Assembly (NCBI GenBank): GCA_938048455.1
Contig: CALIUY010000003.1
Location: forward strand, 181,077 to 245,076
DNA: 64,000 nucleotides
Source of the DNA: an uncultured Desulfobacterales bacterium
GTDB lineage: Bacteria; Desulfobacterota; Desulfobacteria; Desulfobacterales; SpSt-501
Direction of reading: 5' to 3'
Of the stretch, positions 1 to 64,000 are shown one piece after another. The notes beneath the pieces are model-generated. The model made no database searches. It was not told where the DNA came from and saw nothing but the letters and a program-made list of their open reading frames with translations. Position 1 is the stretch's first letter. Every line of letters begins with the position of its first letter. The translations under genes and the position numbers were made by a program.

Positions 1-1
1 A

Positions 2-454
2 AAGGTGCGCCGGGAGGTCCTCGCCCTGCCGCGCCCCCCTGAGGAGCTGCGCCGGGAGGTGTCGACGATGCGCGAGCGCATGCGGCGCAGCGCGCCGAGG
101 GGCTCCGAGGGGGAGTTCGATCTCAAGCAGGATCCCGGGGGCATCGTGGACATCGAGTTTCTGGTGCAGCTGCTCACGTTGCGCCACGCTCGGCGCGTGC
201 CGGAACTCTGCGCCTGGACCGACACCGTGCGGTTGATCCAGACCCTCAACACTTACCGGATCCTCGGCGAAATCGAGGCCCACGTGCTCAAGCACGCCTA
301 CCTGATCTACCGCGCGGCCGCCCACCGCCTGGCCCTTCAGGAAGCCCCCCCCCGCGTGCCCGCGGAACGCTTCGCCCTGCTGCGCTCCCGCGTGCAGCAG
401 ATCTGGGCCCGTGTCTTTCCCGACGGGCTTTCAGAAAAAGATACAAATCTGTAG
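2..454 (+). CDS. glnE: GlnE, glutamine synthetase adenylyltransferase/adenylyl-removing enzyme (3' end only)
   Basis: This is the C-terminal ~150 residues of the bifunctional enzyme that adenylylates and deadenylylates glutamine synthetase in response to PII and glutamine. The 5' part lies outside the window; the GTG taken as a start by the ORF track is internal, because the frame is open to base 2. The segment FDLKQDPGGIVDIEFLVQ is the conserved block of the C-terminal adenylyltransferase domain, and it is followed by the helical C-terminal domain. The stop is TAG at 452-454. It sits directly upstream of glnD, and the target GlnA with its adenylylation tyrosine is encoded four genes downstream, so the regulatory pair is complete here. 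I am confident of the family. Confidence 0.9.
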   Translation, partial: KVRREVLALPRPPEELRREVSTMRERMRRSAPRGSEGEFDLKQDPGGIVDIEFLVQLLTLRHARRVPELCAWTDTVRLIQTLNTYRILGEIEAHVLKHAYLIYRAAAHRLALQEAPPRVPAERFALLRSRVQQIWARVFPDGLSEKDTNL

Positions 455-458
455 TATC

Positions 459-492
459 AAAAAGGCAAAAAATTTCATTATTGTCCTTTTTT
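459..492 (+). terminator. Probable Rho-independent terminator after glnE
   Basis: An AT-rich hairpin (AAAAAGG pairing with CCTTTTT, loop about 20 nt) ends in six T residues just after the glnE stop. It separates glnE from the sigma-54 promoter of the next operon. The long loop makes it a weak structure. Confidence 0.45.
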
Positions 493-560
493 CGGCTCGT
501 GGGGATCTCGCCTCAAGCCCGTACCCCTCCCGGTATTAGAGAAACCGGGCCGAAGGCTGC

Positions 561-576
561 TGGCACTTTCCTTGCT
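561..576 (+). promoter_or_regulatory. Sigma-54 (RpoN) promoter of the glnD-amtB-glnK-glnA operon
   Basis: TGGCACTTTCCTTGCT matches the sigma-54 consensus (TGGCAC-N5-TTGCW), with the invariant -24 GG at 562-563 and -12 GC at 574-575 in exact register. Transcription should start near 587, just before the AGGAG at 591-595. This excludes the TTG at 572 as the glnD start. Sigma-54 control of glutamine metabolism genes is well established. The activator is not shown by the sequence, and I found no clear NifA (TGT-N10-ACA) or NtrC site upstream. Confidence 0.85.
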
Positions 577-604
577 TCTCCGCATCCCCGAGGAGATCTC
601 GGAG

Positions 605-3261
605 GTGAAAGCCGCGCCGATGCCAAACGCCGCCGAAAGCCGCCGCAACGCCGCCTCCGCCTTGAAGGAGAAGCTCCAGGAGATCCACGCCGCCCTCCGA
701 AAGCGCCGGCCGCAGGAGGGGCTTTCCCCGATCAGCCCGGCGGTGGACGAATACTTCGAGGAAGCCTTCGCGGACAGCCCGAGTGGGCCTTTCCTCGAAA
801 TCAACCGCAACCCCTACGCCATCATCGCCCTCGGGGGCTACGGCCGCGAGGAGCTCAACCTGCGCTCGGACATCGACCTGCTGTTTCTCTTCCGGCGCGC
901 GGTCCCTGCCGGCGTGGAGGCTCTCGTCCGGGAGATGATCTACCCCCTGTGGGACCTGGGTCTCGAGGTGGGCTATGCCCTGCGGTCGCTTCGGGACTGC
1001 CTTGCGCTAGCGTCGAGCGATTTCCAGATCCTCACCCCGCTTCTCGACGCCCGTTTCGTCTGCGGGGTCTCGGCGCTCTACTCCGAGCTGCTCGAGGGAC
1101 TGCGCGTCGAACTGAACCGCCGCCGCGGCTGGGTGATCGAGAGGCTCGGCGAACACACCCGTCTGCGGCACGAGCGCTTCGGCGACTCCGCCCACCTCCT
1201 CGAACCGCACCTCAAGGAAGGTCAGGGGGGCCTGCGGGACTATCACTGCCTGCGCTGGGCCGCGCGCCTCGACCACGAGGTGCTGCAACCCCGGGACCTC
1301 GAATACACGGGTTTGCTCTCCCACGGGGAATTCGCAACGCTTTGGAGCGCGCTGCAGTTCATCTGGACGGTGCGCGATCACCTGCACGAGATCTGCCGCC
1401 GCCGGGTCGATCGGCTGTATTTCGAACACCAGATCATCATCGCCGACCGGCTGGAATACGGCGCCGAGGACGGTCAGCAACCGGTCGAGCGTTTCCTCGG
1501 CGAACTGCACCGCCACATGGACGCGATCAAGCGGTTGCATCTCGCCTGCATGCGCGAGCTCACCGCCCCGAAAAAGAAGCGGCGGATCCCGGCCCCGTCC
1601 CTGCCCGAGGGGATTGTCGCCACCCCCGAGGGTTTTCTCCGCTTCGAGGACGCCGAGGCGATCCTGAAACGCCCCGAACTGCTGATCCGCATCTTCACCG
1701 AGAGCGCCCGGTTGGGCTTGCCGCTCGCCGGCGAGGCCCGGCGGCTGGTCCGCGAATTTCTGCATCTCGTCGACGGGCCCCTGCGCACGGCGCCCGCGGT
1801 GGTGCGCGCTCTGGAGTCGCTGCTCGTCCACCCGCAGGCCGGCGAAACCTTGCTCGACGAGCTTCTCGCCTCGGGACTGCTCGAGGCCCTGATCCCCGAA
1901 TTCCGGGGGGTCGCCCACCGCATTCAGTACGACGAATACCACGTTTACCCCGTCGACCGGCACCTGCTGCATACGGTGGCCGTCCTGCAACAACTCGCCC
2001 AGCGCCCCGCCGGAGAAACCGAGGATCTGCCGGCGCGGATTTACCGGGAACTTCCGCGCAAGGCGCTGCTCCACTGGGCGGCGCTCTTGCACGACATCGG
2101 CAAAGCGGACCCCGCGCCGGGTCACGCCGCGCGCGGCGCCGAACGCGTGCGCGGCATTCTCGCCGCGCGGGGCTTTTCCCCGGAGGAGCAAGAAAAAGCG
2201 GCCTTTCTCGTGCGCGAGCACCTGCTGCTCATCCAGACCGCCACCCGCCGCGACATCCACGACGAGGAGACCGCGCTCGCCTGCGCGCGGCGCATCCCCG
2301 GCCCGGAAGCCCTCAAGATGCTCTACCTCCTCACCGTCGCCGACGCCCGGGCGACGGGGCCGGCGGCCTGGTCCGACTGGACCGCGCACCTGCTGCAGGA
2401 GTTCTTCCTGAAAGTCCTGCACGTCATCGAAGAGGGCGATCTCGCCAGCCGCCGCACCGTGGAGGCGATCGAAAGCAAGCGCATCGCCCTTCTCGCCGGC
2501 GCGGCATCGGAGGCCGAGCGCCGGCGGTCGGCGGAGATCTTTCCCTTCCTCAGTCCCCGCTATCTTCTCGCCATGGATCCCTCCGAGATCGCCGACCACA
2601 TCGCCCTTTCCCGCCGGCTGGGCGAGCGTGCCTTCGTCTGGGACGTTCAGCCCGCGGCCGGGGGCAAAACCCGTCGGCTCACCGTCTGCGCCCAGGACCG
2701 CCCCGGTTTGATGGCGAGCCTCGCAGGGGTCTTCACCTTGAACGGGGTCGACATCCTCGATGTGCTCGTCTTCACCTGGAGAAACGGGCTCGCGCTCGAC
2801 CGCTTCGAACTGAGTCCCCCGCCCGACCCGATCTTCGAGGAGGAGCGCTGGCAGCGCGCCGCCGAGCATCTCGAGGCGGTCCTGGCGGGAAAGCTCGATC
2901 TGGCGGCCGTGCTCGCCCCGCGGCTCGAAGCCGCCCGGGCGGCGGCCCGACCCCGCGCCGGGCGAAAACCTCACCGCGTGCAGATCGACAACGCGAGCTC
3001 CAGCTTTTTTACGATCGTGGAGGTTTTCACCCACGACTTCCCCGGCTTGCTTTACTGCATCGCCGATACGCTCTACCGCCACGGCCTCGACATCCGCGTG
3101 GCGAAGATCGCCACTCAGGTCGACCAGGTGGTGGACGTCTTCTACGTCCGCGATCTCGCGGGCGAAAAAATCCTCGAACCCGAACGGATCGCCGCGCTCG
3201 AACAGGGAATTCTCGAGCGGCTGGCCTCCCCCCATCTCCCCCGGAAAGGAGAATCGAACCC

Positions 3262-3265
<4 letters not shown>
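605..3265 (+). CDS. glnD: GlnD, PII uridylyltransferase/uridylyl-removing enzyme
   Basis: GlnD senses glutamine and uridylylates or deuridylylates PII. The domains appear in the expected order. There is a nucleotidyltransferase domain with GGYGREELNLRSDIDLLF (GG and DxD metal ligands), a PII-uridylyltransferase helical region, an HD domain with LLHDIGKADPAPGH for the uridylyl-removing activity, and two C-terminal ACT domains (DRPGLMASLAG and HDFPGLLYCIADTL) that bind glutamine. It is about 886 residues, the usual size. I start it at GTG 605, nine bases after AGGAG; the ATG at 620 is the alternative. The TTG at 572 in the ORF track lies inside the sigma-54 promoter. The stop overlaps the amtB start (ATGA), indicating translational coupling. 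Confidence 0.93.
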
Positions 3266-4935
<1,670 letters not shown>

Positions 4936-4981
4936 AACCCCGTCCGAGAGGAACTTCAACCCCATTCGAGGAGGATTCGCG

Positions 4982-6394
4982 ATGAAACCCAAGGAAGTTC
5001 TGGCTTTCGCCAAGGAACACGGCGCCCGCATGCTCGATCTGCGCTTCATGGACTTTCCCGGCCTCTGGCAGCACTTCTCCGTCCCCCTGCACCAGCTCGA
5101 CGAGGGAAGCTTCGAAGACGGATTCGGCTTCGACGGCTCGAGCATCCGCGGCTGGCAGCCGATCAACGCGAGCGACATGCTCGTCATTCCGGATCCGGCG
5201 ACCGCGCGCATGGATCCCTTCACCCAGGAACCCACGTTGGTCATGATCTGCGACATCGTCGACCCGGTCACCCGCGCGCCCTATACGCGGGATCCGCGCA
5301 ACATCGCCAAGAAGGCCGAGGCTTACCTCAAGAGCACGGGCATCGCCGACGTCGCCTTCATGGGTCCGGAGGCCGAGTTTTTCATTTTCGACGACATCCG
5401 CTACGAATCGACCTCTTACGGCGCTTTCTACGAAATCGACTCGATCGAGGGGACCTGGAACACGGGACGCGATGAGGGACCGAACCTGGGATACAAGCCG
5501 CGGCCCAAGGAGGGCTATTTCCCCGTGCCGCCGATGGACAAGTTCCAGGATCTGCGTACGGAGATGGTCATGGAGCTCGAGCGGCTGGGCATCGAGGTCG
5601 AGGCCCAGCACCACGAGGTGGCCACCGCCGGTCAGGCGGAGATCGACATGAAATTCAAGCCGCTGCTCCAGATGGCCGACCAGCTCATGTGGTTCAAGTA
5701 CGTGCTCAAGAACGTGGCCTACCGCCGCAATCACACCGTGACCTTCATGCCCAAGCCGCTCTTCGGCGACAACGGCTCGGGCATGCACACCCACGTGAGC
5801 CTCTGGAAGGACGGCAAAAACCTCTTCGCCGGCGACAAGTACGCCGGGGTCTCGCCGATGACGCTTTACGCCATCGGCGGGATTCTCAAGCACTGCCGCG
5901 CGCTGTGCGCGATCACCAACCCGACGACCAACTCCTACAAGCGGCTGGTCCCGGGCTATGAGGCGCCCGTCAACCTCGCCTACTCCAGCCGCAACCGCAG
6001 CGCGGCGATCCGCATCCCGATGTACTCGACCTCGCCCAAGGCGAAGCGGATCGAATTCCGCACCCCCGACCCGTCCTGCAACGGCTACCTCGCCTTCAGT
6101 GCGATCCTGATGGCCATCCTCGACGGCATCCAGAACAAGATCGACCCGGGGGATCCTCTCGACAAGAACATCTACGACCTGCCGCCCGAGGAGCTCGCCC
6201 AGGTGCCCTCGGCGCCGGGATCCCTCGATGAGGCGCTCGCCTGTCTGCGGGCCGACCACGACTTTTTGCTCAAGGGCGACGTCTTCACGCGGGATGCGCT
6301 CGAGATGTGGATCGAATACAAGACCAAGGCCGAGGTGGACGCCGTGCGGCTGCGCCCGCACCCCCACGAGTTCTTCCTCTATTTCGACATCTGA
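4982..6394 (+). CDS. glnA: Glutamine synthetase type I, GlnA
   Basis: Makes glutamine from glutamate, ammonia and ATP; it forms a cytoplasmic dodecamer. The protein has 470 residues, the normal GSI length. [11 protein letters not shown] (N-terminal beta-grasp), the ATP/metal segment [11 protein letters not shown] and the glutamate-site loop NRSAAIRIP are intact. The adenylylation site [10 protein letters not shown] is present with the tyrosine at codon 398, matching Tyr397 of the mature E. coli enzyme, so GlnE regulation is expected. It is the last gene of the operon and is followed by a strong terminator. GGAGGA lies 7 bases before the ATG. Confidence 0.97.
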
Positions 6395-6426
6395 ACCGCC
6401 CGCAGGCCGCATCGCCGCCGCCCCCG

Positions 6427-6470
6427 GGACGGCCGGGCGGAGAGCTCCCGCCCGGCCGTCCTTATTCTTT
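6427..6470 (+). terminator. Rho-independent terminator of the gln operon
   Basis: A perfect 14-bp stem (GGACGGCCGGGCGG with CCGCCCGGCCGTCC) and a 7-nt loop are followed by TTATTCTTT. It lies between the convergent glnA and nifA-like genes and serves glnA; the stem could also slow transcription from the other side. Confidence 0.85.
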
Positions 6471-6537
6471 CCGGGGATCGGGGGCCAAGAGCCGGCAGCG
6501 GCGCCCTTCGGCCGCGGCGGAGGGGCGCCGGGCGCGG

Positions 6538-8070
6538 TCAGGGCCGGTAGGCGCGGTAGTCGATCCCGTAGCGGCGCGCCTTGTAGGCGAACTTGCGCAC
6601 CGTCGTGCGCAAAAGCGCCGCCGCGGCGGTGATGTTGCCGCGGGTGTTCTTGAGGGCGTCGATCAGCATCTCGCGTTCGAGCTTGGCGACCGCCTCCTCG
6701 AGCGAGATCGCGGGAAGGGTTCCGGACTCGGTGCCGGTCTGCAGCGTGGGGGGCAAGTGGTAGCTGTGGATCACGCCCTCCTCGCACAGGAGCACGGCGC
6801 GCTCGATGCAGTTTTCGAGCTCGCGGACGTTTCCCGGCCAGTGGTATTGCATGAGCATGTCGATCGCCGGGGTCGAAAAGCGGCGGATGTCCTTTCCGTT
6901 TTCGCGGGCGTACTTTTCGAGAAAGTAGTCGGCGAGAAGCAGGATATCCGTCTTGCGCTCGCGCAGCGGCGGCATGTAGATCGGAAAGACGTTCAGCCGA
7001 TAGTAGAGGTCCCCGCGGAAATCCCCTTTTTCCACCGCCTGCTCGAGGTTCGAGTTCGTCGCCGCGATCACGCGCACGTCGACCCGGATCGTGCGCTGGC
7101 CGCCCACGCGGTCGAACTCTTTTTCCTGCAGGATCCGCAGCAGGTTCGCCTGCACGTCGAGGTTGAGGGAGCCGATCTCGTCGAGAAAGATCGTGCCGCG
7201 GTGGGCGAGCTCGAATTTGCCGATCTTCTGGCGGATCGCGCCGGTGAAGGCGCCTTTCTCGTGCCCGAAGAGCTCGCTTTCGATCAGGTTCTGGGGAAGC
7301 GCCGCGCAGTTCACTTTGATGAAAGGGCCGTTCGCCCGCGGGCTGTTGTAGTGGATGGAATTCGCGACGAGCTCCTTTCCCGTGCCGCTCTCGCCGCGGA
7401 TGAGGACGGTCGCGTTGCTGCGGCAGACCCGGGAGATCATCTGGAAGACCTCGCGCATGCGGTTGGAGCTCCCGATGATGTGGCCGAAGCTGTACTTGTT
7501 CTGGAGCTCGGATTGCAGCCGCCGATTCTCCTCGCGCAGCCGCTCGTGCTCGAGGCGGATGGTCTCCAGCTTGCTCACGTGGCTCGCCAGCATCGTGGCG
7601 ATGACCGTGAGCAGCCGCCGGCCCTCCTCGAGGGAAAAATCCGGATCGAAGGGCCGATCGACGCTCAGAGCGCCGATCACCTGACTGCCCTTCTTGATGG
7701 GAACGCAAAAGAAGGAGAGCTCGGCCGTCTTCTTGCCGCGGCGGCTCGCCGTGCGGTCGAGAAAGCGCGGCTCCTCGCTGATCCGCGCCACGGCGATCGC
7801 CTTGCCGGTTTGAATCACCTCGCCGGTCACCCCTTCGCCCAGCTTGTAGCGCACGCGCTCGATCGCCGCCGGTGCGATGCCGTGGGCGACTTCGATGCGG
7901 ATTTCCTCCTTCAAGGGGTCGAGCAGCGTGATCGTTCCCCGCACCATGTTCATGGAGGCCGAAAGGATGTCGAGGACCTTGTAGAGCGAGCGGCGCAGGT
8001 CGAGGTGTTCGTTTAAGGCTTTCGAGATCTCGTAGAGCAGGGTGACATGTTCGATGCGGTCGATTTTCAT
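6538..8070 (-). CDS. NifA-type sigma-54 transcriptional activator (GAF-AAA+-HTH)
   Basis: A 510-residue enhancer-binding protein. An N-terminal GAF sensor domain (about residues 20-165) is followed by a sigma-54-interacting AAA+ domain with Walker A GESGTGKE, the sigma-54 contact loop GAFTGA and Walker [10 protein letters not shown] Fis-type helix-turn-helix at the C-terminus ([25 protein letters not shown]) completes it. The architecture and GAF sequence match NifA. The linker after the AAA+ domain lacks the CX4C cysteine pair of oxygen-sensitive NifA proteins. It faces the sigma-54-driven gln operon, so it may regulate it; that is inference. No nif structural genes lie in the window, so I do not assign nifA. 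It starts with ATG and has its own plausible sigma-70-type promoter. Confidence 0.85.
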
Positions 8071-8114
8071 GACCGATTTGAATCCTGTGAGAGTGTTTTT
8101 GACAATTTTGTTTT

Positions 8115-8143
8115 AGAATACCCGAGCGGCGCTTTTCCGGCAA
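8115..8143 (-). promoter_or_regulatory. Possible sigma-70 promoter of the nifA-like gene
   Basis: On the minus strand TTGCCG, 17 bases, then TATTCT (4/6 matches at each box) lie about 45 bases before the start codon, in a locally AT-rich gap between divergent genes. Confidence 0.35.
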
Positions 8144-8168
8144 GGGGCGGCGCAAGGAAAGGGCAGCG

Positions 8169-9371
8169 GTGATCCTGCACGTCGACATGGACGCCTTCTA
8201 CGCCGCGGTCGAGCAGCGCGACCGGCCGGAGCTTCGCGGCCTTCCGGTTGTCGTCGGCGGCACCGGAGGCCGCGGGGTGGTGGCGGCGGCGAGCTACGAG
8301 GCGCGCGCCTTCGGGGTGCGCTCGGCGATGCCCATGGCCGAGGCGCGTCGGCTCTGCCCGCAGGCCGTCTTTCTGCCGCCCCGGGGGGAGCGCTATCGCG
8401 AGGTCGCCCGCCGCATCCGCGAGGTGCTCGCCGGCTTCAGCCCGGTCGTCGAGCCCGTCTCGATCGACGAGGCCTTCCTGGACCTCGCCGGAACGGAGCG
8501 CCTTCACGGCCCGCCCGAAGCCGCGGGAAGGCAACTCAAAGAGCGGATCTTCGCCGCGGTCGGGCTCACCTGCTCGGTCGGCATCGCCCCCAACCGTTTT
8601 CTCGCCAAGGCGGCCTCCGATTTCCGCAAACCCGACGGCCTGACCGTGATCGCCCCCGGCGAGGTCGCCTCCTTTCTCGCCGCCCTGCCGCTTGAAAAGG
8701 CCCCCGGGGTCGGCCCCCGGATGCGGCAGCGGCTCTCCCGCTTCGGGGTGCGCTTCCTGGGGGAAATCGCCCGCATTCCCGAAATCGAGCTCGCGGCCCA
8801 TCTCGGCCGGGCCGGAAGGCGGCTCTGCGAACTCGCCCGGGGCATGGATTCTACCCCCCTCACCCCCGGTTCCTCCCCGCGCTCCTTCGGCAGCGAGTGC
8901 ACCCTCGCCCGCGACACCCGGGACCGGGACCTTCTTCGCCGGCTTTTGCTCGAACACGCGCAGGCCGTGGCGGGGGATCTCCGGGCGGCGGGGGTTCGCG
9001 CCCGCACGGTGGTTTTGAAAATCCGTCTGGCCGACTTCTCCCTCAACACGCGGCGGCGCACCTGGGAGGAGCCCGCTAGCGGCTCGCGCGAACTCCATCG
9101 TCGGGCGCTCGTTCTGCTCGAGGGGTTCCGGATCGGACAGCCGATCCGGCTGATCGGGATCGCCGCCACCGGCCTCGTCCCGGAAAAATCGGCCGGTCAG
9201 CGGCCGCTTTTCGCCGCCGAGCCGATGAGGGCATGGGAGCGGATCGACCGGACGATCGCCGCGATCGAGGAGCGTTTCGGGGAAGGAGCGGTCGTCCGCG
9301 CAAGCCTCAAGGAGGAGACGACGCCGTCCCCAGGGCCGCAAGGACGCGGCCGACGACCTGGTCGGGGGTGA
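8169..9371 (+). CDS. dinB: DNA polymerase IV, DinB
   Basis: Y-family translesion polymerase, 400 residues. The catalytic acidic residues are intact: HVDMDAFYAAVE near the N-terminus and PVSIDEAFLDLAGT around residue 100. The thumb and little-finger regions follow. Near the C-terminus QRPLF resembles a beta-clamp-binding motif. It starts with GTG, with AAGGA upstream. Its 3' end overlaps the convergent aroK gene by 65 bases. Unlike the Y-family protein encoded at 43.7 kb, this one should be catalytically active. No clear LexA-type site was recognised in front of it. Confidence 0.93.
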   Translation: MILHVDMDAFYAAVEQRDRPELRGLPVVVGGTGGRGVVAAASYEARAFGVRSAMPMAEARRLCPQAVFLPPRGERYREVARRIREVLAGFSPVVEPVSIDEAFLDLAGTERLHGPPEAAGRQLKERIFAAVGLTCSVGIAPNRFLAKAASDFRKPDGLTVIAPGEVASFLAALPLEKAPGVGPRMRQRLSRFGVRFLGEIARIPEIELAAHLGRAGRRLCELARGMDSTPLTPGSSPRSFGSECTLARDTRDRDLLRRLLLEHAQAVAGDLRAAGVRARTVVLKIRLADFSLNTRRRTWEEPASGSRELHRRALVLLEGFRIGQPIRLIGIAATGLVPEKSAGQRPLFAAEPMRAWERIDRTIAAIEERFGEGAVVRASLKEETTPSPGPQGRGRRPGRG

Positions 9372-9828
9372 GGCCGTCGGTGGGGATCACGAGATCGGCC
9401 GCCCGGCGATAAAGGGGATCGCGCTCGGCGTAAAGATCCGCGAGCCCCCGGCCGGGGGCGATCACGACCCCGCGGGCATCGAGATCGGCGAGCCTCTCTT
9501 GGAGGCGGCGGAGCTCGAGCGCCAGATAGAGGGCGATCCCGCCTTCCTTGAGATGGCGCATCGCCGCCTCGCGGTAGATGACGGATCCGCCGGGGGCGAC
9601 CACACAGCCGTCGAAGGAAAGCGAAAGCACATGGCGCTCTTCGATCCGGCAGAAACCCTCGAGGCCGTGCATGCGGATCAGCTCCTGAAGGCTCTTGCCT
9701 TCGCGGCGCTGGATGACGAGATCGGTGTCGAGAAAGGAGAAGTTGAGCCGCTTGGCGAGCAGAACGCCGACGGTGCTTTTCCCGGCGGCGGGCATGCCGA
9801 TCAACACCAGGTGGCGGCAAGGGGACAT
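9307..9828 (-). CDS. aroK: Shikimate kinase (AroK-like)
   Basis: P-loop kinase of the shikimate kinase family, 173 residues. Walker A is GMPAAGKST and the substrate-binding aspartate segment is FLDTDLVIQRREGKSLQE. The usual GGG motif appears as APGGS, and the lid/base region AERDPLYRRAADLVI follows. Some bacteria carry a second shikimate-kinase-like protein of this slightly divergent kind, so the substrate is probable rather than proven. The gene stands alone on the minus strand, overlaps the end of dinB, and lies downstream of the PEP-CTERM gene, separated from it by a terminator. Confidence 0.75.
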   Translation of the reverse strand: MSPCRHLVLIGMPAAGKSTVGVLLAKRLNFSFLDTDLVIQRREGKSLQELIRMHGLEGFCRIEERHVLSLSFDGCVVAPGGSVIYREAAMRHLKEGGIALYLALELRRLQERLADLDARGVVIAPGRGLADLYAERDPLYRRAADLVIPTDGLTPDQVVGRVLAALGTASSPP

Positions 9829-9831
9829 GGG

Positions 9832-9870
9832 CTAAAAGAGGAAAGCCGCGGCCGAACGCCGCGGCTTTCC
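9832..9870 (-). terminator. Rho-independent terminator of the PEP-CTERM gene
   Basis: Minus-strand hairpin with a perfect 12-bp stem (GAAAGCCGCGGC with GCCGCGGCTTTC) and a 5-nt loop, followed after a few bases by CTTTTAG. It lies between the stop of the choice-of-anchor gene and the aroK start. Confidence 0.7.
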
Positions 9871-9896
9871 CGAAAAGGAAGAGGAGCGTTTCGGGA

Positions 9897-10898
9897 TCAA
9901 AGGATACGCCGCCTCAGGGCGCCCAGGACGAAGAGCCCGACCCCCAGCAGGGCCACCGTCGCCGGCTCCGGAATCGGTTTCGCGGGAAGAACACCGGCGA
10001 ACAGCTCGTTGTGGGCCTCCCCGGTCCCGAAGAGCGAGCGCGCGATCAGCCCCCCCTCGATGTGGCCGTCGAAAAAGCCGACCTTCGCCCAGGGAGCGAG
10101 AACCGTGCCGTGCACCTCGATTCCGGCGATCTTGAGCGCGGTCGCCTCGTAGAAATTGTAGAGGATGCGGTCGTCGGGGAAAAGACCCTCCTTGTCCTGG
10201 TCGCCGTAAAGCCCGTTGAAGTAGAAGCCGAAGCGCTCCAGGGAGCCGATTTTTCCCGCAATGTTGACGAGCACCGTCGATCCCTCGGGGACCTCGATCC
10301 GGAAATCCCCGATGCGCAGGAGGTCCCAGGCCGAAAGGGTGAAGATGTTGAGTTGGGCGTCCGCGCCCTTGAGGTAGAGGTTGGAATCGGATTTTTCGAC
10401 CGTGCCGTTGGGGTGGAGGCTGCCCCAGAAGGAGGACATCTCCTGAAGAAAGGAGCGCTCTTTTTGGAAGTCGAGCGGCGGCGGGGTCTTTTGCTGCAGG
10501 CTGCCGTAGGTGAAGGTTTCGTAGCCGCCGGGGTCTTTCCCGATGAAGGCCTTGCCGCCGACGACGATATCGCCTTTCTTGAAATCCGGATCGCCGGAAT
10601 TCTCGGGGGGGAAATAGCCCACGCTGCCTCGGCGGGCGAAGAGGTTTCCGCCCACGATGAGCTCGGGGTCGGTGTCATCGCCGTTCTTCTCGCGGATCAG
10701 GCGCGCAACCGACATGTCCGAGTAGAAAACGTTTCCGCCGGCGGCCACCCGGCCCTCGGTGTCGGTCTTCCATTGCACGATCTCCTCGAAGACGAAAACA
10801 TTGAATTGGGAGGCAACCCCCAGAGGCGCAGCCGCGGCGATCCCGGAAAAGCTCACCAATAAAAAAGCGAGCTTGAGAGCGAAGGCCGAGCGTTTCAT
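9897..10898 (-). CDS. Choice-of-anchor A family exported protein with PEP-CTERM sorting signal
   Basis: A 333-residue secreted protein. A signal peptide (KLAFLLVSFSGIAAAAPLG) precedes a choice-of-anchor A domain (LGVASQFNVFVFE, GRVAAGGNVFY, IVGGNLFARRG, GTVLAPWAKVGFFDG, EGGLIARSL). The C-terminal tripartite sorting signal is IPEPATVALLGVGLFVLGALRRRIL: PEP motif, membrane helix, arginine cluster. The family is processed by exosortase and is associated with exopolysaccharide-producing biofilm bacteria. No exosortase gene is in the window. I start it at ATG 10898 (MKRSAF), directly after the purine-rich GAGGTGGAG; the GTG two codons earlier is part of that site. Confidence 0.85.
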   Translation of the reverse strand: MKRSAFALKLAFLLVSFSGIAAAAPLGVASQFNVFVFEEIVQWKTDTEGRVAAGGNVFYSDMSVARLIREKNGDDTDPELIVGGNLFARRGSVGYFPPENSGDPDFKKGDIVVGGKAFIGKDPGGYETFTYGSLQQKTPPPLDFQKERSFLQEMSSFWGSLHPNGTVEKSDSNLYLKGADAQLNIFTLSAWDLLRIGDFRIEVPEGSTVLVNIAGKIGSLERFGFYFNGLYGDQDKEGLFPDDRILYNFYEATALKIAGIEVHGTVLAPWAKVGFFDGHIEGGLIARSLFGTGEAHNELFAGVLPAKPIPEPATVALLGVGLFVLGALRRRIL

Positions 10899-10945
10899 CT
10901 CCACCTCGTTGGAACGGGTTCAAGGCCAAAAAGTGAATTTTGCTT

Positions 10946-10974
10946 AAATTAGCAGCGCTCCGTGGCGCTGTCAA
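10946..10974 (-). promoter_or_regulatory. Sigma-70 promoter of the PEP-CTERM gene
   Basis: On the minus strand TTGACA (6/6), 17 bases, TAATTT (3/6), about 45 bases before the start codon. The spacer contains an imperfect inverted repeat (AGCGCC-N4-AGCGCT), a possible operator. Confidence 0.5.
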
Positions 10975-11046
10975 ACACAAATTCTCCGGCCTCCGGAATG
11001 AATCAGGAAGGAGGGCGAGGAGAGCCGAAAAACGTTCGGGCATCCG

Positions 11047-11093
11047 TTTCCACATATTGATCGATACTCCGGTTGACACACAACATATGGTAT
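11047..11093. promoter_or_regulatory. Tandem NrdR-box-like operator upstream of nrdJ
   Basis: ACACAACATATGGTAT at 11078-11093 matches 13 of 16 positions of the NrdR-box consensus ACACWATATATWGTGT. A second, weaker copy (TTTCCACATATTGATC, 11047-11062) has its ACATAT core exactly 31 bases upstream, the spacing typical of paired NrdR boxes. The downstream box lies in the spacer of the predicted nrdJ promoter, as expected for a repressor site. The match is by eye; nrdR itself is not in the window. The rest of the 389-base gap around it holds only the two promoters listed. Confidence 0.6.
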
Positions 11094-11101
11094 GAAATAC
11101 T
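11073..11101 (+). promoter_or_regulatory. Predicted nrdJ promoter
   Basis: TTGACA (6/6), 17 bases, AATACT (4/6). It is followed by a leader of about 180 bases before nrdJ and overlapped by the NrdR-like box. Confidence 0.5.
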
Positions 11102-11287
11102 GAGCAGGATTGGTTCCGCCGACCGCAGCTCAAACGCTTCCCGGGGATTTTCCTTCGCGCGGCGTTTCTTTTCGGAAGCGGCTCTTCCATGCTTATTTTC
11201 GTTCTTGCAGAACTTAATGCCCGCGGCGGATTTACGCCGCCTGAAACCGAAAACCCCTGACCCGAAACCCGGACGAGGATCCCGACC

Positions 11288-13537
11288 ATGAAAGAAGCCC
11301 TGATTGCGCCGGCGGCGCTTTTCCGGCCGCAGCACGACTCCGCCAAGCCGCGGCTGGAGCTCTCCGAGAACGCGCTCACGGTGCTGCGCAAGCGTTATCT
11401 GAAAAAAGACCCCCAGGGAAAGCCGATCGAAACCCCGGAGAAGATGTTCCGGCGGGTCGCCCATCACATCGCGCGCGCCGAGAAAAACTACGGTGCGGAC
11501 GAAAGCCGCCTGGCCGAAATCGAGGAAATTTTCTATGACCTGATGACCTCGTTCCGGTTTCTGCCGAACTCGCCGACGCTCATGAACGCCGGGCGCCGTC
11601 TCGGCCAGCTCGCCGCCTGCTTCGTCTTGCCGGTGGAAGACAGCATGGAGGGCATTTTCGATGCGCTGCGCAACGCGGCGCTGATTCACAAGTCGGGCGG
11701 CGGGACGGGTTTTTCCTTTTCGCGGCTGCGGCCCAAAAACAGCAACGTGGGCTCGACGGGGGGGGTCGCCTCCGGGCCGGTGTCTTTCATGAAAATCTTC
11801 AACACCGCCACCGAGCAGGTGAAACAAGGCGGCACCCGGCGCGGGGCCAACATGGCGATTCTGCGGGTCGATCACCCCGACATCCTCGAGTTCATCCACT
11901 GCAAGGCGAGCGGCCGGGAGTTGAACAATTTCAACATCTCCGTCGCCGTGACCGACGCCTTCATGCGCGCCGCCGCGGCGGGCGAGGACTACGACCTCCT
12001 CGACCCGCGGGACAAGCGCCCCGTCGGCCGGCTGAACGCGGCCGAGGTCTACGCCGCCCTCGTCTCCCAGGCCTGGAAGACGGGCGACCCGGGGATCATC
12101 TTCCTCGACCGCATGAACGCGGCCAACCCCACCCCCGAGCTGGGGGAGATCGAGTCCACCAACCCCTGCGGCGAGCAGCCGCTTCTGCCCCTGGAGGCCT
12201 GCAATCTGGGATCGATCAACCTCGCCCGCTTCGTCCGGCCGGGTGCGGGAATCGACTGGGATCGCCTGCGCGAGACGGTGATCTGGTCGGTGCGCTTCCT
12301 CGACGACACGATCGACATGTCCCGCTACCCCCTGCCCGAGATCACGGCCCGGGTGCAGGGCAACCGCAAGGTGGGCCTGGGGGTCATGGGCTTTGCCGAT
12401 CTGCTCTTCGAGCTCGGGATCCCCTACGACTCCGAAGAAGCGCTGCAGACGGCCGATGCGCTCATGTCTTTCGTTCAAGAAACCGCGCATGCGGCCTCGG
12501 AGGCGCTCGCCGGCGAGCGCGGCGTCTTTCCCAACTGGGAAAAGAGCGTTTACGGCAAACAGGGGCTCAAGCGGCGCAACGCGACCCTGACCACGATCGC
12601 GCCCACCGGCACGCTCAGCATCATCGCCGGCTGCTCGAGCGGGATCGAGCCCCTCTTCGCCCTGAGCTTCGTCCGCAACGTCATGGACAACGAACGGCTG
12701 CTCGAGGTGAACCCGGTTTTCGAGCGCGTGGCGCGCGAGCGCGGCTTCTACCGCGCGGAATTGATGGACCGGATCGCCCGCGAGGGCTCGATCCGGCATC
12801 TGGAGGAAATCCCCGAGGAGGTGCGCCGTGTCTTCGTGACCGCCCACGACATCTCCCCCGAGTGGCACGTGCGCATGCAGGCCGCCTTCCAGAAGCACAC
12901 CGACAACGCGGTCTCCAAGACCGTGAATCTCCCGCGGCAGGCGACGGTGGACGACGTCCGCCGGGTCTACGATCTGGCCTTCGAGCTCGGCTGCAAGGGA
13001 GTGACCATTTACCGCGACGGCAGCAAGGAGAACCAGGTGCTCTCCGTCGGGGGGGCCGCCGGAGCGCCTCCGGCCGGGGTGCTCGAACGGCCCGAAACCC
13101 TCTTCGGCTTCACCACCAAGATCAAAACCGGCTACGGCCACCTCTACGTCACCGTCACCGAGCTCGACGGGCGGCCGTTCGAGGTCTTCGCCACGATCGG
13201 CAAATCGGGGCGCTCGACCACGGCCAAAACCGAGGCGATCGGCAGGCTCGTCTCGCTGGCGTTGCGCTCGGGGGTCACCGTGGACAAGATCGTCGATCAA
13301 CTCAAAGGGATCTGCGGCGAGCATCCGATCTTCCAGAACGGGGGGCTTGTGCTTTCCATCCCCGATGCGATCGCGCGCGTGCTGGAGAAGCGCTATCTCA
13401 CCCGCGAGGGGCAGCCGCGGATCGGCAAAACCGAGCAGAGCCTGGGCGGGGAAAAATGCCCGGAGTGCGGGCAGAAGGTGAGCTTCGAGGAGGGCTGCCT
13501 GATCTGCCGCTTCTGCGGCTACAACAAGTGCAGCTGA
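11288..13537 (+). CDS. nrdJ: Class II (adenosylcobalamin-dependent) ribonucleotide reductase NrdJ
   Basis: Reduces ribonucleotides to deoxyribonucleotides using a B12-derived thiyl radical, independent of oxygen. The 749-residue chain carries the reductase barrel motifs NPCGEQPLLPLEACNLGSINL and RRGANMAIL. The C-terminal tail has paired cysteines (CPECGQKVSFEEGCLICRFCG) that re-reduce the active site or bind a metal. The long form with this cysteine-rich tail is the NrdJ type. It starts at ATG 11288, with GAGGA upstream. It stands as a single transcription unit under a probable NrdR-controlled promoter. It ends 18 bases from the convergent zur gene, with no room for a separate terminator. A B12-dependent enzyme fits an anaerobic or microaerobic lifestyle. 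Confidence 0.95.
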   Translation: MKEALIAPAALFRPQHDSAKPRLELSENALTVLRKRYLKKDPQGKPIETPEKMFRRVAHHIARAEKNYGADESRLAEIEEIFYDLMTSFRFLPNSPTLMNAGRRLGQLAACFVLPVEDSMEGIFDALRNAALIHKSGGGTGFSFSRLRPKNSNVGSTGGVASGPVSFMKIFNTATEQVKQGGTRRGANMAILRVDHPDILEFIHCKASGRELNNFNISVAVTDAFMRAAAAGEDYDLLDPRDKRPVGRLNAAEVYAALVSQAWKTGDPGIIFLDRMNAANPTPELGEIESTNPCGEQPLLPLEACNLGSINLARFVRPGAGIDWDRLRETVIWSVRFLDDTIDMSRYPLPEITARVQGNRKVGLGVMGFADLLFELGIPYDSEEALQTADALMSFVQETAHAASEALAGERGVFPNWEKSVYGKQGLKRRNATLTTIAPTGTLSIIAGCSSGIEPLFALSFVRNVMDNERLLEVNPVFERVARERGFYRAELMDRIAREGSIRHLEEIPEEVRRVFVTAHDISPEWHVRMQAAFQKHTDNAVSKTVNLPRQATVDDVRRVYDLAFELGCKGVTIYRDGSKENQVLSVGGAAGAPPAGVLERPETLFGFTTKIKTGYGHLYVTVTELDGRPFEVFATIGKSGRSTTAKTEAIGRLVSLALRSGVTVDKIVDQLKGICGEHPIFQNGGLVLSIPDAIARVLEKRYLTREGQPRIGKTEQSLGGEKCPECGQKVSFEEGCLICRFCGYNKCS

Positions 13538-13555
13538 GAGGCGCGGGCCGTCGCT

Positions 13556-13990
13556 TCAGCCCCGCTGGAGGCAATTCGCGCAGAGGCCTTCCACCTGGAC
13601 CTCGACCCGGCGGATCTCGCCGGCAAACACCCGGCGTACGCCCGCCAGATCCACCCGCACCCCGCCGGGGGGCAGACACTGCACGCCGCCGCAGCGGGCG
13701 CAGCGGAAGTGCGGGTGCGCCGGATGGTGTTCGTTCGGCGCCAGGCCGAAAAGCCGGCCGCGGCCCCCGAGCGAAAGCGCCTGCAGGATCTTCTTCTCCA
13801 CCAGGCGGTCGAGAATGCGGTAGACCGTGACACGGTCGAGCGCTCGGCTGCGGTTCACCGTGCGGTGAATCTCCGCCGCGCTCAAGGGGGCGGGGTGGCT
13901 GCCGACGACTTCGAGCACGTGCATCCGACCCGGCGTCGCCTCCAGGCCGGCCCGTTCGAGAATTTCCCGGTAGTTGCAGCGCGAGCACAT
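13556..13990 (-). CDS. zur: Fur-family regulator, probably Zur (zinc uptake repressor)
   Basis: A 144-residue Fur-family repressor. The winged-helix part contains SRALDRVTVYRILDRLVEKKIL, the family DNA-recognition helix. It is followed by the metal-site segment HHPAHPHFRCARCGGVQCL and a C-terminal CANC, giving the two CxxC pairs of the structural zinc site. It is the last gene behind znuA-znuC-znuB, which points to Zur rather than Fur or PerR. I chose ATG 13990 because AAGGAGG lies 11 bases upstream; an in-frame ATG at 14017 is possible but has no close ribosome site. As part of the operon whose promoter carries the palindrome, it would repress itself. Confidence 0.85.
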   Translation of the reverse strand: MCSRCNYREILERAGLEATPGRMHVLEVVGSHPAPLSAAEIHRTVNRSRALDRVTVYRILDRLVEKKILQALSLGGRGRLFGLAPNEHHPAHPHFRCARCGGVQCLPPGGVRVDLAGVRRVFAGEIRRVEVQVEGLCANCLQRG

Positions 13991-14022
13991 GGCGGCTTGC
14001 CCCTCCTTGGCCGGCATCCGGC

Positions 14023-14847
14023 TCAACCGGCCTCTTCCCCGCGTCCCGGACGAAGGCGCCGCCACCCGATCGCCGCCGCAAAACCCGCGGCCGCGACGAG
14101 GATGATCGTCGCCCCCGAGGTCAGATCGAGAAGGTAGGAGAGAAAAAGGCCGGTGACGGTGAAGAAGGCGCTCCAGGCCGTCGCCCGCGCCATCATCCCT
14201 TTGAGCGAGCCGCTGAAGGACTCGGCGATGAAGGGCGGAATGGTGAGCAGCGCGATCACGAGAATCAGCCCCACGACCCGGATCACGATCACGACGCTGG
14301 CGGCGATCAGAAGGAGCATGAGGCTGTAAAGGGCCGCCACGGGCACGCGCCGGATGCGCGCGAATTCGGGGTCGTAGGACATGGCCAGGAAGTCGGGGTA
14401 AAACCAGGCGACGATCCCCACGACGAGGGCGGCGACGGCGGCCATCTCCCCGAGCTCGGATGCCGGCACGGCGAGGATGCTCCCGAAGAGGTAGCTCATG
14501 AGATCGCTGCGGTAGCCGGGGGTGAGATCGATCAAAACGATCCCCGCCGCCATCCCGACCGCCCAGATCACCCCGACCACGGCATCGGCGCGGTGCCGTG
14601 CGCGAAGCGTCACCGCGGCCATGGCCGATGCGGCGGCGAGCGCGACGCCGAGGGTCCCGGCAAGAAACGGCCAGCCGAGGAAGATCGCCAGTCCGATCCC
14701 GCCGTAGGCCGCATGCGCGATCCCGCCGGCGAGAAAGACGATCCGGTTCACCACGACGAGTGTTCCGACGACCCCGCAAACCAGGCTCACGAGCAGCCCG
14801 GCGGCGAGCGCGTGGCGCATGAACTCCATCTGCAGGATCTCGGCCAT
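14023..14847 (-). CDS. znuB: ZnuB, zinc ABC transporter permease
   Basis: A 274-residue integral membrane permease of the manganese/zinc/iron ABC-3 family, with repeated hydrophobic helices throughout. The segments AGGIAHAAYGGIGLAIFLGW and LFGSILAVP are typical of ZnuB/MntB-type permeases. Start ATG 14847 follows the znuC stop by one base, with GGGAGGA as ribosome site, so it is coupled to znuC. Zinc specificity is inferred from the neighbouring histidine-rich ZnuA and Zur. Confidence 0.9.
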   Translation of the reverse strand: MAEILQMEFMRHALAAGLLVSLVCGVVGTLVVVNRIVFLAGGIAHAAYGGIGLAIFLGWPFLAGTLGVALAAASAMAAVTLRARHRADAVVGVIWAVGMAAGIVLIDLTPGYRSDLMSYLFGSILAVPASELGEMAAVAALVVGIVAWFYPDFLAMSYDPEFARIRRVPVAALYSLMLLLIAASVVIVIRVVGLILVIALLTIPPFIAESFSGSLKGMMARATAWSAFFTVTGLFLSYLLDLTSGATIILVAAAGFAAAIGWRRLRPGRGEEAG

Positions 14848-14848
14848 C

Positions 14849-15631
14849 TCAATCCTCCCGGTGGACTTCGAAGACGCGGTGGGGGATCCCGTGGGCCACC
14901 AGATCGACCGGGCAGCGGTAGGCGGCCTCGAGCAACTCGGAAGTGAGCTCGCCCCCCTCGTGGTGGTGCAGGCGGCGGTTCACGCAGGCGACCGATTTCA
15001 CCCGCGGGGAAAGCATCATCGTGTCGTGGGTCACGGCGAGGATCGTGACGCGGCGGTTCAGTTCGGCCAGCAGATCGTAAAACTCCGCCCGGCCCCGGGC
15101 GTCGATGCTGGCCATGGCCTCGTCGAGCAGCAGGATCTCGGGCCGGGAGACGAGGGCGCGGGCGATGAAGGCCCGCTGCAGCTGTCCCCCCGAGAGCTGG
15201 CCGATGCGGCGGCGGCGAAGCCCCCAGACGCCCATCTCCTCCATCGCCCGGCGCACGGCGGCCTCGCCGTCCCGGCCGCCGGACCGCGAAAGCCGCCCTC
15301 CGACTCCCAGCCTTCCCATACGCACCACATCGTGCACCGAGATCGGAAAGCTTTTGTTGACATGAACGTTCTGCGGCACGTAGCCCACACGGTGCGCCGC
15401 AAGCCGGGGTGCGGTTCCCAGGACGGTGATCTCTCCGCGTCGCGGGGCGAGCAGCCCTAAGATGAGCTTGAGCAGCGTCGTCTTTCCGCCCCCGTTCGGT
15501 CCCATCAAAACCAGAAAATCCCCTCGGGGGACGCTCAGGTTCACCTCCTCGAGCACGGAATGGCCGTTGTAGGAAAACCAAAGGCCGCGGATGTCGATCG
15601 CCTTCTCGGAAAGGCGGGGTTCCTCGTCCAT
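14849..15631 (-). CDS. znuC: ZnuC, zinc ABC transporter ATP-binding protein
   Basis: A 260-residue ABC ATPase that drives zinc import with ZnuB. Walker A is MGPNGGGKTT, the Q-loop is YVPQN, the signature is LSGGQLQRAFIARAL and Walker B is ILLLDEAMASID, followed by the switch histidine in VTHD. The C-terminal tail HRRLHHHEGGE is histidine-rich. It sits 6 bases after znuA and 1 base before znuB in the znu operon. Confidence 0.92.
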   Translation of the reverse strand: MDEEPRLSEKAIDIRGLWFSYNGHSVLEEVNLSVPRGDFLVLMGPNGGGKTTLLKLILGLLAPRRGEITVLGTAPRLAAHRVGYVPQNVHVNKSFPISVHDVVRMGRLGVGGRLSRSGGRDGEAAVRRAMEEMGVWGLRRRRIGQLSGGQLQRAFIARALVSRPEILLLDEAMASIDARGRAEFYDLLAELNRRVTILAVTHDTMMLSPRVKSVACVNRRLHHHEGGELTSELLEAAYRCPVDLVAHGIPHRVFEVHRED

Positions 15632-15637
15632 GTCACC

Positions 15638-16600
15638 TCAAGGCAGGGCCTCGCGCAGGCGCCCGGCCGTTCGCCGCAGGTTCTCCGCCCAGTCCGCGGC
15701 GAGTGGATCGACGGGGATCACCCGGCCTTCGATGCCCCGCGCCACGGTCTCGGCGCTGCGGGTCGAAAACTGGGGCTGGACGAAAACGGCACGGATGCCT
15801 TCCTTGCGGGCGAAGCGGATCAGCTCCTCGAGTTGGGCGGGCTTGGGTTCCTTGCCCTCGACTTCGATCGCCCGCTGGTCAAGACCGTAATCGCGGGCGA
15901 AATAGCCCCAAGAAGGGTGAAAGACCAGAAAGCGGGATCCCTCCTTGCCGGCGAAGAGCGCGCGCAATTCGGCGTCCAGACGCTCGATCTCCTCGAGAAA
16001 GGCCGCATACCCCGCTTCATAGCGCGGGCGATGATCCGGATCAACCGCGAGCAGTCCGTCGCGGATGTGCGCCGCCTGAATTTTGACGAGCCTCGGGGAA
16101 AGCCAGATGTGCGGATCGAGCCCGTCGGCGTGCGCGTGCGCGTGGCCGGCGGCGGGGTCGTGGGTGTGCGCCTTGCCGCTCTTGCGGCGGCTCTTGCCCC
16201 CCGAGGAAGAGGGTGGGGCCGTCTCGTGGGGGTGACCGGATTCATGACCGTGAGGTGGAAGGGCGATCTTCTCGATCCCCCGGTCGGTGGCGACGATCGG
16301 CATCTTCGGGTTCGCGGCCGCAATTTTTTTCAGCCAGGCCTTTTCGAAATCGATTCCGATCGCGAAGTAGACCGCCGCCCGGGAGAGTTCGGTCATCTGA
16401 CGCGGTCTGGGTTCATAGGAGTGGGGATCCGCGCCGGCGGGCACGAAGACCGAAACCGCGACACGCTCGCCGCCGATGCGCTCGACGAAATACCGCTGGG
16501 GCTCGATGCTGACAACGACCGAAAGCGGGGAAGCCGCGATCGCCGCCGCCTTCCAAAGGAAAACCAAAAGACCCCCCATCGTCAGCCAGCGCGTTTTCAT
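15638..16600 (-). CDS. znuA: ZnuA, periplasmic zinc-binding protein
   Basis: Substrate-binding protein of a cluster A-I (metal) ABC importer, 320 residues. A signal peptide precedes VVSIEPQRYFVERI. The metal ligands sit in GADPHSYEPRPRQM, DPHIWLSP and FHPSWGYFARDYGL. A charged, histidine-rich loop (PHGHESGHPHE and HTHDPAAGHAHAHADG, about residues 120-170) is diagnostic of zinc rather than manganese binding. I start it at ATG 16600 (MKTRW), which has AAGGAG seven bases upstream; the earlier ATG at 16621 lacks a site. It is the first gene of znuACB-zur. Confidence 0.93.
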   Translation of the reverse strand: MKTRWLTMGGLLVFLWKAAAIAASPLSVVVSIEPQRYFVERIGGERVAVSVFVPAGADPHSYEPRPRQMTELSRAAVYFAIGIDFEKAWLKKIAAANPKMPIVATDRGIEKIALPPHGHESGHPHETAPPSSSGGKSRRKSGKAHTHDPAAGHAHAHADGLDPHIWLSPRLVKIQAAHIRDGLLAVDPDHRPRYEAGYAAFLEEIERLDAELRALFAGKEGSRFLVFHPSWGYFARDYGLDQRAIEVEGKEPKPAQLEELIRFARKEGIRAVFVQPQFSTRSAETVARGIEGRVIPVDPLAADWAENLRRTAGRLREALP

Positions 16601-16681
16601 CGGAACGCTCCTTTCTGCCACACGGATGCGGATGGAAAAAATGGGATTGGGTCGATTAAGCCGGAAAGAGCCACAATCCCG

Positions 16682-16717
16682 TAATGCAACTATGTTGCGT
16701 TATGAGAGGCCTGTCAA
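16682..16717 (-). promoter_or_regulatory. znu promoter with probable Zur operator on the -10 box
   Basis: On the minus strand TTGACA (6/6), 17 bases, CATAGT (4/6). The -10 lies exactly in the centre of an inverted repeat, TAATGCAAC-TAT-GTTGCGTTA (16682-16702; 8 of 9 positions symmetric). A Fur-family palindrome on the -10 of a metal uptake operon that encodes its own regulator is the expected arrangement for Zur. Assignment to Zur is inference from context. Confidence 0.65.
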
Positions 16718-16762
16718 GCCTGGACGGCCGGCGGGAAAAGAAGGACGGAGCGGTGCTTCCGG

Positions 16763-18151
16763 TCAGGTCTTGAGGATCTGCATCCCCTCGCGGGTGTCTT
16801 TCACGGTGTAGCCGAGCTTCTGGATTTCGTCGCGCAGCCGATCGGACTCGGGCCAGTTTTTCGCCTCCCGCGCCGCCTTCCGCGCCGCGGCGAGGCGCCG
16901 CACTTCCTCGGGCAGCTCCTCGGGCCGGTGCAGGCGATCGAGGTCAAGGCCCAGCACGCGGTCGAAATCGAGGACCGTCGCCTGTTTGACGGCGGGGGAC
17001 AGATCGCTTTTCAACAGTTCCTGCACCACCGCCATCGCCCGCGGCAGATTGAGGTCGTCGTTCAGCTCCGCGAGGAACCGCTCGCGGAACGCAGGGTCGG
17101 CGGCCGCCTCGGCCGCCGGCGCCCCGAGATCGCGCACCTGATTGCTCAAGTGCTCGAGCCCGGCGCGGGCCGATTCCATCGAGGCGTCGCTGTATTCCAT
17201 CGGCTTGCGGTAATGGGAAAGAAAGCAGGCGAAGCGGAAGGCAAGGGGCGGGATCCCTTTGCGGAGCAAGGCGTTCTCCAGGGTGAGAAAGTTTTCCTCG
17301 CTTTTCGCCATTTTCTTTCCGCCCTGGACCTGGAGAAAGGCCCCGTGCATCCAGAATCGGAAAAAGGGCTTTCCCGTCGCCGCTTCGGATTGCGCGATCT
17401 CGTTGGTATGGTGGATGTCGATGTGGTCGATTCCGCCGCAGTGGATGTCGAGCCGCTCGCCCAAATATTTCAGGCTCATCGCCGAGCATTCGATGTGCCA
17501 CCCCGGAAACCCCGTCCCCCAGGGGGAGTCCCATTCCATCTGCCGCTTCACCCCCGGCGGCGAGAACTTCCAGAGCGCGAAATCGGTCGGGTTGCGCTTC
17601 TCGGGATTTTTCTCCACCCGCGCCCCCTCGCGCAGCGCCTCGAGGTTCTGGCTCGAGAGTTTTCCGTATTCCGGAAAACGCGCCGTGTCGAAGTAAATCC
17701 CGTCGCTCGTGCGGTAGGTGTAGCCCTTCTCCTCGAGGACGCGGATGAGGGCGATCTGCTCGGGGATGTTCTCGGTCGCCCGGCACCAGACGGTCGGCTC
17801 GAGGATGTTCAGTCGCGCCATGTCCTGCCGGAAGGCCTGGGTGTAAAACGCGGCGATCTCCCAGGCGGTTTTGCCCTCGCGGCGCGAGCCGGCCTCGATC
17901 TTGTCCTCGCCGAGGTCGCGATCCCCGGTCAGGTGCCCCACGTCGGTGATGTTCATCACGTGGCGCACGCGAAACCCGTTGTAGAGAAGCACGCGCTTGA
18001 GCACGTCCTCGAAGAGGAATGTGCGCAGGTTGCCGAGGTGCGCGTAATTGTAGACCGTCGGCCCGCAGGTGTAGAGCCCGACCTCGTCCGGGAAGAGGGG
18101 AACGAAGACCTCCTTGCGACGCGAGCGCGTGTTGTAGAGGACAAGGGGCAT
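16763..18151 (-). CDS. cysS: Cysteinyl-tRNA synthetase
   Basis: Class I aminoacyl-tRNA synthetase, 462 residues, that charges tRNA-Cys. The HIGH motif appears as YAHLGN after the zinc-binding [10 protein letters not shown]. Further zinc ligands lie in WHIECSAMS and [11 protein letters not shown]. The KMSKS loop is KMAKS, followed by the DALR and anticodon-binding helical region. The C-terminus is [11 protein letters not shown]. It is a single gene on the minus strand with the phasin-like gene 20 bases upstream. Confidence 0.95.
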
Positions 18152-18171
18152 GCCGGGGGCGAAGGACGTTT

Positions 18172-18537
18172 TCAGGGAACGCTCTTCTTCCGCGTGCGGG
18201 GGCGGGCCGCGGAGGGCTTCCGGGAAGGGGAGGCCGGCCGGGCCGCCGGCGGCTGCTTTTTCAGCTGCTGGATCTCGCGCTTCAGGCTTTTCAGATCCTC
18301 GCGGGTGGCGACGTCGGCCTTGCGGAGCACCTCCTTCACCAGCTGGTTTACGCGGGACTCGAAGCCCTTTTGCGCCTTCTCGTAGGTCTCGCGCAGGCTC
18401 TTCAAAAACTGGCCGGCCTCCTGTTCCGAGAGCCGGGATTTGCGGGCGATCTCACGGCCGGCGGCCTCGACCTCGCGCCAGGTCTGAAGCGCAAGGCCCA
18501 GGCCCGTGTTCAGGGCCTTCTTGAGCGATTCGATCAT
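18172..18537 (-). CDS. Phasin-like / PHA-granule-associated helical protein
   Basis: A 121-residue, highly charged helical protein. The N-terminal half ([34 protein letters not shown]) and middle ([36 protein letters not shown]) fit the short phasin-family / PhaF-like coiled-coil proteins. The tail is a lysine-, alanine-, proline- and serine-rich basic extension that could bind nucleic acid. I start it at ATG 18537 (MIESLK), with AAAGGAA upstream; the ORF-track start adds an implausible basic extension. It lies between acyl-CoA dehydrogenase and cysS. No PHA synthase is in the window, so granule association is only a family-based suggestion. Confidence 0.6.
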
Positions 18538-18565
18538 CGGGCAGGTTCCTTTCCCCCGAGGAGGG

Positions 18566-19720
18566 CTACTTGAGTTTGCCGAGTACGGCGCTGGCGATCG
18601 TGTTTTTCTGGATTTCCTTGGTCCCCTCGTAGATCTCGGTGATCTTCGCGTCACGGTAGAAGCGCTCGACCTCGTACTCGGTCATGTAGCCGTAGCCGCC
18701 CAAGAGCTGAATCGCCTCGTCGGCGACCTCGACGGCCGTCCGCGCCGCGTACATCTTGGCCATCGAGGTGAGCTTGGGGTCGATGCGGCCCTGATCGAAG
18801 TTCCAGGCGGCCTTGTAGGTCATCAGCCGTGCGAGCTCGATCTTCGTCGCCATGTCGGCGAGTTTGTGCTGCGTCACCTGGAAATCGGCGATCCGCCGAC
18901 CGAACTGCTGGCGCTCCTTCACGTAGGCGAGCGCGCGGTCGAAGGCGCCCTGCGCGATGCCCAAGGCCTGAGCGGCGACGAGGATGCGGCTTTCGTCGAA
19001 GAACTCGAGCACCTGGTAGAAGCCGCGGCCCTCCTTGCCGATCAGATTCGTCGCCGGCACGCGCACGTCGCGGAAGCTCAACTCCGCCGTCGCCATCATG
19101 TGGATGCCCATCTTGGCGCCGACATCGGCGGTCGTGAGCCCGGGGCGGTCGGCCTCGACGAGAATCATGCTGATCCCGCGGTAGGAAGGCGTGATGCCGA
19201 CCTCGGTCTGGCAGAGGGTGCAGTAGAAACCGGCCAGGCCGCCGTTGGTGATGAAGGTCTTGGTGCCGTTGATGATCCACTCCTCGCCGTGGCGCACGGC
19301 GGTCGTATCCAGGGACGTGATGTCGGAGCCGTGGCCGGGCTCGGTGAAGGCCCCCCCGGAGAGCATGCGCCCCTCGGCCACGGGAGGGAGGAAGCGTTTT
19401 TTCTGCTCTTCCGAGCCGAAGCGCAGGAGGCACTCGGAGGCGAAAGACGCCAGCACGACCGCGCTGCCGATCCCCGAGTCGCGGGCGCAGAATTCCTCGG
19501 CGATCAGGATGTTCTCGATCACCCCGAGCCCCTGCCCGCCGTACTGCTCGGGAAAGTGGACTCCGACGAAGCCGAGCTCGGCCGCCTTGCGAAAAATCGC
19601 GCGCGGGAACTCGTGCTTGCGCTCGAGCTCGAGGGCGAGCTCCTTGTCGAACTCCCCGCGGGCGAACTCCCGCGCCGCTTTCTGGATTTCCTTCTGGGAT
19701 TTGGTCAGCTCGAAATCCAT
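18566..19720 (-). CDS. Acyl-CoA dehydrogenase
   Basis: FAD-dependent acyl-CoA dehydrogenase, 384 residues, the usual length. The flavin/substrate motifs GGAFTEPGHGSDITSL and WIINGTKTFITNG are present. The C-terminal catalytic base region AKITEIYEGTKEIQKNTIA carries the glutamate of the short/medium-chain type. QLLGGYGYMTEYEVER is the second family signature. The exact acyl substrate cannot be read from sequence. It stands divergent from the CooC-like gene and upstream of the phasin-like gene. The 216-base divergent gap to cooC contains only weak promoter-like sequences (for example TTGACT-N17-TAAAGC at 19849-19877). Confidence 0.9.
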   Translation of the reverse strand: MDFELTKSQKEIQKAAREFARGEFDKELALELERKHEFPRAIFRKAAELGFVGVHFPEQYGGQGLGVIENILIAEEFCARDSGIGSAVVLASFASECLLRFGSEEQKKRFLPPVAEGRMLSGGAFTEPGHGSDITSLDTTAVRHGEEWIINGTKTFITNGGLAGFYCTLCQTEVGITPSYRGISMILVEADRPGLTTADVGAKMGIHMMATAELSFRDVRVPATNLIGKEGRGFYQVLEFFDESRILVAAQALGIAQGAFDRALAYVKERQQFGRRIADFQVTQHKLADMATKIELARLMTYKAAWNFDQGRIDPKLTSMAKMYAARTAVEVADEAIQLLGGYGYMTEYEVERFYRDAKITEIYEGTKEIQKNTIASAVLGKLK

Positions 19721-19936
19721 GCGCTTCCTCCCGTGCGGGGCGACGTTGTGCGCCGCCTCGCGGCTCCGGCGGCGGCCTTCCTGTCCGCGAAGCGCTTACC
19801 ACAGGCCCGAAGGCATTGCAAGGCGCCAGAAGCGACCGGGATTGCGCCTTGACTGGGGGCGGGTTCTGCCCTAAAGCGGAAACAAGTCCGCCATCTGCGG
19901 GCCGCAACGAAATTCCAGCGCTCAGGAACTGCTCCG

Positions 19937-20689
19937 ATGGCCTTCCACATCGCCATGGCCGGCAAGGGCGGAACCGGCAAGACGACCCTCGCCGGCCTGC
20001 TCATCCGCTATCTGATCTCCCACGGCCGCAAGCCGGTGCTCGCCGTCGACGCCGACAGCAACGCCAACCTGAACGAGGTCCTGGGCGTTCCCCTCGCGGA
20101 AACCGTGGGGGAGGCGCGCGAAGACATGAAACGCGGTCAGGTCCCCAGCGGCATGACCAAGGACCTCTTCCTCGAGATGAAGCTCGGCCAGGCCGTCGTC
20201 GAGGCCGGGGACTTCGACCTGATCGCCATGGGGCGGCCGGAAGGCCCCGGCTGCTACTGCGCGGCCAACTCGATTTTGGTCACCTGCCTCGAAAAGCTGG
20301 TCGCCAATTACCCTTGGGTGGTCATGGACAACGAGGCCGGCATGGAGCACATCAGCCGACTGACCACCAAGAACGTCGATGTCCTGATCATCGTCTCGGA
20401 TGCCTCGCGGCGCGGCCTCGAGGCGGCGTTGCGCATCGAGCGGCTGGCGCGCGAGCTGAACGTCGGCGTGGGGGCAAGCCACCTGATCGTCAACCGGGCC
20501 TCGGAGGAGTCCCCCGCGCCGGAGGCGCTGCGGCCGCTCCTCGAGGCGGGTCTCCGTTTCGCCGGGACCGTCCCCGAGGACCGCCGCGTCTACGAATTCG
20601 ACGCCGCCGGACGGCCGATCATCGAGCTCCCCGAAGATTCCGACTGCCTGCGGGCGGCGTATGCGATCTTCGCGCGCATCCTGCCCTGA
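19937..20689 (+). CDS. cooC: CooC-family nickel-insertion ATPase (CODH/ACS maturation)
   Basis: MinD-like deviant Walker ATPase, 250 residues, of the CooC/AcsF group that matures nickel enzymes such as carbon monoxide dehydrogenase. Walker A is GKGGTGKTT. The paired-cysteine motif GPGCYCAANS is the dimer-interface CxC that binds nickel or zinc in CooC. MDNEAGMEHISRLTT is the Walker B/switch region. It begins a plus-strand gene series that also encodes a corrinoid-activation protein. This implies a Wood-Ljungdahl-type pathway elsewhere in the genome; no CODH gene is in the window. Confidence 0.88.
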   Translation: MAFHIAMAGKGGTGKTTLAGLLIRYLISHGRKPVLAVDADSNANLNEVLGVPLAETVGEAREDMKRGQVPSGMTKDLFLEMKLGQAVVEAGDFDLIAMGRPEGPGCYCAANSILVTCLEKLVANYPWVVMDNEAGMEHISRLTTKNVDVLIIVSDASRRGLEAALRIERLARELNVGVGASHLIVNRASEESPAPEALRPLLEAGLRFAGTVPEDRRVYEFDAAGRPIIELPEDSDCLRAAYAIFARILP

Positions 20690-20751
20690 ACCCGAGGCCG
20701 GCACCGTGGTTTCCGGAGCCGGGGACGTCTTTTCCCGCACGAGGAAGACCG

Positions 20752-21702
20752 ATGAAACGCACCGGCCTGGTCTATGACGAGCGCTTCCTGCTGCACCGGA
20801 CCGGCCCGTATCATCCCGAAGTGCCCGAGCGGCTCACCGCCGTGATGCGGGGTCTCCGGGAAGGCGGGCTCCTCGAACGGCTGGTGCCCGTCCCCGCCGA
20901 GCCCGCCGAACTCGTCTGGGTGCAGGCCGTCCACAGCGCCGAGTACGTGCGGCGCTTCGAGGCCGCCTGTCGCAAAGGGGAGAGCGTTTTCGACTCGCCC
21001 GACAACGCGATGTGCCGCGAAACCTACGCGGTCGCCCTCCTGGCCGCTGGCGGGGTGCTGGCGGCCTGCCGCGAGGTGCTCGAGGGCCGGCTCGACAACG
21101 CCTTCTGCGCCGTCCGCCCCCCCGGCCACCACGCCGAGGCGAACCGGGCCATGGGGTTCTGCTACTTCAACAACGTCGCCATCGCCGCCCGCTACATCCA
21201 GCGGCGCTTCGGCATCGAGCGCATCGGGATCATCGATTTCGACGTCCACCACGGCAACGGCACCCAGCACATCTTCGAGGAAGACCCGCAGGTCTACTAT
21301 TACAGCATTCACCAGCACCCCTCCTTCGCCTATCCGGGAACGGGACGGGAGTTCGAATACGGCCGGGGCGGAGGCTACGGGTTCACCAAGAACTCGCCGG
21401 CCCTGCCCGGGCAGGGGGACGACGAATACCGGCGGCTGCTCGAGCGCGACCTCCTGCCGGCCTTCGAACAATTCCGGCCCGAGGTCATCCTCGTCTCGGC
21501 CGGCTTCGACGCCCACCGCGACGACGACATGTCCGACATCGCCCTTTCCACCGAGGGGTATGACTGGATCATGGAGCAGATCCTCGCCCTGGCGGCGGCG
21601 CACAGCCGGCACCGCCTGATCTCGGTGCTCGAGGGCGGCTATTGCCTCACGCGCCTGCCCGAGCTCGCCCGCAACCACGTGCAGGCCCTGCTCAACGGCT
21701 GA
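20752..21702 (+). CDS. Class II-type histone deacetylase family protein (AcuC/acetylpolyamine amidohydrolase-like)
   Basis: Zinc-dependent deacetylase fold, 316 residues. All catalytic motifs are present: RPPGHHAEANRAMGFC (histidine pair), IDFDVHHGNGTQ (zinc Asp/His), SAGFDAHRDD (second zinc Asp), and the tyrosine-bearing loop EGGY. This family removes acetyl groups from proteins (AcuC on acetyl-CoA synthetase) or from polyamines. The next gene encodes an AcuB-like CBS-ACT protein, which favours the AcuC comparison, but no acuA acetyltransferase is here. It starts at ATG 20752 with GAGGAAG upstream; the ORF track buries it in a longer spurious frame. Confidence 0.88.
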   Translation: MKRTGLVYDERFLLHRTGPYHPEVPERLTAVMRGLREGGLLERLVPVPAEPAELVWVQAVHSAEYVRRFEAACRKGESVFDSPDNAMCRETYAVALLAAGGVLAACREVLEGRLDNAFCAVRPPGHHAEANRAMGFCYFNNVAIAARYIQRRFGIERIGIIDFDVHHGNGTQHIFEEDPQVYYYSIHQHPSFAYPGTGREFEYGRGGGYGFTKNSPALPGQGDDEYRRLLERDLLPAFEQFRPEVILVSAGFDAHRDDDMSDIALSTEGYDWIMEQILALAAAHSRHRLISVLEGGYCLTRLPELARNHVQALLNG

Positions 21703-21735
21703 TGGGGTGAATTCTATCGCATCGAGGGGGAAACC

Positions 21736-22440
21736 ATGTTCGTCAGCAGATCCATGACCCGCGGGGTCATCACCGCCACGCCGGAAACCTCCCTGTTCGA
21801 CCTCCAGGAGCTCATGAACGCCCATCGCATCCGCCACATCCCCATCGTGGACGCGGAGCGCAAGGTGGTCGGGATCGTGAGCGACCGGGACATCCGCAGC
21901 GCACTGCCCTTCCGCTTTTTCAAGGAGGGCCTGAGCGAGGAGGAACGGGGGAAATTCCAGGACATCCGCGCCCGCGACATCATGACCTCGCCGGTGATCA
22001 CCATCTCGCCCGGCTACACGATCCAGGACGCGCTGCTCCTGATCCAGAACGCCAAGGTGGGGGCGCTTCCGGTCGTGGACGAGGAGGGCCGGCTCCACGG
22101 GATCCTCTCCGTGCGGGACCTGCTGCGGGCCTTCATCAATGTGCTCGGCATCGGGGAACCGGGCACGCTGCTTTGCATCCTGGTCGAGGAGAAGGTCGGA
22201 CAACTCAAGAAAATCGTCGACGCCATCACGGCGATGGGCATCTCCTTCGGCAGCGTGCTGGTCGCACGCTACTGGGAAGAGGACAAGCGCGCGGTCTTTC
22301 CCTACCTTCTGACCCAGAACGTGGCCCAGGTGAAGAAAAAGCTGACCGAAATGGGCTACACCCTGATCGATCCCATGCAATGGTATCTCGACCGGATTCC
22401 GGACGAGGAGCGCCGGACGCCGCCTCCGCCCCGGCCATGA
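21736..22440 (+). CDS. CBS-domain pair plus ACT domain protein (AcuB-like)
   Basis: A 234-residue cytoplasmic ligand sensor. It contains two CBS repeats (SRSMTRGVITATPETS...HIPIVDAERKVVGIVSD and ARDIMTSPVITISPGYT...ALPVVDEEGRLHGILSV) and then a C-terminal ACT-like region. CBS pairs bind adenine nucleotides and ACT domains bind small effectors such as amino acids. The layout matches AcuB, whose function is poorly known, and it follows the AcuC-like gene by 33 bases. The stop overlaps the start of the next gene (ATGA). Confidence 0.85.
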   Translation: MFVSRSMTRGVITATPETSLFDLQELMNAHRIRHIPIVDAERKVVGIVSDRDIRSALPFRFFKEGLSEEERGKFQDIRARDIMTSPVITISPGYTIQDALLLIQNAKVGALPVVDEEGRLHGILSVRDLLRAFINVLGIGEPGTLLCILVEEKVGQLKKIVDAITAMGISFGSVLVARYWEEDKRAVFPYLLTQNVAQVKKKLTEMGYTLIDPMQWYLDRIPDEERRTPPPPRP

Positions 22441-23303
22441 ACCGCCGCCCGATCCCTTCCTCCGCCGAGCTTCACATCTACGAGTGCGCCGGCCGACCGG
22501 CCGGCCTGGCCGAACCGCAGGCGGAGGGCTACCTCGGCGCCTGGTGCGAGGAAGAGAGCTGCTTTTTCTTCTTCTCCGTGCCGGCCGACCGCGCGGTCGA
22601 GGATTTTCTGGCCCGGCACCCCGGCCTGAAGCTGCGCGACGCCCACCGCCTGGCCTATGCCGACTGGCAGGGAAGCTCTCCGGAAGAGGTGTGCGTCGGC
22701 CGCTTCCGCTTCCTTTCGCCCGGGAGGGCGCTCGATGCGGCGGCGCCGGCTTCGACGCCCGCGCTGGTTCTCGACCCGGGGCTGGTCTTCGGAAACGGCG
22801 GCCACCCCACGACCCGCGATTGCCTCTCGGCGCTCGAGGAAGCGGTTCGGGAGCGGCTCCCCGCGCGGGTCCTCGATCTCGGCACCGGGACGGGAATCCT
22901 GGCGCTCGCCGCGGCCTCGCTCGGCTGCCGCGTCCTGGCGGTCGACGTGAACCTGCTCGCCGCGCGCACGGCCCACCGCAACGCGCTCGCCAACGGCCTG
23001 GCGGACCGCGTCCTGGTCGTCGTCGGCCGGGCCGAGGATTTCGCCCGCACCCGGGCCGATCTCGGCCTGGCCAACCTGCACGGAAGCCTGCTGCTCGGGT
23101 TGCTCGCCGGCGAATCCTTCCGCCGGACGCCGCGCTGGATCCTCTCCGGCCTTTTGCGCGGCGAGGTGGGCGAAGCCCGGCGCCTGCTCCGCCTGGCCGG
23201 CTACGAAATCCGGCGGCAGTGGGCCCACGAGGGCGTCTGGCACACGCTTTTCGCCCTCGACCGAAACTCTCTCTCCGAGGAGAGCGCCTCATGCGCGAGT
23301 TGA
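22437..23303 (+). CDS. PrmA-like (ribosomal protein L11 methyltransferase-like) protein
   Basis: A 288-residue class I SAM methyltransferase. The PrmA hallmark PGLVFGNGGHPTT corresponds to the family's FGTGTHPTT, and motif I is VLDLGTGTGILALAA. The usual PrmA motif IV (NILANPL) is replaced by LANLHGSLLLG, so it may not methylate L11. The N-terminal domain differs from canonical PrmA. It is coupled to the CBS-ACT gene by ATGA, and its end overlaps the sirtuin start by 13 bases. I call it PrmA-like; the substrate is unknown. Confidence 0.75.
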   Translation: MNRRPIPSSAELHIYECAGRPAGLAEPQAEGYLGAWCEEESCFFFFSVPADRAVEDFLARHPGLKLRDAHRLAYADWQGSSPEEVCVGRFRFLSPGRALDAAAPASTPALVLDPGLVFGNGGHPTTRDCLSALEEAVRERLPARVLDLGTGTGILALAAASLGCRVLAVDVNLLAARTAHRNALANGLADRVLVVVGRAEDFARTRADLGLANLHGSLLLGLLAGESFRRTPRWILSGLLRGEVGEARRLLRLAGYEIRRQWAHEGVWHTLFALDRNSLSEESASCAS

Positions 23304-24037
23304 TCACCCGCGCCGCGGCACGGCTTCAGGCGACCCGGCGCGCGGTCGCCCTGACCGGCGCCGGCATCTCGATCGCCAGCGGGATCCCCCCCTTCCGCGG
23401 TCCGGGGGGGCTGTGGGAAAAATACGATCCGATGGAGATCGCCAGTCTCGACGCGCTGCTCTCCGACCCCGCCCGCGTCTGGAAGGTGCTGGTCAAGGAC
23501 CTGAAGGCGGTCATCGAGCGGGCACGGCCCAACGCCGGCCACCTGGGGCTTGCGCGCCTGGAGGCCCTGGGCATCCTCCAGACCGTCATCACCCAGAACA
23601 TCGACGGCCTCCACCAGCGGGCCGGCAACACGGACGTGATCGAGTTCCACGGCACCTTCGCCTGGCAGCGCTGCATGGGCTGCGGGGCGCGGATCGAAAC
23701 CCAGCGCGTCGACGACTCCGTTCTTCCGCCGCGCTGCGCCTGCGGCGGGATCCTGCGCCCGGACGCCGTGTTCTTCGGCGAGATGATTCCTTGCGACGCC
23801 CTCCTCCGCGCCCGGGAGGCGGCCGAGCGCTGCGAGGTCATGCTCGTCGTCGGCACCTCGGCCGTGGTCCAACCCGCGGCGAGCCTTCCCGGGATCGCCC
23901 GGCAGCGCGGCGCTGCGGTGATCGAGATCAACCCCGAGCCGACCCCGCTCACGGGGGTCGTGAGCGACTTTCTCATCCCCGCCGGAGCGGACCAGGTCCT
24001 GCCGCTCCTTCTCGCCGAGCTGGAAAGCCGAAGGTGA
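23291..24037 (+). CDS. Sirtuin NAD-dependent protein deacylase (Sir2/CobB family)
   Basis: A 248-residue sirtuin. The NAD site GAGISIASGIPPFRGPGGLW, the TQNIDGLHQRAG motif and the catalytic FHG histidine are present. The zinc ribbon cysteines CMGCGARI...CACGG, the GEMIP segment and VVGTSAVVQPAA complete the fold. It removes acyl groups from lysines using NAD. It is the second, mechanistically unrelated deacylase in this operon. Its stop overlaps the GTG start of the corrinoid-activator gene. It starts at ATG 23291. Confidence 0.93.
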   Translation: MRELITRAAARLQATRRAVALTGAGISIASGIPPFRGPGGLWEKYDPMEIASLDALLSDPARVWKVLVKDLKAVIERARPNAGHLGLARLEALGILQTVITQNIDGLHQRAGNTDVIEFHGTFAWQRCMGCGARIETQRVDDSVLPPRCACGGILRPDAVFFGEMIPCDALLRAREAAERCEVMLVVGTSAVVQPAASLPGIARQRGAAVIEINPEPTPLTGVVSDFLIPAGADQVLPLLLAELESRR

Positions 24038-25575
24038 ACGCCTCCTCCTGGGTTTTCCCTTTGCGTCTGCCGCCGCCCAGTCTACGCGACAACACGGCGG
24101 ACGCCGACCGCCTGGCCGCCGCCCTGCGCCGGGAAATCGGCGCCGAGGTCCGGCTCCCGCTCGAGCTCCTCTACGACCTGCCGGCGGTGCTGCGCGCGGC
24201 CGACTGGCGCGTGCGTTGCGCCCTCTTCCGCGAGGGGGACGGCTGGATCGCCACCGGAGTCTTTCCGGGCGAGGAGGGTCCCTCGCCGCTCGGCGCCGCC
24301 GTGGACCTGGGGACGACCCGGGTCGCCTTGCGGCTGCTGGAACTCTCCTCCGGCCGCGTCCTCGCCGAGGAGGGCTTCGACAACCCCCAGGCGGCGATCG
24401 GCCCCGACATCCTGACGCGCATCCACCACGCGGCGAACCCCGGCGGGCTCGAGGCGCTCGCCGGCGGCATCCGCAAGGCCCTGAACGATGCGCTCTGCGG
24501 CCTGCTCGCGGCCCACGGCCGGGAGGCCCGTGAGCTGACCCATCTCGCGGTCGCCGGCAACACGGCCATGACGCACCTCTTTCTCGGCCTCGATCCCGGC
24601 CGCATGATCCGCGAGCCTTACCTTCCCGTGGTGAACCGGCCGGGGTTGATCGCCGCCCGGGATCTCGGACTCACCGCGGCGCCTGCGGCCCGGGTCTTCG
24701 TCTTTCCCAACATCGGCAGCTACTTCGGGGGGGACCTGATCGCCGGGGTTCTTTTCTCCGGCCTGCACCGCCGCGCGGAGCCCGCGATCCTGGTCGACGT
24801 GGGGACGAACGCCGAGGTCGTGCTCGGCTGCCGCGACTGGATGATCGGCTGCGCCGGGGCGGCCGGGCCGGCGCTGGAGGGCGGCATGAGCCGGATCGGG
24901 ATGACCGCCGCCCCCGGGGCGATCGACCGGGTGAGAATCGACCCTGCGACCGGCGCGCTCTCCTTCCACACCATCGGAGAGGTCGCCCCCCGCGGCATCT
25001 GCGGCTCGGGGATGATCGACCTCGCCGCCTGCCTCTTCCGCGCCGGATGGATCGACGCCCGCGGCCGGTTCGTCCCCGCGGCCTGCGGCGACCGGCTCCT
25101 CGGACAGGAGGGCGACCGCCTTTTGCTCGTCCCGGCCGATCGGTCGGGGACGGGGGAGGACCTCACGCTCGGCCAGGCCGAGATCGACAGCCTCATCCGC
25201 TCCAAGGCCGCGATGTACACCATCCTCGAGACCCTTTGCCTGAGCGTCGGGCTCGACCTCGAGGAGATCGGCACCTTCTTCGTCGCGGGCAGCTTCGGCT
25301 GCTTCATCGATCCGCGCTCGGCGGCGACGATCGGCATGCTCCCCGCGCTTCCCGCCGAGCGCTTCCTCCCCCTGGGCAACAGCTCGCTGGAGGGCGCAAG
25401 CCTCGTGCTTGCCCGGCCGGAGCACCTCGAGGAAATCCCGTGCCTCCGCGACCGCATCACCTACCTCGAGCTGAACGTGAACGCCGACTTCATGAACCGC
25501 TTCAGCGCGGCCAAATTCCTCCCCCACACCGACGCCGCGCGCTTTTCCGCTCCAGCCGACGGAGGTCCCCGGTGA
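24034..25575 (+). CDS. RACo-like reductive activator of corrinoid proteins, lacking the 2Fe-2S domain
   Basis: ASKHA-fold ATPase of the RACo/RamA (DUF4445) family, which reactivates Co(II) corrinoid proteins to Co(I). The actin-like phosphate motifs are AVDLGTTRVALRLL and LVDVGTNAEVVLG. Family-specific blocks are LTHLAVAGNTAMTHLFLG, GICGSGMIDL and the C-terminal LNVNADFMNRFSAAKFLPHTD. Canonical members have an N-terminal ferredoxin domain with four cysteines; here the first ~85 residues contain no such motif, so the electron donor must be separate. It starts with GTG overlapping the sirtuin stop (GTGA) and encodes 513 residues. With cooC nearby it supports C1/acetyl-CoA metabolism. Confidence 0.88.
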   Translation: MNASSWVFPLRLPPPSLRDNTADADRLAAALRREIGAEVRLPLELLYDLPAVLRAADWRVRCALFREGDGWIATGVFPGEEGPSPLGAAVDLGTTRVALRLLELSSGRVLAEEGFDNPQAAIGPDILTRIHHAANPGGLEALAGGIRKALNDALCGLLAAHGREARELTHLAVAGNTAMTHLFLGLDPGRMIREPYLPVVNRPGLIAARDLGLTAAPAARVFVFPNIGSYFGGDLIAGVLFSGLHRRAEPAILVDVGTNAEVVLGCRDWMIGCAGAAGPALEGGMSRIGMTAAPGAIDRVRIDPATGALSFHTIGEVAPRGICGSGMIDLAACLFRAGWIDARGRFVPAACGDRLLGQEGDRLLLVPADRSGTGEDLTLGQAEIDSLIRSKAAMYTILETLCLSVGLDLEEIGTFFVAGSFGCFIDPRSAATIGMLPALPAERFLPLGNSSLEGASLVLARPEHLEEIPCLRDRITYLELNVNADFMNRFSAAKFLPHTDAARFSAPADGGPR

Positions 25576-26717
25576 ACCGTCCGATCTATCTCGACTACAA
25601 CGGCACCACCCCCCATCATCCGGAGGTCATCGCCGCGATGCGGCCGTTTCTGGAAGAGCAGTTCGGCAATCCCTCGAGCGGCCACCTCTACGCCGTCCGC
25701 CCGCGACAGGCGATCGGGCTTGCACGCCGGCAGGTCGCCGGACTCCTCGGTTGCACCCCGGAGGAGGTCTTCTTCACCAGCGGCGGAACGGAGGCGAACA
25801 ACTGGGCGATTCTTATGACCGCGCTCGCCCTGGCCGACCGCGGCCGGCACATCGTGACCAGCCGCATCGAGCATCCGGCGGTCCTCAACGTCTGTCGTTT
25901 TCTCGAGGAGCGCTTCGGCTTCGAAGTGACGCGGGTCGCGGTGGACGGCCACGGCCGGATCGACCCCGAGGCGGTGGCCGCGGCCCTGCGGCCGGAGACG
26001 GTCTTGGTGAGCATCATGCACGCGAACAACGAGGTCGGCACGATCCAGCCGGTCGCCGCGATCGCCCGGTTGGCGCACGAGCGCGGCATCCGCGTGCACA
26101 CCGACGCCGCCCAGTCGCTCGGCAAGATCCCCGTGCGGGTCGAGGAGCTGGGCGTCGATCTGCTTTCCGTCGCCGGCCACAAGCTCTACGCCCCCAAAGG
26201 CGTGGGGGCGCTCTATGTCCGGCGGGGAACCGCGCTCGGCCCTTTTCTGCACGGGGCGGGCCAGGAGGCGGGGAGGCGCGCCGGAACCGAAAACGTGCTC
26301 GAAATCGTGGGCCTGGGCAAAGCCTGCGAAATCGCCGCCCGCGATCTCCCGGAGACCCACGACCGGCTGAAGACCCTTCGCGACCGGCTGGAAGCCGCCC
26401 TCACCGCGGCGATCCCGGAAGTGCGGGTGAACGGGCATCCCGAGGAACGGCTGCCCAACACGCTCAGCGTCTCCTTCCGGGGGCTGGCCGCGAACCGGAT
26501 TCTCGAAGCGATCGGCCTCGAGGTGGCCGCCTCGGCGGGAGCCGCCTGCCATGCGGACCGCACGGAAATCTCGCACGTGCTCGCGGCCATGGGGATCGCC
26601 GAAGCGTGGGCGGCCGGCACGCTGCGGCTGACGACCGGCCGCATGACCACGGCGGAGGAAATCGACGCCGCCGCGGCCGTGATCGCCCGCGCGGTCGGCT
26701 CCTTGCGGCGCACCTGA
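25572..26717 (+). CDS. Cysteine desulfurase (NifS/IscS family)
   Basis: PLP-dependent enzyme of 381 residues that moves sulfur from cysteine for Fe-S cluster assembly. YLDYNGTTPHHPEV is the N-terminal motif, TSGGTEANNWAI binds PLP, HTDAAQSLGKIP follows, and the PLP lysine is in SVAGHKLYAPKG. The mobile-loop cysteine is in SAGAACHADRTEISHVL. It starts with GTG overlapping the upstream stop, with GGAGG six bases before it. No iscU or sufB lies alongside. Its place after the corrinoid activator suggests it supplies sulfur for Fe-S or Ni-Fe-S cofactors of this set (inference). Confidence 0.92.
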   Translation: MNRPIYLDYNGTTPHHPEVIAAMRPFLEEQFGNPSSGHLYAVRPRQAIGLARRQVAGLLGCTPEEVFFTSGGTEANNWAILMTALALADRGRHIVTSRIEHPAVLNVCRFLEERFGFEVTRVAVDGHGRIDPEAVAAALRPETVLVSIMHANNEVGTIQPVAAIARLAHERGIRVHTDAAQSLGKIPVRVEELGVDLLSVAGHKLYAPKGVGALYVRRGTALGPFLHGAGQEAGRRAGTENVLEIVGLGKACEIAARDLPETHDRLKTLRDRLEAALTAAIPEVRVNGHPEERLPNTLSVSFRGLAANRILEAIGLEVAASAGAACHADRTEISHVLAAMGIAEAWAAGTLRLTTGRMTTAEEIDAAAAVIARAVGSLRRT

Positions 26718-26760
26718 AATCCCCTGCGGGATTCCTCCGCCGCCTTCGAGCGCGGGTGTC

Positions 26761-26788
26761 TTGAAATTTTTCCCGACGAGGTTATCGT
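26761..26788 (+). promoter_or_regulatory. Predicted promoter of the relA-like/glycosyltransferase operon
   Basis: TTGAAA (5/6), 16 bases, TATCGT (4/6), in the 197-base gap after the cysteine desulfurase gene. A leader of about 120 bases follows. Nothing else was recognised in the gap. Confidence 0.45.
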
Positions 26789-26914
26789 TTAGCCTCGTTC
26801 CGGTTGCGGGCGGCTTCCCCCGCCGCCTTGTGCCGGCGGGATCGCGCCGACCCGGCCGGAACCTTCCGCCAACAACCCGATTCCGTTCCCCGACGAACCC
26901 CGGAGCCGACGGCG

Positions 26915-28072
26915 ATGCATCCGCTCCTCGAGGCAGAACCGGCGCTCGACCCGCTGGCCGCGCCGCTGCAGTCCTGCGGACGGCCGGCGGCCGAGCTTGT
27001 CCGACGCGCCGACCGTGTCGCGCGCGCCTGCGGGGTCGCATCCGGCGACGTCGCGCGGCGCGCCGCGGCCCGGATCCTGGAACACGCCGGAGACCCCGTG
27101 GCCGCGGCCGCGGCCCTGCTGGGCGCGGCCCGCTCCCGGCCGGATGCACCGGCAAGCCGCGAGGCCCTGCGACGCGAATTCGGACCCGTCCTCGCCGCCC
27201 TCGCCGAGTCCGACCCCGCCCGCTTCCGCCTGGATTCCCCCGGGGACGGAGACCGCCGGGCCCGTTTCGAAGAGCTGCTCACGGCTTTCGCCGAGCGGCC
27301 GCGTCTGGCCCTGCTCCGGCTCGCCTTCCGGCTGGTCGAGCTCGAGGATGCGCTCTACGGCCGCCGCGGCGACGGAGAAGCGCTGGCGCGGGAGACGCTC
27401 ACCCTCTGGGTCCCGATCGCCGACCGGTTGAGCCTGGGCGGCCTGCGCCGCCGACTCGAGGACCTCTCGTTCCGGCTGCTCGACCCCCCGGGCTACGAGG
27501 CCCTGCGCGAAAAGATCGCCCCCATTCAGGAGGGGGACGACCGTTACCTCGCCGCGCTCCGCCGCCATGTCCAGCAGCTGCTCGAGGGCAACGGCATCCG
27601 CGCCGAGATCCAGACGCGCACGAAGAGCCTGCACGCCATCCGGCGCAAGATGTTCCGCACCGGCAAGAAGCCCGAGGAGATCATGGATCGGCTGGGGGTG
27701 CGGATCATCGTCGAAACCGTCCCCGAGTGCTACCAAGTCCTCGGACTGATCCACACGGCCTTCACTCCGGTTCCGGGGACTTTCGACGACTACATCGGCC
27801 GTCCCAAGGAAAACGGCTACCAGTCGCTGCACACGGTGGTGATCCCCGTGCGGGAGCTCTCCCACAAGCCGGTCGAGTTTCAGATCCGCACCCGGCGCAT
27901 GCATCTCGTCGCCGAGTTCGGCTCGGCGGCCCACTGGCTCTACAAAAACGAAGCGGCGCCGGCGGAAGAGGATCCCGCCGCCCGCCGCCGCCTGGGGTCG
28001 CTGCTCGACGAAGAACGGCACGCCGAGAGCCTGGAGGCCTTTCTCGAGCGGCTCTCGCACGCCAGCCCCTGA
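26915..28072 (+). CDS. RelA/SpoT-type (p)ppGpp synthetase with degenerate HD domain
   Basis: A 385-residue protein. The N-terminal half aligns in pattern with the SpoT HD hydrolase domain, but the metal motif is lost (AAALLGAARSRPD where LLHDVVEDT is expected), so hydrolysis is unlikely. The synthetase domain keeps its key elements: RTKSLHAIRRKM, IMDRLGVRIIVETV (catalytic Asp), DYIGRPKENGYQSLHTVV and the glutamate-bearing VEFQIRTRRMHLVAEFGSAAHW. There is no TGS or ACT regulatory part. It is the first gene of an operon that continues without a break into three glycosyltransferases and two GH130 proteins. The start ATG has GGAG nine bases upstream. Activity is predicted, not shown. Confidence 0.85.
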   Translation: MHPLLEAEPALDPLAAPLQSCGRPAAELVRRADRVARACGVASGDVARRAAARILEHAGDPVAAAAALLGAARSRPDAPASREALRREFGPVLAALAESDPARFRLDSPGDGDRRARFEELLTAFAERPRLALLRLAFRLVELEDALYGRRGDGEALARETLTLWVPIADRLSLGGLRRRLEDLSFRLLDPPGYEALREKIAPIQEGDDRYLAALRRHVQQLLEGNGIRAEIQTRTKSLHAIRRKMFRTGKKPEEIMDRLGVRIIVETVPECYQVLGLIHTAFTPVPGTFDDYIGRPKENGYQSLHTVVIPVRELSHKPVEFQIRTRRMHLVAEFGSAAHWLYKNEAAPAEEDPAARRRLGSLLDEERHAESLEAFLERLSHASP

Positions 28073-28089
28073 AGGAGGAGGTCGCCCGG

Positions 28090-30420
28090 ATGAATTCGAT
28101 GGCCCGCTGGTCCCACGCCTTCCAGATCGTCCTGGTCGGCACCTACCCTCCGCGGCAGTGCGGCATCGCCACCTTCACCCACGACCTCCGGCAGGCGCTC
28201 GGCCAGGAAATGCCGGAAGGGCGCTTCTGGGCGGTGGCGATGAACGACGGGGCCGACGGCTTGGCCTACCCGCCGGAGGTGCGCTTTGAGATCAACCCGC
28301 GGGTGCTCGCCGAGTACCGCCTGGCGGCCGACTACCTGAACATGATGCGGGTCGACGTGGTTTGCCTGCAGCACGAATACGGCATCTTCGGCGGCGAGCA
28401 CGGCCACTACCTCCTCGATCTCCTGAACGCGCTGCGCATGCCCCTGGTCACCACCCTCCACACGGTGCTCGAGCGGCCGGACCCCGGCCAGCTCACGGTG
28501 CTCAAGCGGATCGCCCGCATCTCCGACCGGCTCGTCGTCATGAGCCGCAAAAGCGCTCAGATCCTTGAAGGCGTCTACGACGTTCCCGGCCGCAAGATCG
28601 CTTTCATCCCCCACGGCATTCCTGACGTCCCCTTCGTCGACCCCAACTATTACAAGGACCAGTACGGGGTCGAGGGACGCAAAGTCATCCTCACCTTCGG
28701 GTTGCTCTCGCCGGGAAAAGGGATCGAGATCATGATCGAGGCGCTGCCGGCCGTGATCCGGCGCCACCCCGACGTGGTCTACCTGGTTCTCGGAGCGACC
28801 CATCCCCACGTGCGTCGCAGGCAGGGGGAATCCTATCGCCTCGGCCTGCAGCGCCGCGCGCGCGAGCTCGGCGTGGGCGACCACGTCATCTTCCACAACC
28901 GTTTCGTCGATCTGGAGGAGCTCTGCCAGGTGCTGGGCGCGGCCGACATCTATGTGACCCCCTACCTCAACCCCGAGCAGTCCACCTCGGGCACCCTCGC
29001 TTACGCCCTGGGATGCGGCAAGGCCGTCGTCTCGACCCCCTACCGCTATGCCGAGGAGATGCTGGCGGGCGGCCGCGGGCGGCTGGTGCCTTTCCGCGAC
29101 CCGGAGGCCCTCGCCGCGGCGATTCTCGACCTTCTCGACCACGAAAAGGACCGCCACGCCATGCGCAAGCTCGCTTACACTTCCTGCCGGAACATGGTCT
29201 GGCGCGAGGTCGCCCGCAGTTACCTCGAGCTCTTCGCGGAGGTGCGCGAGGAGCGCGAACGCATCCCGCGGGCCGTCTTCCGGGCCCGCACGGCGGAGGA
29301 GTTCCCGCGCGAGGCGCCCCAGCCGCGGCTCGACCATATCCTGCGCCTGACCGACGACGTGGGCATCCTGCAGCACGCCCGCTACGGCATTCCCGACCGG
29401 CGCCACGGCTACTGCACGGACGACAACGCCCGCGCCCTGATCGCCGTCCTCAAAGCCCGCGAGATGATCGCCGACGGCGCCCCCCTCGACGATCTCGCCG
29501 TGCGCTACCTGAGCTTTCTGCAGCATGCCTTCAACCCCGAAAACGGCCGCTTCCGCAACTTCATGGGCTACGACCGCCGCTGGGCGGAGGAGGGGGGATC
29601 CGAGGAAAGCCACGGCCGGGCCGTCTGGGGCCTGGGCGTGGCGATCGCGCTCGCCCCCGCGGCGGACTTCGCCGCCGCGGCGCGGAGCCTCTTCGAGGCC
29701 GCCCTGCCGGCGCTCGAGCGCTTCACCTCGCCGCGCGCCTGGGCCTACGCCCTCTCCGGGTTGGAGGGCTATCTCAAGCTCTTCCCCGGGGCCAGCGAGG
29801 TGCGACGCCTCCGGGACAGCCTCGCCCTGCGGCTCTTGGAGCTCTACCGTGCCGCCGCCGCGCCCGACTGGCCCTGGATCGAGCCGCTGCTCGCCTATGC
29901 GAACGGCCGCATCGCCCAGGCGCTCATCCTCGGCGGACGCCGTCTCCACCACCCGGAGATGCAGGCCGCCGGGCTGGAGGGTTTGCGTTGGCTCCTCGCC
30001 GTTCAGACCGATCCGCGGGGCCATCTCGTGCCGGTCGGCAACAAGGGCTGGTACCCGCGCGGCGGGGAACGCGCCCGTTTCGATCAGCAGCCGATCGAGG
30101 CGGCCGAGCTGATCGAGGCCGCGCTCGAGGCCTGGGAAGCGACCCGCGCCCCGGAATGGCTCGATGCGGCGCAGCGCTGCCTGGAGTGGTTCCTGGGCGG
30201 AAACGATCTCCGCACGCCCCTCTACGACCACCGCAGCGGCGGCTGCTACGACGGCTTGACCCCCACGGGCCCCAACCGCAACCAGGGCGCGGAGTCGACG
30301 CTCGTCTGCTTTCTGTCCCTGCTCAACCTGAACCAGCTCCGCGGCCGCGAGATCACCGGCGACACCGAGGAGCCGGAAACCTGCGGCGCGCAAGCGGGCA
30401 CGGAGGCCCGCCATGGCTAA
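28090..30420 (+). CDS. Two-domain glycosyltransferase (GT4-type plus C-terminal alpha/alpha barrel-like domain)
   Basis: A 776-residue cytoplasmic protein. Residues ~10-400 form a GT-B glycosyltransferase of the GT4 type: VGTYPPRQCGIATFTHDL, VDVVCLQHEYGIFGGEHG, FIPHGIPDVPF, LTFGLLSPGKGIEIM, and the donor-site segment PYLNPEQSTSGTLAYALGCGK. From about residue 415 a helical domain begins (DDVGILQHARYGIPDRRHGYCTDDNARAL). It has repeated aromatic/helix units such as YCTDDNARALIA and GRAVWGLG and resembles six-hairpin glycosidase-like domains. This domain could bind or trim the glycan. A very strong AAGGAGGAGG site precedes the start. The 3' end overlaps the next glycosyltransferase by 8 bases. 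Confidence 0.85.
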   Translation: MNSMARWSHAFQIVLVGTYPPRQCGIATFTHDLRQALGQEMPEGRFWAVAMNDGADGLAYPPEVRFEINPRVLAEYRLAADYLNMMRVDVVCLQHEYGIFGGEHGHYLLDLLNALRMPLVTTLHTVLERPDPGQLTVLKRIARISDRLVVMSRKSAQILEGVYDVPGRKIAFIPHGIPDVPFVDPNYYKDQYGVEGRKVILTFGLLSPGKGIEIMIEALPAVIRRHPDVVYLVLGATHPHVRRRQGESYRLGLQRRARELGVGDHVIFHNRFVDLEELCQVLGAADIYVTPYLNPEQSTSGTLAYALGCGKAVVSTPYRYAEEMLAGGRGRLVPFRDPEALAAAILDLLDHEKDRHAMRKLAYTSCRNMVWREVARSYLELFAEVREERERIPRAVFRARTAEEFPREAPQPRLDHILRLTDDVGILQHARYGIPDRRHGYCTDDNARALIAVLKAREMIADGAPLDDLAVRYLSFLQHAFNPENGRFRNFMGYDRRWAEEGGSEESHGRAVWGLGVAIALAPAADFAAAARSLFEAALPALERFTSPRAWAYALSGLEGYLKLFPGASEVRRLRDSLALRLLELYRAAAAPDWPWIEPLLAYANGRIAQALILGGRRLHHPEMQAAGLEGLRWLLAVQTDPRGHLVPVGNKGWYPRGGERARFDQQPIEAAELIEAALEAWEATRAPEWLDAAQRCLEWFLGGNDLRTPLYDHRSGGCYDGLTPTGPNRNQGAESTLVCFLSLLNLNQLRGREITGDTEEPETCGAQAGTEARHG

Positions 30421-31639
30421 CCGGCCGATCGTTCTCGTGAGCTCCTACCCGCCGCGGCTGTGCGGCATCGCCACCTTCTGCGAAGAGGCGCGCGAGTTCA
30501 TCCGGAAAGCGAATCCCGACCGCGAGGTGCTGGTGATCAGCCACACCGACGGCCGCGGCGAGGGCGTCTATCCCCTGATCGACCTCGCCCGCCGCGACTG
30601 GTGGACGGCGGTTGCCCGGAGGATCGAAAAGCTCGATCCCTATGTCGTGCACATCGAGCACGAGTACGGCCTCTACGAATACCGCGACCCTCGGGGCATC
30701 GGCGACGGCAACGAGGGCTTTCTCGATCTGCTCGAGGCGATCGGCGCCGTCCCCCTCGTGGTCGAGCCCCACACCGTGCACGGCCGCCTGAGCGACTTCG
30801 AGGCCGACTTCATCTTCCGCCTCTGCCAGCGCAGCCACGTGGTCCTCTTCAAGTGCCACTACCAGAAGTGGCGTCTCGAGTGGACCTTCCAGGGGCGCAA
30901 CTGGAGCGTGCCGCGCAACATCATGGTCGTCCCCCACGGCGCACGGCCCGACAAGCGCTGGGGCATCCACGAGATCCCCCGCATCCGCCGCGAACTCGGC
31001 CTCGACCGCGCCGGGCTCGCCGATCACGTCGTCGGCATGATCGGCTGGATCCAGAGCAACAAGCGCTGGGACATCCTGCTCTCGATGTGGGAGGAGCTCC
31101 ACGAGGAGATCCTCCGGCGCACGGGGCAAGCCTGGGATCTCCTCGCCGCCGGGGCGATGCGCGACCCGCACCACCGGCGCGACTTCGAGGAATGGAAGTC
31201 CGAGGTGCTCACGCTCGAGCGCAAAGGAATCGCCCATTACCGCGAGTTCATCCCGCGCGGCGACGACTACTACAAGATGATGGCCGTCTGCGACTTCATC
31301 GTGCTGCCGACGATCGACGAGACCCAGTCGGGGACGCTCGCCCGCGTGATCGCCCTGAACAAGCCCTACGTCACGACCGCCCCCATGGAGGGATTGACCG
31401 CGCAGACCCTCGAAAGCGAAGGCGGCCTGCTCTTCACGACCAAGGCCATGCTGCGCCAGAAAGTGCTCAAGCTCGCCTGTGACGAGCGGCTGCGCCTGGA
31501 ACTCGGCGAAAACCTCCGCCGCTACCTCGACGAGGTGGTCTCCTGGGAGCGGATCGCGCGGCAGTACAACGAAGCCTACCGGCTCGCACGCCGGGCCGCC
31601 CGCACCGGGGAGCCGGTCGCGCTGGAGCCGGAATTCTGA
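30413..31639 (+). CDS. Glycosyltransferase (GT-B fold, GT4-like)
   Basis: A 408-residue GT-B enzyme related to the N-terminal half of the preceding protein (SSYPPRLCGIATFCEEARE; YVVHIEHEYGLYEY; MVVPHGARPDKRWG; LPTIDETQSGTLARVIALNKPYVTT). The shared signatures suggest the two enzymes arose by duplication. It should add sugars to the same glycan; donor and acceptor are not readable. It overlaps the previous gene and is followed 17 bases later by a GH130 gene, so all are one transcript. Confidence 0.85.
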   Translation: MANRPIVLVSSYPPRLCGIATFCEEAREFIRKANPDREVLVISHTDGRGEGVYPLIDLARRDWWTAVARRIEKLDPYVVHIEHEYGLYEYRDPRGIGDGNEGFLDLLEAIGAVPLVVEPHTVHGRLSDFEADFIFRLCQRSHVVLFKCHYQKWRLEWTFQGRNWSVPRNIMVVPHGARPDKRWGIHEIPRIRRELGLDRAGLADHVVGMIGWIQSNKRWDILLSMWEELHEEILRRTGQAWDLLAAGAMRDPHHRRDFEEWKSEVLTLERKGIAHYREFIPRGDDYYKMMAVCDFIVLPTIDETQSGTLARVIALNKPYVTTAPMEGLTAQTLESEGGLLFTTKAMLRQKVLKLACDERLRLELGENLRRYLDEVVSWERIARQYNEAYRLARRAARTGEPVALEPEF

Positions 31640-31656
31640 CCCGGCAGGAGGAAATC

Positions 31657-32631
31657 TTGGGCACCATGAGCGACGCCCGTTTTCGCGAACTCTTCCGGCG
31701 GCACCCCGCCAACCCCATCCTTCAGACCCGGGATCTCCCCTATTTGGCGAACTCGGTTTTCAACGCCGGCGCGACGCGCTGTGGAAAGGAGACGCTGCTC
31801 TTGCTGCGCGTCGAGGACCGCCGCGGCATGTCGCACCTCACCGTCGCCCGCAGCGCAAACGGCATCGACGGCTGGGTCATCGACCCGCAGCCGACCCTGC
31901 TTCCCGACCCCGAGCACCATCCCGAAGAACTCTGGGGGATCGAGGACCCTCGGCTGACCCGCATCGAGGAGCTCGACCTCTGGGCGGTCCTCTACACCGC
32001 CTACTCGCGCGGCGGCCCGCTCGTATCGCTCGCCACCACGCGGGATTTCCGCACCTTCGAGCGCAAGGGGGTCGTCATGCCCCCCGAGGACAAGGATGCG
32101 GCCCTCTTCCCGGTGCGCTTCCGCGGCCGCTGGGCCATGCTGCACCGGCCGGTCACCGCCTTCGCCGGCGTCGGCGCTCACATCTGGATCTCCTTCAGCC
32201 CGGACATGAAACACTGGGGCGACCATCAGATCCTCATCCCCGCGCGGCAGGGCGGCTGGTGGGACGCCAACAAAATCGGCCTTTCCCCCCCGCCCCTTCC
32301 GACCGCACGCGGCTGGCTGATCCTCTACCACGGCGTCCGGCAGACCGCGGGCGGCTGCATCTACCGGCTGGGGCTCGCGCTGCTCGACCGGGAGGACCCC
32401 ACGCGCGTCCAGGCCCGCGCCGACGAGTGGGTCTTCGCCCCCGAGGAGCCTTACGAGATCACGGGCGACGTGGACAAGGTCGTCTTTCCCTGCGGCTGGG
32501 TGGCCGAAGGCGACGAGGTGCGGCTCTACTACGGCGGGGCCGACAAGTGCATCGCGCTGGCGACCGCCAGCGTCACCGAGCTCCTCGACTGGGTCGAGGC
32601 GCACAAGCACTGGGACCGCCGGGTCTGCTGA
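31657..32631 (+). CDS. GH130 family beta-mannoside phosphorylase/glycosidase-like protein (first copy)
   Basis: Five-bladed beta-propeller enzyme of glycoside hydrolase family 130, 324 residues, whose known members phosphorolyse beta-mannosides. LRVEDRRGMSHLTVARS, LWGIEDPRLTRIEE (catalytic Asp in EDPR), the KDAALFPVRF phosphate-site segment, GWWDANKIGLSPPP and WLILYHGVRQT are family landmarks. The best ribosome site (AGGAGGA, 31646-31652) fits a TTG start at 31657; ATG 31666 is farther away than usual. It lacks a signal peptide and so acts in the cytoplasm. It lies between two glycosyltransferase genes. Confidence 0.85.
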   Translation: MGTMSDARFRELFRRHPANPILQTRDLPYLANSVFNAGATRCGKETLLLLRVEDRRGMSHLTVARSANGIDGWVIDPQPTLLPDPEHHPEELWGIEDPRLTRIEELDLWAVLYTAYSRGGPLVSLATTRDFRTFERKGVVMPPEDKDAALFPVRFRGRWAMLHRPVTAFAGVGAHIWISFSPDMKHWGDHQILIPARQGGWWDANKIGLSPPPLPTARGWLILYHGVRQTAGGCIYRLGLALLDREDPTRVQARADEWVFAPEEPYEITGDVDKVVFPCGWVAEGDEVRLYYGGADKCIALATASVTELLDWVEAHKHWDRRVC

Positions 32632-32642
32632 GGGAGGCCGCC

Positions 32643-33704
32643 ATGCGCGTGGCGATGCTCTCGCCGATCGCCTGGCGCACCCCGCCGCGCCATTACGGCC
32701 CCTGGGAGACGGTGGTGTCGCTGCTGACCGAGGGGCTCGTCGCCCGCGGGGTCGAGGTGACGCTCTTTGCCACCGCGGATTCGATCACCCGCGCCCGGCT
32801 CGCCGCGGTCTGCCCGCGGGGCTACGAGGAAGACCCCGACCTCATCCCCAAGGTCTGGGAGTGCCTGCACATCGCCTCGCTCTTCGAGCGCGGCGATGAG
32901 TTCGACCTCATCCACAACCATTTCGACTTCCTCCCCCTCACCTACACGGCGATGACGCGCACCCCGGTTCTGACCACGATCCACGGCTTTTCCTCGCCCG
33001 GGATCCTCCCCGTGTATCGGGCCTACAACGGCCGGACTTTCTACGTGGCGATCAGCGCGGCCGACCGCCGCCCGGAACTCGACTACCTCGGGGTCATCCA
33101 TCACGGGATCGACCTCGGCGGCTTCACCTTCCGGGAAGCCCCGGGCGGATACCTCCTCTTCTTCGGCCGCATCCACCCCGACAAGGGAACCCGCGAAGGC
33201 ATCGAGGTCGCCCGGAGAACGGGTCTGCCGCTCCTGATCGCGGGCATCGTTCAGGATGCGGCCTACTTCGAGTCGGCCGTGCGCCCGCATTTGGATGGCG
33301 GACGGATCCGCTATGTGGGAAGCGTCGGGCCCGAACGGCGCGACGAGCTCCTCGGGCGGGCGCGCGCGCTGCTGCACCCCATCGCCTTCGAGGAGCCCTT
33401 CGGGCTTTCCGTGGTCGAGGCCATGGCCTGCGGGACCCCGGTCATCGCCTTCCGACGCGGCAGCATGCCCGAGATCGTCGCCGACGGCCGCACCGGGTTC
33501 CTCGTGGAAAATCTCGAGGAGATGATCGCCGCCGTCGGGGCCGTCGATCGGATCGACCGCAGCGCCTGCCGACGGCACGTGGAGGCGCATTTCACGGCCG
33601 GCCGCATGGTCGAGGACTACCTGCGCGTCTACGAGGAGATCCTCCGCCGCCGCGGCCGCAAGACCGTCCGGCATTCCCCCCAAGCCCCGGGAGGTGTGGG
33701 ATGA
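32643..33704 (+). CDS. Glycosyltransferase family 4
   Basis: A 353-residue GT4 enzyme. The N-terminal MLSPIAWRTPPRHYGPWETVVSLLTEGL is typical of the group active on UDP- or GDP-activated sugars. VAISAADRRPELDYLGVIHHGID and LLFFGRIHPDKGTREGIEVA follow, and the donor motif EEPFGLSVVEAMACGTPVIAFRRGSMPEIV contains the conserved E-x7-E. It lies between the two GH130 genes in the operon. Its stop overlaps the start of the second GH130 gene (ATGA). Confidence 0.9.
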   Translation: MRVAMLSPIAWRTPPRHYGPWETVVSLLTEGLVARGVEVTLFATADSITRARLAAVCPRGYEEDPDLIPKVWECLHIASLFERGDEFDLIHNHFDFLPLTYTAMTRTPVLTTIHGFSSPGILPVYRAYNGRTFYVAISAADRRPELDYLGVIHHGIDLGGFTFREAPGGYLLFFGRIHPDKGTREGIEVARRTGLPLLIAGIVQDAAYFESAVRPHLDGGRIRYVGSVGPERRDELLGRARALLHPIAFEEPFGLSVVEAMACGTPVIAFRRGSMPEIVADGRTGFLVENLEEMIAAVGAVDRIDRSACRRHVEAHFTAGRMVEDYLRVYEEILRRRGRKTVRHSPQAPGGVG

Positions 33705-34645
33705 ACGCCTCGGCCGCGCCGCTCGTGCGGCGCCACCCGAAAAACCCCATTCTCACCCGCGAGGACGTCCCCTACCCCGTCGTCACCGTGCACAACGCGG
33801 GCGCGGTGCGTTTTCACGACCGGTACCTTCTGGTTTTCCGCTCCCATCTCCGCAACGGCCGCTCCATTCTCGGGATCGCCGAAGGCGAAGACGGCTTCTC
33901 GTTCCGCGTGCGGCCGGAGCCCTTCCTCACCCCGGCCGCGGAGGGGCCCTTCGCCCCCTACGAGGAGTTCGGCGTGGAAGACCCGCGCATCTGCGCGCTC
34001 GAGGGGGCCTTCTGGATCACCTACAGCGCCTACTCGCGCCACGGGGTGCGCATCGGGCTCGCCCGCACCGAAGATTTCGTGCGCGTCGAGCGCATCGCCC
34101 TCATCACCCCGGCCGACCACCGCAACGTGGTCCTCTTCCCCGAGCGCTTCGGCGGCCGCTACGCGCGTCTCGACCGCCCCCACTCGCACATCGCCCCCTG
34201 GTCGATCTGGATCTCCTGGTCCCCGGACCTCGTCCACTGGGGCGACTCGCAGATCCTCATCCGCCCGGCTCCCTACCATTGGGACGAGATGAAGGTCGGC
34301 CCCGGGGCGACCCCCGTGCGCACCCCGCGCGGCTGGCTGAACCTGTTCCACGGCGTCTTCCAGACCATGGACGGCGCGATCTACCGCCTGGGCGCGGCCC
34401 TCCATGCCCTCGAGGACCCCCGACGCCTCCTGGGCGTGGCCGACGAGTGGATCCTCCAGCCCGAGGACCCCTGGGAAGTCGCGGGCTACGTTCACAACGT
34501 CGTCTTCACCTGCGGGGCGATCCCCGAGGAGGACGGCACGATCAAGATCTACTGGGGCGGGGCGGACACGGTGCTCTGCGCCGGCGTGGCCCGGATCGAC
34601 GAGCTGGTGGATCTGTGCCTCGAGCGGCCGCGACCGCCGCTGTGA
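33701..34645 (+). CDS. GH130 family protein (second copy)
   Basis: A 314-residue GH130 beta-propeller, a divergent paralogue of the copy two genes upstream (RRHPKNPIL, FGVEDPRICAL, NVVLFPERFGGRYARLDRP, WLNLFHGVFQT, DEWILQPEDPWEVAGYVHNVVF). The catalytic EDPR and LFPE segments are kept. The NVVLFPERF and DEMKVGPGATP loops differ from the first copy (DAALFPVRF, DANKIGLSPPP), so the two may act on different linkages or on different ends of the same glycan. It is the last gene of the operon. In the 257-base gap that follows I see no convincing gene or terminator. Confidence 0.85.
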   Translation: MNASAAPLVRRHPKNPILTREDVPYPVVTVHNAGAVRFHDRYLLVFRSHLRNGRSILGIAEGEDGFSFRVRPEPFLTPAAEGPFAPYEEFGVEDPRICALEGAFWITYSAYSRHGVRIGLARTEDFVRVERIALITPADHRNVVLFPERFGGRYARLDRPHSHIAPWSIWISWSPDLVHWGDSQILIRPAPYHWDEMKVGPGATPVRTPRGWLNLFHGVFQTMDGAIYRLGAALHALEDPRRLLGVADEWILQPEDPWEVAGYVHNVVFTCGAIPEEDGTIKIYWGGADTVLCAGVARIDELVDLCLERPRPPL

Positions 34646-34902
34646 GGCGGTTTCCGCTGCCTGGCCGTTTCGGATAGTCTGCAGGGCCCTCCGGGGGGTT
34701 CGGGAAGATGCCATGCGCCCGACCGCCCCATCCCCGCCGGTCTCCTCGGTTTTTGCGCCGCGGGTTGCCTTCCTCCCCCCGCAGCCTTCGAAACCGAAAT
34801 CCCGGCCTGGCGCGCGGCCCCCCTCTTCGCCGCGGGCCTCTTCCTGCTCGAGGCGCTCGTTTTCTCCGGAGAAGGAAACGAAGGGCGGCCGCGGGTCGGA
34901 TC

Positions 34903-35334
34903 TCAGCGCCGAGGGCCTTCCCCTCGGGGATTTTCGGACGCCGCCGACAGCAGGCAGCTCACGAAAAGGAGGGTTCCGTTTTTTTCGTCTTGGCCGCATT
35001 CCGCGATTGCCTCGCCGACGCGGACGCAGGTCTCGTCGTAGAGGGCGCTTGTCGTGCCCCCGACGTAGAGGGCGGAGACGGCGAACCGGCAGGTCGCCCC
35101 GGAGGAAAGGCCGGTGACGAGAAAGGCGGGGTGCGCGGGATCCTCCAGGGCGGAGAGGGGCAGCTGCGCGATTTTTTCCCAGGGCGCATCCCCCGTGCGG
35201 CGGAAGACGGCGTAGCCGACAAGACCGGGATCCGGGTCGGCCCGCCAGGAGAAGAGGAAATCGAGCGCCGCGGCCGCCTGCGGGAGCAGCCCGACGTAGA
35301 CCGAGACGGCAAGGGCGGGGCGAAGGCCGCTCAT
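34903..35334 (-). CDS. Small exported fibronectin type III-like protein
   Basis: A 143-residue protein with a probable signal peptide (ALAVSVYVGLLPQAAAA) and a single FnIII-like sandwich. The segments FSWRADPDPGLVGYAVFRR and TCRFAVSALYVGGTTSAL give the typical pattern of W, GY.V.R and A.Y. The C-terminal ~25 residues are basic and unstructured. It starts inside the stop of the DUF6178-like gene (ATGA), so the two are translated together. Function is unknown; such domains mediate binding in surface proteins. Confidence 0.6.
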   Translation of the reverse strand: MSGLRPALAVSVYVGLLPQAAAALDFLFSWRADPDPGLVGYAVFRRTGDAPWEKIAQLPLSALEDPAHPAFLVTGLSSGATCRFAVSALYVGGTTSALYDETCVRVGEAIAECGQDEKNGTLLFVSCLLSAASENPRGEGPRR

Positions 35335-37109
35335 CCGCCCCTCAGGAGAAACAGGAGCACAAAGCGGGGATCGAGGTTCTCGGGGGCGACCCGGCCGTAT
35401 TCCGCCTCGAGCTCAAGGAAGAGCTCCTCCAAAATCGGCCCCCAGGAGTCGCGGATATCCTCTTCGCCGATCCCCGTTTCCGCGGCCAGAAAGGAGACGA
35501 AGTCGGAGCGCCTCGCTTCGGGGATGCGCCGGGGGGACTCCGGGGCGGCGTTGGGCCCCGGCGCGAAGAGCGCGGCGAAAAAGGGCCGGAAGGCCGAAAC
35601 CGGAAGCGGCGCAAGCGGCTCTCGGGGCAGACCGAGCCGCCTTGCGGCCCAGGCGGTGAGCAGCAGATTCTTCCAGGTGAGAAAGCGGTAGCCCCCCGCG
35701 GGGCCGAGCTGCGGGGCAAGCCGGCCGAGCAACCGGTCGACCTCACGGATGCGCTCCAGGACGGCCGCCGTTTCGGCGATGTCGCCGCGCGAGGAAAACT
35801 CGCGGTACAGAAGTCCCCTGCGGTAGTTGTCATAGAAGAGGGGTTTTTTGAGCAGGATCCCTCCCAAAACGCCCATCCAGCGCTCGCCCCAGAAACTCAA
35901 CTTCAGCCCCTCGCGGGCGAACCAACTCGCGGCGAGCCATTTCTCGGTCTGCCACTTGAGTTGCAACGCCTCGCCGAAGCCGAAGCGGAAGAGGTCGACC
36001 AGCGGGTGGCGCAACAGCAGGGCGGCGGTGCGTGCGGGATCCGCTCCGCCCTCCGCCGCGCCGGCGAGCGTCTCCAGGGCGATTCCCAGATACCCGCAAG
36101 CCTTGGCGACCACCTCGCGCAACTCCTCGCGGCTTCGGACCGTGCGGCGGTCGGCGGCGATGATGCGGTTGCAGAGGTTGGCGAACTCCCACTGCAGAAA
36201 CAGCAGCCGCTCGCCGGGCTCGATCCGCGCGAGCGCCTGCCGCAAGGGTGTCGCCTCGGGCAACTCGCGCAAGGGCAAGGCCGGAACCGGAAGCAGGCCT
36301 TCGGCCTCTTCCGCGGGGGGCCGCGGGTAGTGTTTCGGCCGACTCCGCGCAAGCCGCCCGGCCGTGAGCGGCTGGTAGATCCCGATCGCCTCGTCGAAAG
36401 GGACGAAGCCCTTTTCGGCCAGCCGCACGTTCCGCCAGCGGTATTCCTCCTCCTCGGTCTCGGCCGGGATCACGTGGGCCGCCTCGAGGAGTACGCTCTG
36501 GAAGACGAGGTGGTCTTCGGCGGCGATTCTCTCGAGGAGCCGGGGAAGAAAGCGGCGGCGGCGGTCCTCGTCGATGTCCGATCCGCCGGGCAACCGCGGC
36601 AGGTCGAGGATGCGCCAATAGTAGACCTGATCGAAGGTGAAGAAGCCTTCGCCGAATTCCGAAGGGTCCTGGTCGTGCTCGCGGATGCGGACTTCGAGGT
36701 TGTGGAAGAGGTAGAGCTCGCCGAAGGTGAGCCGTTCCTGCAGCAACCAGCGCACGAAGCGCTGGGGGTCGGCCGCGAGCAGCAGGTCCATCCAGCGCGT
36801 GGTCCGGTGCACCTCGAGCCGGTCCCCGGCCCAGACCTCGACGTCGAGCAGGTGGTCCCACTGGCGGTTCGAGGCGAGCCTGAGCAGCGGCAGTGCATCC
36901 TCGGGGCCGATGTCCTGGACGAGGAGATAGAAATCGGTCTCGGGGATCGTGTGCACGAGGGCGGCCGGCTGCGGCGCGGCGAGGATGCGCTCGAGCGCCT
37001 GCTCCGCGGGAAGCGCGAGAATCTCGGCCCGCAGGCGCGCCAATTCCCGCAGCCGCTCGCCGGCGGCGGCCGCGGGCTCGGGAGGCGGCGAAGGGGGACG
37101 GTCAGCCAT
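35331..37109 (-). CDS. DUF6178-like protein of unknown function
   Basis: A 592-residue, mostly helical cytoplasmic protein without signal peptide or membrane segments. Recognisable stretches are IPETDFYLLVQDIGPEDALPLL, WDHLLDVEVWAGDRLEV, FTFDQVYYWRILD and LLFLQWEFANLCNRI. From memory these fit the DUF6178 family found mainly in Desulfobacterota; I cannot confirm it without a search. I start it at ATG 37109; the ORF-track start is a TTG five codons upstream, and neither has a strong ribosome site. It is the third gene of rdgB-ampG-DUF6178-FnIII. No function can be inferred beyond linkage to murein recycling and nucleotide pool cleaning. Confidence 0.6.
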   Translation of the reverse strand: MADRPPSPPPEPAAAAGERLRELARLRAEILALPAEQALERILAAPQPAALVHTIPETDFYLLVQDIGPEDALPLLRLASNRQWDHLLDVEVWAGDRLEVHRTTRWMDLLLAADPQRFVRWLLQERLTFGELYLFHNLEVRIREHDQDPSEFGEGFFTFDQVYYWRILDLPRLPGGSDIDEDRRRRFLPRLLERIAAEDHLVFQSVLLEAAHVIPAETEEEEYRWRNVRLAEKGFVPFDEAIGIYQPLTAGRLARSRPKHYPRPPAEEAEGLLPVPALPLRELPEATPLRQALARIEPGERLLFLQWEFANLCNRIIAADRRTVRSREELREVVAKACGYLGIALETLAGAAEGGADPARTAALLLRHPLVDLFRFGFGEALQLKWQTEKWLAASWFAREGLKLSFWGERWMGVLGGILLKKPLFYDNYRRGLLYREFSSRGDIAETAAVLERIREVDRLLGRLAPQLGPAGGYRFLTWKNLLLTAWAARRLGLPREPLAPLPVSAFRPFFAALFAPGPNAAPESPRRIPEARRSDFVSFLAAETGIGEEDIRDSWGPILEELFLELEAEYGRVAPENLDPRFVLLFLLRGG

Positions 37110-37129
37110 GGCGATCCGGTCCAAATCTA

Positions 37130-38434
37130 TCAGGGCTGCGGTCGGCTGGCAAATCGGTTCCCTTCATCGCCGCCGTCCGCGGGCAAGCGGCGCAGCAGCC
37201 AGAGGCCCGGCGCGGCGGCGAGCGTGCAGGCGAGGAAAAAGGCCGGCCATCCCATGTGCGCCGCCGCCCACCCGGTCGGGGCCGCGGCGAGAACGCGCGG
37301 GATGCCCATCAGCCCGGTCAGGAGCGCGTACTGGGTAGCGGTGAAGGCGCGCCGGGTCTGGCTCGCCATGAAGGCGACCAAGGCGCTCGTCCCCATGCCG
37401 CCCGTCAGGTTCTCGAAGGCGATCACCGCGGTCAGAAGGGGCAGACGGTTTCCGGCGAACGCCAGGAGAACGAAGCCTGCGGTGGAAGCGGCCTGAAGCA
37501 GGCCGAAGACCCCGAGGCTCCGGCGGATCCCCTGGCGCAGGATCCACAGGCCGCCGAGAAGCCCGCCGGCGATCGTCGCCCAGGAACCGAAGAGCTTGAC
37601 GACGGTCCCGATCTCGGATTTCGAGAACCCGATCTCCAGGTAAAACGGGACGGTGATCGCCGCCGCGAGCGTGTCGCCGATTTTGTAGAGAAGGACGAAG
37701 GCGAGCAGGCGGAAGGCGCCTTCCCGGCGCAGGAAGTCGGCGAGCGGCCCCCAGACCGCCTCGCGGAGCGTTTCCGGCGGAGCGGGCGTCCCTTCGGGCT
37801 CGGGGGCGAGAAGCGTGGTCAGGATCCCCGGGATCATCCCCGCCGCGAGCAGAAGGTAGACCTGCGAAAAGGGGAGCAGGTCGGCGAGGATCAGCCCGCC
37901 CCCGCCCGATCCCCACATGCCGATGCGGTAGCCGTAGACATAGAGCGAGGAGCCGAGCCCGAGCTCCCGCTCGGGGAGGTCTTCGCGGCGGTAGGCGTCG
38001 ACCACGGTGTCCTGGGTGGCGCTGAAGAAGGCGACGACGAAAGCCGCGAGCGCCAGCCCCAGGGCCTGCCGGCCGGGGTCGAAGAGGGCCATGGCGGCGA
38101 TCGCGAGCGCCAGCCCCGCCTGCGCGACCAGCAGCCAGCCGCGGCGCCTGCCGAGGAAGGGCGGCGTGAAACGGTCGAGAACCGGGGCCCAGAGCACCTT
38201 CCAGGCGTAGGGCGCCTGGACGAGGCTCACCATCCCCAGCAGCGCCAGATCGACTCCGCCTTCCTTCATCCAGGCCTGGAGCAGTCCCATCGTCAACGGG
38301 AGGGGAAGCCCGCAGGAGACGCCCATGAGGAAGGCGACCGCCATGCGGCGGTGGAAAAGCACGGCCGCGAAGCTCACGGCCCGGTCAGGCCCGGAGGGCG
38401 GCGGAAGCGCTCCGGAGGCGGGTTCCGGCTTCAC
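37130..38434 (-). CDS. ampG: AmpG-type muropeptide permease (MFS)
   Basis: Inner-membrane importer of anhydromuropeptides for peptidoglycan recycling, 434 residues with about 12 helices. It closely follows E. coli AmpG in pattern: GLPLPLTMGLLQAWM, APVLDRFTPPFLGRRRGWLL, FFSATQDTVVDAYRREDLP, GYRIGMWGSGG, LLYKIGDTLAAAIT and FENLTGGMGTSALVAFM. It lacks the last two helices of the E. coli protein. It starts with GTG overlapping the rdgB stop (GTGA on the minus strand), since no ATG lies early enough. Muropeptide recycling confirms a Gram-negative envelope. Confidence 0.9.
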   Translation of the reverse strand: MKPEPASGALPPPSGPDRAVSFAAVLFHRRMAVAFLMGVSCGLPLPLTMGLLQAWMKEGGVDLALLGMVSLVQAPYAWKVLWAPVLDRFTPPFLGRRRGWLLVAQAGLALAIAAMALFDPGRQALGLALAAFVVAFFSATQDTVVDAYRREDLPERELGLGSSLYVYGYRIGMWGSGGGGLILADLLPFSQVYLLLAAGMIPGILTTLLAPEPEGTPAPPETLREAVWGPLADFLRREGAFRLLAFVLLYKIGDTLAAAITVPFYLEIGFSKSEIGTVVKLFGSWATIAGGLLGGLWILRQGIRRSLGVFGLLQAASTAGFVLLAFAGNRLPLLTAVIAFENLTGGMGTSALVAFMASQTRRAFTATQYALLTGLMGIPRVLAAAPTGWAAAHMGWPAFFLACTLAAAPGLWLLRRLPADGGDEGNRFASRPQP

Positions 38435-39075
38435 GGGTTCCAGGGATCGCCGGGCGGCATGTGACGGCGGATCCAGCCCATCACGTTTTCGAACTTGTCG
38501 CGCAGCTCGGCCATGGCGCGGCCGCGGTGGCTGACGCGGTGCTTTTCCTCCGGGGTGAGCTGGGCGAAGGTTTTGCCGAGCGGGGGGTAGTAGAAGATGG
38601 GGTCGTAGCCGAAGCCGTGTTCTCCCGCCGGCTCCTCGGCGATCCAGCCCTCGCAGCGGCCCTCGTAGGTGAGCGCCGGTCCCGAGGGAACGGCCAGCGA
38701 GAGCACGCATTCGAAGGCCGCGCGGCGGTCGCTTCGGCCTTTCATCGCCGCCAGCAGCCGCGCAACCCGCTCGGCGTCGGAGAGTCCCGGGCCGCCGTAA
38801 CGCGCCGAGAGGAGGCCGGGTGCGCCCCCGAGGGCGGCGACGCAGAGCCCCGAGTCGTCGGCGAGCGCGGGGACCCCGAGGATGCGCGCCGTGAAACTCG
38901 CCTTCTTGTAGGCGTTCTCCTCGAAGGTCGCCCCGTCCTCCTCGATTTCGGGGAGCACTCCGAAGGCGGTGAGATCGCGCACGTCGACGGGAAAGCCCGA
39001 GAGCAGCCTCTGCAGCTCGCGGGTCTTGCCGGGGTTGCGTGTGGCGATGACGAGCAGGGGGGAGCGCGGGCTCAC
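38431..39075 (-). CDS. rdgB: RdgB/HAM1 non-canonical purine NTP pyrophosphatase
   Basis: A 214-residue house-cleaning pyrophosphatase that hydrolyses XTP, ITP and dITP. Motifs are IATRNPGKTRELQRLL, EDGATFEENAYKKA, PALADDSGLCVAALGGAPG, GFGYDPIF and the C-terminal SHRGRAMAEL. It starts with GTG, with AAAGGAGA ten bases upstream. It is first in the minus-strand operon, with ampG directly coupled, and is divergent from recN. Confidence 0.95.
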   Translation of the reverse strand: MSPRSPLLVIATRNPGKTRELQRLLSGFPVDVRDLTAFGVLPEIEEDGATFEENAYKKASFTARILGVPALADDSGLCVAALGGAPGLLSARYGGPGLSDAERVARLLAAMKGRSDRRAAFECVLSLAVPSGPALTYEGRCEGWIAEEPAGEHGFGYDPIFYYPPLGKTFAQLTPEEKHRVSHRGRAMAELRDKFENVMGWIRRHMPPGDPWNP

Positions 39076-39152
39076 GGTCCGGGGGTCTCCTTTCGGGGGA
39101 TCGCGCCCCTTCTACGCGCTCCGCGGTGCGGTTGCAAGGCCGGCGCCGCCGC

Positions 39153-39180
39153 TTTACAAGGAAGTCCGCCCGTGTATAAT
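39153..39180 (+). promoter_or_regulatory. Promoter of recN
   Basis: TTTACA (5/6), 16 bases, TATAAT (6/6), 57 bases before the recN ATG. No clear LexA-type repeat like that in front of lexA was found here. Confidence 0.7.
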
Positions 39181-39236
39181 TTCCGCCGCGGTCGGGGATC
39201 CCGCCCGCATTTCCCCTCCGGTGAGGCCGTCTCGCG

Positions 39237-40940
39237 ATGCTCCGAGAGCTCGCCATCCGCAACTTCGCGATCATCGACGATCTCCGCGTTCGTTTCGAAC
39301 CGGGCCTCACGGTGATCACGGGGGAAACCGGGGTCGGAAAATCGATCCTCGTGAACGCCCTGAACCTGGTGCTGGGCGGCCGCGCCTCGGCGGAATGGGT
39401 CCGCACCGGCTCCGAGGCGGCCGAAGTGGAGGCCTTTTTCGAGGCCGGCGCCGGCTCCCCGGCCGCCCAGGCGGCCGCTCAGGCGGGCTACGAGGCCGAT
39501 GGCGGCATCCTCGTGCGGCGCGTCGTCTCGCGCACCGAGGGAAACCGCGTCTACCTGAACGGACGGCTCGCCACCCTGCAGGTGCTCTCCGCCGTGGTCG
39601 AGCCGCTGGCCAGCATCTCCGGCCAGCACGCCCACCAGGCGCTGCTCCAGGAGGAGCGCCACCTCTGGCTGCTCGACCAGTTCGCGGGGCTCCTCGCCGA
39701 GCGCGCCGCCGTAGCCGCGCGGGTGCGCGAGCTCTCCCCGCTTTTCGAGCGCCTGCGGGAGCTTCGCGCGCGCAGCGCCCGGCGCGCCGAGCGGCAGGAG
39801 CTTCTCTCCTTCCAACTCCGCGAGATCGATGAGGCCGCCCCGCGCGAGGGCGAGGACGCGGAGCTCGAGGCCGAGCGGCTGCGACTCAAGAACGCCGCGG
39901 CGCTCGTTTCGACCGTGGAGGCCGCCCTCGAGTCGTTGCACGGGGGGGAAGGGTCGGCCACGGAGCGGATCGGCGCGGTACGCCGCAGCCTGGAGAAGAT
40001 GGGGCGCATCGACCCTGCGCTCGCCGCCGAAGCCGAGGCCGCGGCCGAGCTGCTCTTCCGTCTCGAGGAGCGCTGCGAGGCGCTGCGGGGTTATCTGAAG
40101 ACCGTCGAGTTCGAGGGGGGGCGCCTCGAGGAAATCGAGGCGCGCCTCGATCGGTTGAACCGGCTCAAGCGCAAATACGGCGGAAGCCTCGCCGCGGTGC
40201 TCGAAGAGCGAGCCCGCGCCGCCGCCGAGCTGGCGGCCGTGGAGCACCTCGAGGAGGAGATCCGCGAAACCGAGGCGGCGATCGGCCGGATCGGGGAGGG
40301 GCTGCGGCGCGAGGCGCTCGCCCTCTCCGCGCGGCGCCGCCAGGCGGCCCAAGCGCTTGAGGAGGCGGTCGCCCGCGAGCTCGCCTCCCTCAAGATGAAG
40401 GGCACCCGCTTCGGGGTGGAGTGGCTTCCGCCCCCGGCCGAGACGACGGCCGACGGGCTCCTGCCCCGCGCCGACGGCCACCCCGTCGGCGAAAGCGGCA
40501 TCGACCGCATCCGCTTCACGATCGCCCCCAACGTGGGCGAGGTCTTGAAGCCGCTCGCCGCGATCGCCTCGGGCGGCGAGCTCTCGCGCGTCGTGCTCGC
40601 CCTCAAGTCCATCCTCGCCCGCAACGAATCGCTCGCCACGATCGTCTTCGACGAGGTCGACGCCGGGATCGGGGGCGCGGTCGCCGAAGGCGTGGGGCGC
40701 AAGCTCGCACGGTTGGCGCGGCACCACCAGGTGATCTGCATCACGCATCTGCCGCAGATCGCGCGCTTCGGAACCCACCACCTGCGCATCACCAAGGAGG
40801 TCCGGGAAGGCCGCACCCGCAGCCGCATCGAGTCTCTCGACCCCGAGGAGCGCACCCGGGAAATCGCCCGCATGCTGGGCGGGGAGAAGATCACGAAGCT
40901 CACGCTCGAGCACGCGCGCGAGCTGCTCGGCAAGGCATGA
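39237..40940 (+). CDS. recN: DNA repair protein RecN
   Basis: SMC-like ATPase of 567 residues that acts early in double-strand break repair. N-terminal MLRELAIRNFAIIDDLRVRFEPGL and Walker A GETGVGKSIL are followed by SISGQHAHQALL and a central coiled-coil (about residues 150-360). The C-terminal ASGGELSRVVLALKSIL signature and Walker B TIVFDEVDAGIGG complete the ATPase. It has its own promoter and ends in a strong bidirectional terminator. Confidence 0.95.
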   Translation: MLRELAIRNFAIIDDLRVRFEPGLTVITGETGVGKSILVNALNLVLGGRASAEWVRTGSEAAEVEAFFEAGAGSPAAQAAAQAGYEADGGILVRRVVSRTEGNRVYLNGRLATLQVLSAVVEPLASISGQHAHQALLQEERHLWLLDQFAGLLAERAAVAARVRELSPLFERLRELRARSARRAERQELLSFQLREIDEAAPREGEDAELEAERLRLKNAAALVSTVEAALESLHGGEGSATERIGAVRRSLEKMGRIDPALAAEAEAAAELLFRLEERCEALRGYLKTVEFEGGRLEEIEARLDRLNRLKRKYGGSLAAVLEERARAAAELAAVEHLEEEIRETEAAIGRIGEGLRREALALSARRRQAAQALEEAVARELASLKMKGTRFGVEWLPPPAETTADGLLPRADGHPVGESGIDRIRFTIAPNVGEVLKPLAAIASGGELSRVVLALKSILARNESLATIVFDEVDAGIGGAVAEGVGRKLARLARHHQVICITHLPQIARFGTHHLRITKEVREGRTRSRIESLDPEERTREIARMLGGEKITKLTLEHARELLGKA

Positions 40941-40969
40941 AAAAAGCCCCCGCGGGCGGGGGCTTTTTT
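40940..40969. terminator. Bidirectional Rho-independent terminator between recN and the cold-shock genes
   Basis: Six A, a GC-rich stem (GCCCCCG with CGGGGGC, 4-nt loop) and six T, giving a 13-bp stem overall. It terminates both recN and the convergent cold-shock gene. Confidence 0.9.
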
Positions 40970-41019
40970 CTTCAGGCATCGCGGGCCCCCCGGCGACGGG
41001 GGACCCGGCGGGCGGCGGG

Positions 41020-41223
41020 TCAGACGAGTTTTTCCACTTCCGAGGCCGCGGGCCCCTTGGCGCCCTGCTGGATCTCGAAGCGCACCTTGTCGCCCTCCAC
41101 CAGCGAGCGGAATCCCTTGCCCTTGATGGCGGAATAATGGACGAAAATGTCCTGTCCGTCGTCTTTCTTGATGAACCCGTAGCCCTTCTTCTCGTTAAAC
41201 CACTTCACGACTCCTTCCGGCAT
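41020..41223 (-). CDS. Cold-shock domain protein (CspA family), copy 1
   Basis: A 67-residue single cold-shock domain that binds single-stranded RNA/DNA. RNP1-type KGYGFI and RNP2-type DIFVHYSAI are present, with [13 protein letters not shown] at the start. It starts at ATG 41223 with GGAGAAGAGG upstream. It follows copy 2 by 26 bases and shares its transcript, ending at the recN-facing terminator. The exact role (cold adaptation or general RNA chaperone) cannot be told. Confidence 0.93.
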
Positions 41224-41249
41224 GACCTCTTCTCCTCCCCTGTGGTGTG

Positions 41250-41456
41250 TTATCCGACGACCTTCTCGACATTGACGGCGGACGGGCCTTTTTCGCCCTG
41301 CTCGACATCAAAACGAACCCGGTCGCCTTCGGCCAGCGATTTGTAGCCCTCGCCGCGGATGGCGGAGTAATGGACGAAGATGTCCTTGCCGCCCTCCTGC
41401 TGAATGAAGCCCCAGCCCTTCTTGTTGTTGAACCACTTGACGACGCCTTCCTGCAT
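41250..41456 (-). CDS. Cold-shock domain protein (CspA family), copy 2
   Basis: A 68-residue cold-shock domain similar to copy 1 ([31 protein letters not shown]). I start it at ATG 41456 (MQEGVVKW), with GGGAGG 12 bases upstream; the ORF track begins at a TTG inside the ribosome-site region. It is the upstream member of the pair. The GC-rich stretch between it and the small-RNA terminator at 41558 may be its leader or contain its promoter. Confidence 0.92.
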
Positions 41457-41557
41457 GCCGCTCGACAACCTCCCTGCATGAGATCCCGGCCGGCCGGGAC
41501 CCGTTTCCGCCCGCCGCTCGGGTCAGGACGCGGGATCGGCGGCGGCCGTTGGCGAAC

Positions 41558-41683
41558 AAAAAAAGGCAGAGCCCGCAAGAGCTCTGCCTGGATCGATCAC
41601 GCCACAAAACACCAGAACATTCGGTACACGCTGCCGCTCGAACCGGAGCCCGCGCCGCAATCCACCGCGCAAGCGGCGCGATA
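41558..41683 (-). ncRNA. Candidate small RNA (~125 nt) or attenuated leader upstream of the cold-shock genes
   Basis: On the minus strand a predicted promoter (listed separately) is followed by about 125 nt with no convincing ORF. The stretch ends in a perfect 9-bp hairpin (AGGCAGAGC with GCTCTGCCT, 8-nt loop) and seven T residues. Promoter and intrinsic terminator in this spacing are what an independent small RNA looks like. The alternative is a premature-termination switch in the leader of the two cold-shock genes, since the same strand continues into them 100 bases later. I cannot match it to a known RNA family. Confidence 0.5.
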
Positions 41684-41689
41684 GGGCGC

Positions 41690-41718
41690 ATCATTTCGAA
41701 AAACCCCCTGAATGTCAA
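41690..41718 (-). promoter_or_regulatory. Promoter of the candidate small RNA / cold-shock leader
   Basis: On the minus strand TTGACA (6/6), 17 bases, AATGAT (4/6), preceding the terminator at 41558-41589 by about 100 bases. Confidence 0.5.
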
Positions 41719-41719
41719 C

Positions 41720-41899
41720 AAAAAAAGAGCGCCCGCGCCGCTTTTCGTCGAAGCCGCCGAAGGCGCCCCACATCTTGTGGCCGGGGGCGCCGGCACTCCC
41801 TACCGACAGCGAGGCTTGCAGGGGGGCGGACCCGGCTGGGCGCATCCGGCTCGCCTTCGGGGGCGTCTCCCCGATGCTCCGGCTGGATGATGCGGGCGC
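41720..41899 (-). other. Possible structured RNA in the 779-base non-coding region
   Basis: The gap between the cold-shock gene and lexA has no credible gene; ORFs in it look like random high-GC frames. On the minus strand GCGCCCGC (41899-41892) can pair perfectly with GCGGGCGC (41736-41729). The latter is directly followed by TCTTTTTTT, so a ~180-nt RNA with a terminal closing stem is possible. Inside are hairpins such as GGCGCC...CCACA-AGA-TGTGG...GGCGCC. Length and closing stem recall 6S RNA, but I cannot align it. No promoter is visible near 41900. The part 41900-42100 shows nothing I can name. Confidence 0.3.
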
Positions 41900-42103
41900 A
41901 CCGCGGCCGGAGAAGTCCGCGAGGGGATCGACGCCCTCGGGATCGATCTCGGGGAGTCGCCCCGACTTCAAGGCGGAAAACCCCGGCCAGGCGGCCGCAG
42001 CCTTCGGCGGATCCCTTCTTCGTGGGGCTCGCCGTCGACCTGCCCCTTGCTTTCGGCGCCCGCCGCCTCACCCGCCCCCCTCGCTGAAGAGGACCCAAAA
42101 GTT

Positions 42104-42146
42104 TACATTGAATTGACATTGACATTTACATTTCGGCGGCTATACT
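42104..42146 (+). promoter_or_regulatory. lexA-cassette promoter with direct hexamer repeats (candidate LexA operator)
   Basis: Four copies of T/GACATT lie at 42104, 42115, 42121 and 42127. They overlap two possible -35 boxes (TTGACA at 42113 and 42119); the second is 16 bases from TATACT (42141-42146, 5/6). The stretch is strikingly AT-rich in a GC-rich region. LexA proteins of some groups bind direct repeats, so this is the best operator candidate for the autoregulated cassette. The promoter is convincing; the operator role is inference. Confidence 0.6.
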
Positions 42147-42235
42147 GGAAGCGAGCCGGCACCGAGATTCTCCGCGACGGGACGCCGGCGCATTCCGCCG
42201 CCCCCCGCCGGAGGACCCCGTAACGGAGAGGCACC

Positions 42236-42883
42236 ATGGTCGTCCCGCTGACCCCCGTCCAGGAACGCCTGCTCGATTATCTGCGCCGCCGCATCGCGGA
42301 GGAAGGGCGCACCCCCAGCCTGCGCGAGGCCGCCTCCGCGCTCGGGGTGAGCCATGCCGCGGTCGCCCGCACCCTGCGCGCGCTCGCCGCGAAGGGCTGG
42401 ATCCGGCGCGAGGGCCGCTACGGGCGCACGATCGTGCTGCTGCGCGCCGCCCCCCCCGGTGCGGGGCGCGGCCGCGAAGTTCCGGTCGTCGGCCGCATCG
42501 CGGCCGGTCTGCCCCTCTACGCCCAGCCCGAGTGGGAGGGCTGCCTCGTGGTCGACGCCGTCCTCTTCCGCGGCGAGCGGCTCTTCGCCCTGCGGGTCCG
42601 CGGGGACTCGATGCGCGGGGCGGGGATCCTGGACGGCGACTTCGTCGTCTGCGAGCCGCGCCAGTACGCCGAAAACGGCGAGATCGTGGCCGCCCTCGTC
42701 CGCGGCGAGGAAGCGACCGTGAAACGCTTCTTCCTGCGCTCCGGCCACATCGAACTGCGGCCCGAAAACCCCGCCCACCCCGTCCAACGCCACGGCTTCG
42801 GCGAGGTGCTCGTCCAGGGACGGGTGATCGGGGTCGTCCGCCCGCCCGCCGCCGTAGGCGGGCCGCGGGAGAAAACGCGGTGA
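42236..42883 (+). CDS. lexA: LexA-family SOS repressor
   Basis: A 215-residue repressor. The N-terminal winged helix (LTPVQERLLDYLRRRIAEEGRTPSLREAASALGVSHAAVARTLRAL) is followed by the self-cleavage domain. The cleavage site is RIAAGLPLYA (Ala-Gly bond), the nucleophile serine is in RVRGDSMRGAGILDGD and the general-base lysine is in EEATVKRFF, so it should be RecA-inducible. The recognition helix differs from the E. coli type, which fits an unusual operator. It is the first gene of the cassette lexA-DUF72-imuB-dnaE2, with GGAGAGG before ATG 42236. Its stop overlaps the next gene's GTG. Whether it is the main LexA or a cassette-specific second copy cannot be decided here. Confidence 0.9.
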   Translation: MVVPLTPVQERLLDYLRRRIAEEGRTPSLREAASALGVSHAAVARTLRALAAKGWIRREGRYGRTIVLLRAAPPGAGRGREVPVVGRIAAGLPLYAQPEWEGCLVVDAVLFRGERLFALRVRGDSMRGAGILDGDFVVCEPRQYAENGEIVAALVRGEEATVKRFFLRSGHIELRPENPAHPVQRHGFGEVLVQGRVIGVVRPPAAVGGPREKTR

Positions 42884-43725
42884 GCGAAGGTTGCGAGATC
42901 CGGGTCGGCACCTGCGGCTACTCGTACCCCGAGTGGATCGAGGCGGGCTTCTATCCGCCGGGCACGCGGGCGGCGGACATGCTCCCCCTCTACGCCCGAC
43001 ACTTTTCCGTGACCGAGCTCAACTTCACCTGGTACCAGATGCCCAAGGCCCAAGCCCTGGAGCGCATGCTGCGCCTGGCCCCGCCGGGTTTCGCCTTCAC
43101 GGCCAAGCTCACGCGCACGCTCACCCACGAGGTCGATCCCGGGCAGTGGCGCGGCCAGGCGGCGCTCTTCCGCGAAGGGATCTCCCCGCTCCTCGAGCAG
43201 CGGCGTCTGCTCGCCGTTCTCCTCCAGTTCCCGGCCTCTTTCGTCCGCGCCCCGGCCTCCCGGCTCTACCTCGCGCGGCTGATCGAGGAACTCGAGGGCC
43301 TGCCGCTCGCGGTCGAGTTCCGCCACGCCTCGTGGGCCGAGGAGCGTGTCTTCCGCGAGCTCGAGCGCCGCCGCGTGACGCTCGCCGTCCTCGACGTCCC
43401 CCCGCTTCCCGGCCTGTTTCCCCCCGTCGAGGCGGTGACCCACCCCGGGCTCTTCTACGTCCGCCTCCACGGCCGAAACGCCCGCGGCTGGCGCTCGGGG
43501 AACCTCCAGCAGCAGTTCGACTACGACTACGCCGAGCCCGAACTCCGCGCCTGGGCCGAGGGGCCGATCCCGCGGCTCGCCGCGCGCGCCGCCCGCGGGG
43601 TGATCGTTTTCAACAATCATGTCCGCGCCCAGGCCGCGCGCAACGCGCTCGGCCTGCAACGGCTGCTCGCCGCCTCCGGCCTCCTCAGCGCGCCGCCGCC
43701 ATGGAACGAAGCATCATCCACCTGA
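42880..43725 (+). CDS. DUF72 (YecE-like) TIM-barrel protein in the SOS cassette
   Basis: A 281-residue protein of the DUF72/YecE family. The signature blocks are IRVGTCGYSYPEWIEAGFYPPG, FSVTELNFTWYQMP, FTAKLTRTLTH, LAVEFRHASW and VRLHGRN, with a final VIVFNNHVRAQAARNAL. The family has a TIM-barrel fold; some members are linked to nucleic acid metabolism, but the reaction is unknown. It occupies the position that imuA has in the usual lexA-imuA-imuB-dnaE2 cassette. It starts with GTG overlapping the lexA stop, and its end overlaps imuB by 25 bases, so co-expression is certain to follow lexA. Confidence 0.88.
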   Translation: MSEGCEIRVGTCGYSYPEWIEAGFYPPGTRAADMLPLYARHFSVTELNFTWYQMPKAQALERMLRLAPPGFAFTAKLTRTLTHEVDPGQWRGQAALFREGISPLLEQRRLLAVLLQFPASFVRAPASRLYLARLIEELEGLPLAVEFRHASWAEERVFRELERRRVTLAVLDVPPLPGLFPPVEAVTHPGLFYVRLHGRNARGWRSGNLQQQFDYDYAEPELRAWAEGPIPRLAARAARGVIVFNNHVRAQAARNALGLQRLLAASGLLSAPPPWNEASST

Positions 43726-44882
43726 ACGTGGCCGACTTCGCCGCGGCCGTGGAACGCGCCTTCGACCCGCGGCTTGCGGGACGGCCCTTCGTGATCGCCC
43801 GGGCGGAGGCGGTGCGGGCGACGGTTTTCGACATGAGCGAAGAGGCCTTCCGCGAAGGCGTACGCAAAGCGATGCCGCTCGCCCGGGCCCTGCGCCTGTG
43901 TCCGCAGGCGCGCCTCCTGCCGCCGCGGCCCGAGCGCTACGCCCGCGCCATGCGCCTTCTCCTGGAGGCCGCCCTTCCCTACACGCCGCGGATCGAGACC
44001 GGGCGGGCGGACGGACACCTCTTCCTCGACGCGACCGGAACGCGGCGGCTGTTCGGCCCCCCGATGGACATCGCCTGGCGGCTGCGCCGCGAAATCCGCG
44101 ATCGCCTGGGATTCTCGCCGATCTGGACGCTCGCCCCCAACAAGCTCGTCGCCAAGGCCGCCTCGCGCCTGGTGAAGCCCGAGGGCGAATACATCGTCGC
44201 CGAGGGCGAAGAAGAGGCCTTCCTCGCCCCCCTGCCGCTCGAGATCATCCCCGGCCTCGAGCGCCGCGATCTCGACGCCCTGGGGGCCTTCCGCCTCCGC
44301 CGCGCGGGCGAGGTGGCCGCGCTCGGGCTCGAGGAGCTGCGCCTGCTCTGCGGCGAACGCGCCGCCTTCCTTCACGAAGCCGTGCGCGGGATCGACCCCT
44401 CGCCCGTGCGCGTCGCGGGAGAGTCCGACCCCGAGGTCGGAGGCGAGGAGCGCTTCGCGGGCGAAACCGCGGACGAGGAGGAGCTCTTCGCCGCCGCCGC
44501 CCGGCTGGCCGAGCGCGCGGGCGCCGCGCTCCGCCGCCGCCGCCTGGCGGCCCGCCGCCTGCGGGTTTCGCTGCGCTACGCCGACGGCGGAAGCGCCCAG
44601 CGCCGAATTCGGCTCCTCCCGCCCACGGCGGACGACGTTCTCCTGCGCGACGCCGTCCGTCGCGCGGCGAGGGCGGCCTGGCGGCGCCGCCTGCGCCTGC
44701 GGGGCCTGGCGCTCGCCTGCGAGGACCTCGTCTTTCCGCCCGCCCAGCTCGCGCTCTTCCCCGATGCGGGAGGGGCCGAGACCCGCCGCCCGCGGCTGAC
44801 GGCGGCGATCGACCGCGTGCGGCGCCGCTTCGGGGAGGAGGCGCTGCGGGTCGCGGCCGCGCTCCCGCCGGGGGGGGCATGA
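43701..44882 (+). CDS. imuB: ImuB-like catalytically inactive Y-family polymerase homologue
   Basis: A 393-residue Y-family protein. The polymerase fold is recognisable (SIIHLNVADFAAAVERAFDP; RKAMPLARALRLCPQARLLPPR; APNKLVAKAASRLV). The metal-binding acidic residues of DinB are changed: HVDMD is HLNVA, and the DE pair of SIDEAFLD reads ADGHLFLD. Loss of catalysis is the hallmark of ImuB. The C-terminus carries QLALF, the beta-clamp-binding motif through which ImuB docks DnaE2. It overlaps DUF72 upstream and dnaE2 downstream (ATGA). The chain is shorter than typical ImuB (about 500 residues), so it is a compact variant. Confidence 0.85.
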   Translation: MERSIIHLNVADFAAAVERAFDPRLAGRPFVIARAEAVRATVFDMSEEAFREGVRKAMPLARALRLCPQARLLPPRPERYARAMRLLLEAALPYTPRIETGRADGHLFLDATGTRRLFGPPMDIAWRLRREIRDRLGFSPIWTLAPNKLVAKAASRLVKPEGEYIVAEGEEEAFLAPLPLEIIPGLERRDLDALGAFRLRRAGEVAALGLEELRLLCGERAAFLHEAVRGIDPSPVRVAGESDPEVGGEERFAGETADEEELFAAAARLAERAGAALRRRRLAARRLRVSLRYADGGSAQRRIRLLPPTADDVLLRDAVRRAARAAWRRRLRLRGLALACEDLVFPPAQLALFPDAGGAETRRPRLTAAIDRVRRRFGEEALRVAAALPPGGA

Positions 44883-47800
44883 TCGCCCTCGGGGTCCACT
44901 CGCACTACTCGCTGCTGCGCGGCACGGCCTCGCCCGGAGCGCTCTGCCGCGCCGCAAGCCGTCTCGGCTACCGCGCCCTGGCGCTCACCGACACGGACAA
45001 CCTCTACGGGCTCTGGGCCTTTCTTGCGGCCTGCCGCCGCGAGGGAATCGAGCCCGTCGTGGGGGCCGAGCTGACCGATCCCCGCCGGGGGGACGGCCTC
45101 GCCCTCTGCCTGGCCGCGACCGCCGAAGGCTACCGCAGCCTCTGCCGGCTCCTCAGCCGCCGCCGCTTCGCGGAGGCGGAGGGGTTCGATGCCGCCGCCG
45201 CGATCGCCCGTTTCGCCTCCGGCCTGCTCGTGCTCGCGGAAAACGCCGAGCTCCTCGAGCGGCTGCACGCCTGCGGGGTGCCGGCCGCCGCGGCCGTCAC
45301 GCCGCAGGCGATCCTCCGCTCCCACCCCCTGCGTCAGGCGGCCCGCAGGCTTCACGCCCCCGAGTTCGCCGTCCATCCCGCCTTTTTCCTCTCCCCCGAC
45401 GATCACCGCCTGCACCGGCTGCTCCGGGCGATCGACCGCCGGACGCTGCTTGCACGCCTTGCCGCGGAAGAGGCCGCCCCGGCCTCGGCCCGCCTGCTTT
45501 CGCCCGCGGAGCTCGCCCGGGCCTTCGCCTCCGACCCCGACCTCCTCGCCGCCTCCGAGGCCCTCGGCGCCTCGGTCTCCTTCCGGGGGCCGCGCTTCGG
45601 GTCGGTCCTCCCGCCGCGGCCCGGGGAGACGGCCGCCGAGAGCCTGGCCGCGCTTCGCCGCGCGGCCTACGAGGGCGCGCACCGCCGCTACGGCGCGGAG
45701 CTCCCCGAGGCCGTCGTCGAGCGGCTCGAGCACGAGCTCGACCTCATCGGCCGCAGGGGCTACGGCGCCTATTTCCTCATCGTGCGCGACATCGTGGCTC
45801 TGAGCCCCCGCACCTGCGGTCGGGGCTCGGCCGCCGCCTCGCTGGTCGCCTACTGCCTGGGGATCACGAACGTCTGCCCCCTGAAGCACAACCTCTATTT
45901 CGAGCGCTTCCTCCACCCCGGCCGCACGGACCCGCCCGATATCGACGTCGACTTCGCCTGGGACGAGCGCGACGCCGTGATCGCCGCCGTGATCGCCCGC
46001 CACCGCGGCCGCGCCGCCCGCATCGCCAACCACGTCCTCTTCCGGCCGCGGCTGGCCCTGCGCGAAACCGCCCGCGCCTGGGGGATCGGCGAGGCGGAGA
46101 TCCTGCGTCTCTCCCGCCGCCTGCCCGATTTCTGGTTGGAAGACGGGGAAGAGGCCGCGCTCGAAGCCGAAGAGCCGGAAACGACCCGCCTCCCCGACCC
46201 CTGGCCCGAGGTCCTCGAGCTCGCGCGCCGCTTGGTCGGAATCCCGCGTCACCTCTCGCTCCACCCGGGCGGGGTGGTGATCACCCCCGGGCCGATCACG
46301 GACTACGCCCCGATCGAGCCTTCGGCCGCGGGCGGGCCGCTCCTGCCGTGGGACAAGGACGGCGTCGAGGAAGCGGGACTGGTCAAGATCGATCTCCTCG
46401 GCAACCGCAGCCTCGCCGTGATCCGCGACACGCTCGCTTCGCTGGGGGAAAAGGCCCCCTTCCGGGATTTCTTCGCGGGATCCCCCGAGGAGGATTTCGC
46501 CACCCAGCAGACGGTCGCCCAGGGGCGGACCCTGGGCTGCTTCTACATCGAAAGCCCGGCGATGCGGCTTCTGCTGCGCAAGGGCCGCGTCGGCGACTTC
46601 GACCACCTGGTGATCCTGAGCAGCATCATCCGCCCCGCGGCCGGAGCCTACATCCGCGAGTTCCTGCGGCGTCTGCACGGCGGCCCCTGGGAGCCGCTTC
46701 ACCCCCTGCTCGCCGACATCCTCGCCGAAACCTTCGGGCTGCTCGTCTACCAGGAGGACGTCGCGCGCACGGCGGTCGCGCTGGCCGGCTTCAGCCCCGC
46801 CGAAGCGGACGGGCTGCGCAAGGTCCTCTCCAAGAAGGACCGCGACCGCGCGCTCGCCGACTTCGCCCGCCGCTTCCGCGAGGGGGCGCGCGCGCGGGGG
46901 CTTTCCGAGGCGCAGATCGCCGCCGTTTGGGACATGATCCTGAGCTTCGAGGGCTACTCCTTCTGCAAGCCGCACAGCGCCTCTTACGCCCGCGTCTCCT
47001 TCCAGGCGGCTTATCTGAAGACCCACCACCCGGCCGAATTCATGGCCGCCGTGCTCGCCAACGAGGGCGGCTTCTACCGCCCTCTCGCCTACGTCTCCGA
47101 GGCCCGGCGCCTGGGCCTGCGCGTGCTCCCTCCCGACGTGGCCGCAAGCGCGGTGCGCTGGAGCGGAGGCGGCCGAACTCTCCGGGTGGGGCTTTCCGCC
47201 GTGCGCGATCTCTCGGCGGAGTTGCCCGTACGCATCGTCGCCTGTCGGGCGGAGCGCCCCTTCGCCGACCTCGAGGACTTTCTCGCCCGCACCCGCCCCA
47301 CGGCCGAAGAGTTCCGCGCCCTCCTCGACGCCGGTGCCCTGGACGGCCTGGGCGGTGGGGAGGACCGCGCCGTTCTCGCCTTCCGCGCCGCACGCCTGCG
47401 CTGCGCCCGCGGCGGAAGCCGCCCGCAGCAGGAATCCCTCTTCGCCCCGCCCGCCGCGGACGGGCCTCCGCCGCGTTTCCCGCCCGAGGAGCCGCACGAG
47501 CGGCTGCACCGCGAATTCGCCGTCCTCGGTTTCCTCTGCGACCGCCACCCGATCGAGCTCTACGCCCCGGCCGTGGAGAAAGCGGGAGGCCTGCGGGCGG
47601 TCGAACTTTCCTCCCGCATCGGCCGGCGCGTGCGCTTCGCCGGCTGGCCGATCACCGGGAAACTCGTCGCCACCCGAAGCGGCGAGCCGATGGCGTTTCT
47701 CACCTTCGAGGACGAAACCGGTCTCCTCGAGGCGACCCTTTTTCCCCGCCCCTACCGCCGTTTCCGGCGCCTGCTCGCGACGGACCGGCCGCTGCTGCTG

Positions 47801-47914
47801 GCGGGGCGGGTCGAGGAAGACGGGGGGGCCCTCACCCTGACCGTCGATTCCCTGGAGCCCCTTCCGTCGCCTCTTCCCGGTGCCCGCCGGGGAAGCCGGA
47901 CTCCTCGGGCGTGA
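44879..47914 (+). CDS. dnaE2: Error-prone DNA polymerase III alpha subunit DnaE2 (ImuC)
   Basis: C-family polymerase, 1011 residues, the DnaE2 length. An N-terminal PHP domain (IALGVHSHYSLLRGTASP) is followed by the palm with catalytic PPDIDVDFAWDERD, CGRGSAAASLVAYCLGI, and KIDLLGNRSLAVIRD. The fingers include LVYQEDVARTAVALAGFSPAEADGLRKVLSKK and GYSFCKPHSASYARVSFQAAYLK. An OB fold (VRFAGWPITGKLVATRSGEPMAFLTFED) ends the chain, with QQESLF as a possible clamp motif. It performs translesion synthesis with ImuB. The last 83 bases overlap the convergent FkbM gene. Confidence 0.95.
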   Translation: MIALGVHSHYSLLRGTASPGALCRAASRLGYRALALTDTDNLYGLWAFLAACRREGIEPVVGAELTDPRRGDGLALCLAATAEGYRSLCRLLSRRRFAEAEGFDAAAAIARFASGLLVLAENAELLERLHACGVPAAAAVTPQAILRSHPLRQAARRLHAPEFAVHPAFFLSPDDHRLHRLLRAIDRRTLLARLAAEEAAPASARLLSPAELARAFASDPDLLAASEALGASVSFRGPRFGSVLPPRPGETAAESLAALRRAAYEGAHRRYGAELPEAVVERLEHELDLIGRRGYGAYFLIVRDIVALSPRTCGRGSAAASLVAYCLGITNVCPLKHNLYFERFLHPGRTDPPDIDVDFAWDERDAVIAAVIARHRGRAARIANHVLFRPRLALRETARAWGIGEAEILRLSRRLPDFWLEDGEEAALEAEEPETTRLPDPWPEVLELARRLVGIPRHLSLHPGGVVITPGPITDYAPIEPSAAGGPLLPWDKDGVEEAGLVKIDLLGNRSLAVIRDTLASLGEKAPFRDFFAGSPEEDFATQQTVAQGRTLGCFYIESPAMRLLLRKGRVGDFDHLVILSSIIRPAAGAYIREFLRRLHGGPWEPLHPLLADILAETFGLLVYQEDVARTAVALAGFSPAEADGLRKVLSKKDRDRALADFARRFREGARARGLSEAQIAAVWDMILSFEGYSFCKPHSASYARVSFQAAYLKTHHPAEFMAAVLANEGGFYRPLAYVSEARRLGLRVLPPDVAASAVRWSGGGRTLRVGLSAVRDLSAELPVRIVACRAERPFADLEDFLARTRPTAEEFRALLDAGALDGLGGGEDRAVLAFRAARLRCARGGSRPQQESLFAPPAADGPPPRFPPEEPHERLHREFAVLGFLCDRHPIELYAPAVEKAGGLRAVELSSRIGRRVRFAGWPITGKLVATRSGEPMAFLTFEDETGLLEATLFPRPYRRFRRLLATDRPLLLAGRVEEDGGALTLTVDSLEPLPSPLPGARRGSRTPRA

Positions 47915-48650
47915 GGCGGGCGTAGAGGTCGCCGGAGACGACGCGGCCGGCCGGCGCGGAGAGGGCCGCCACGGCAAGAGAACCCTCGACCCAGCGGGGG
48001 TGCTCAAGCCGCAGACGCTCGGCCCGGCTCCAGTTGAAGCGGTAGGGGCCGAGCGCGGCGAGCCGGCCGATGCAGGCGCGGGCGATGCCGGGGGCGAAGC
48101 TCAGGAACTCGAAGGAGAGGCAGGCGAGCGGGCGGCTCAGGCCCGCGAGCACCTCGGCCTCCCAGCCCTCGACGTCGATCTTGCAGAAAGCGGGCTCCCC
48201 CCAGGCGTGGACGAGACGATCGAGCGTCGTCACGGACACGGGCCGGGTGCGGTCCCAGCGCTCGCCCCCCCGCGCCGCGGAGGCCATGCGCGCGCGCCAC
48301 TCCGCTCCGGCAAGGCCGCTCAGGGTCGGGTTGCGGCGGTTGATGTGCAGAAGGGCCCCACCCGGCCGGGCGCCGACGGCCTGCTCGAGAACCACCACCC
48401 GCGCGTTTCCCGCCCAGCGCCGGCGGAGCAGCGCGGCGCACAGGGGTTGCGGCTCGACGGCCACCACCCGCCGCGCCCCGAGGTCGAGAAAAACCTGGGT
48501 GCGGCTCCCCACATGGGCTCCGAGATCGAAGCAGAGGGCGCCCGGCGGGACGAAAGCGCGGTAGAAGCGGCGCAGGCGGCGGCGTCTTCCGGGGCGGGCA
48601 AGATAGATCGCCACGGAGCGCAGCAACCCGTAGAGCGCGGCCGGATCCAT
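47832..48650 (-). CDS. FkbM-family SAM methyltransferase
   Basis: A 272-residue methyltransferase of the FkbM family. LCFDLGAHVGSRTQVFLDLGARRVVAVEPQP is the SAM site and SVTTLDRLVHAWGEPAFCKIDVEGWEAEVLAGL is the family core. Such enzymes O-methylate sugars or secondary metabolites. The start ATG 48650 shares a base with the stop of the upstream methyltransferase (TGATG), so they are coupled. The 3' end runs 83 bases into dnaE2 on the opposite strand; the overlapped part encodes a polar tail. Confidence 0.85.
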   Translation of the reverse strand: MDPAALYGLLRSVAIYLARPGRRRRLRRFYRAFVPPGALCFDLGAHVGSRTQVFLDLGARRVVAVEPQPLCAALLRRRWAGNARVVVLEQAVGARPGGALLHINRRNPTLSGLAGAEWRARMASAARGGERWDRTRPVSVTTLDRLVHAWGEPAFCKIDVEGWEAEVLAGLSRPLACLSFEFLSFAPGIARACIGRLAALGPYRFNWSRAERLRLEHPRWVEGSLAVAALSAPAGRVVSGDLYARLTPEESGFPGGHREEATEGAPGNRRSG

Positions 48651-49540
48651 CAGCCAGCCTCGAAGACGAGCAGGCGGTAGGCCGTGATTCCCGCCCGGTA
48701 GCAGCGCTGCTTGGCTTCGCCTCCGAGGAGCATCTGGACGTAGAGGCTTTTTCGGATCCGGCGGCCCGCCAGATGCAGGAACAGGGCGATCGCCCGGTCC
48801 CGCGGCCGGCCGAGGCGCAGCCACGGCGTGAGATCCCGCCGCCGGATCCACCGCATCCCGGCCGCGGCCGCGGCGCTGACGACGGCTCCTTCGGGGAGCA
48901 GCGAAGGAAGCCGCCAACAACGGCGGTACGTCTCGAGCAGGACCGAGGCGGCAGGCCCCGGCTCCCCCGCGGCGCCTTCCGCAAGGACATCGTCGATCAG
49001 GGCGAGCCGTCCGCCCGCGTCAAGCAGCGGCGCCGCAGCACGGAAGAACGCCGCGGCGTCCGGGGCATGGGCGAAGGCTTCGATCGCGAAAGCGAAATCG
49101 CAGGCGAAGCGGCGGGGGTCGAGATCCAGGAAATCGGCCTCGGCGAAGCAAAAACGGCCCGCCTCGCCTGGGGGGATCGCGCGGCGGGCGTACTTTGCCT
49201 GGAGGGGGCTCAGCGTCACCCCCGTCAACCGTTCGATTCCGGGCAGGCGTCGGCCGAGGTAGAAGAGGCTTGCCCCCACGCCGCAGCCGAGGTCGAGCAG
49301 CCGCCGCACGGGAACGGGGCAATCCTCGATTTCGCGGGCGACGAGCTCGTTTGCCGCCTGCATCGCCTCGGCCGTGGTGCCCACCCCCGGCGGCCACAGG
49401 GCGGCATGCAGGTTGTGGGTGCCGCCGTCCCGGCCCCAGCGAAGAAAACGCCTCGTGTTGCGTTCGTAGTACTCCCGGACCGCGGCCGCCTCCCGAAGGG
49501 CCTCCCCGCTCCGGGACCCCTGCGGGTTCATCGTTTCCAT
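48650..49540 (-). CDS. Class I SAM-dependent methyltransferase (UbiE/cyclopropane-synthase-like)
   Basis: A 296-residue methyltransferase. REYYERNTRRFLRWGRDGGTHNLHAALW resembles the N-terminal lid of small-molecule C- or O-methyltransferases of the tocopherol/sarcosine type. Motif I is LLDLGCGVGASLFYLGRRLPG and GVTLSPLQAKYA follows. The substrate is unknown. It forms a two-gene unit with the FkbM gene. The region upstream (49541-49600) leads into the DUF4143 promoter on the other strand. Confidence 0.8.
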   Translation of the reverse strand: METMNPQGSRSGEALREAAAVREYYERNTRRFLRWGRDGGTHNLHAALWPPGVGTTAEAMQAANELVAREIEDCPVPVRRLLDLGCGVGASLFYLGRRLPGIERLTGVTLSPLQAKYARRAIPPGEAGRFCFAEADFLDLDPRRFACDFAFAIEAFAHAPDAAAFFRAAAPLLDAGGRLALIDDVLAEGAAGEPGPAASVLLETYRRCWRLPSLLPEGAVVSAAAAAGMRWIRRRDLTPWLRLGRPRDRAIALFLHLAGRRIRKSLYVQMLLGGEAKQRCYRAGITAYRLLVFEAG

Positions 49541-49599
49541 GGGTTCACCCTACCAGATGCCGCAAAAAGAATCACCCGGCCGCCCTCGAGGCCGGCTAC

Positions 49600-49656
49600 A
49601 GACCAAATTTCATCCAACTGAAATTTGGTCTTGACTATATTTCAGTCCGGTGAAAT
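49600..49656. promoter_or_regulatory. Two ATTTCA-N6-TGAAAT palindromes (tandem operator) before the DUF4143 ATPase gene
   Basis: A perfect 13-bp inverted repeat with a 6-nt loop (AGACCAAATTTCA / TGAAATTTGGTCT, 49600-49631) contains ATTTCA-N6-TGAAAT. A second ATTTCA-N6-TGAAAT lies at 49639-49656. The two centres are 32 bases apart, three helical turns, and the second overlaps the -10 region of the gene's promoter. This is the geometry of cooperative repressor binding. The likely binder is the product of the gene itself, but that is inference. Confidence 0.7.
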
Positions 49657-49659
49657 AAT
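49631..49659 (+). promoter_or_regulatory. Promoter of the DUF4143 ATPase gene
   Basis: TTGACT (5/6), 17 bases, AATAAT (5/6). Transcription would begin near 49666, only about 3 bases before the ATG at 49669, and there is no ribosome site. The mRNA is therefore predicted to be leaderless or nearly so. Confidence 0.7.
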
Positions 49660-49668
49660 GCCGGTCGT

Positions 49669-50886
49669 ATGGTCGATCGCCCCTTGTACCGCAGCCTGTG
49701 GCGGGAGCTCACGCGCCACCCGCGCATGGTCTTCCTCTCCGGGCCGCGGCGGGTCGGCAAGACGACCTTGGGGCGGATGATCGGCGAAGCCTACCCCAAC
49801 CGGGTTTATCTGAATTGGGAGGATCCGGTGCAGCGGGTGCGGCTGATCCGGCATCCGCGGTTCTTGGAAGAAATCGAACGCGTCGACGAATCGACCCCGC
49901 TCGTTTTTCTGGACGAGTTCAACCGCTACCGCGGCTGGCGCCGTTTCCTCAAGGCCGGCTTCGACCGCACCGGCGGCGGCACCCAGTTTCTCGTCGCCGG
50001 CAGCAGCCGGCTCGACCAGGCCCGGCGGGGGGACTCGCTCGCCGGCCGCTACTCCCTGCTGCGGCTGTGGCCCTTCACCGTGGCCGAACTCGCCGGCGGC
50101 CGGCGTGCGCCGGAGGAGTTCTTCGCCGACCCGCTCGCCGTCGACATGGAGGCGAAAAACGAGCGCCGCGGCATCTGGCGCGGGCTGAGCGAGCAGGGGG
50201 GGTTCCCGGAGCCCTTTCTCTCGGGGCGCAAGACCGCCTGGCGGCGCTGGTCGGCGGCCTACGGTGCGCAGCTGATCCGTGAGGACATCCGCGACCTGAC
50301 GGCGATCAAGGCCATCGCCGAGCTGGAGACGCTCTTGGAGCTTCTGCCCGCCCAGGTGGGCTCTCCGGTGGCGATTCCGGCGCTCGCCCAGGGGCTCCAG
50401 GTCGCCTACAACACGGTGGCAAGCTGGCTGGCCACACTGGAGCGTTTCTTTTTGATCTTCAGCCTGACGCCCTGGTGGCGGGGGGTGCCGCGGGCGGTGC
50501 GCGAGGGGCGCAAGATCTACTTCTTTGACACGCCCCGCGTGCCCGACCCGGCGGGGCGCTTCGAGAACCTGGTCGCCCTCGAGCTCGCCCGCGCGGTCTC
50601 ATCCTGGAACGAGGCGGGCTGCGGCCGGTTTGCGCTCCACTACCTGCGCACCAAGGACCGCCAGGAGGTCGATTTCGTCGTCGTGAACGAAGGCCGGCCG
50701 ACCCTGCTCGTCGAAGCGGGGGGCGGTTCCGCCGAGCCCTCCTCGGCGATGCTCAAGTTCCAGGGGCTGCTGCGGATCCCGGCGGTGCATCTCGTGTCCG
50801 AGGCGGGCGGCTACCGGCGGGTGCAAAACCAGGAGCGGGGCGTGCTTGTGGCCCCGGCCTGCCAGTGGCTGGCCGGGCTTCCTTAG
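49669..50886 (+). CDS. AAA_14-DUF4143 ATPase
   Basis: A 405-residue P-loop ATPase of the widespread AAA_14/DUF4143 family. Walker A is GPRRVGKTTL and Walker B LVFLDEFNRYRGW, and sensor-1-like LVAGSSRLD follows. A winged-helix-like middle part is AIPALAQGLQVAYNTVASWLATLERFFLIF. The C-terminal DUF4143 nuclease-like fold contains the restriction-enzyme-type KDRQEVDFVV. The family's role is unknown. These genes are often solitary, patchily distributed and probably horizontally moved. It stands alone behind the AT-rich tandem palindromes. Confidence 0.85.
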   Translation: MVDRPLYRSLWRELTRHPRMVFLSGPRRVGKTTLGRMIGEAYPNRVYLNWEDPVQRVRLIRHPRFLEEIERVDESTPLVFLDEFNRYRGWRRFLKAGFDRTGGGTQFLVAGSSRLDQARRGDSLAGRYSLLRLWPFTVAELAGGRRAPEEFFADPLAVDMEAKNERRGIWRGLSEQGGFPEPFLSGRKTAWRRWSAAYGAQLIREDIRDLTAIKAIAELETLLELLPAQVGSPVAIPALAQGLQVAYNTVASWLATLERFFLIFSLTPWWRGVPRAVREGRKIYFFDTPRVPDPAGRFENLVALELARAVSSWNEAGCGRFALHYLRTKDRQEVDFVVVNEGRPTLLVEAGGGSAEPSSAMLKFQGLLRIPAVHLVSEAGGYRRVQNQERGVLVAPACQWLAGLP

Positions 50887-50983
50887 ACGCGGGGAGAGTA
50901 TCGTTTGGCGAAAGGAGGGGGAGCGGCCGGCAAGCGCCCGGAAAACCGCCGTGACCGGCGGGAGGATGCCGGCGAAAAAACGG

Positions 50984-51011
50984 TTGCAAAAAACTTTTTT
51001 GGTGCTATTTT
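50984..51011 (+). promoter_or_regulatory. Possible promoter of the arginine decarboxylase operon
   Basis: TTGCAA (4/6), 16 bases, TATTTT (4/6), in an AT-rich island of the 255-base gap after the DUF4143 gene. A 130-base leader with a GC-rich stem (around 51035-51080) follows; no known riboswitch was recognised in it. Confidence 0.4.
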
Positions 51012-51141
51012 TTCCGACCTTTTCCGGCAGGAGTACGATCCCGGAGCGCGGGCGGCGCCGCTTCACGGCGGCTTCGCCCCCGGGGTTGCGGCGTGAACCT
51101 CAATTCAGGATTTTTTATGATACCGAAAGGGAACAACAGGG

Positions 51142-51729
51142 GTGGAAAAAGAAGATATCTTGCACGCGGAAGGCCGTCTGGGTGAGCTGGTCATCGGCAA
51201 CCGGATTCCCAAGGACTACTTCGTCACCAAGGGATCCGGCCAGAGCGATCTGACCGTCCACGCAGGTTCCTACCACCTTGCCCTCAAGGCGGCAGGGGTC
51301 GAGATGTGCAACATCATGACGTATTCCTCGATCCTGCCGAGCATCGCCACCGAAATCCCGAAACCCGAGCGTCTGGTCCACGGCTCCGTGATGGAGTCCA
51401 TCTTTTCCGTCTGCACCGTGAACCGAGGCGAGCGGGCGACGGCGGGGATCATCTACGGCTGGCTCTACGAAAAGAAGACCCGCCGCCGCTACGGGGGGCT
51501 GGTGTGCGAGCTCTACGGCGACCACTCGATCCCGGAGATCGAAAAGCGGTTGCACGCGAGCCTGGAGGAGCTCTATGTCAACGGCTATGCGGACGACTTC
51601 GAGCTCGCCGAGCGCCGACTGATCACCGAGAGCTTCGTCCCCGAAAAGAAATTCGGCACGGCGCTCGCCGCCCTGTGCTTCGTGAACTACCACGTCCCGA
51701 TCCTCGGCCGCACGACCCAGGGCCGTTGA
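51142..51729 (+). CDS. pdaD: Pyruvoyl-dependent arginine decarboxylase
   Basis: A 195-residue proenzyme that cleaves itself to give a pyruvoyl cofactor and decarboxylates arginine to agmatine, the first step of polyamine synthesis. The family segment FVTKGSGQSDLTVHAGSYHLAL is followed by NIMTYSSILPS; the Ser62-Ser63 bond is the predicted cleavage point, Ser63 becoming pyruvoyl. The proton-donor region is GERATAGIIYGWLYEKKTRRRYGGLVCEL. It starts with GTG 51142 after a weak AAGGG site. It is followed 79 bases later by a deoxyhypusine-synthase homologue, so the two form a polyamine operon. Confidence 0.9.
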   Translation: MEKEDILHAEGRLGELVIGNRIPKDYFVTKGSGQSDLTVHAGSYHLALKAAGVEMCNIMTYSSILPSIATEIPKPERLVHGSVMESIFSVCTVNRGERATAGIIYGWLYEKKTRRRYGGLVCELYGDHSIPEIEKRLHASLEELYVNGYADDFELAERRLITESFVPEKKFGTALAALCFVNYHVPILGRTTQGR

Positions 51730-51808
51730 CCGGGCCGGGAAACACGCCGCAGCCCCGATGCGCACCGAGGCCGTCGGGAGGGCGTCGTCCGCCCGGAGGG
51801 GGGAAGCG

Positions 51809-52831
51809 ATGAAGAAACCGAAAAAGAAGGATTTTCTCCAGAGCCCGGTGCGCCACGCGGCGATCACGCGCTTCGACGCCCGGCCGATCCTCGAAACGAT
51901 GGCCGGGATGTCCTTCAGCGCCCGCGAGCTCGCCCGCGCCGCCGAGATCTACCGCCGCATGCTGAACGACCCCGGTTGCACCATCGTGCTCGCCCTCGCG
52001 GGCAGCACGAGTGCCGCGGGCTGCATGCAGGTTTACGCCGACATGGTGCGCTACAACCTGGTCGACGTGGTCGTCGCCACCGGGGCCTCCATCGTGGACA
52101 TGGATTTCTTCGAGGCGCTCGGCTTCCGGCACTACCAGGGCACGGCCGCGGCCGACGACCGGCTGCTGCGCGAGCTCTACATCGACCGCATCTACGACAC
52201 CTACATCGACGAGGAAGAGCTCCAGGTCTGCGATTTGACGATCCAGAAGATCGCCGACGCGCTGCCGCCGCGGCCTTACTCCTCGCGCGAGTTCATCCGC
52301 GAGATGGGCCGCTACCTCACGCGCCATGCGGTCAAGAAGGGCTCGCTCGTCGAGCTCGCCTACCGCCACCACGTGCCGATCTTTTGCCCGGCCTTTACCG
52401 ATTCGAGTGCGGGCTTCGGCCTGGTGAAGCACCAGGCGGAGCGGCCGGAGAATCACCTCACGATCGATTCCGTCCGCGATTTCCGGGAGCTCACCCGGAT
52501 CAAGATGGAGGCGAAGACCACCGGTCTGTTCATCGTGGGCGGAGGGGTTCCCAAAAACTTCATCCAGGATACGGTGATCTGCGCCGAGATGCTGGGAAAA
52601 CCCGTTCCCATGCACCAGTACGCCGTCCAGGTCACGGTCGCCGACGTCCGCGACGGGGCCTGCTCGAGCTCCACCCTGAAGGAGGCCTCCTCCTGGGGCA
52701 AAGTGGACACGACCTACGAGCAGATGGTTTACGCCGAGGCGACCCTGGTCGTGCCGCTCCTCGTGAGCGACCTCTACCACCGCAAGGACTGGAAGAAGCG
52801 CCAGCGCCGGGAATGGGCCCGGCGGCTGTAG
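51809..52831 (+). CDS. Deoxyhypusine synthase-like aminobutyl transferase
   Basis: A 340-residue homologue of deoxyhypusine synthase. NAD-site segments are LALAGSTSAAGCMQVYADMV, VVVATGASIVDMDFFEALG and VPIFCPAFTDSSAGF. The C-terminal LKEASSWGKVDTTYEQMVYAEATLVVPLL holds the active-site lysine that carries the aminobutyl group. Bacteria lack eIF5A, and known bacterial homologues make homospermidine or similar polyamines from spermidine or putrescine. Linkage to arginine decarboxylase suggests agmatine or an agmatine-derived amine as partner; the product is not known. A strong GGAGGGGGGA site precedes ATG 51809. Confidence 0.85.
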   Translation: MKKPKKKDFLQSPVRHAAITRFDARPILETMAGMSFSARELARAAEIYRRMLNDPGCTIVLALAGSTSAAGCMQVYADMVRYNLVDVVVATGASIVDMDFFEALGFRHYQGTAAADDRLLRELYIDRIYDTYIDEEELQVCDLTIQKIADALPPRPYSSREFIREMGRYLTRHAVKKGSLVELAYRHHVPIFCPAFTDSSAGFGLVKHQAERPENHLTIDSVRDFRELTRIKMEAKTTGLFIVGGGVPKNFIQDTVICAEMLGKPVPMHQYAVQVTVADVRDGACSSSTLKEASSWGKVDTTYEQMVYAEATLVVPLLVSDLYHRKDWKKRQRREWARRL

Positions 52832-52877
52832 ACGGCCGCCGGAGCCTTTCTTCCGGGCGCCGGGGAGCCTCGTTGGC

Positions 52878-54236
52878 CTACCGGAAGATCCTCAGGAAAA
52901 GCACGGCGATCTGGAAGTAGATCGTGATCCCGATCGCGTCGATGAGGGTCGCCATGAGCGGCCCCGCCGTGAGCGCCGGGTCGAGGCGGAGCCGTTTGAG
53001 CGCCAGCGGGATGAGCGCCCCGCCCAGATTGGCGAGGAGCAGCGTGACCAGAAGCGCCGCGCCCACGATCGCCGCCAGCACCAAATGGTGGTCCTGGAGA
53101 AAGACGCGGAAATAAGCGATCAGCCCCAGCGCCCCCCCCAACGCGACGCCCATCCAGACCTCGCGGCCGAAGACGCGCAGGAAATCCGCCGGCCGCACCT
53201 CCCCCAGCGCGAGCGCCCGCACCACCATCGTCGCCGATTGCGTGGCGGCGTTGCCGCAGGTGCCCACGACCATGGGAATGAAGAAGGCGAGCGCCACCAT
53301 CTCCTGGAGCGTCGGCGCATTCCACTCCATGACGGTGGTGGAGATCAGCGAGGTGAACAGAAGAATCGCCAGCCAGCAGAAGCGGCTCCAGAACAGCCGC
53401 GGCATGGAGCGCTGGAAATATTCCTCCTCGAAGGGCACGACGGCCGAAATGCGGTGGAAGTCTTCGGTGTTTTCGGCCTCGATGATGTCGATCACGTCGT
53501 CGACGGTGATGATGCCGAGCAGCCGCTTTTCGTCGTCCACCACGGGCAGCGCCAGAAAGTCGTACTTCTGGATGAGATCGGCCGCGGCCTCGACGTCCAG
53601 GTCGTGGGGGACGGAGATGACGTTGTCTTCCATGATCTCGCGCAGCCGCTGCTGGGGCTTCGAGAGGATGAGATCGCGCAGCGAAAGCACCCCCACGAGG
53701 CGATGCCGCTCGTCGGTGACGTAGATGTGGTAGATCGTCTCCTTGTTCGGGGCGAGCAGCCGCAGGGTCTCAAGCGCCTCGCGCACGGGGATCTCGGGGG
53801 CGAGGTTGCAGTACTCGGTGGTCATCACCGCGCCCGCCGTACCCTCCCGGTAATTCCAGAGACGGCGGATCTCGTTTCGTTCGGCCTGGGCGATCAGCGG
53901 CAGGATCGCCTCGCGTACCTCCTCGTCCACCCGTTTGAGGAGATCGACGCGGTCGTCGGGTTCCAGGTTCTCGACGAACTGCAGGAGCGTACGCGTGCGG
54001 CCCGTTTCGAGGCAGGCCTTCTGGGTCTCGAGCGAGAGATGGGCAAAGGCCTCGATGGCGAGCGAATTGCCCACCTTGACGAGGGTCTCGACGATCTCCT
54101 CGGGCGCGAGACCGCCCGCTTCGAGCGCCTCGGCGATGTCGGCCGGGTGCATCTCGCGCAGGGCTTCGACTTCCTTGCGATCCTCGATGCGGCAGGAAGC
54201 CGCGTTCTCGGGAACGATCTGCGGCGCGGTGTTCAT
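52878..54236 (-). CDS. mgtE: Magnesium transporter MgtE
   Basis: Homodimeric Mg2+ channel, 452 residues. A helical N domain (LREMHPADIAEALEAG, about residues 20-130) precedes a CBS pair (GAVMTTEYCNLAPEIPVREAL; VISVPHDLDVEAAADLIQKYDFLALPVVDDE) that gates the channel in response to Mg2+. Five membrane helices follow, with the pore motif GTCGNAATQSATMVVRALALGE and the pore-acidic DAIGITIYF. AAGGAG lies 7 bases before ATG 54236. The long upstream leader is described separately. Confidence 0.95.
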   Translation of the reverse strand: MNTAPQIVPENAASCRIEDRKEVEALREMHPADIAEALEAGGLAPEEIVETLVKVGNSLAIEAFAHLSLETQKACLETGRTRTLLQFVENLEPDDRVDLLKRVDEEVREAILPLIAQAERNEIRRLWNYREGTAGAVMTTEYCNLAPEIPVREALETLRLLAPNKETIYHIYVTDERHRLVGVLSLRDLILSKPQQRLREIMEDNVISVPHDLDVEAAADLIQKYDFLALPVVDDEKRLLGIITVDDVIDIIEAENTEDFHRISAVVPFEEEYFQRSMPRLFWSRFCWLAILLFTSLISTTVMEWNAPTLQEMVALAFFIPMVVGTCGNAATQSATMVVRALALGEVRPADFLRVFGREVWMGVALGGALGLIAYFRVFLQDHHLVLAAIVGAALLVTLLLANLGGALIPLALKRLRLDPALTAGPLMATLIDAIGITIYFQIAVLFLRIFR

Positions 54237-54504
54237 CGGGGGTCTCCTTGCCGCCTCGGAACCGGCGATGGGATCCGAAACGGCCGACGGCGACCCCCCG
54301 CGGGGAAAGGATCAACGGGGAAGGGCCGATCCGGGGGCGCTTCGAACCCGGTACGGCGAGGGCGGCGGCCCGGCGGGACTTGCGCCCCGCGGGCTTCGGT
54401 GGCTCGGACTACTGCCCGGGTCTCCTGAATTCATGGGGTTTCCTCAATCCTCTTCGGGGCTTCCAGGCGGCCTGCCGTAACGGCAAGCTTCAATGAAACG
54501 TTTC
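54237..54504 (-). other. Long GC-rich leader of mgtE, possible regulatory RNA
   Basis: The nearest promoter candidate for mgtE is about 270 bases upstream, leaving a long untranslated leader with no credible ORF. It contains palindromes GAAACGTTTC (54495-54504) and TGCCGTAACGGCA (54473-54485) and several GC-rich hairpins. On the minus strand TTCAGGAGACCCGGGCAG recalls the 3' part of cobalamin riboswitches, and GGGGCGCAAGTCC recalls the c-di-GMP-I aptamer. The other conserved parts of both are missing, and I see no M-box consensus. A leader of this length on a Mg2+ transporter gene is suggestive of RNA control only. Confidence 0.35.
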
Positions 54505-54533
54505 CTTTTAAGAGCCTTCCCGATCAAAATCAA
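54505..54533 (-). promoter_or_regulatory. Candidate promoter of mgtE
   Basis: On the minus strand TTGATT (4/6), 17 bases, TAAAAG (4/6), inside the AT-rich stretch downstream of the rlmI-like gene. Confidence 0.4.
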
Positions 54534-54548
54534 GGAAAAAGGAGAGAA

Positions 54549-54565
54549 GGAGGTTTTTTTCCTCC
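54549..54565 (-). terminator. Terminator of the rlmI-like gene
   Basis: On the minus strand GGAGG, seven A, CCTCC, then TTCTCTCCTTTTTCC, just after the stop at 54569. The stem is short (5-6 bp) but the T-rich tail is clear. Confidence 0.5.
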
Positions 54566-54568
54566 GGC

Positions 54569-55804
54569 TCAGCAGAGGACCTTTTGCAGGCCGATACACT
54601 TCAAGTACGCGGTCTCCGGCATGGAAAGGAGCACGGGATGGTCGGGGGCCTGCACGCCACGATAGACCACGTGGGCGACATCCCGCTCGCGGCTGCAGGC
54701 GGCGGCGAGAATCGCGAGAAACTCGTTTTCCGGAACCAGCCGGCTGCAACTGCTCGCAAAAAGGATCCCTCCGGGCTCAAGCCGCCGCCAGGCGAGCCGG
54801 TTGAGCTTTCGGTAGGCGCGTCGTGCCTGGGGAAGGTTCTTGCGGGACTTGGCGAAGGCCGGGGGATCGGACACCACGAACTCGTAGCGCCCGGCGTCGC
54901 GGGCGAGGAAGCTCAGGACGTCGGCGCGGCACAGAACCGCGCGGCCGCGCGGAAGATTGTTCGCCGCGAGACTGCGCTCGAGGAGATCGAGCGCCTCGCG
55001 GCTTTCGTCGACGAAAACCACGCGCGCCGCGCCCGCCCGCAACGCCCGCAGCCCCCAGCCGCCGGAATAGGAAAACAGGTCCAGCACCCGGGCTCCGGGC
55101 ACCTGGCGCACCGCCTCCTCGAAGCGCAGACGATTTTCGCGCTGGTCGAGGAAAAACCCCGTCTTCTGCCCCTCGAGCAGGTCGGCGGCGTAACGCAGGC
55201 CCTCCTCCTCGACCCAGGCCGTCCGCAGAGCCTGCGGATCCCCGAAGACCACGCGACGGAAGCGCTCCGCGGCCTCGAGATCGCGCACCGGCTGGTCGGC
55301 ACGGATGACGAGCCCCGCGAGCCGTACGCCCCCGGCGCGCTCCAGGGCCGCGGGCAAAAGGGCCTCGAGCAGGGAAAGCACGAGGTCGATGCCCGCCGTG
55401 TGGCTCTGCAGGACCGCATACGGCGGGTAGAAATCGACGACGAGCCCGGGGAGGAAATCGGCCTCGGAGAACACCAGCCGCGTCGCGCGATTCGGGGCCA
55501 GCGGAAGCCTGCGGCCGATCGCTTGGAGGAGCCTCCGCTCGAGCAGCGCCTCCAGCCGCTCCTCCTCTTGGCCGCGGGCCAGAAGCCGGCCGGCGATCAG
55601 CGAGCGGCGGTTCATGTAGCCCCAACCGACGGAGCTTCCGTCCCCCCGAAAGCGGCACCAGAAAACCGGACGGTCCCGGGGACCTTCGGTGGCGACTTCG
55701 TCGGCGAAGATCCAAAGATGCCCCGCCGCCACCCGTCGGGCGGCGCGCGGGGTGATCTCGATCTCGGGCCACTCTCGCATGTCCCGTGGCGGCAACTCGG
55801 CCAT
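54569..55804 (-). CDS. RlmI-like 23S rRNA (cytosine-C5) methyltransferase
   Basis: A 411-residue class I methyltransferase with an N-terminal PUA-type RNA-binding domain (ITPRAARRVAAGHLWIFADEV). The SAM site is VLDLFSYSGGWGLRALRAGA, preceded by EGQKTGFFLDQRENR, and the catalytic region is VVSDPPAFAKSRK and FASSCSRLV with its cysteine. This is the RlmI / YwbD type that makes m5C in 23S rRNA. I start it at ATG 55804 (MAELPP), with AGGAGAGG eight bases upstream; the ORF track begins 12 codons earlier. It is divergent from glycogen phosphorylase. Confidence 0.88.
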   Translation of the reverse strand: MAELPPRDMREWPEIEITPRAARRVAAGHLWIFADEVATEGPRDRPVFWCRFRGDGSSVGWGYMNRRSLIAGRLLARGQEEERLEALLERRLLQAIGRRLPLAPNRATRLVFSEADFLPGLVVDFYPPYAVLQSHTAGIDLVLSLLEALLPAALERAGGVRLAGLVIRADQPVRDLEAAERFRRVVFGDPQALRTAWVEEEGLRYAADLLEGQKTGFFLDQRENRLRFEEAVRQVPGARVLDLFSYSGGWGLRALRAGAARVVFVDESREALDLLERSLAANNLPRGRAVLCRADVLSFLARDAGRYEFVVSDPPAFAKSRKNLPQARRAYRKLNRLAWRRLEPGGILFASSCSRLVPENEFLAILAAACSRERDVAHVVYRGVQAPDHPVLLSMPETAYLKCIGLQKVLC

Positions 55805-55981
55805 CGGGTCGGCCTCTCCTTTTCCGGGGGACGCCCGCATCCTGCGGCGGCACTCTATACCCGATTTCCTGGCTGCGGCAACCGCGGGGCGCCGAGGGGA
55901 TAGCGGGGGCGCGAAATTTGACCGTCCATGGCCTCCATGATACGGTTAACAATCGGATCGTTTTCCGCAGGGAGGCCCGGC

Positions 55982-58528
55982 GTGAAGCAGAGCAAGCTCT
56001 TTCAGCACTGGGGAAGGTTTCGCAAGGGCATGGACGCCCAGAGCCTCCTGCTCTCCTTCGCCAGCCACCTCCAGTACTCCCTCTGCAAGGACCAGTACAC
56101 GGCGACTCCGCGCGACCTCTACCTCGCCCTGGCGCTCGCGGCGCGCGACCGGCTGATCGAGCGCTGGATCCAGACCCAGCAGGGCTACTACAAGGCCGAC
56201 GTGAAACGGGTTTATTACCTCTCGGCCGAGTACCTCATGGGCCGCGTGCTGCTGCAGAACCTCTTGAATTTGGGGATCTACGAGCAGACCCGACAGGCCA
56301 TGGAGGAACTCGCGATCGATTTCGAGGCGCTCGCCGCCGAGGAGCCGGACATGGGACTCGGAAACGGCGGCCTGGGACGGCTTGCGGCCTGTTTTCTCGA
56401 TTCGCTCGCCACCCTCGAGATCCCGGCCATGGGCTACGGGATCCGCTACGAGTTCGGCATCTTCGACCAGGAGATCCGCAACCTGCAGCAGGTCGAGCTT
56501 CCCGAGAACTGGCTGCGCTACGGCACCCCTTGGGAAATCCCCCATCCGGAGGTCATTTTCACCGTCCACTTCTACGGTCGGGTGAAACATACCCGGCTCC
56601 CCGACGGCGGGCTCAAGTGCGAGTGGGTGGACACGAGCGACGTGGTCGGCATCCCCCACGACATTCCCATCCCGGGCTACGGGAACAACACCGTCAACAC
56701 GCTGCGGCTGTGGTCGGCGCGGGCTTCGAAAGAGTTCGATCTCAACTACTTCCAGCACGGCGACTACCTCAAGGCGGTCGAGGAGAAAAACATCTCCGAG
56801 AACCTTTCGAAGGTCCTCTACCCGAGCGACGATTTCTACGAAGGCCGCGAGCTCCGGCTCAAGCAGCAGTACTTCTTCGTCTCCTGCTCGATCAAGGACA
56901 TCATCCGCCGCTACCTCGTCAACCACCACGACTTCGACGCTTTCCCCGACAAGGTGGCGATCCAGATGAACGACACGCACCCCTCGATCGCCGTGGCCGA
57001 GCTGATGCGCTTGTTCCTCGACAGCTACGGTCTGAGCTGGGAGAAGTCCTGGGAGCTCACGACGAACACCTGCGCCTACACGAACCACACGTTGCTCTCC
57101 GAGGCGCTCGAGAAGTGGCCGGTCGCGATGTTCGAGCGGCTTCTGCCGCGGCACCTGGAGATCATCTACGAGATCAACCGGCGCTTCCTCAAGGACGTGG
57201 CCATCCGCTTCATGAACGACGTCGAACGCAAGCGCAACCTCTCGCTGATCGAGGAAGGAGCCGAGAAGCGCGTGCGCATGGCGCACCTGGCGATCGTGGG
57301 CTCCCACTCGGTGAACGGGGTGGCCGAACTCCACAGCCGGCTCCTGCGCGAGCGCGAGCTCAAGGATTTCGCCGCGATGTACCCCGGCCGCTTCAACAAC
57401 AAGACCAACGGCATCACCCCGCGGCGCTGGCTGCTGATCGCGAACCCGAGTCTGGCGGCCCTGATCCGCCGTCATCTCGGCGAGGGCTGGGTGCGGGAGT
57501 TGACGCAGTTGCGGGGACTCGAGCCCCTCGCCGAGGACCCCGACTTCCGCCGCCAGTGGCGCGAGATCAAGCAGGCGAACAAGAAGCGCCTCGCCCTGCT
57601 CACCCGGAAGCTGACCGGCGAACGGGTCGATCCGGCGGCGATCTTCGACGTCCAGGTCAAGCGCATCCACGAGTACAAGCGTCAGCTCCTGAACATCCTG
57701 CATGCGGTGACCCTCTGGCTCAAGCTGAAGGAGGAACCCGATTTCCGCATGCACCCGCGGGTGTTCTTCTTCGGCGGCAAGGCGGCCCCGGCCTACAAGA
57801 CGGCCAAGATGATCATCCGCCTGATCTGCCATGTCGCCGACATGATCAACCGCGACACCGCGACCCGCGAAACCCTCCAGGTCGTCTTTCTCCCCAACTA
57901 CCGCGTGAGCCTGGCCGAGGTGATCTACCCCGGCGCGGACGTCTCCGAGCAGATCTCGACCGCCGGCTACGAGGCCTCGGGCACCAGCAACATGAAATTC
58001 GCCTTGAACGGGGCCCTCACGATCGGCACCCTCGACGGGGCGAACATCGAGATTCTCGAGGAGGTGGGGCGGGAAAACTTCTTCATCTTCGGGCTGACCG
58101 CCGAAGAGGTGGCCGCCCTGCGACCGCACTACCGGCCGGCGGAAGTGCTGGCGGGGCTTCCCTTGCTGCGGCAGGCGCTCGATCTGATCCAGAACGGGTT
58201 TTTCAGCCCGGACGAGCCCGGCCTGTTCCGCCCCCTCGTCGAGCTCCTCCTCCACGAGGACCGTTACTTCGTCCTCGCCGACTTCGAGGCCTACCACCGC
58301 GCGCAGATGGAAATCGACGCCCTCTACTGCGACCCCGAGGAGTGGACGAGGAAATCGATCCTGAACGTGGCGCGCATCGGCAAGTTCTCCTCCGATCGTA
58401 CGATCCTCGAGTACAATCGCGACATCTGGCGCGCCGAACCCTTCCCCGTCCAGCGCGAAAACGGGGCCCCTGCCGGGACCGAAGCCCCGGAAGAAGACCC
58501 GTCCGTCGCCACCGCGCCCGCCGCATGA
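55982..58528 (+). CDS. glgP: Glycogen (alpha-glucan) phosphorylase
   Basis: GT35 phosphorylase, 848 residues, that releases glucose-1-phosphate from glycogen. Motifs are VYYLSAEYLMGRVLLQNLLNL, DMGLGNGGLGRLAACFLDSLA, TNGITPRRWL, the sugar-phosphate segment VFFFGGKAAPAYKTAK, and the PLP-lysine block EASGTSNMKFALNGALTIGTLDGAN. I choose GTG 55982, since AGGGAGG lies 6 bases upstream; the ORF-track ATG at 55928 has no site. Its stop overlaps the GT9 start (ATGA). Confidence 0.95.
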   Translation: MKQSKLFQHWGRFRKGMDAQSLLLSFASHLQYSLCKDQYTATPRDLYLALALAARDRLIERWIQTQQGYYKADVKRVYYLSAEYLMGRVLLQNLLNLGIYEQTRQAMEELAIDFEALAAEEPDMGLGNGGLGRLAACFLDSLATLEIPAMGYGIRYEFGIFDQEIRNLQQVELPENWLRYGTPWEIPHPEVIFTVHFYGRVKHTRLPDGGLKCEWVDTSDVVGIPHDIPIPGYGNNTVNTLRLWSARASKEFDLNYFQHGDYLKAVEEKNISENLSKVLYPSDDFYEGRELRLKQQYFFVSCSIKDIIRRYLVNHHDFDAFPDKVAIQMNDTHPSIAVAELMRLFLDSYGLSWEKSWELTTNTCAYTNHTLLSEALEKWPVAMFERLLPRHLEIIYEINRRFLKDVAIRFMNDVERKRNLSLIEEGAEKRVRMAHLAIVGSHSVNGVAELHSRLLRERELKDFAAMYPGRFNNKTNGITPRRWLLIANPSLAALIRRHLGEGWVRELTQLRGLEPLAEDPDFRRQWREIKQANKKRLALLTRKLTGERVDPAAIFDVQVKRIHEYKRQLLNILHAVTLWLKLKEEPDFRMHPRVFFFGGKAAPAYKTAKMIIRLICHVADMINRDTATRETLQVVFLPNYRVSLAEVIYPGADVSEQISTAGYEASGTSNMKFALNGALTIGTLDGANIEILEEVGRENFFIFGLTAEEVAALRPHYRPAEVLAGLPLLRQALDLIQNGFFSPDEPGLFRPLVELLLHEDRYFVLADFEAYHRAQMEIDALYCDPEEWTRKSILNVARIGKFSSDRTILEYNRDIWRAEPFPVQRENGAPAGTEAPEEDPSVATAPAA

Positions 58529-59475
58529 CCGCTCCGGCGACCCCTTCGCTGCTCCTGCTGCACCAGGGGGCGCTCGGCGATCTTGTCTGCCTCTTCCCCC
58601 TGATCGCCGCCCTGCACCGGCGCTTCCGGCCGCTCGAGCTCATCGCCCAGGGGGCGCTCTGCCGGCTCGCCCTCGCCGAGGGGCTCGTCGACCGGGCTTA
58701 TGCGGTCGAGTCCGCCTGGACGGCGAGGCTGTTTTCGGAGAACCCGGGCGAGCGCCTCCGGGCCTGGGTCGCCGGCTTCACCCGTCTGCTCGCCTTCTCG
58801 GCCTCGCCGCGGCTCCTTGCGCCCTTGAGCCGCCTCTGCGGGGGCAAGCTCCTCTCCGTCGCCCCCAAGCCACCGGCCGGGGCGGCCGTGCACGTGACCG
58901 ATCATGCCCGAGAGCGACTGATCGCCGCTGGGCTTCTCGCCGACGAAGAAACGCCGGCCGGTTCTTCCCCCGCCGGCCCCGAGCGGCTGCGGGAGCGCCT
59001 CTGGATCCACCCCGGCGCCGGAAGCCGCCGCAAGCGCTGGCCGCTCGATCGTTTTCTCGCCGTGGCCGAGCGTTTGCGGGAAAGAGGAACGCAGCCCGTC
59101 TTTCTCGCCGGGCCGGCCGAAGAGGACCTCGTCCCTTCCCTCCGGGCCGCCGGGCACGCCGTGGAGCGGCCGGGGGATCTCCCCGCACTCGCCGCCTGCC
59201 TGCGCCGCGGCGGGGCCTACCTCGGCTGCGATTCGGGACCGAGCCATCTCGCCGCCTGGTGCGGCATCCCGAGTGCGGTTCTTTTCGGGCCGAGCGATCC
59301 GGTGCGCTGGGCGCCGCGGGGACGGGCGGTGCGCATCCTGCGCCCCGCCCTTCCCTGCCGGCCCTGCTTCGAGACCGAGCCGGGCAACTGCGACGCGCCC
59401 GACTGCCTGCTCGCGGTGACGCCGGAAGAGGCCCTCGCCGCGATCGACCGGCTTTTGGATTCGTGCGTGAGCTGA
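58525..59475 (+). CDS. Glycosyltransferase family 9 (heptosyltransferase-like)
   Basis: A 316-residue GT9 enzyme. The N-terminal LLLLHQGALGDLVCLFPLIAAL is the family signature, WIHPGAGSRRKRWPLDRFLAVAERL is the nucleotide-sugar region, and YLGCDSGPSHLAAWCGIPSAVLFGPSDPVRWAPRG is the donor motif. GT9 enzymes add heptose or related sugars to the lipopolysaccharide core, supporting an outer membrane. It is translationally coupled to glgP, an unusual partner that may reflect only operon packing. Confidence 0.88.
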   Translation: MTAPATPSLLLLHQGALGDLVCLFPLIAALHRRFRPLELIAQGALCRLALAEGLVDRAYAVESAWTARLFSENPGERLRAWVAGFTRLLAFSASPRLLAPLSRLCGGKLLSVAPKPPAGAAVHVTDHARERLIAAGLLADEETPAGSSPAGPERLRERLWIHPGAGSRRKRWPLDRFLAVAERLRERGTQPVFLAGPAEEDLVPSLRAAGHAVERPGDLPALAACLRRGGAYLGCDSGPSHLAAWCGIPSAVLFGPSDPVRWAPRGRAVRILRPALPCRPCFETEPGNCDAPDCLLAVTPEEALAAIDRLLDSCVS

Positions 59476-59527
59476 AGCGAACCCCCCGCCCGGCATCGCC
59501 GCCGCCGCGGAGTCCGGGAAGAAACCG

Positions 59528-60196
59528 ATGGACGAAGAGCGCCGCCTGAAGGCTCTGGAGCGGATCTACGCCCTCTACGACGGCTATCTTCGCGGCCGGA
59601 AAATCGCCTGCCGCAAGGGATGCCGCCATTGCTGCACGACGCGGGTTACGGTGACGACGCTCGAGGGGCGCGCGATCCTGGGGGCGCTCGCTCCCGGAGA
59701 ACGAAAACGCCTGCAGGAGCGGCTGCAAGCGGCGGCCGGTCTGCCGCGTCTCCGGCCCGGGATCACGTTGAACGGCCTGGCCGAGCTCTGGGCCGCAGGA
59801 CTCGAGGAGCCTTCCCCGGCCGAGGAGCCGCCCTCCGCCGCATGCCCGCTGCTCGTGGAGGATCTGTGCTCGATCTACGCCCTCCGCCCGTTTCACTGCC
59901 GCTGTCTCGTGTCCGCGGAGACCTGCACGGCCGAGGCAGCGGCGCAGATGGGGGAAGAGGTTCTCGCCGTGAACACGGTCTTCCTTCAGGGGATCGAACA
60001 GCTCGATGCGGCGGGCGCAAGCGGAAATCTGCTCGACGTGCTCGCGGTCCTCTCGGCGGCGGGGAGCCGGGATCTTTCGTTTGCCGACTCCGCGGATCTC
60101 ATCCCGAACCGTCCGCTGCGCCGGCTTCTTCTTCCCCCCGAGCACCGCGCGGCGGTGGAGCCGCTGCTGGCGGCCCTGCGCCGGATCCGCATCTGA
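59528..60196 (+). CDS. YkgJ-family cysteine-cluster protein
   Basis: A 222-residue protein. The cysteine cluster CRKGCRHCC near residue 30 and a second set (CPLLVEDLCSIYALRPFHCRCLV) around residues 105-130 match the YkgJ family, thought to bind zinc or an iron-sulfur cluster. The C-terminal half is helical. The function of the family is not established. It follows GT9 by 52 bases and converges with the histidine kinase gene, 12 bases apart. Confidence 0.8.
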   Translation: MDEERRLKALERIYALYDGYLRGRKIACRKGCRHCCTTRVTVTTLEGRAILGALAPGERKRLQERLQAAAGLPRLRPGITLNGLAELWAAGLEEPSPAEEPPSAACPLLVEDLCSIYALRPFHCRCLVSAETCTAEAAAQMGEEVLAVNTVFLQGIEQLDAAGASGNLLDVLAVLSAAGSRDLSFADSADLIPNRPLRRLLLPPEHRAAVEPLLAALRRIRI

Positions 60197-60208
60197 GGAT
60201 GGGGGAGC

Positions 60209-63200
60209 CTAAAAACGGCGTGCCTCGTCCAGGACCCGGCGCACGGCCTCGGCGAGCTCGCGCCGCAGAAGGGGCTTGTAGAGGACGGCGCGGATGCCGG
60301 AGGCGCGCGCCTTGTGTTCCTCTTCGGGCTCCCCGAATCCCGTGCACAGGATCACGGGCACCCCGGGCCGGATGAGGAAGAGCTCGCGCGCCAGCTGCAG
60401 GCCGTTCATCTGCGGCATGGCGAGATCGGTGATCACGAGATCGTAGCGCGAGGGCGCGGCACGAAAGGCGGCGAGCGCTTCGAGGGGCGCGGTGCGGATC
60501 TCGACGCGGTAGCCCAGCCCCTCGAGCAGGCTGCGGCCGAGATCGGCGAGCGGGGCCTCGTCGTCCACGAAGAGGATCGACTCGGAGCCCGTCGGCAAGG
60601 GGCGGCTCGCCTCGGCGGCGGCCTCGGCCTCCCCTTCGGAACGCGGCAGAAAGACCTTGAAGGTCGAGCCCCGGCCGGGTTCGGAGTAGACCTTGATCAG
60701 CCCGCCGTGGGCGTGCACGATGCCGTGGACCACCGCCAGGCCGAGGCCGGTCCCTTTTTCGGGTCCTTTGGTCGTGAAAAAAGGCTCGAAGATGCGTTCC
60801 CTCACCTCGGGGCTCATGCCGCAGCCCGTGTCCGTGACCGTAAGGACGACATAGCGCCCGGGGGCGGCGCCGGTTTCGCCGGCGAGATCGGCCGCGCTCA
60901 GCTCGGCGTTGCCGAGCTCGATGCGCAGCACGCCCCCTTCCTCGGGCAAGGCCTGCACGGCGTTCGTGCAGAGGTTCATCGCCACCTGCTGCATCTGCGT
61001 CGGGTCGGCGAAGACGCATCCGGCGTCGGGGGCGACGAAGTGCTCGATGCGGACCGCGGGTTTGACCGAGGAGCGCAAAAATTCGACCGTCTCCTTGACG
61101 ATCGGCTTGAGGTTGATCAAGAGCTTCTCCTCGCGGCCGTGGCGGCTGAAGGCGAGGATTTGACGGACGAGGCTCTTCGCCCGGCGCGAGGCGGCAAGGA
61201 TCTGCTCGAGCTGCCCGCGGGCCGCGGGCGGGATGCCGGGATCGAAGCCCATCAGTTCGGCGTTGCCGACGATCACGCCCAGGATGTTGTTGAAGTCGTG
61301 GGCGATTCCGCCGGCCAGGGTTCCGATCGCCTCCATCTTCTGGGCCTGGACGAGACCGCGCTCGAGCTTTTTCTGCTCGGTCACGTCCCGGGCGAAGACG
61401 AGCACCGCATCGAGCCCCCGGTAGCGGAAGAAGACCGCGGAAACCTCGATTTCGGCGGATTTTCCGTCCAGGCGCACCACCCGAAAGGCGCGCGGCGGCA
61501 CGGGAAGCCCGGCATCGAGCGCCGCCAGCCGCGCGGAGAGAGCCTCGTGCTCCTCGGGATGGACGAGGTCGCGGATCGGCCGTCCGATAAGATCCTCCGG
61601 AGCGGCGGCGCCGAAGATGCGCGCCGCCGTCGGGTTGGCGAAGCGGATGACGCCCCCGCTCTGGATATAGATTCCGTCGGGAGCGGCGGCGATCAACCGA
61701 CCCAGCCGTTCCTCGCTCGCCTGCAGCTCGCGCTCCATGCGCCGCGCTTCGCTCACGTCCACGAGGCTCACGAGCACGAGATCCCGCTCCTCGACCGTCA
61801 CCCGGGCCGTCGAGATCAGGGCGTCGAACTCCTTTTCCCCGCCGTTGGCCCGCAGGAGAAGCCTGCCGGGAACGTTTTCGATCGTCTCGCCGGTCGCGAA
61901 GCTCCGGGTGACGAGGCGCCTGACCGCACACTCCGGGCAGGCGGCGGTCGCCCCGCAACAGGGGCCTTCGAGGGCATGGACGCAGAAGAGGGCATCGCCG
62001 CAATAGAGCCCCACGAGTTCCTCCGGCCGGCGGCCGATCCGCAGGGCGCCGGCGCGGTTGATGCGCGCGATCCTCACCTCGCGATCCACCAGCATGAGAA
62101 TGTGGGGCACACTCTCGAAGACGGCCGCAAGCGTCTGGCGCTGCGATTCGATCTCAATCTCGGCGCGGCGAAGCGCCGTGATGTCCCGGAGGATGCCGTG
62201 AACCCGCATCACGCCTTCGGGATCGCCGTCGATCGCCCGGCCGAAAAACGACACCAGCGGTCTTTCGCCGTCGGGGAAAAGAAGCTCGAACTCCAGTCCG
62301 TAGACCTCCCCCTGGGAAAGAAGCCGCCTCCAGGCGGTCCCGAAATGTTCCTGCCAGTCGGGATGGACCAGGTCCGCGAAACGGCGCCCTGCGAGATCCG
62401 TGCGTTCCAATCGCAGGGTCTTCAAAAAGGCCTCGTTGGCGGCAAGGATCCTCTCGTCGGCGTCGAGTTCGACGTAGGGAAGCGGCGCCTTCTCGTAGAG
62501 CAGGCGGAAGCGCTCCTCGCTGCGGGCGAGCTGCTTTTCTGCAAGCCGCTTCCTTCGGGCCATGGCCAGAAGGAGCAAGACCCAGATCCCGAGCAGCGGG
62601 GCGAACGCGGCGGCGGCGAGGATCCCATTGCGGTAGCGTTCGTAAAACGAGGGCGGCCGGTTCACGATCCGCGCCCCCGCCGGCAAGTCATCGGCTCCGA
62701 TCCCGAAGCGTTTCATCTGCCGGAAATCGAACATCGGGACGGAGGAGGGCCTGTCGTCGAGGGCAATCTCCGCCGGATCTTCTCCTGCGAGCACGCGGCG
62801 GGCGAGTGTGGCCGCCTTGCGGCCGTGCTCGCGGCCGTCGAGCAGCATCCCGCCCAGAATCCCGTGCCCCAGCCGCTCGGCGGTCAAGGCATAGACCGGG
62901 ACCTGCGCTCCGGCGGTGAGCAGCGCGGTCCCCTCTTTCTGGCCCAGGGTGCGTCCCGCACGGTCGGTCACGAAGGAGAGGATCATGGCGAAGGCGTCTT
63001 CCGGGAGGTTCCGGATCCGCGCGGCGGCCTCCTCGAAGGTGAGGGGGGGAGGAAAGATCGCCTCCAGCCGCCCCGCAAACCGCGGCAGGACGGCATCGAG
63101 CTGCCGGCGCAGCTCACGGCCGGATTCGGTGTCGTCGTGCAGCACGAAAACACGGCGCGCATCGGGGTGAAGATCCAGGGCGAGCCGGAGCGTCCCTTCG

Positions 63201-63676
63201 ATGTCGATGCTCGCCATCACGCCGGTGCCGCCTTGCACCGCGAACAGAGGCAACATCGCGGGGTCGTATAAACCGGCGAACAAAAACGGGACTTCGGGGA
63301 ACAGAGTCCGCCGCAGACCGATCGCGAGACGAATCGCCGGCTCATCGAAGGCGACCAGGAGATCGAGACGCAGGGCGCGATATTTGAAGCGCAGGAAACC
63401 CTCGAGCGCCTCGCGGGTGGCGGAATCCTGGAAGCGTTTTCCATCGAGGTGCTCGAGGCGCGGCGCAAGATTCGGCCACCGCTCCCGCAGGCCTTCCCGG
63501 AAGCCCTCGATTTCACGATCGGACCAGGGATACCCGGGATGATAGGAATTGAGGACGAGGATCGAAGGCTCGGGTCCAGCGTGTCCGGCGGACGCAGACA
63601 CCGCCTGGACCCCGGCCGTTGCGGCGAAAAGCCCCCACAACGTAAGGGTTAGGGTCCAGAGCGCACCGATGTTCAT
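60209..63676 (-). CDS. Hybrid sensor histidine kinase with periplasmic ABC-type binding domain, three PAS domains and receiver
   Basis: A 1155-residue inner-membrane sensor. A signal anchor precedes a periplasmic ABC-transporter substrate-binding-like domain (ILVLNSYHPGYPWSDREI to about residue 320) and a membrane helix (ILAAAAFAPLLGIWVLLLLAMARRK). Three PAS domains follow; the second carries a cysteine-rich insert (CGDALFCVHALEGPCCGATA then CPEC). The HisKA box is GGIAHDFNNILGVIVGN, the HATPase motifs are NLCTNAVQAL and GTGLGLAVVHGI, and a C-terminal receiver has its phospho-Asp in LVITDLAMPQMNG. I start it at ATG 63676, with GGGAG just upstream. No partner regulator is adjacent. The ligand is unknown. 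Confidence 0.9.
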   Translation of the reverse strand: MNIGALWTLTLTLWGLFAATAGVQAVSASAGHAGPEPSILVLNSYHPGYPWSDREIEGFREGLRERWPNLAPRLEHLDGKRFQDSATREALEGFLRFKYRALRLDLLVAFDEPAIRLAIGLRRTLFPEVPFLFAGLYDPAMLPLFAVQGGTGVMASIDIEGTLRLALDLHPDARRVFVLHDDTESGRELRRQLDAVLPRFAGRLEAIFPPPLTFEEAAARIRNLPEDAFAMILSFVTDRAGRTLGQKEGTALLTAGAQVPVYALTAERLGHGILGGMLLDGREHGRKAATLARRVLAGEDPAEIALDDRPSSVPMFDFRQMKRFGIGADDLPAGARIVNRPPSFYERYRNGILAAAAFAPLLGIWVLLLLAMARRKRLAEKQLARSEERFRLLYEKAPLPYVELDADERILAANEAFLKTLRLERTDLAGRRFADLVHPDWQEHFGTAWRRLLSQGEVYGLEFELLFPDGERPLVSFFGRAIDGDPEGVMRVHGILRDITALRRAEIEIESQRQTLAAVFESVPHILMLVDREVRIARINRAGALRIGRRPEELVGLYCGDALFCVHALEGPCCGATAACPECAVRRLVTRSFATGETIENVPGRLLLRANGGEKEFDALISTARVTVEERDLVLVSLVDVSEARRMERELQASEERLGRLIAAAPDGIYIQSGGVIRFANPTAARIFGAAAPEDLIGRPIRDLVHPEEHEALSARLAALDAGLPVPPRAFRVVRLDGKSAEIEVSAVFFRYRGLDAVLVFARDVTEQKKLERGLVQAQKMEAIGTLAGGIAHDFNNILGVIVGNAELMGFDPGIPPAARGQLEQILAASRRAKSLVRQILAFSRHGREEKLLINLKPIVKETVEFLRSSVKPAVRIEHFVAPDAGCVFADPTQMQQVAMNLCTNAVQALPEEGGVLRIELGNAELSAADLAGETGAAPGRYVVLTVTDTGCGMSPEVRERIFEPFFTTKGPEKGTGLGLAVVHGIVHAHGGLIKVYSEPGRGSTFKVFLPRSEGEAEAAAEASRPLPTGSESILFVDDEAPLADLGRSLLEGLGYRVEIRTAPLEALAAFRAAPSRYDLVITDLAMPQMNGLQLARELFLIRPGVPVILCTGFGEPEEEHKARASGIRAVLYKPLLRRELAEAVRRVLDEARRF

Positions 63677-63814
63677 GCTTCTCCCACCCGGAGGGTAGAT
63701 GAGGGCTCCGCTATGTCGCCGATTCATCTATCCTATCCTACAAACGGCTGCTGTCTATCGGGCATCGCCTCATCCGAATGTAGGAAAAGCCTGACATGCA
63801 TTGCCGCAAGACAT

Positions 63815-63841
63815 TTCCGGGCGGGTGGGCCCCGCCCGGAA
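63815..63841 (-). terminator. Probable terminator of the chemotaxis receptor gene
   Basis: A perfect 11-bp inverted repeat (TTCCGGGCGGG with CCCGCCCGGAA, 5-nt loop) 27 bases after the minus-strand stop at 63868. The tail is not T-rich, so Rho-independent function is uncertain. Confidence 0.45.
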
Positions 63842-63867
63842 GTTTGTGCCGTAAGCTCTCCGCCCGT

Positions 63868-64000
63868 TCAGAAGTCGGCGAATTCTTTTTCGCCCAGGGG
63901 GATGACCTCCTCGGCCTTGGCTTTGGACCTGGCGGCCGCTTTGCGGGAGTCGATCTTCTGCTTCACCTGCTTGGCGACCCGGGAAAGAGCCTTGCCGGCC
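63868..64000 (-). CDS. C-terminal end of a probable methyl-accepting chemotaxis protein (partial)
   Basis: The last 44 codons of a minus-strand gene that continues beyond the window; it is too short for the ORF track. The peptide is lysine/alanine-rich (KALSRVAKQVKQKIDSRKAA) and ends EEVIPLGEKEFADF. A flexible basic linker ending in EEVIPL-x-EF-x-DF is common at the tails of deltaproteobacterial chemoreceptors. The call rests on this tail only and would be settled by the sequence beyond 64000. Confidence 0.5.
   Translation of the reverse strand, partial: AGKALSRVAKQVKQKIDSRKAAARSKAKAEEVIPLGEKEFADF

Follow-up and report, generated by a model that had tools for sequence, protein, structure and literature searches.

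The pair of genes and their products

The window analysed here is a 64,000-nucleotide stretch of DNA from an uncultured bacterium that is probably a sulfate reducer, and the genome to which it belongs (G000) is 3.38 Mb in 64 contigs and 96.5% complete. On its forward strand, a gene of the pyruvoyl-dependent arginine decarboxylase family (PvlArgDC) is followed by cdmS, which encodes a homologue of deoxyhypusine synthase (DHS) (Table 1). Both frames show a coding-like GC content by codon position and are kept in sequence and in position among relatives, indicating that they are not chance open reading frames. The pairing, proposed in an initial annotation that used the letters alone, was borne out by profile searches: PvlArgDC matched PF01862 at 89.3 bits (cut-off 22.7) over the entire profile, and CdmS, the sole PF01916 protein found in the genome, scored 317 bits. 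As also noted in that annotation, neither an agmatinase nor an agmatine deiminase gene adjoins the pair at this locus; aguB and aguA do occur side by side in this genome, on a different contig. The AAA_14/DUF4143 and mgtE genes on either side mark the locus and lie outside the polyamine pathway.

Table 1. Features of the PvlArgDC-cdmS locus (positions refer to the window).
Feature	Position	Strand	Basis
AAA_14/DUF4143 ATPase, upstream neighbour, conserved flank	49669..50886	+	Pfam; same place in G003, G004, G002
PvlArgDC (pyruvoyl-dependent arginine decarboxylase, PF01862), divergent subfamily, 195 aa	51142..51729	+	PF01862 89.3 bits
Intergenic gap, 79 bp, site of speB in four congeners; remnant not visible	51730..51808	+	sequence comparison, conserved flanks
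CdmS, caldomycin-synthase-type DHS homologue	51809..52831	+	NF002699 572.5 bits, PF01916 317 bits
MgtE magnesium transporter, downstream neighbour, conserved flank	52878..54236	-	Pfam/NCBIfam; same place in G003, G004, G001

PvlArgDC fell under the cut-offs of the NCBIfam equivalogs TIGR00286 (38.8 versus 106.95 bits) and PRK12398, and we therefore place it in a divergent subfamily. A TYSSILP motif (Ser62-Ser63) and Glu123 are invariant in the PvlArgDC proteins of 9 relatives, and both align with the M. jannaschii enzyme, 1n2m, the only solved relative found (alignment E=0.0066). The two serines are presumably the self-processing pair and Glu123 presumably the catalytic residue. A structure predicted from 9 sequences had a pLDDT of 42 and was set aside. 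The genomic context points to arginine as the substrate. Other decarboxylases stand at this place in related genomes: SpeA (897 bits), transcribed in the opposite direction, in one member of the same genus (G001), and a SpeD-like gene in a member of the same order (G029). At SAR11 cdmS loci the decarboxylase is an AR-fold enzyme. The SpeD family has given rise to some arginine decarboxylases (PMC10407285), and for two such AR-fold enzymes arginine decarboxylase activity has been demonstrated (PMC9992855).

The initial annotation drew cdmS as a frame of 357 aa at 51758-52831 (+), which the residue numbers given here follow; the ATG at 51809 (MKKPKKKDFL, behind GGAGGGGGG) is the better start, being where the homologues begin. 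CdmS passed the caldomycin synthase model NF002699 with 572.5 bits (cut-off 500) and stayed under all the DHS equivalogs that it matched (292/434, 231/364, 214/304, 149/350 and 140/380, bits/cut-off). It also stayed under the homospermidine biosynthesis model NF001980 (179 versus 450 bits), which we take to represent the Anabaena-type, putrescine-using cyanobacterial enzyme. Cyanobacterial SpeY is likewise a bacterial DHS-family enzyme tied to homospermidine, but by these scores it belongs to a different subfamily. By the tests feasible on sequence, the window protein belongs to the CdmS family.

The Thermus member of this family, TTHA1570, joins two agmatines into caldomycin and does not use putrescine or spermidine; a SpeB-type ureohydrolase then turns caldomycin into homospermidine, and caldomycin itself was not detected in vivo (PMC10981699). 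The catalytic and putative guanidine-binding residues of TTHA1570 correspond, by motif spacing and at an offset of 16 throughout, to S83, E152, D159, F220, E309 and K315 of CdmS, of which Lys315 is the predicted catalytic lysine; Leu286 of the Thermus enzyme differs, its counterpart being Cys302. None of the six varies among 112 family proteins (F220 was unreadable in one row). Within the same order, three further DHS homologues have Ala at the position of Ser83 and Val, Leu or Met at that of Phe220, whereas the remaining mapped residues are mostly common to these homologues and do not discriminate. The model scores, the invariance of the catalytic and guanidine-contact residues and the agmatine-only coupling by the Thermus member all favour agmatine as the substrate of CdmS. 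Thus, of the earlier proposal that agmatine production is coupled to an aminobutyl-transfer enzyme, the coupling to a DHS-type transferase is supported and generic aminobutyl transfer is not, CdmS falling in the agmatine-agmatine family of NF002699 (PMC10981699).

It is highly improbable that CdmS is a protein modifier of the deoxyhypusine synthase kind. Although it shares the family and the catalytic lysine with the eukaryotic and archaeal enzymes, it missed every DHS equivalog cut-off, has Phe and Cys at the positions of human Asp243 and Asp316, and neighbours arginine decarboxylases and agmatine-processing enzymes. To our knowledge, bacteria have no eIF5A, as the initial annotation also remarked.

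Loss of speB and the polyamine genes of the genome

A SpeB ureohydrolase belongs to this cluster in five congeners. In four (G002, G004, G005 and G006) an agmatinase-family SpeB separates PvlArgDC from cdmS; G001 has it directly upstream of cdmS. The two genes are separated by 79 bp in the window and by 97 bp in G003, the closest, 91%-identical relative (100% complete), with no visible remnant of speB; the AAA_14 and mgtE genes on either side are found in the same positions in G003 and G004. Whole-genome searches with the ureohydrolase profile PF00491 gave no match in G000, none over the cut-off in G003, and one protein over the cut-off in each of the five other congeners and in G029. The agreement of two independent assemblies speaks against an assembly fault and, as many Bacteroidales and G029 also have SpeB next to cdmS, loss is the simplest reading. 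That no agmatinase gene adjoins the pair in the sub-lineage of G000 and G003 reflects a derived loss. SpeB may have been lost independently a second time in a Bacteroidetes MAG (WY5.bin28; L102 1-1299), whose contig starts inside PvlArgDC: ∼160 bp separate this gene fragment from the downstream cdmS, and speB is absent from the interval.

AguA (PF04371) was found only in G000 and G003 among the eight genomes searched, seven of them of the genus. The G000 protein scored 358.8 bits (cut-off 25), and a gene for an AguB-type amidase is adjacent. AguA and AguB remained under the equivalogs TIGR03380 and TIGR03381, at 221 versus 382 and 287 versus 410 bits, respectively. The genes around aguBA resemble, by eye only, dsr-type electron-transfer genes. 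Within the genus, the genomes with aguBA are precisely the two without SpeB, a pattern suggestive of compensation.

Searches of G000 recovered neither SpeE nor SpeD, and no fold-I decarboxylase over the cut-off. The single PF02784 protein (fold-III decarboxylase) is LysA-like, and the CASDH/CANSDC route to spermidine was discarded on that account; of two PF03435 proteins, the one scanned matches no NCBIfam model. With no SpeA or ODC, SpeE or SpeD found, no route for building polyamines was seen other than PvlArgDC-CdmS together with AguBA. The initial annotation had proposed a genome search for speB, aguA and speE: speB and speE were not found, and aguA was present with aguB. The complete standard spermidine pathway that it named among the observations against its proposal was not found in G000 (no SpeE, no SpeD). 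The Thermus system resembles this one in having an arginine decarboxylase as the source of agmatine; in the window genome, unlike there, the decarboxylase is pyruvoyl-dependent and both a ureohydrolase and a SpeE/SpeD pathway are missing.

Alternatively, caldomycin could be the end product, accumulating since SpeB was lost, with AguA and AguB serving agmatine only. Two genomes that are 96.5% and 100% complete carry no ureohydrolase, the PvlArgDC-cdmS pair is retained and conserved, and another triamine route was not found. We nonetheless regard this as unlikely, given that aguBA is present in precisely the SpeB-less genomes of the genus, which hints at compensation, and that no caldomycin was detected in Thermus in vivo (PMC10981699).

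As a possible marker of linkage to CdmS we also considered a reversal of charge in AguA, where Arg stands for Asp89 of plant AIH and GDDTDGH reads GDDTHGH. Asp89 of the plant enzyme helps bind the amine of agmatine (PMC6447857). The reversal is common to this lineage and to the readable SAR11 copies linked to cdmS, but it also occurs in Desulfobacterota genomes without CdmS, and the ordinary form is present in the CdmS-bearing G205, G275 and G316, so that it was rejected as a marker. Compared with agmatine deiminases of known structure, AguA at L114 9942-11039 (this lineage) and at L055 7886-8938 (SAR11) reads T[ND]RxW in place of TNDxW and has His for Asp in GDDTDGH.

SpeB and AguBA at other cdmS loci

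A scan of public genomes for relatives of CdmS yielded 80 loci that were kept; more exist. Within this set speB lies near cdmS at 37 loci and aguB at 20, neither at 23 and both at none, and aguB is followed by aguA wherever the contig extends far enough. In a tree built from 110 CdmS proteins the SpeB/AguBA state switches at least five times, a count limited by gene transfer and by the support of a quick tree. The window protein and that of G003, for which the state was scored at the level of the genome and not locally, pair with full support, and the remaining AguBA rows fall in the SAR11 part. The decarboxylases that accompany cdmS belong, where assignable, to arginine-decarboxylase types (Pvl, SpeA, SpeD-like or AR-fold). 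Some alphaproteobacterial cdmS genes adjoin an AR-fold decarboxylase with neither SpeB nor AguBA nearby, and sequence comparison did not separate ornithine from arginine specificity in the alphaproteobacterial AR-fold enzymes.

Several loci are arranged in other ways. A canonical PvlArgDC, a different DHS homologue (∼27% identical to CdmS and over no NCBIfam cut-off) and AguA stand in a row at L192 3761-6635 (G097), and the DHS homologue and AguA are similarly arranged at L195 (G349). An AguB-like gene of the nitrilase family, a weak match at 24-27% identity, lies between speB and cdmS in two Bacteroidales (L035 3006-7002 and L040 3049-7008), and in one SAR11 locus (L061 7023-7910) cdmS and speB are separated by a gene that looks PhzF-like by eye.

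Proposed routes to homospermidine

Clusters combining an arginine decarboxylase, a DHS homologue (SpeY) and SpeB or AguA/AguB have already been described (PMC10407285, PMC9992855). The SAR11 clusters ADC-SpeY-SpeB and ADC-SpeY-AguB-AguA and the speDA-speY clusters resemble the window in that an arginine decarboxylase adjoins the DHS homologue, and their third function is SpeB or AguAB, as in the window lineage. In Gimesia maris, a SpeD-derived pyruvoyl decarboxylase is encoded immediately upstream of the DHS homologue and aguA-aguB lie elsewhere (PMC10407285), also as in the window genome. The window differs in its PF01862 decarboxylase, which in those clusters is SpeD-derived or AR-fold instead.

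We tentatively favour, at slightly less than even confidence and from sequence comparisons, the view that the pair is at the centre of a homospermidine pathway, with AguA and AguB in place of SpeB. PvlArgDC would convert arginine into agmatine and CdmS would join two agmatines into caldomycin, from which AguA, the deiminase, and then AguB, the carbamoyl amidohydrolase, would remove both guanidino groups to give homospermidine; the substrates and the order of these steps we infer. SpeB, the ancestral remover of guanidino groups, would have been lost from its place between PvlArgDC and cdmS, with AguA and AguB, encoded elsewhere, taking over its role. The takeover is favoured because SpeB was lost and AguA gained in G000 and G003 only, and because SpeB and AguBA alternate beside cdmS and never occur together at the 80 kept loci; the start from agmatine is favoured by the arginine-decarboxylase type of the assignable cdmS partners. 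The initial annotation had suggested homospermidine or a less usual polyamine as the product, which is supported, homospermidine or a guanidino-polyamine being likely.

What this pathway would require of AguA and AguB is held a little more cautiously: they may strip caldomycin by way of N-carbamoylated homospermidines to homospermidine, and may have replaced SpeB repeatedly, in this lineage and in SAR11. Such a reaction, which would be a hitherto unrecognised final stage of agmatine-coupled polyamine synthesis, needs a longer substrate than agmatine, which counts against the explanation, and we found no precedent in the literature for AguA or AguB acting on caldomycin. The scores of both proteins under their equivalog cut-offs also count against it, as do the loci with an AR-fold decarboxylase and without SpeB or AguBA, which would fit an ornithine decarboxylase followed by putrescine coupling.

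These same loci are consistent with a different order of steps, in which AguA and AguB, and formerly SpeB, convert agmatine into putrescine and a SpeY-type DHS homologue couples two putrescines to the same product. This is how the same types of cluster were read previously, with SpeB or AguAB producing putrescine and SpeY then forming homospermidine (PMC9992855, PMC10407285); it requires no new activity of AguA or AguB and explains the exchange of SpeB equally well. We consider it a real possibility but a doubtful one, since the characterised member of the NF002699 family did not use putrescine (PMC10981699) and the guanidine-contact residues of that enzyme are conserved in the window CdmS. 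The characterised putrescine-using cyanobacterial type, to which we assign NF001980, is moreover another subfamily, and CdmS scored 179 of the 450 bits needed for that model.

Published readings of related DHS-type enzymes therefore disagree, SpeY being taken to start from putrescine and CdmS from agmatine. The genus offers a natural experiment, in that the ureohydrolase has been cleanly lost, aguBA is present and another triamine-building route was not found, and the window locus makes the disagreement directly testable. The specific prediction of the favoured agmatine-coupling pathway is that AguA and AguB act on caldomycin. The answer bears on SAR11, very abundant ocean bacteria with the same exchange beside cdmS; if the prediction held, the SAR11 'homospermidine synthase' would also be an agmatine coupler.

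Elsewhere in the window, the region 42236-47914 (+) encodes a LexA-like repressor and, next, two frames that by eye resemble DUF72 and a Y-family polymerase, followed by a DNA polymerase III alpha gene. This polymerase is a second copy, with PHP, alpha, finger, HHH and OB domains, and the arrangement resembles a LexA-ImuB-DnaE2 mutagenesis cassette. Apart from this group, the window encodes a DinB-type Y-family DNA polymerase (IMS, IMS_C) at 8169-9371 (+) and a full-length DUF6178 protein (517 bits) at 35331-37124 (-).
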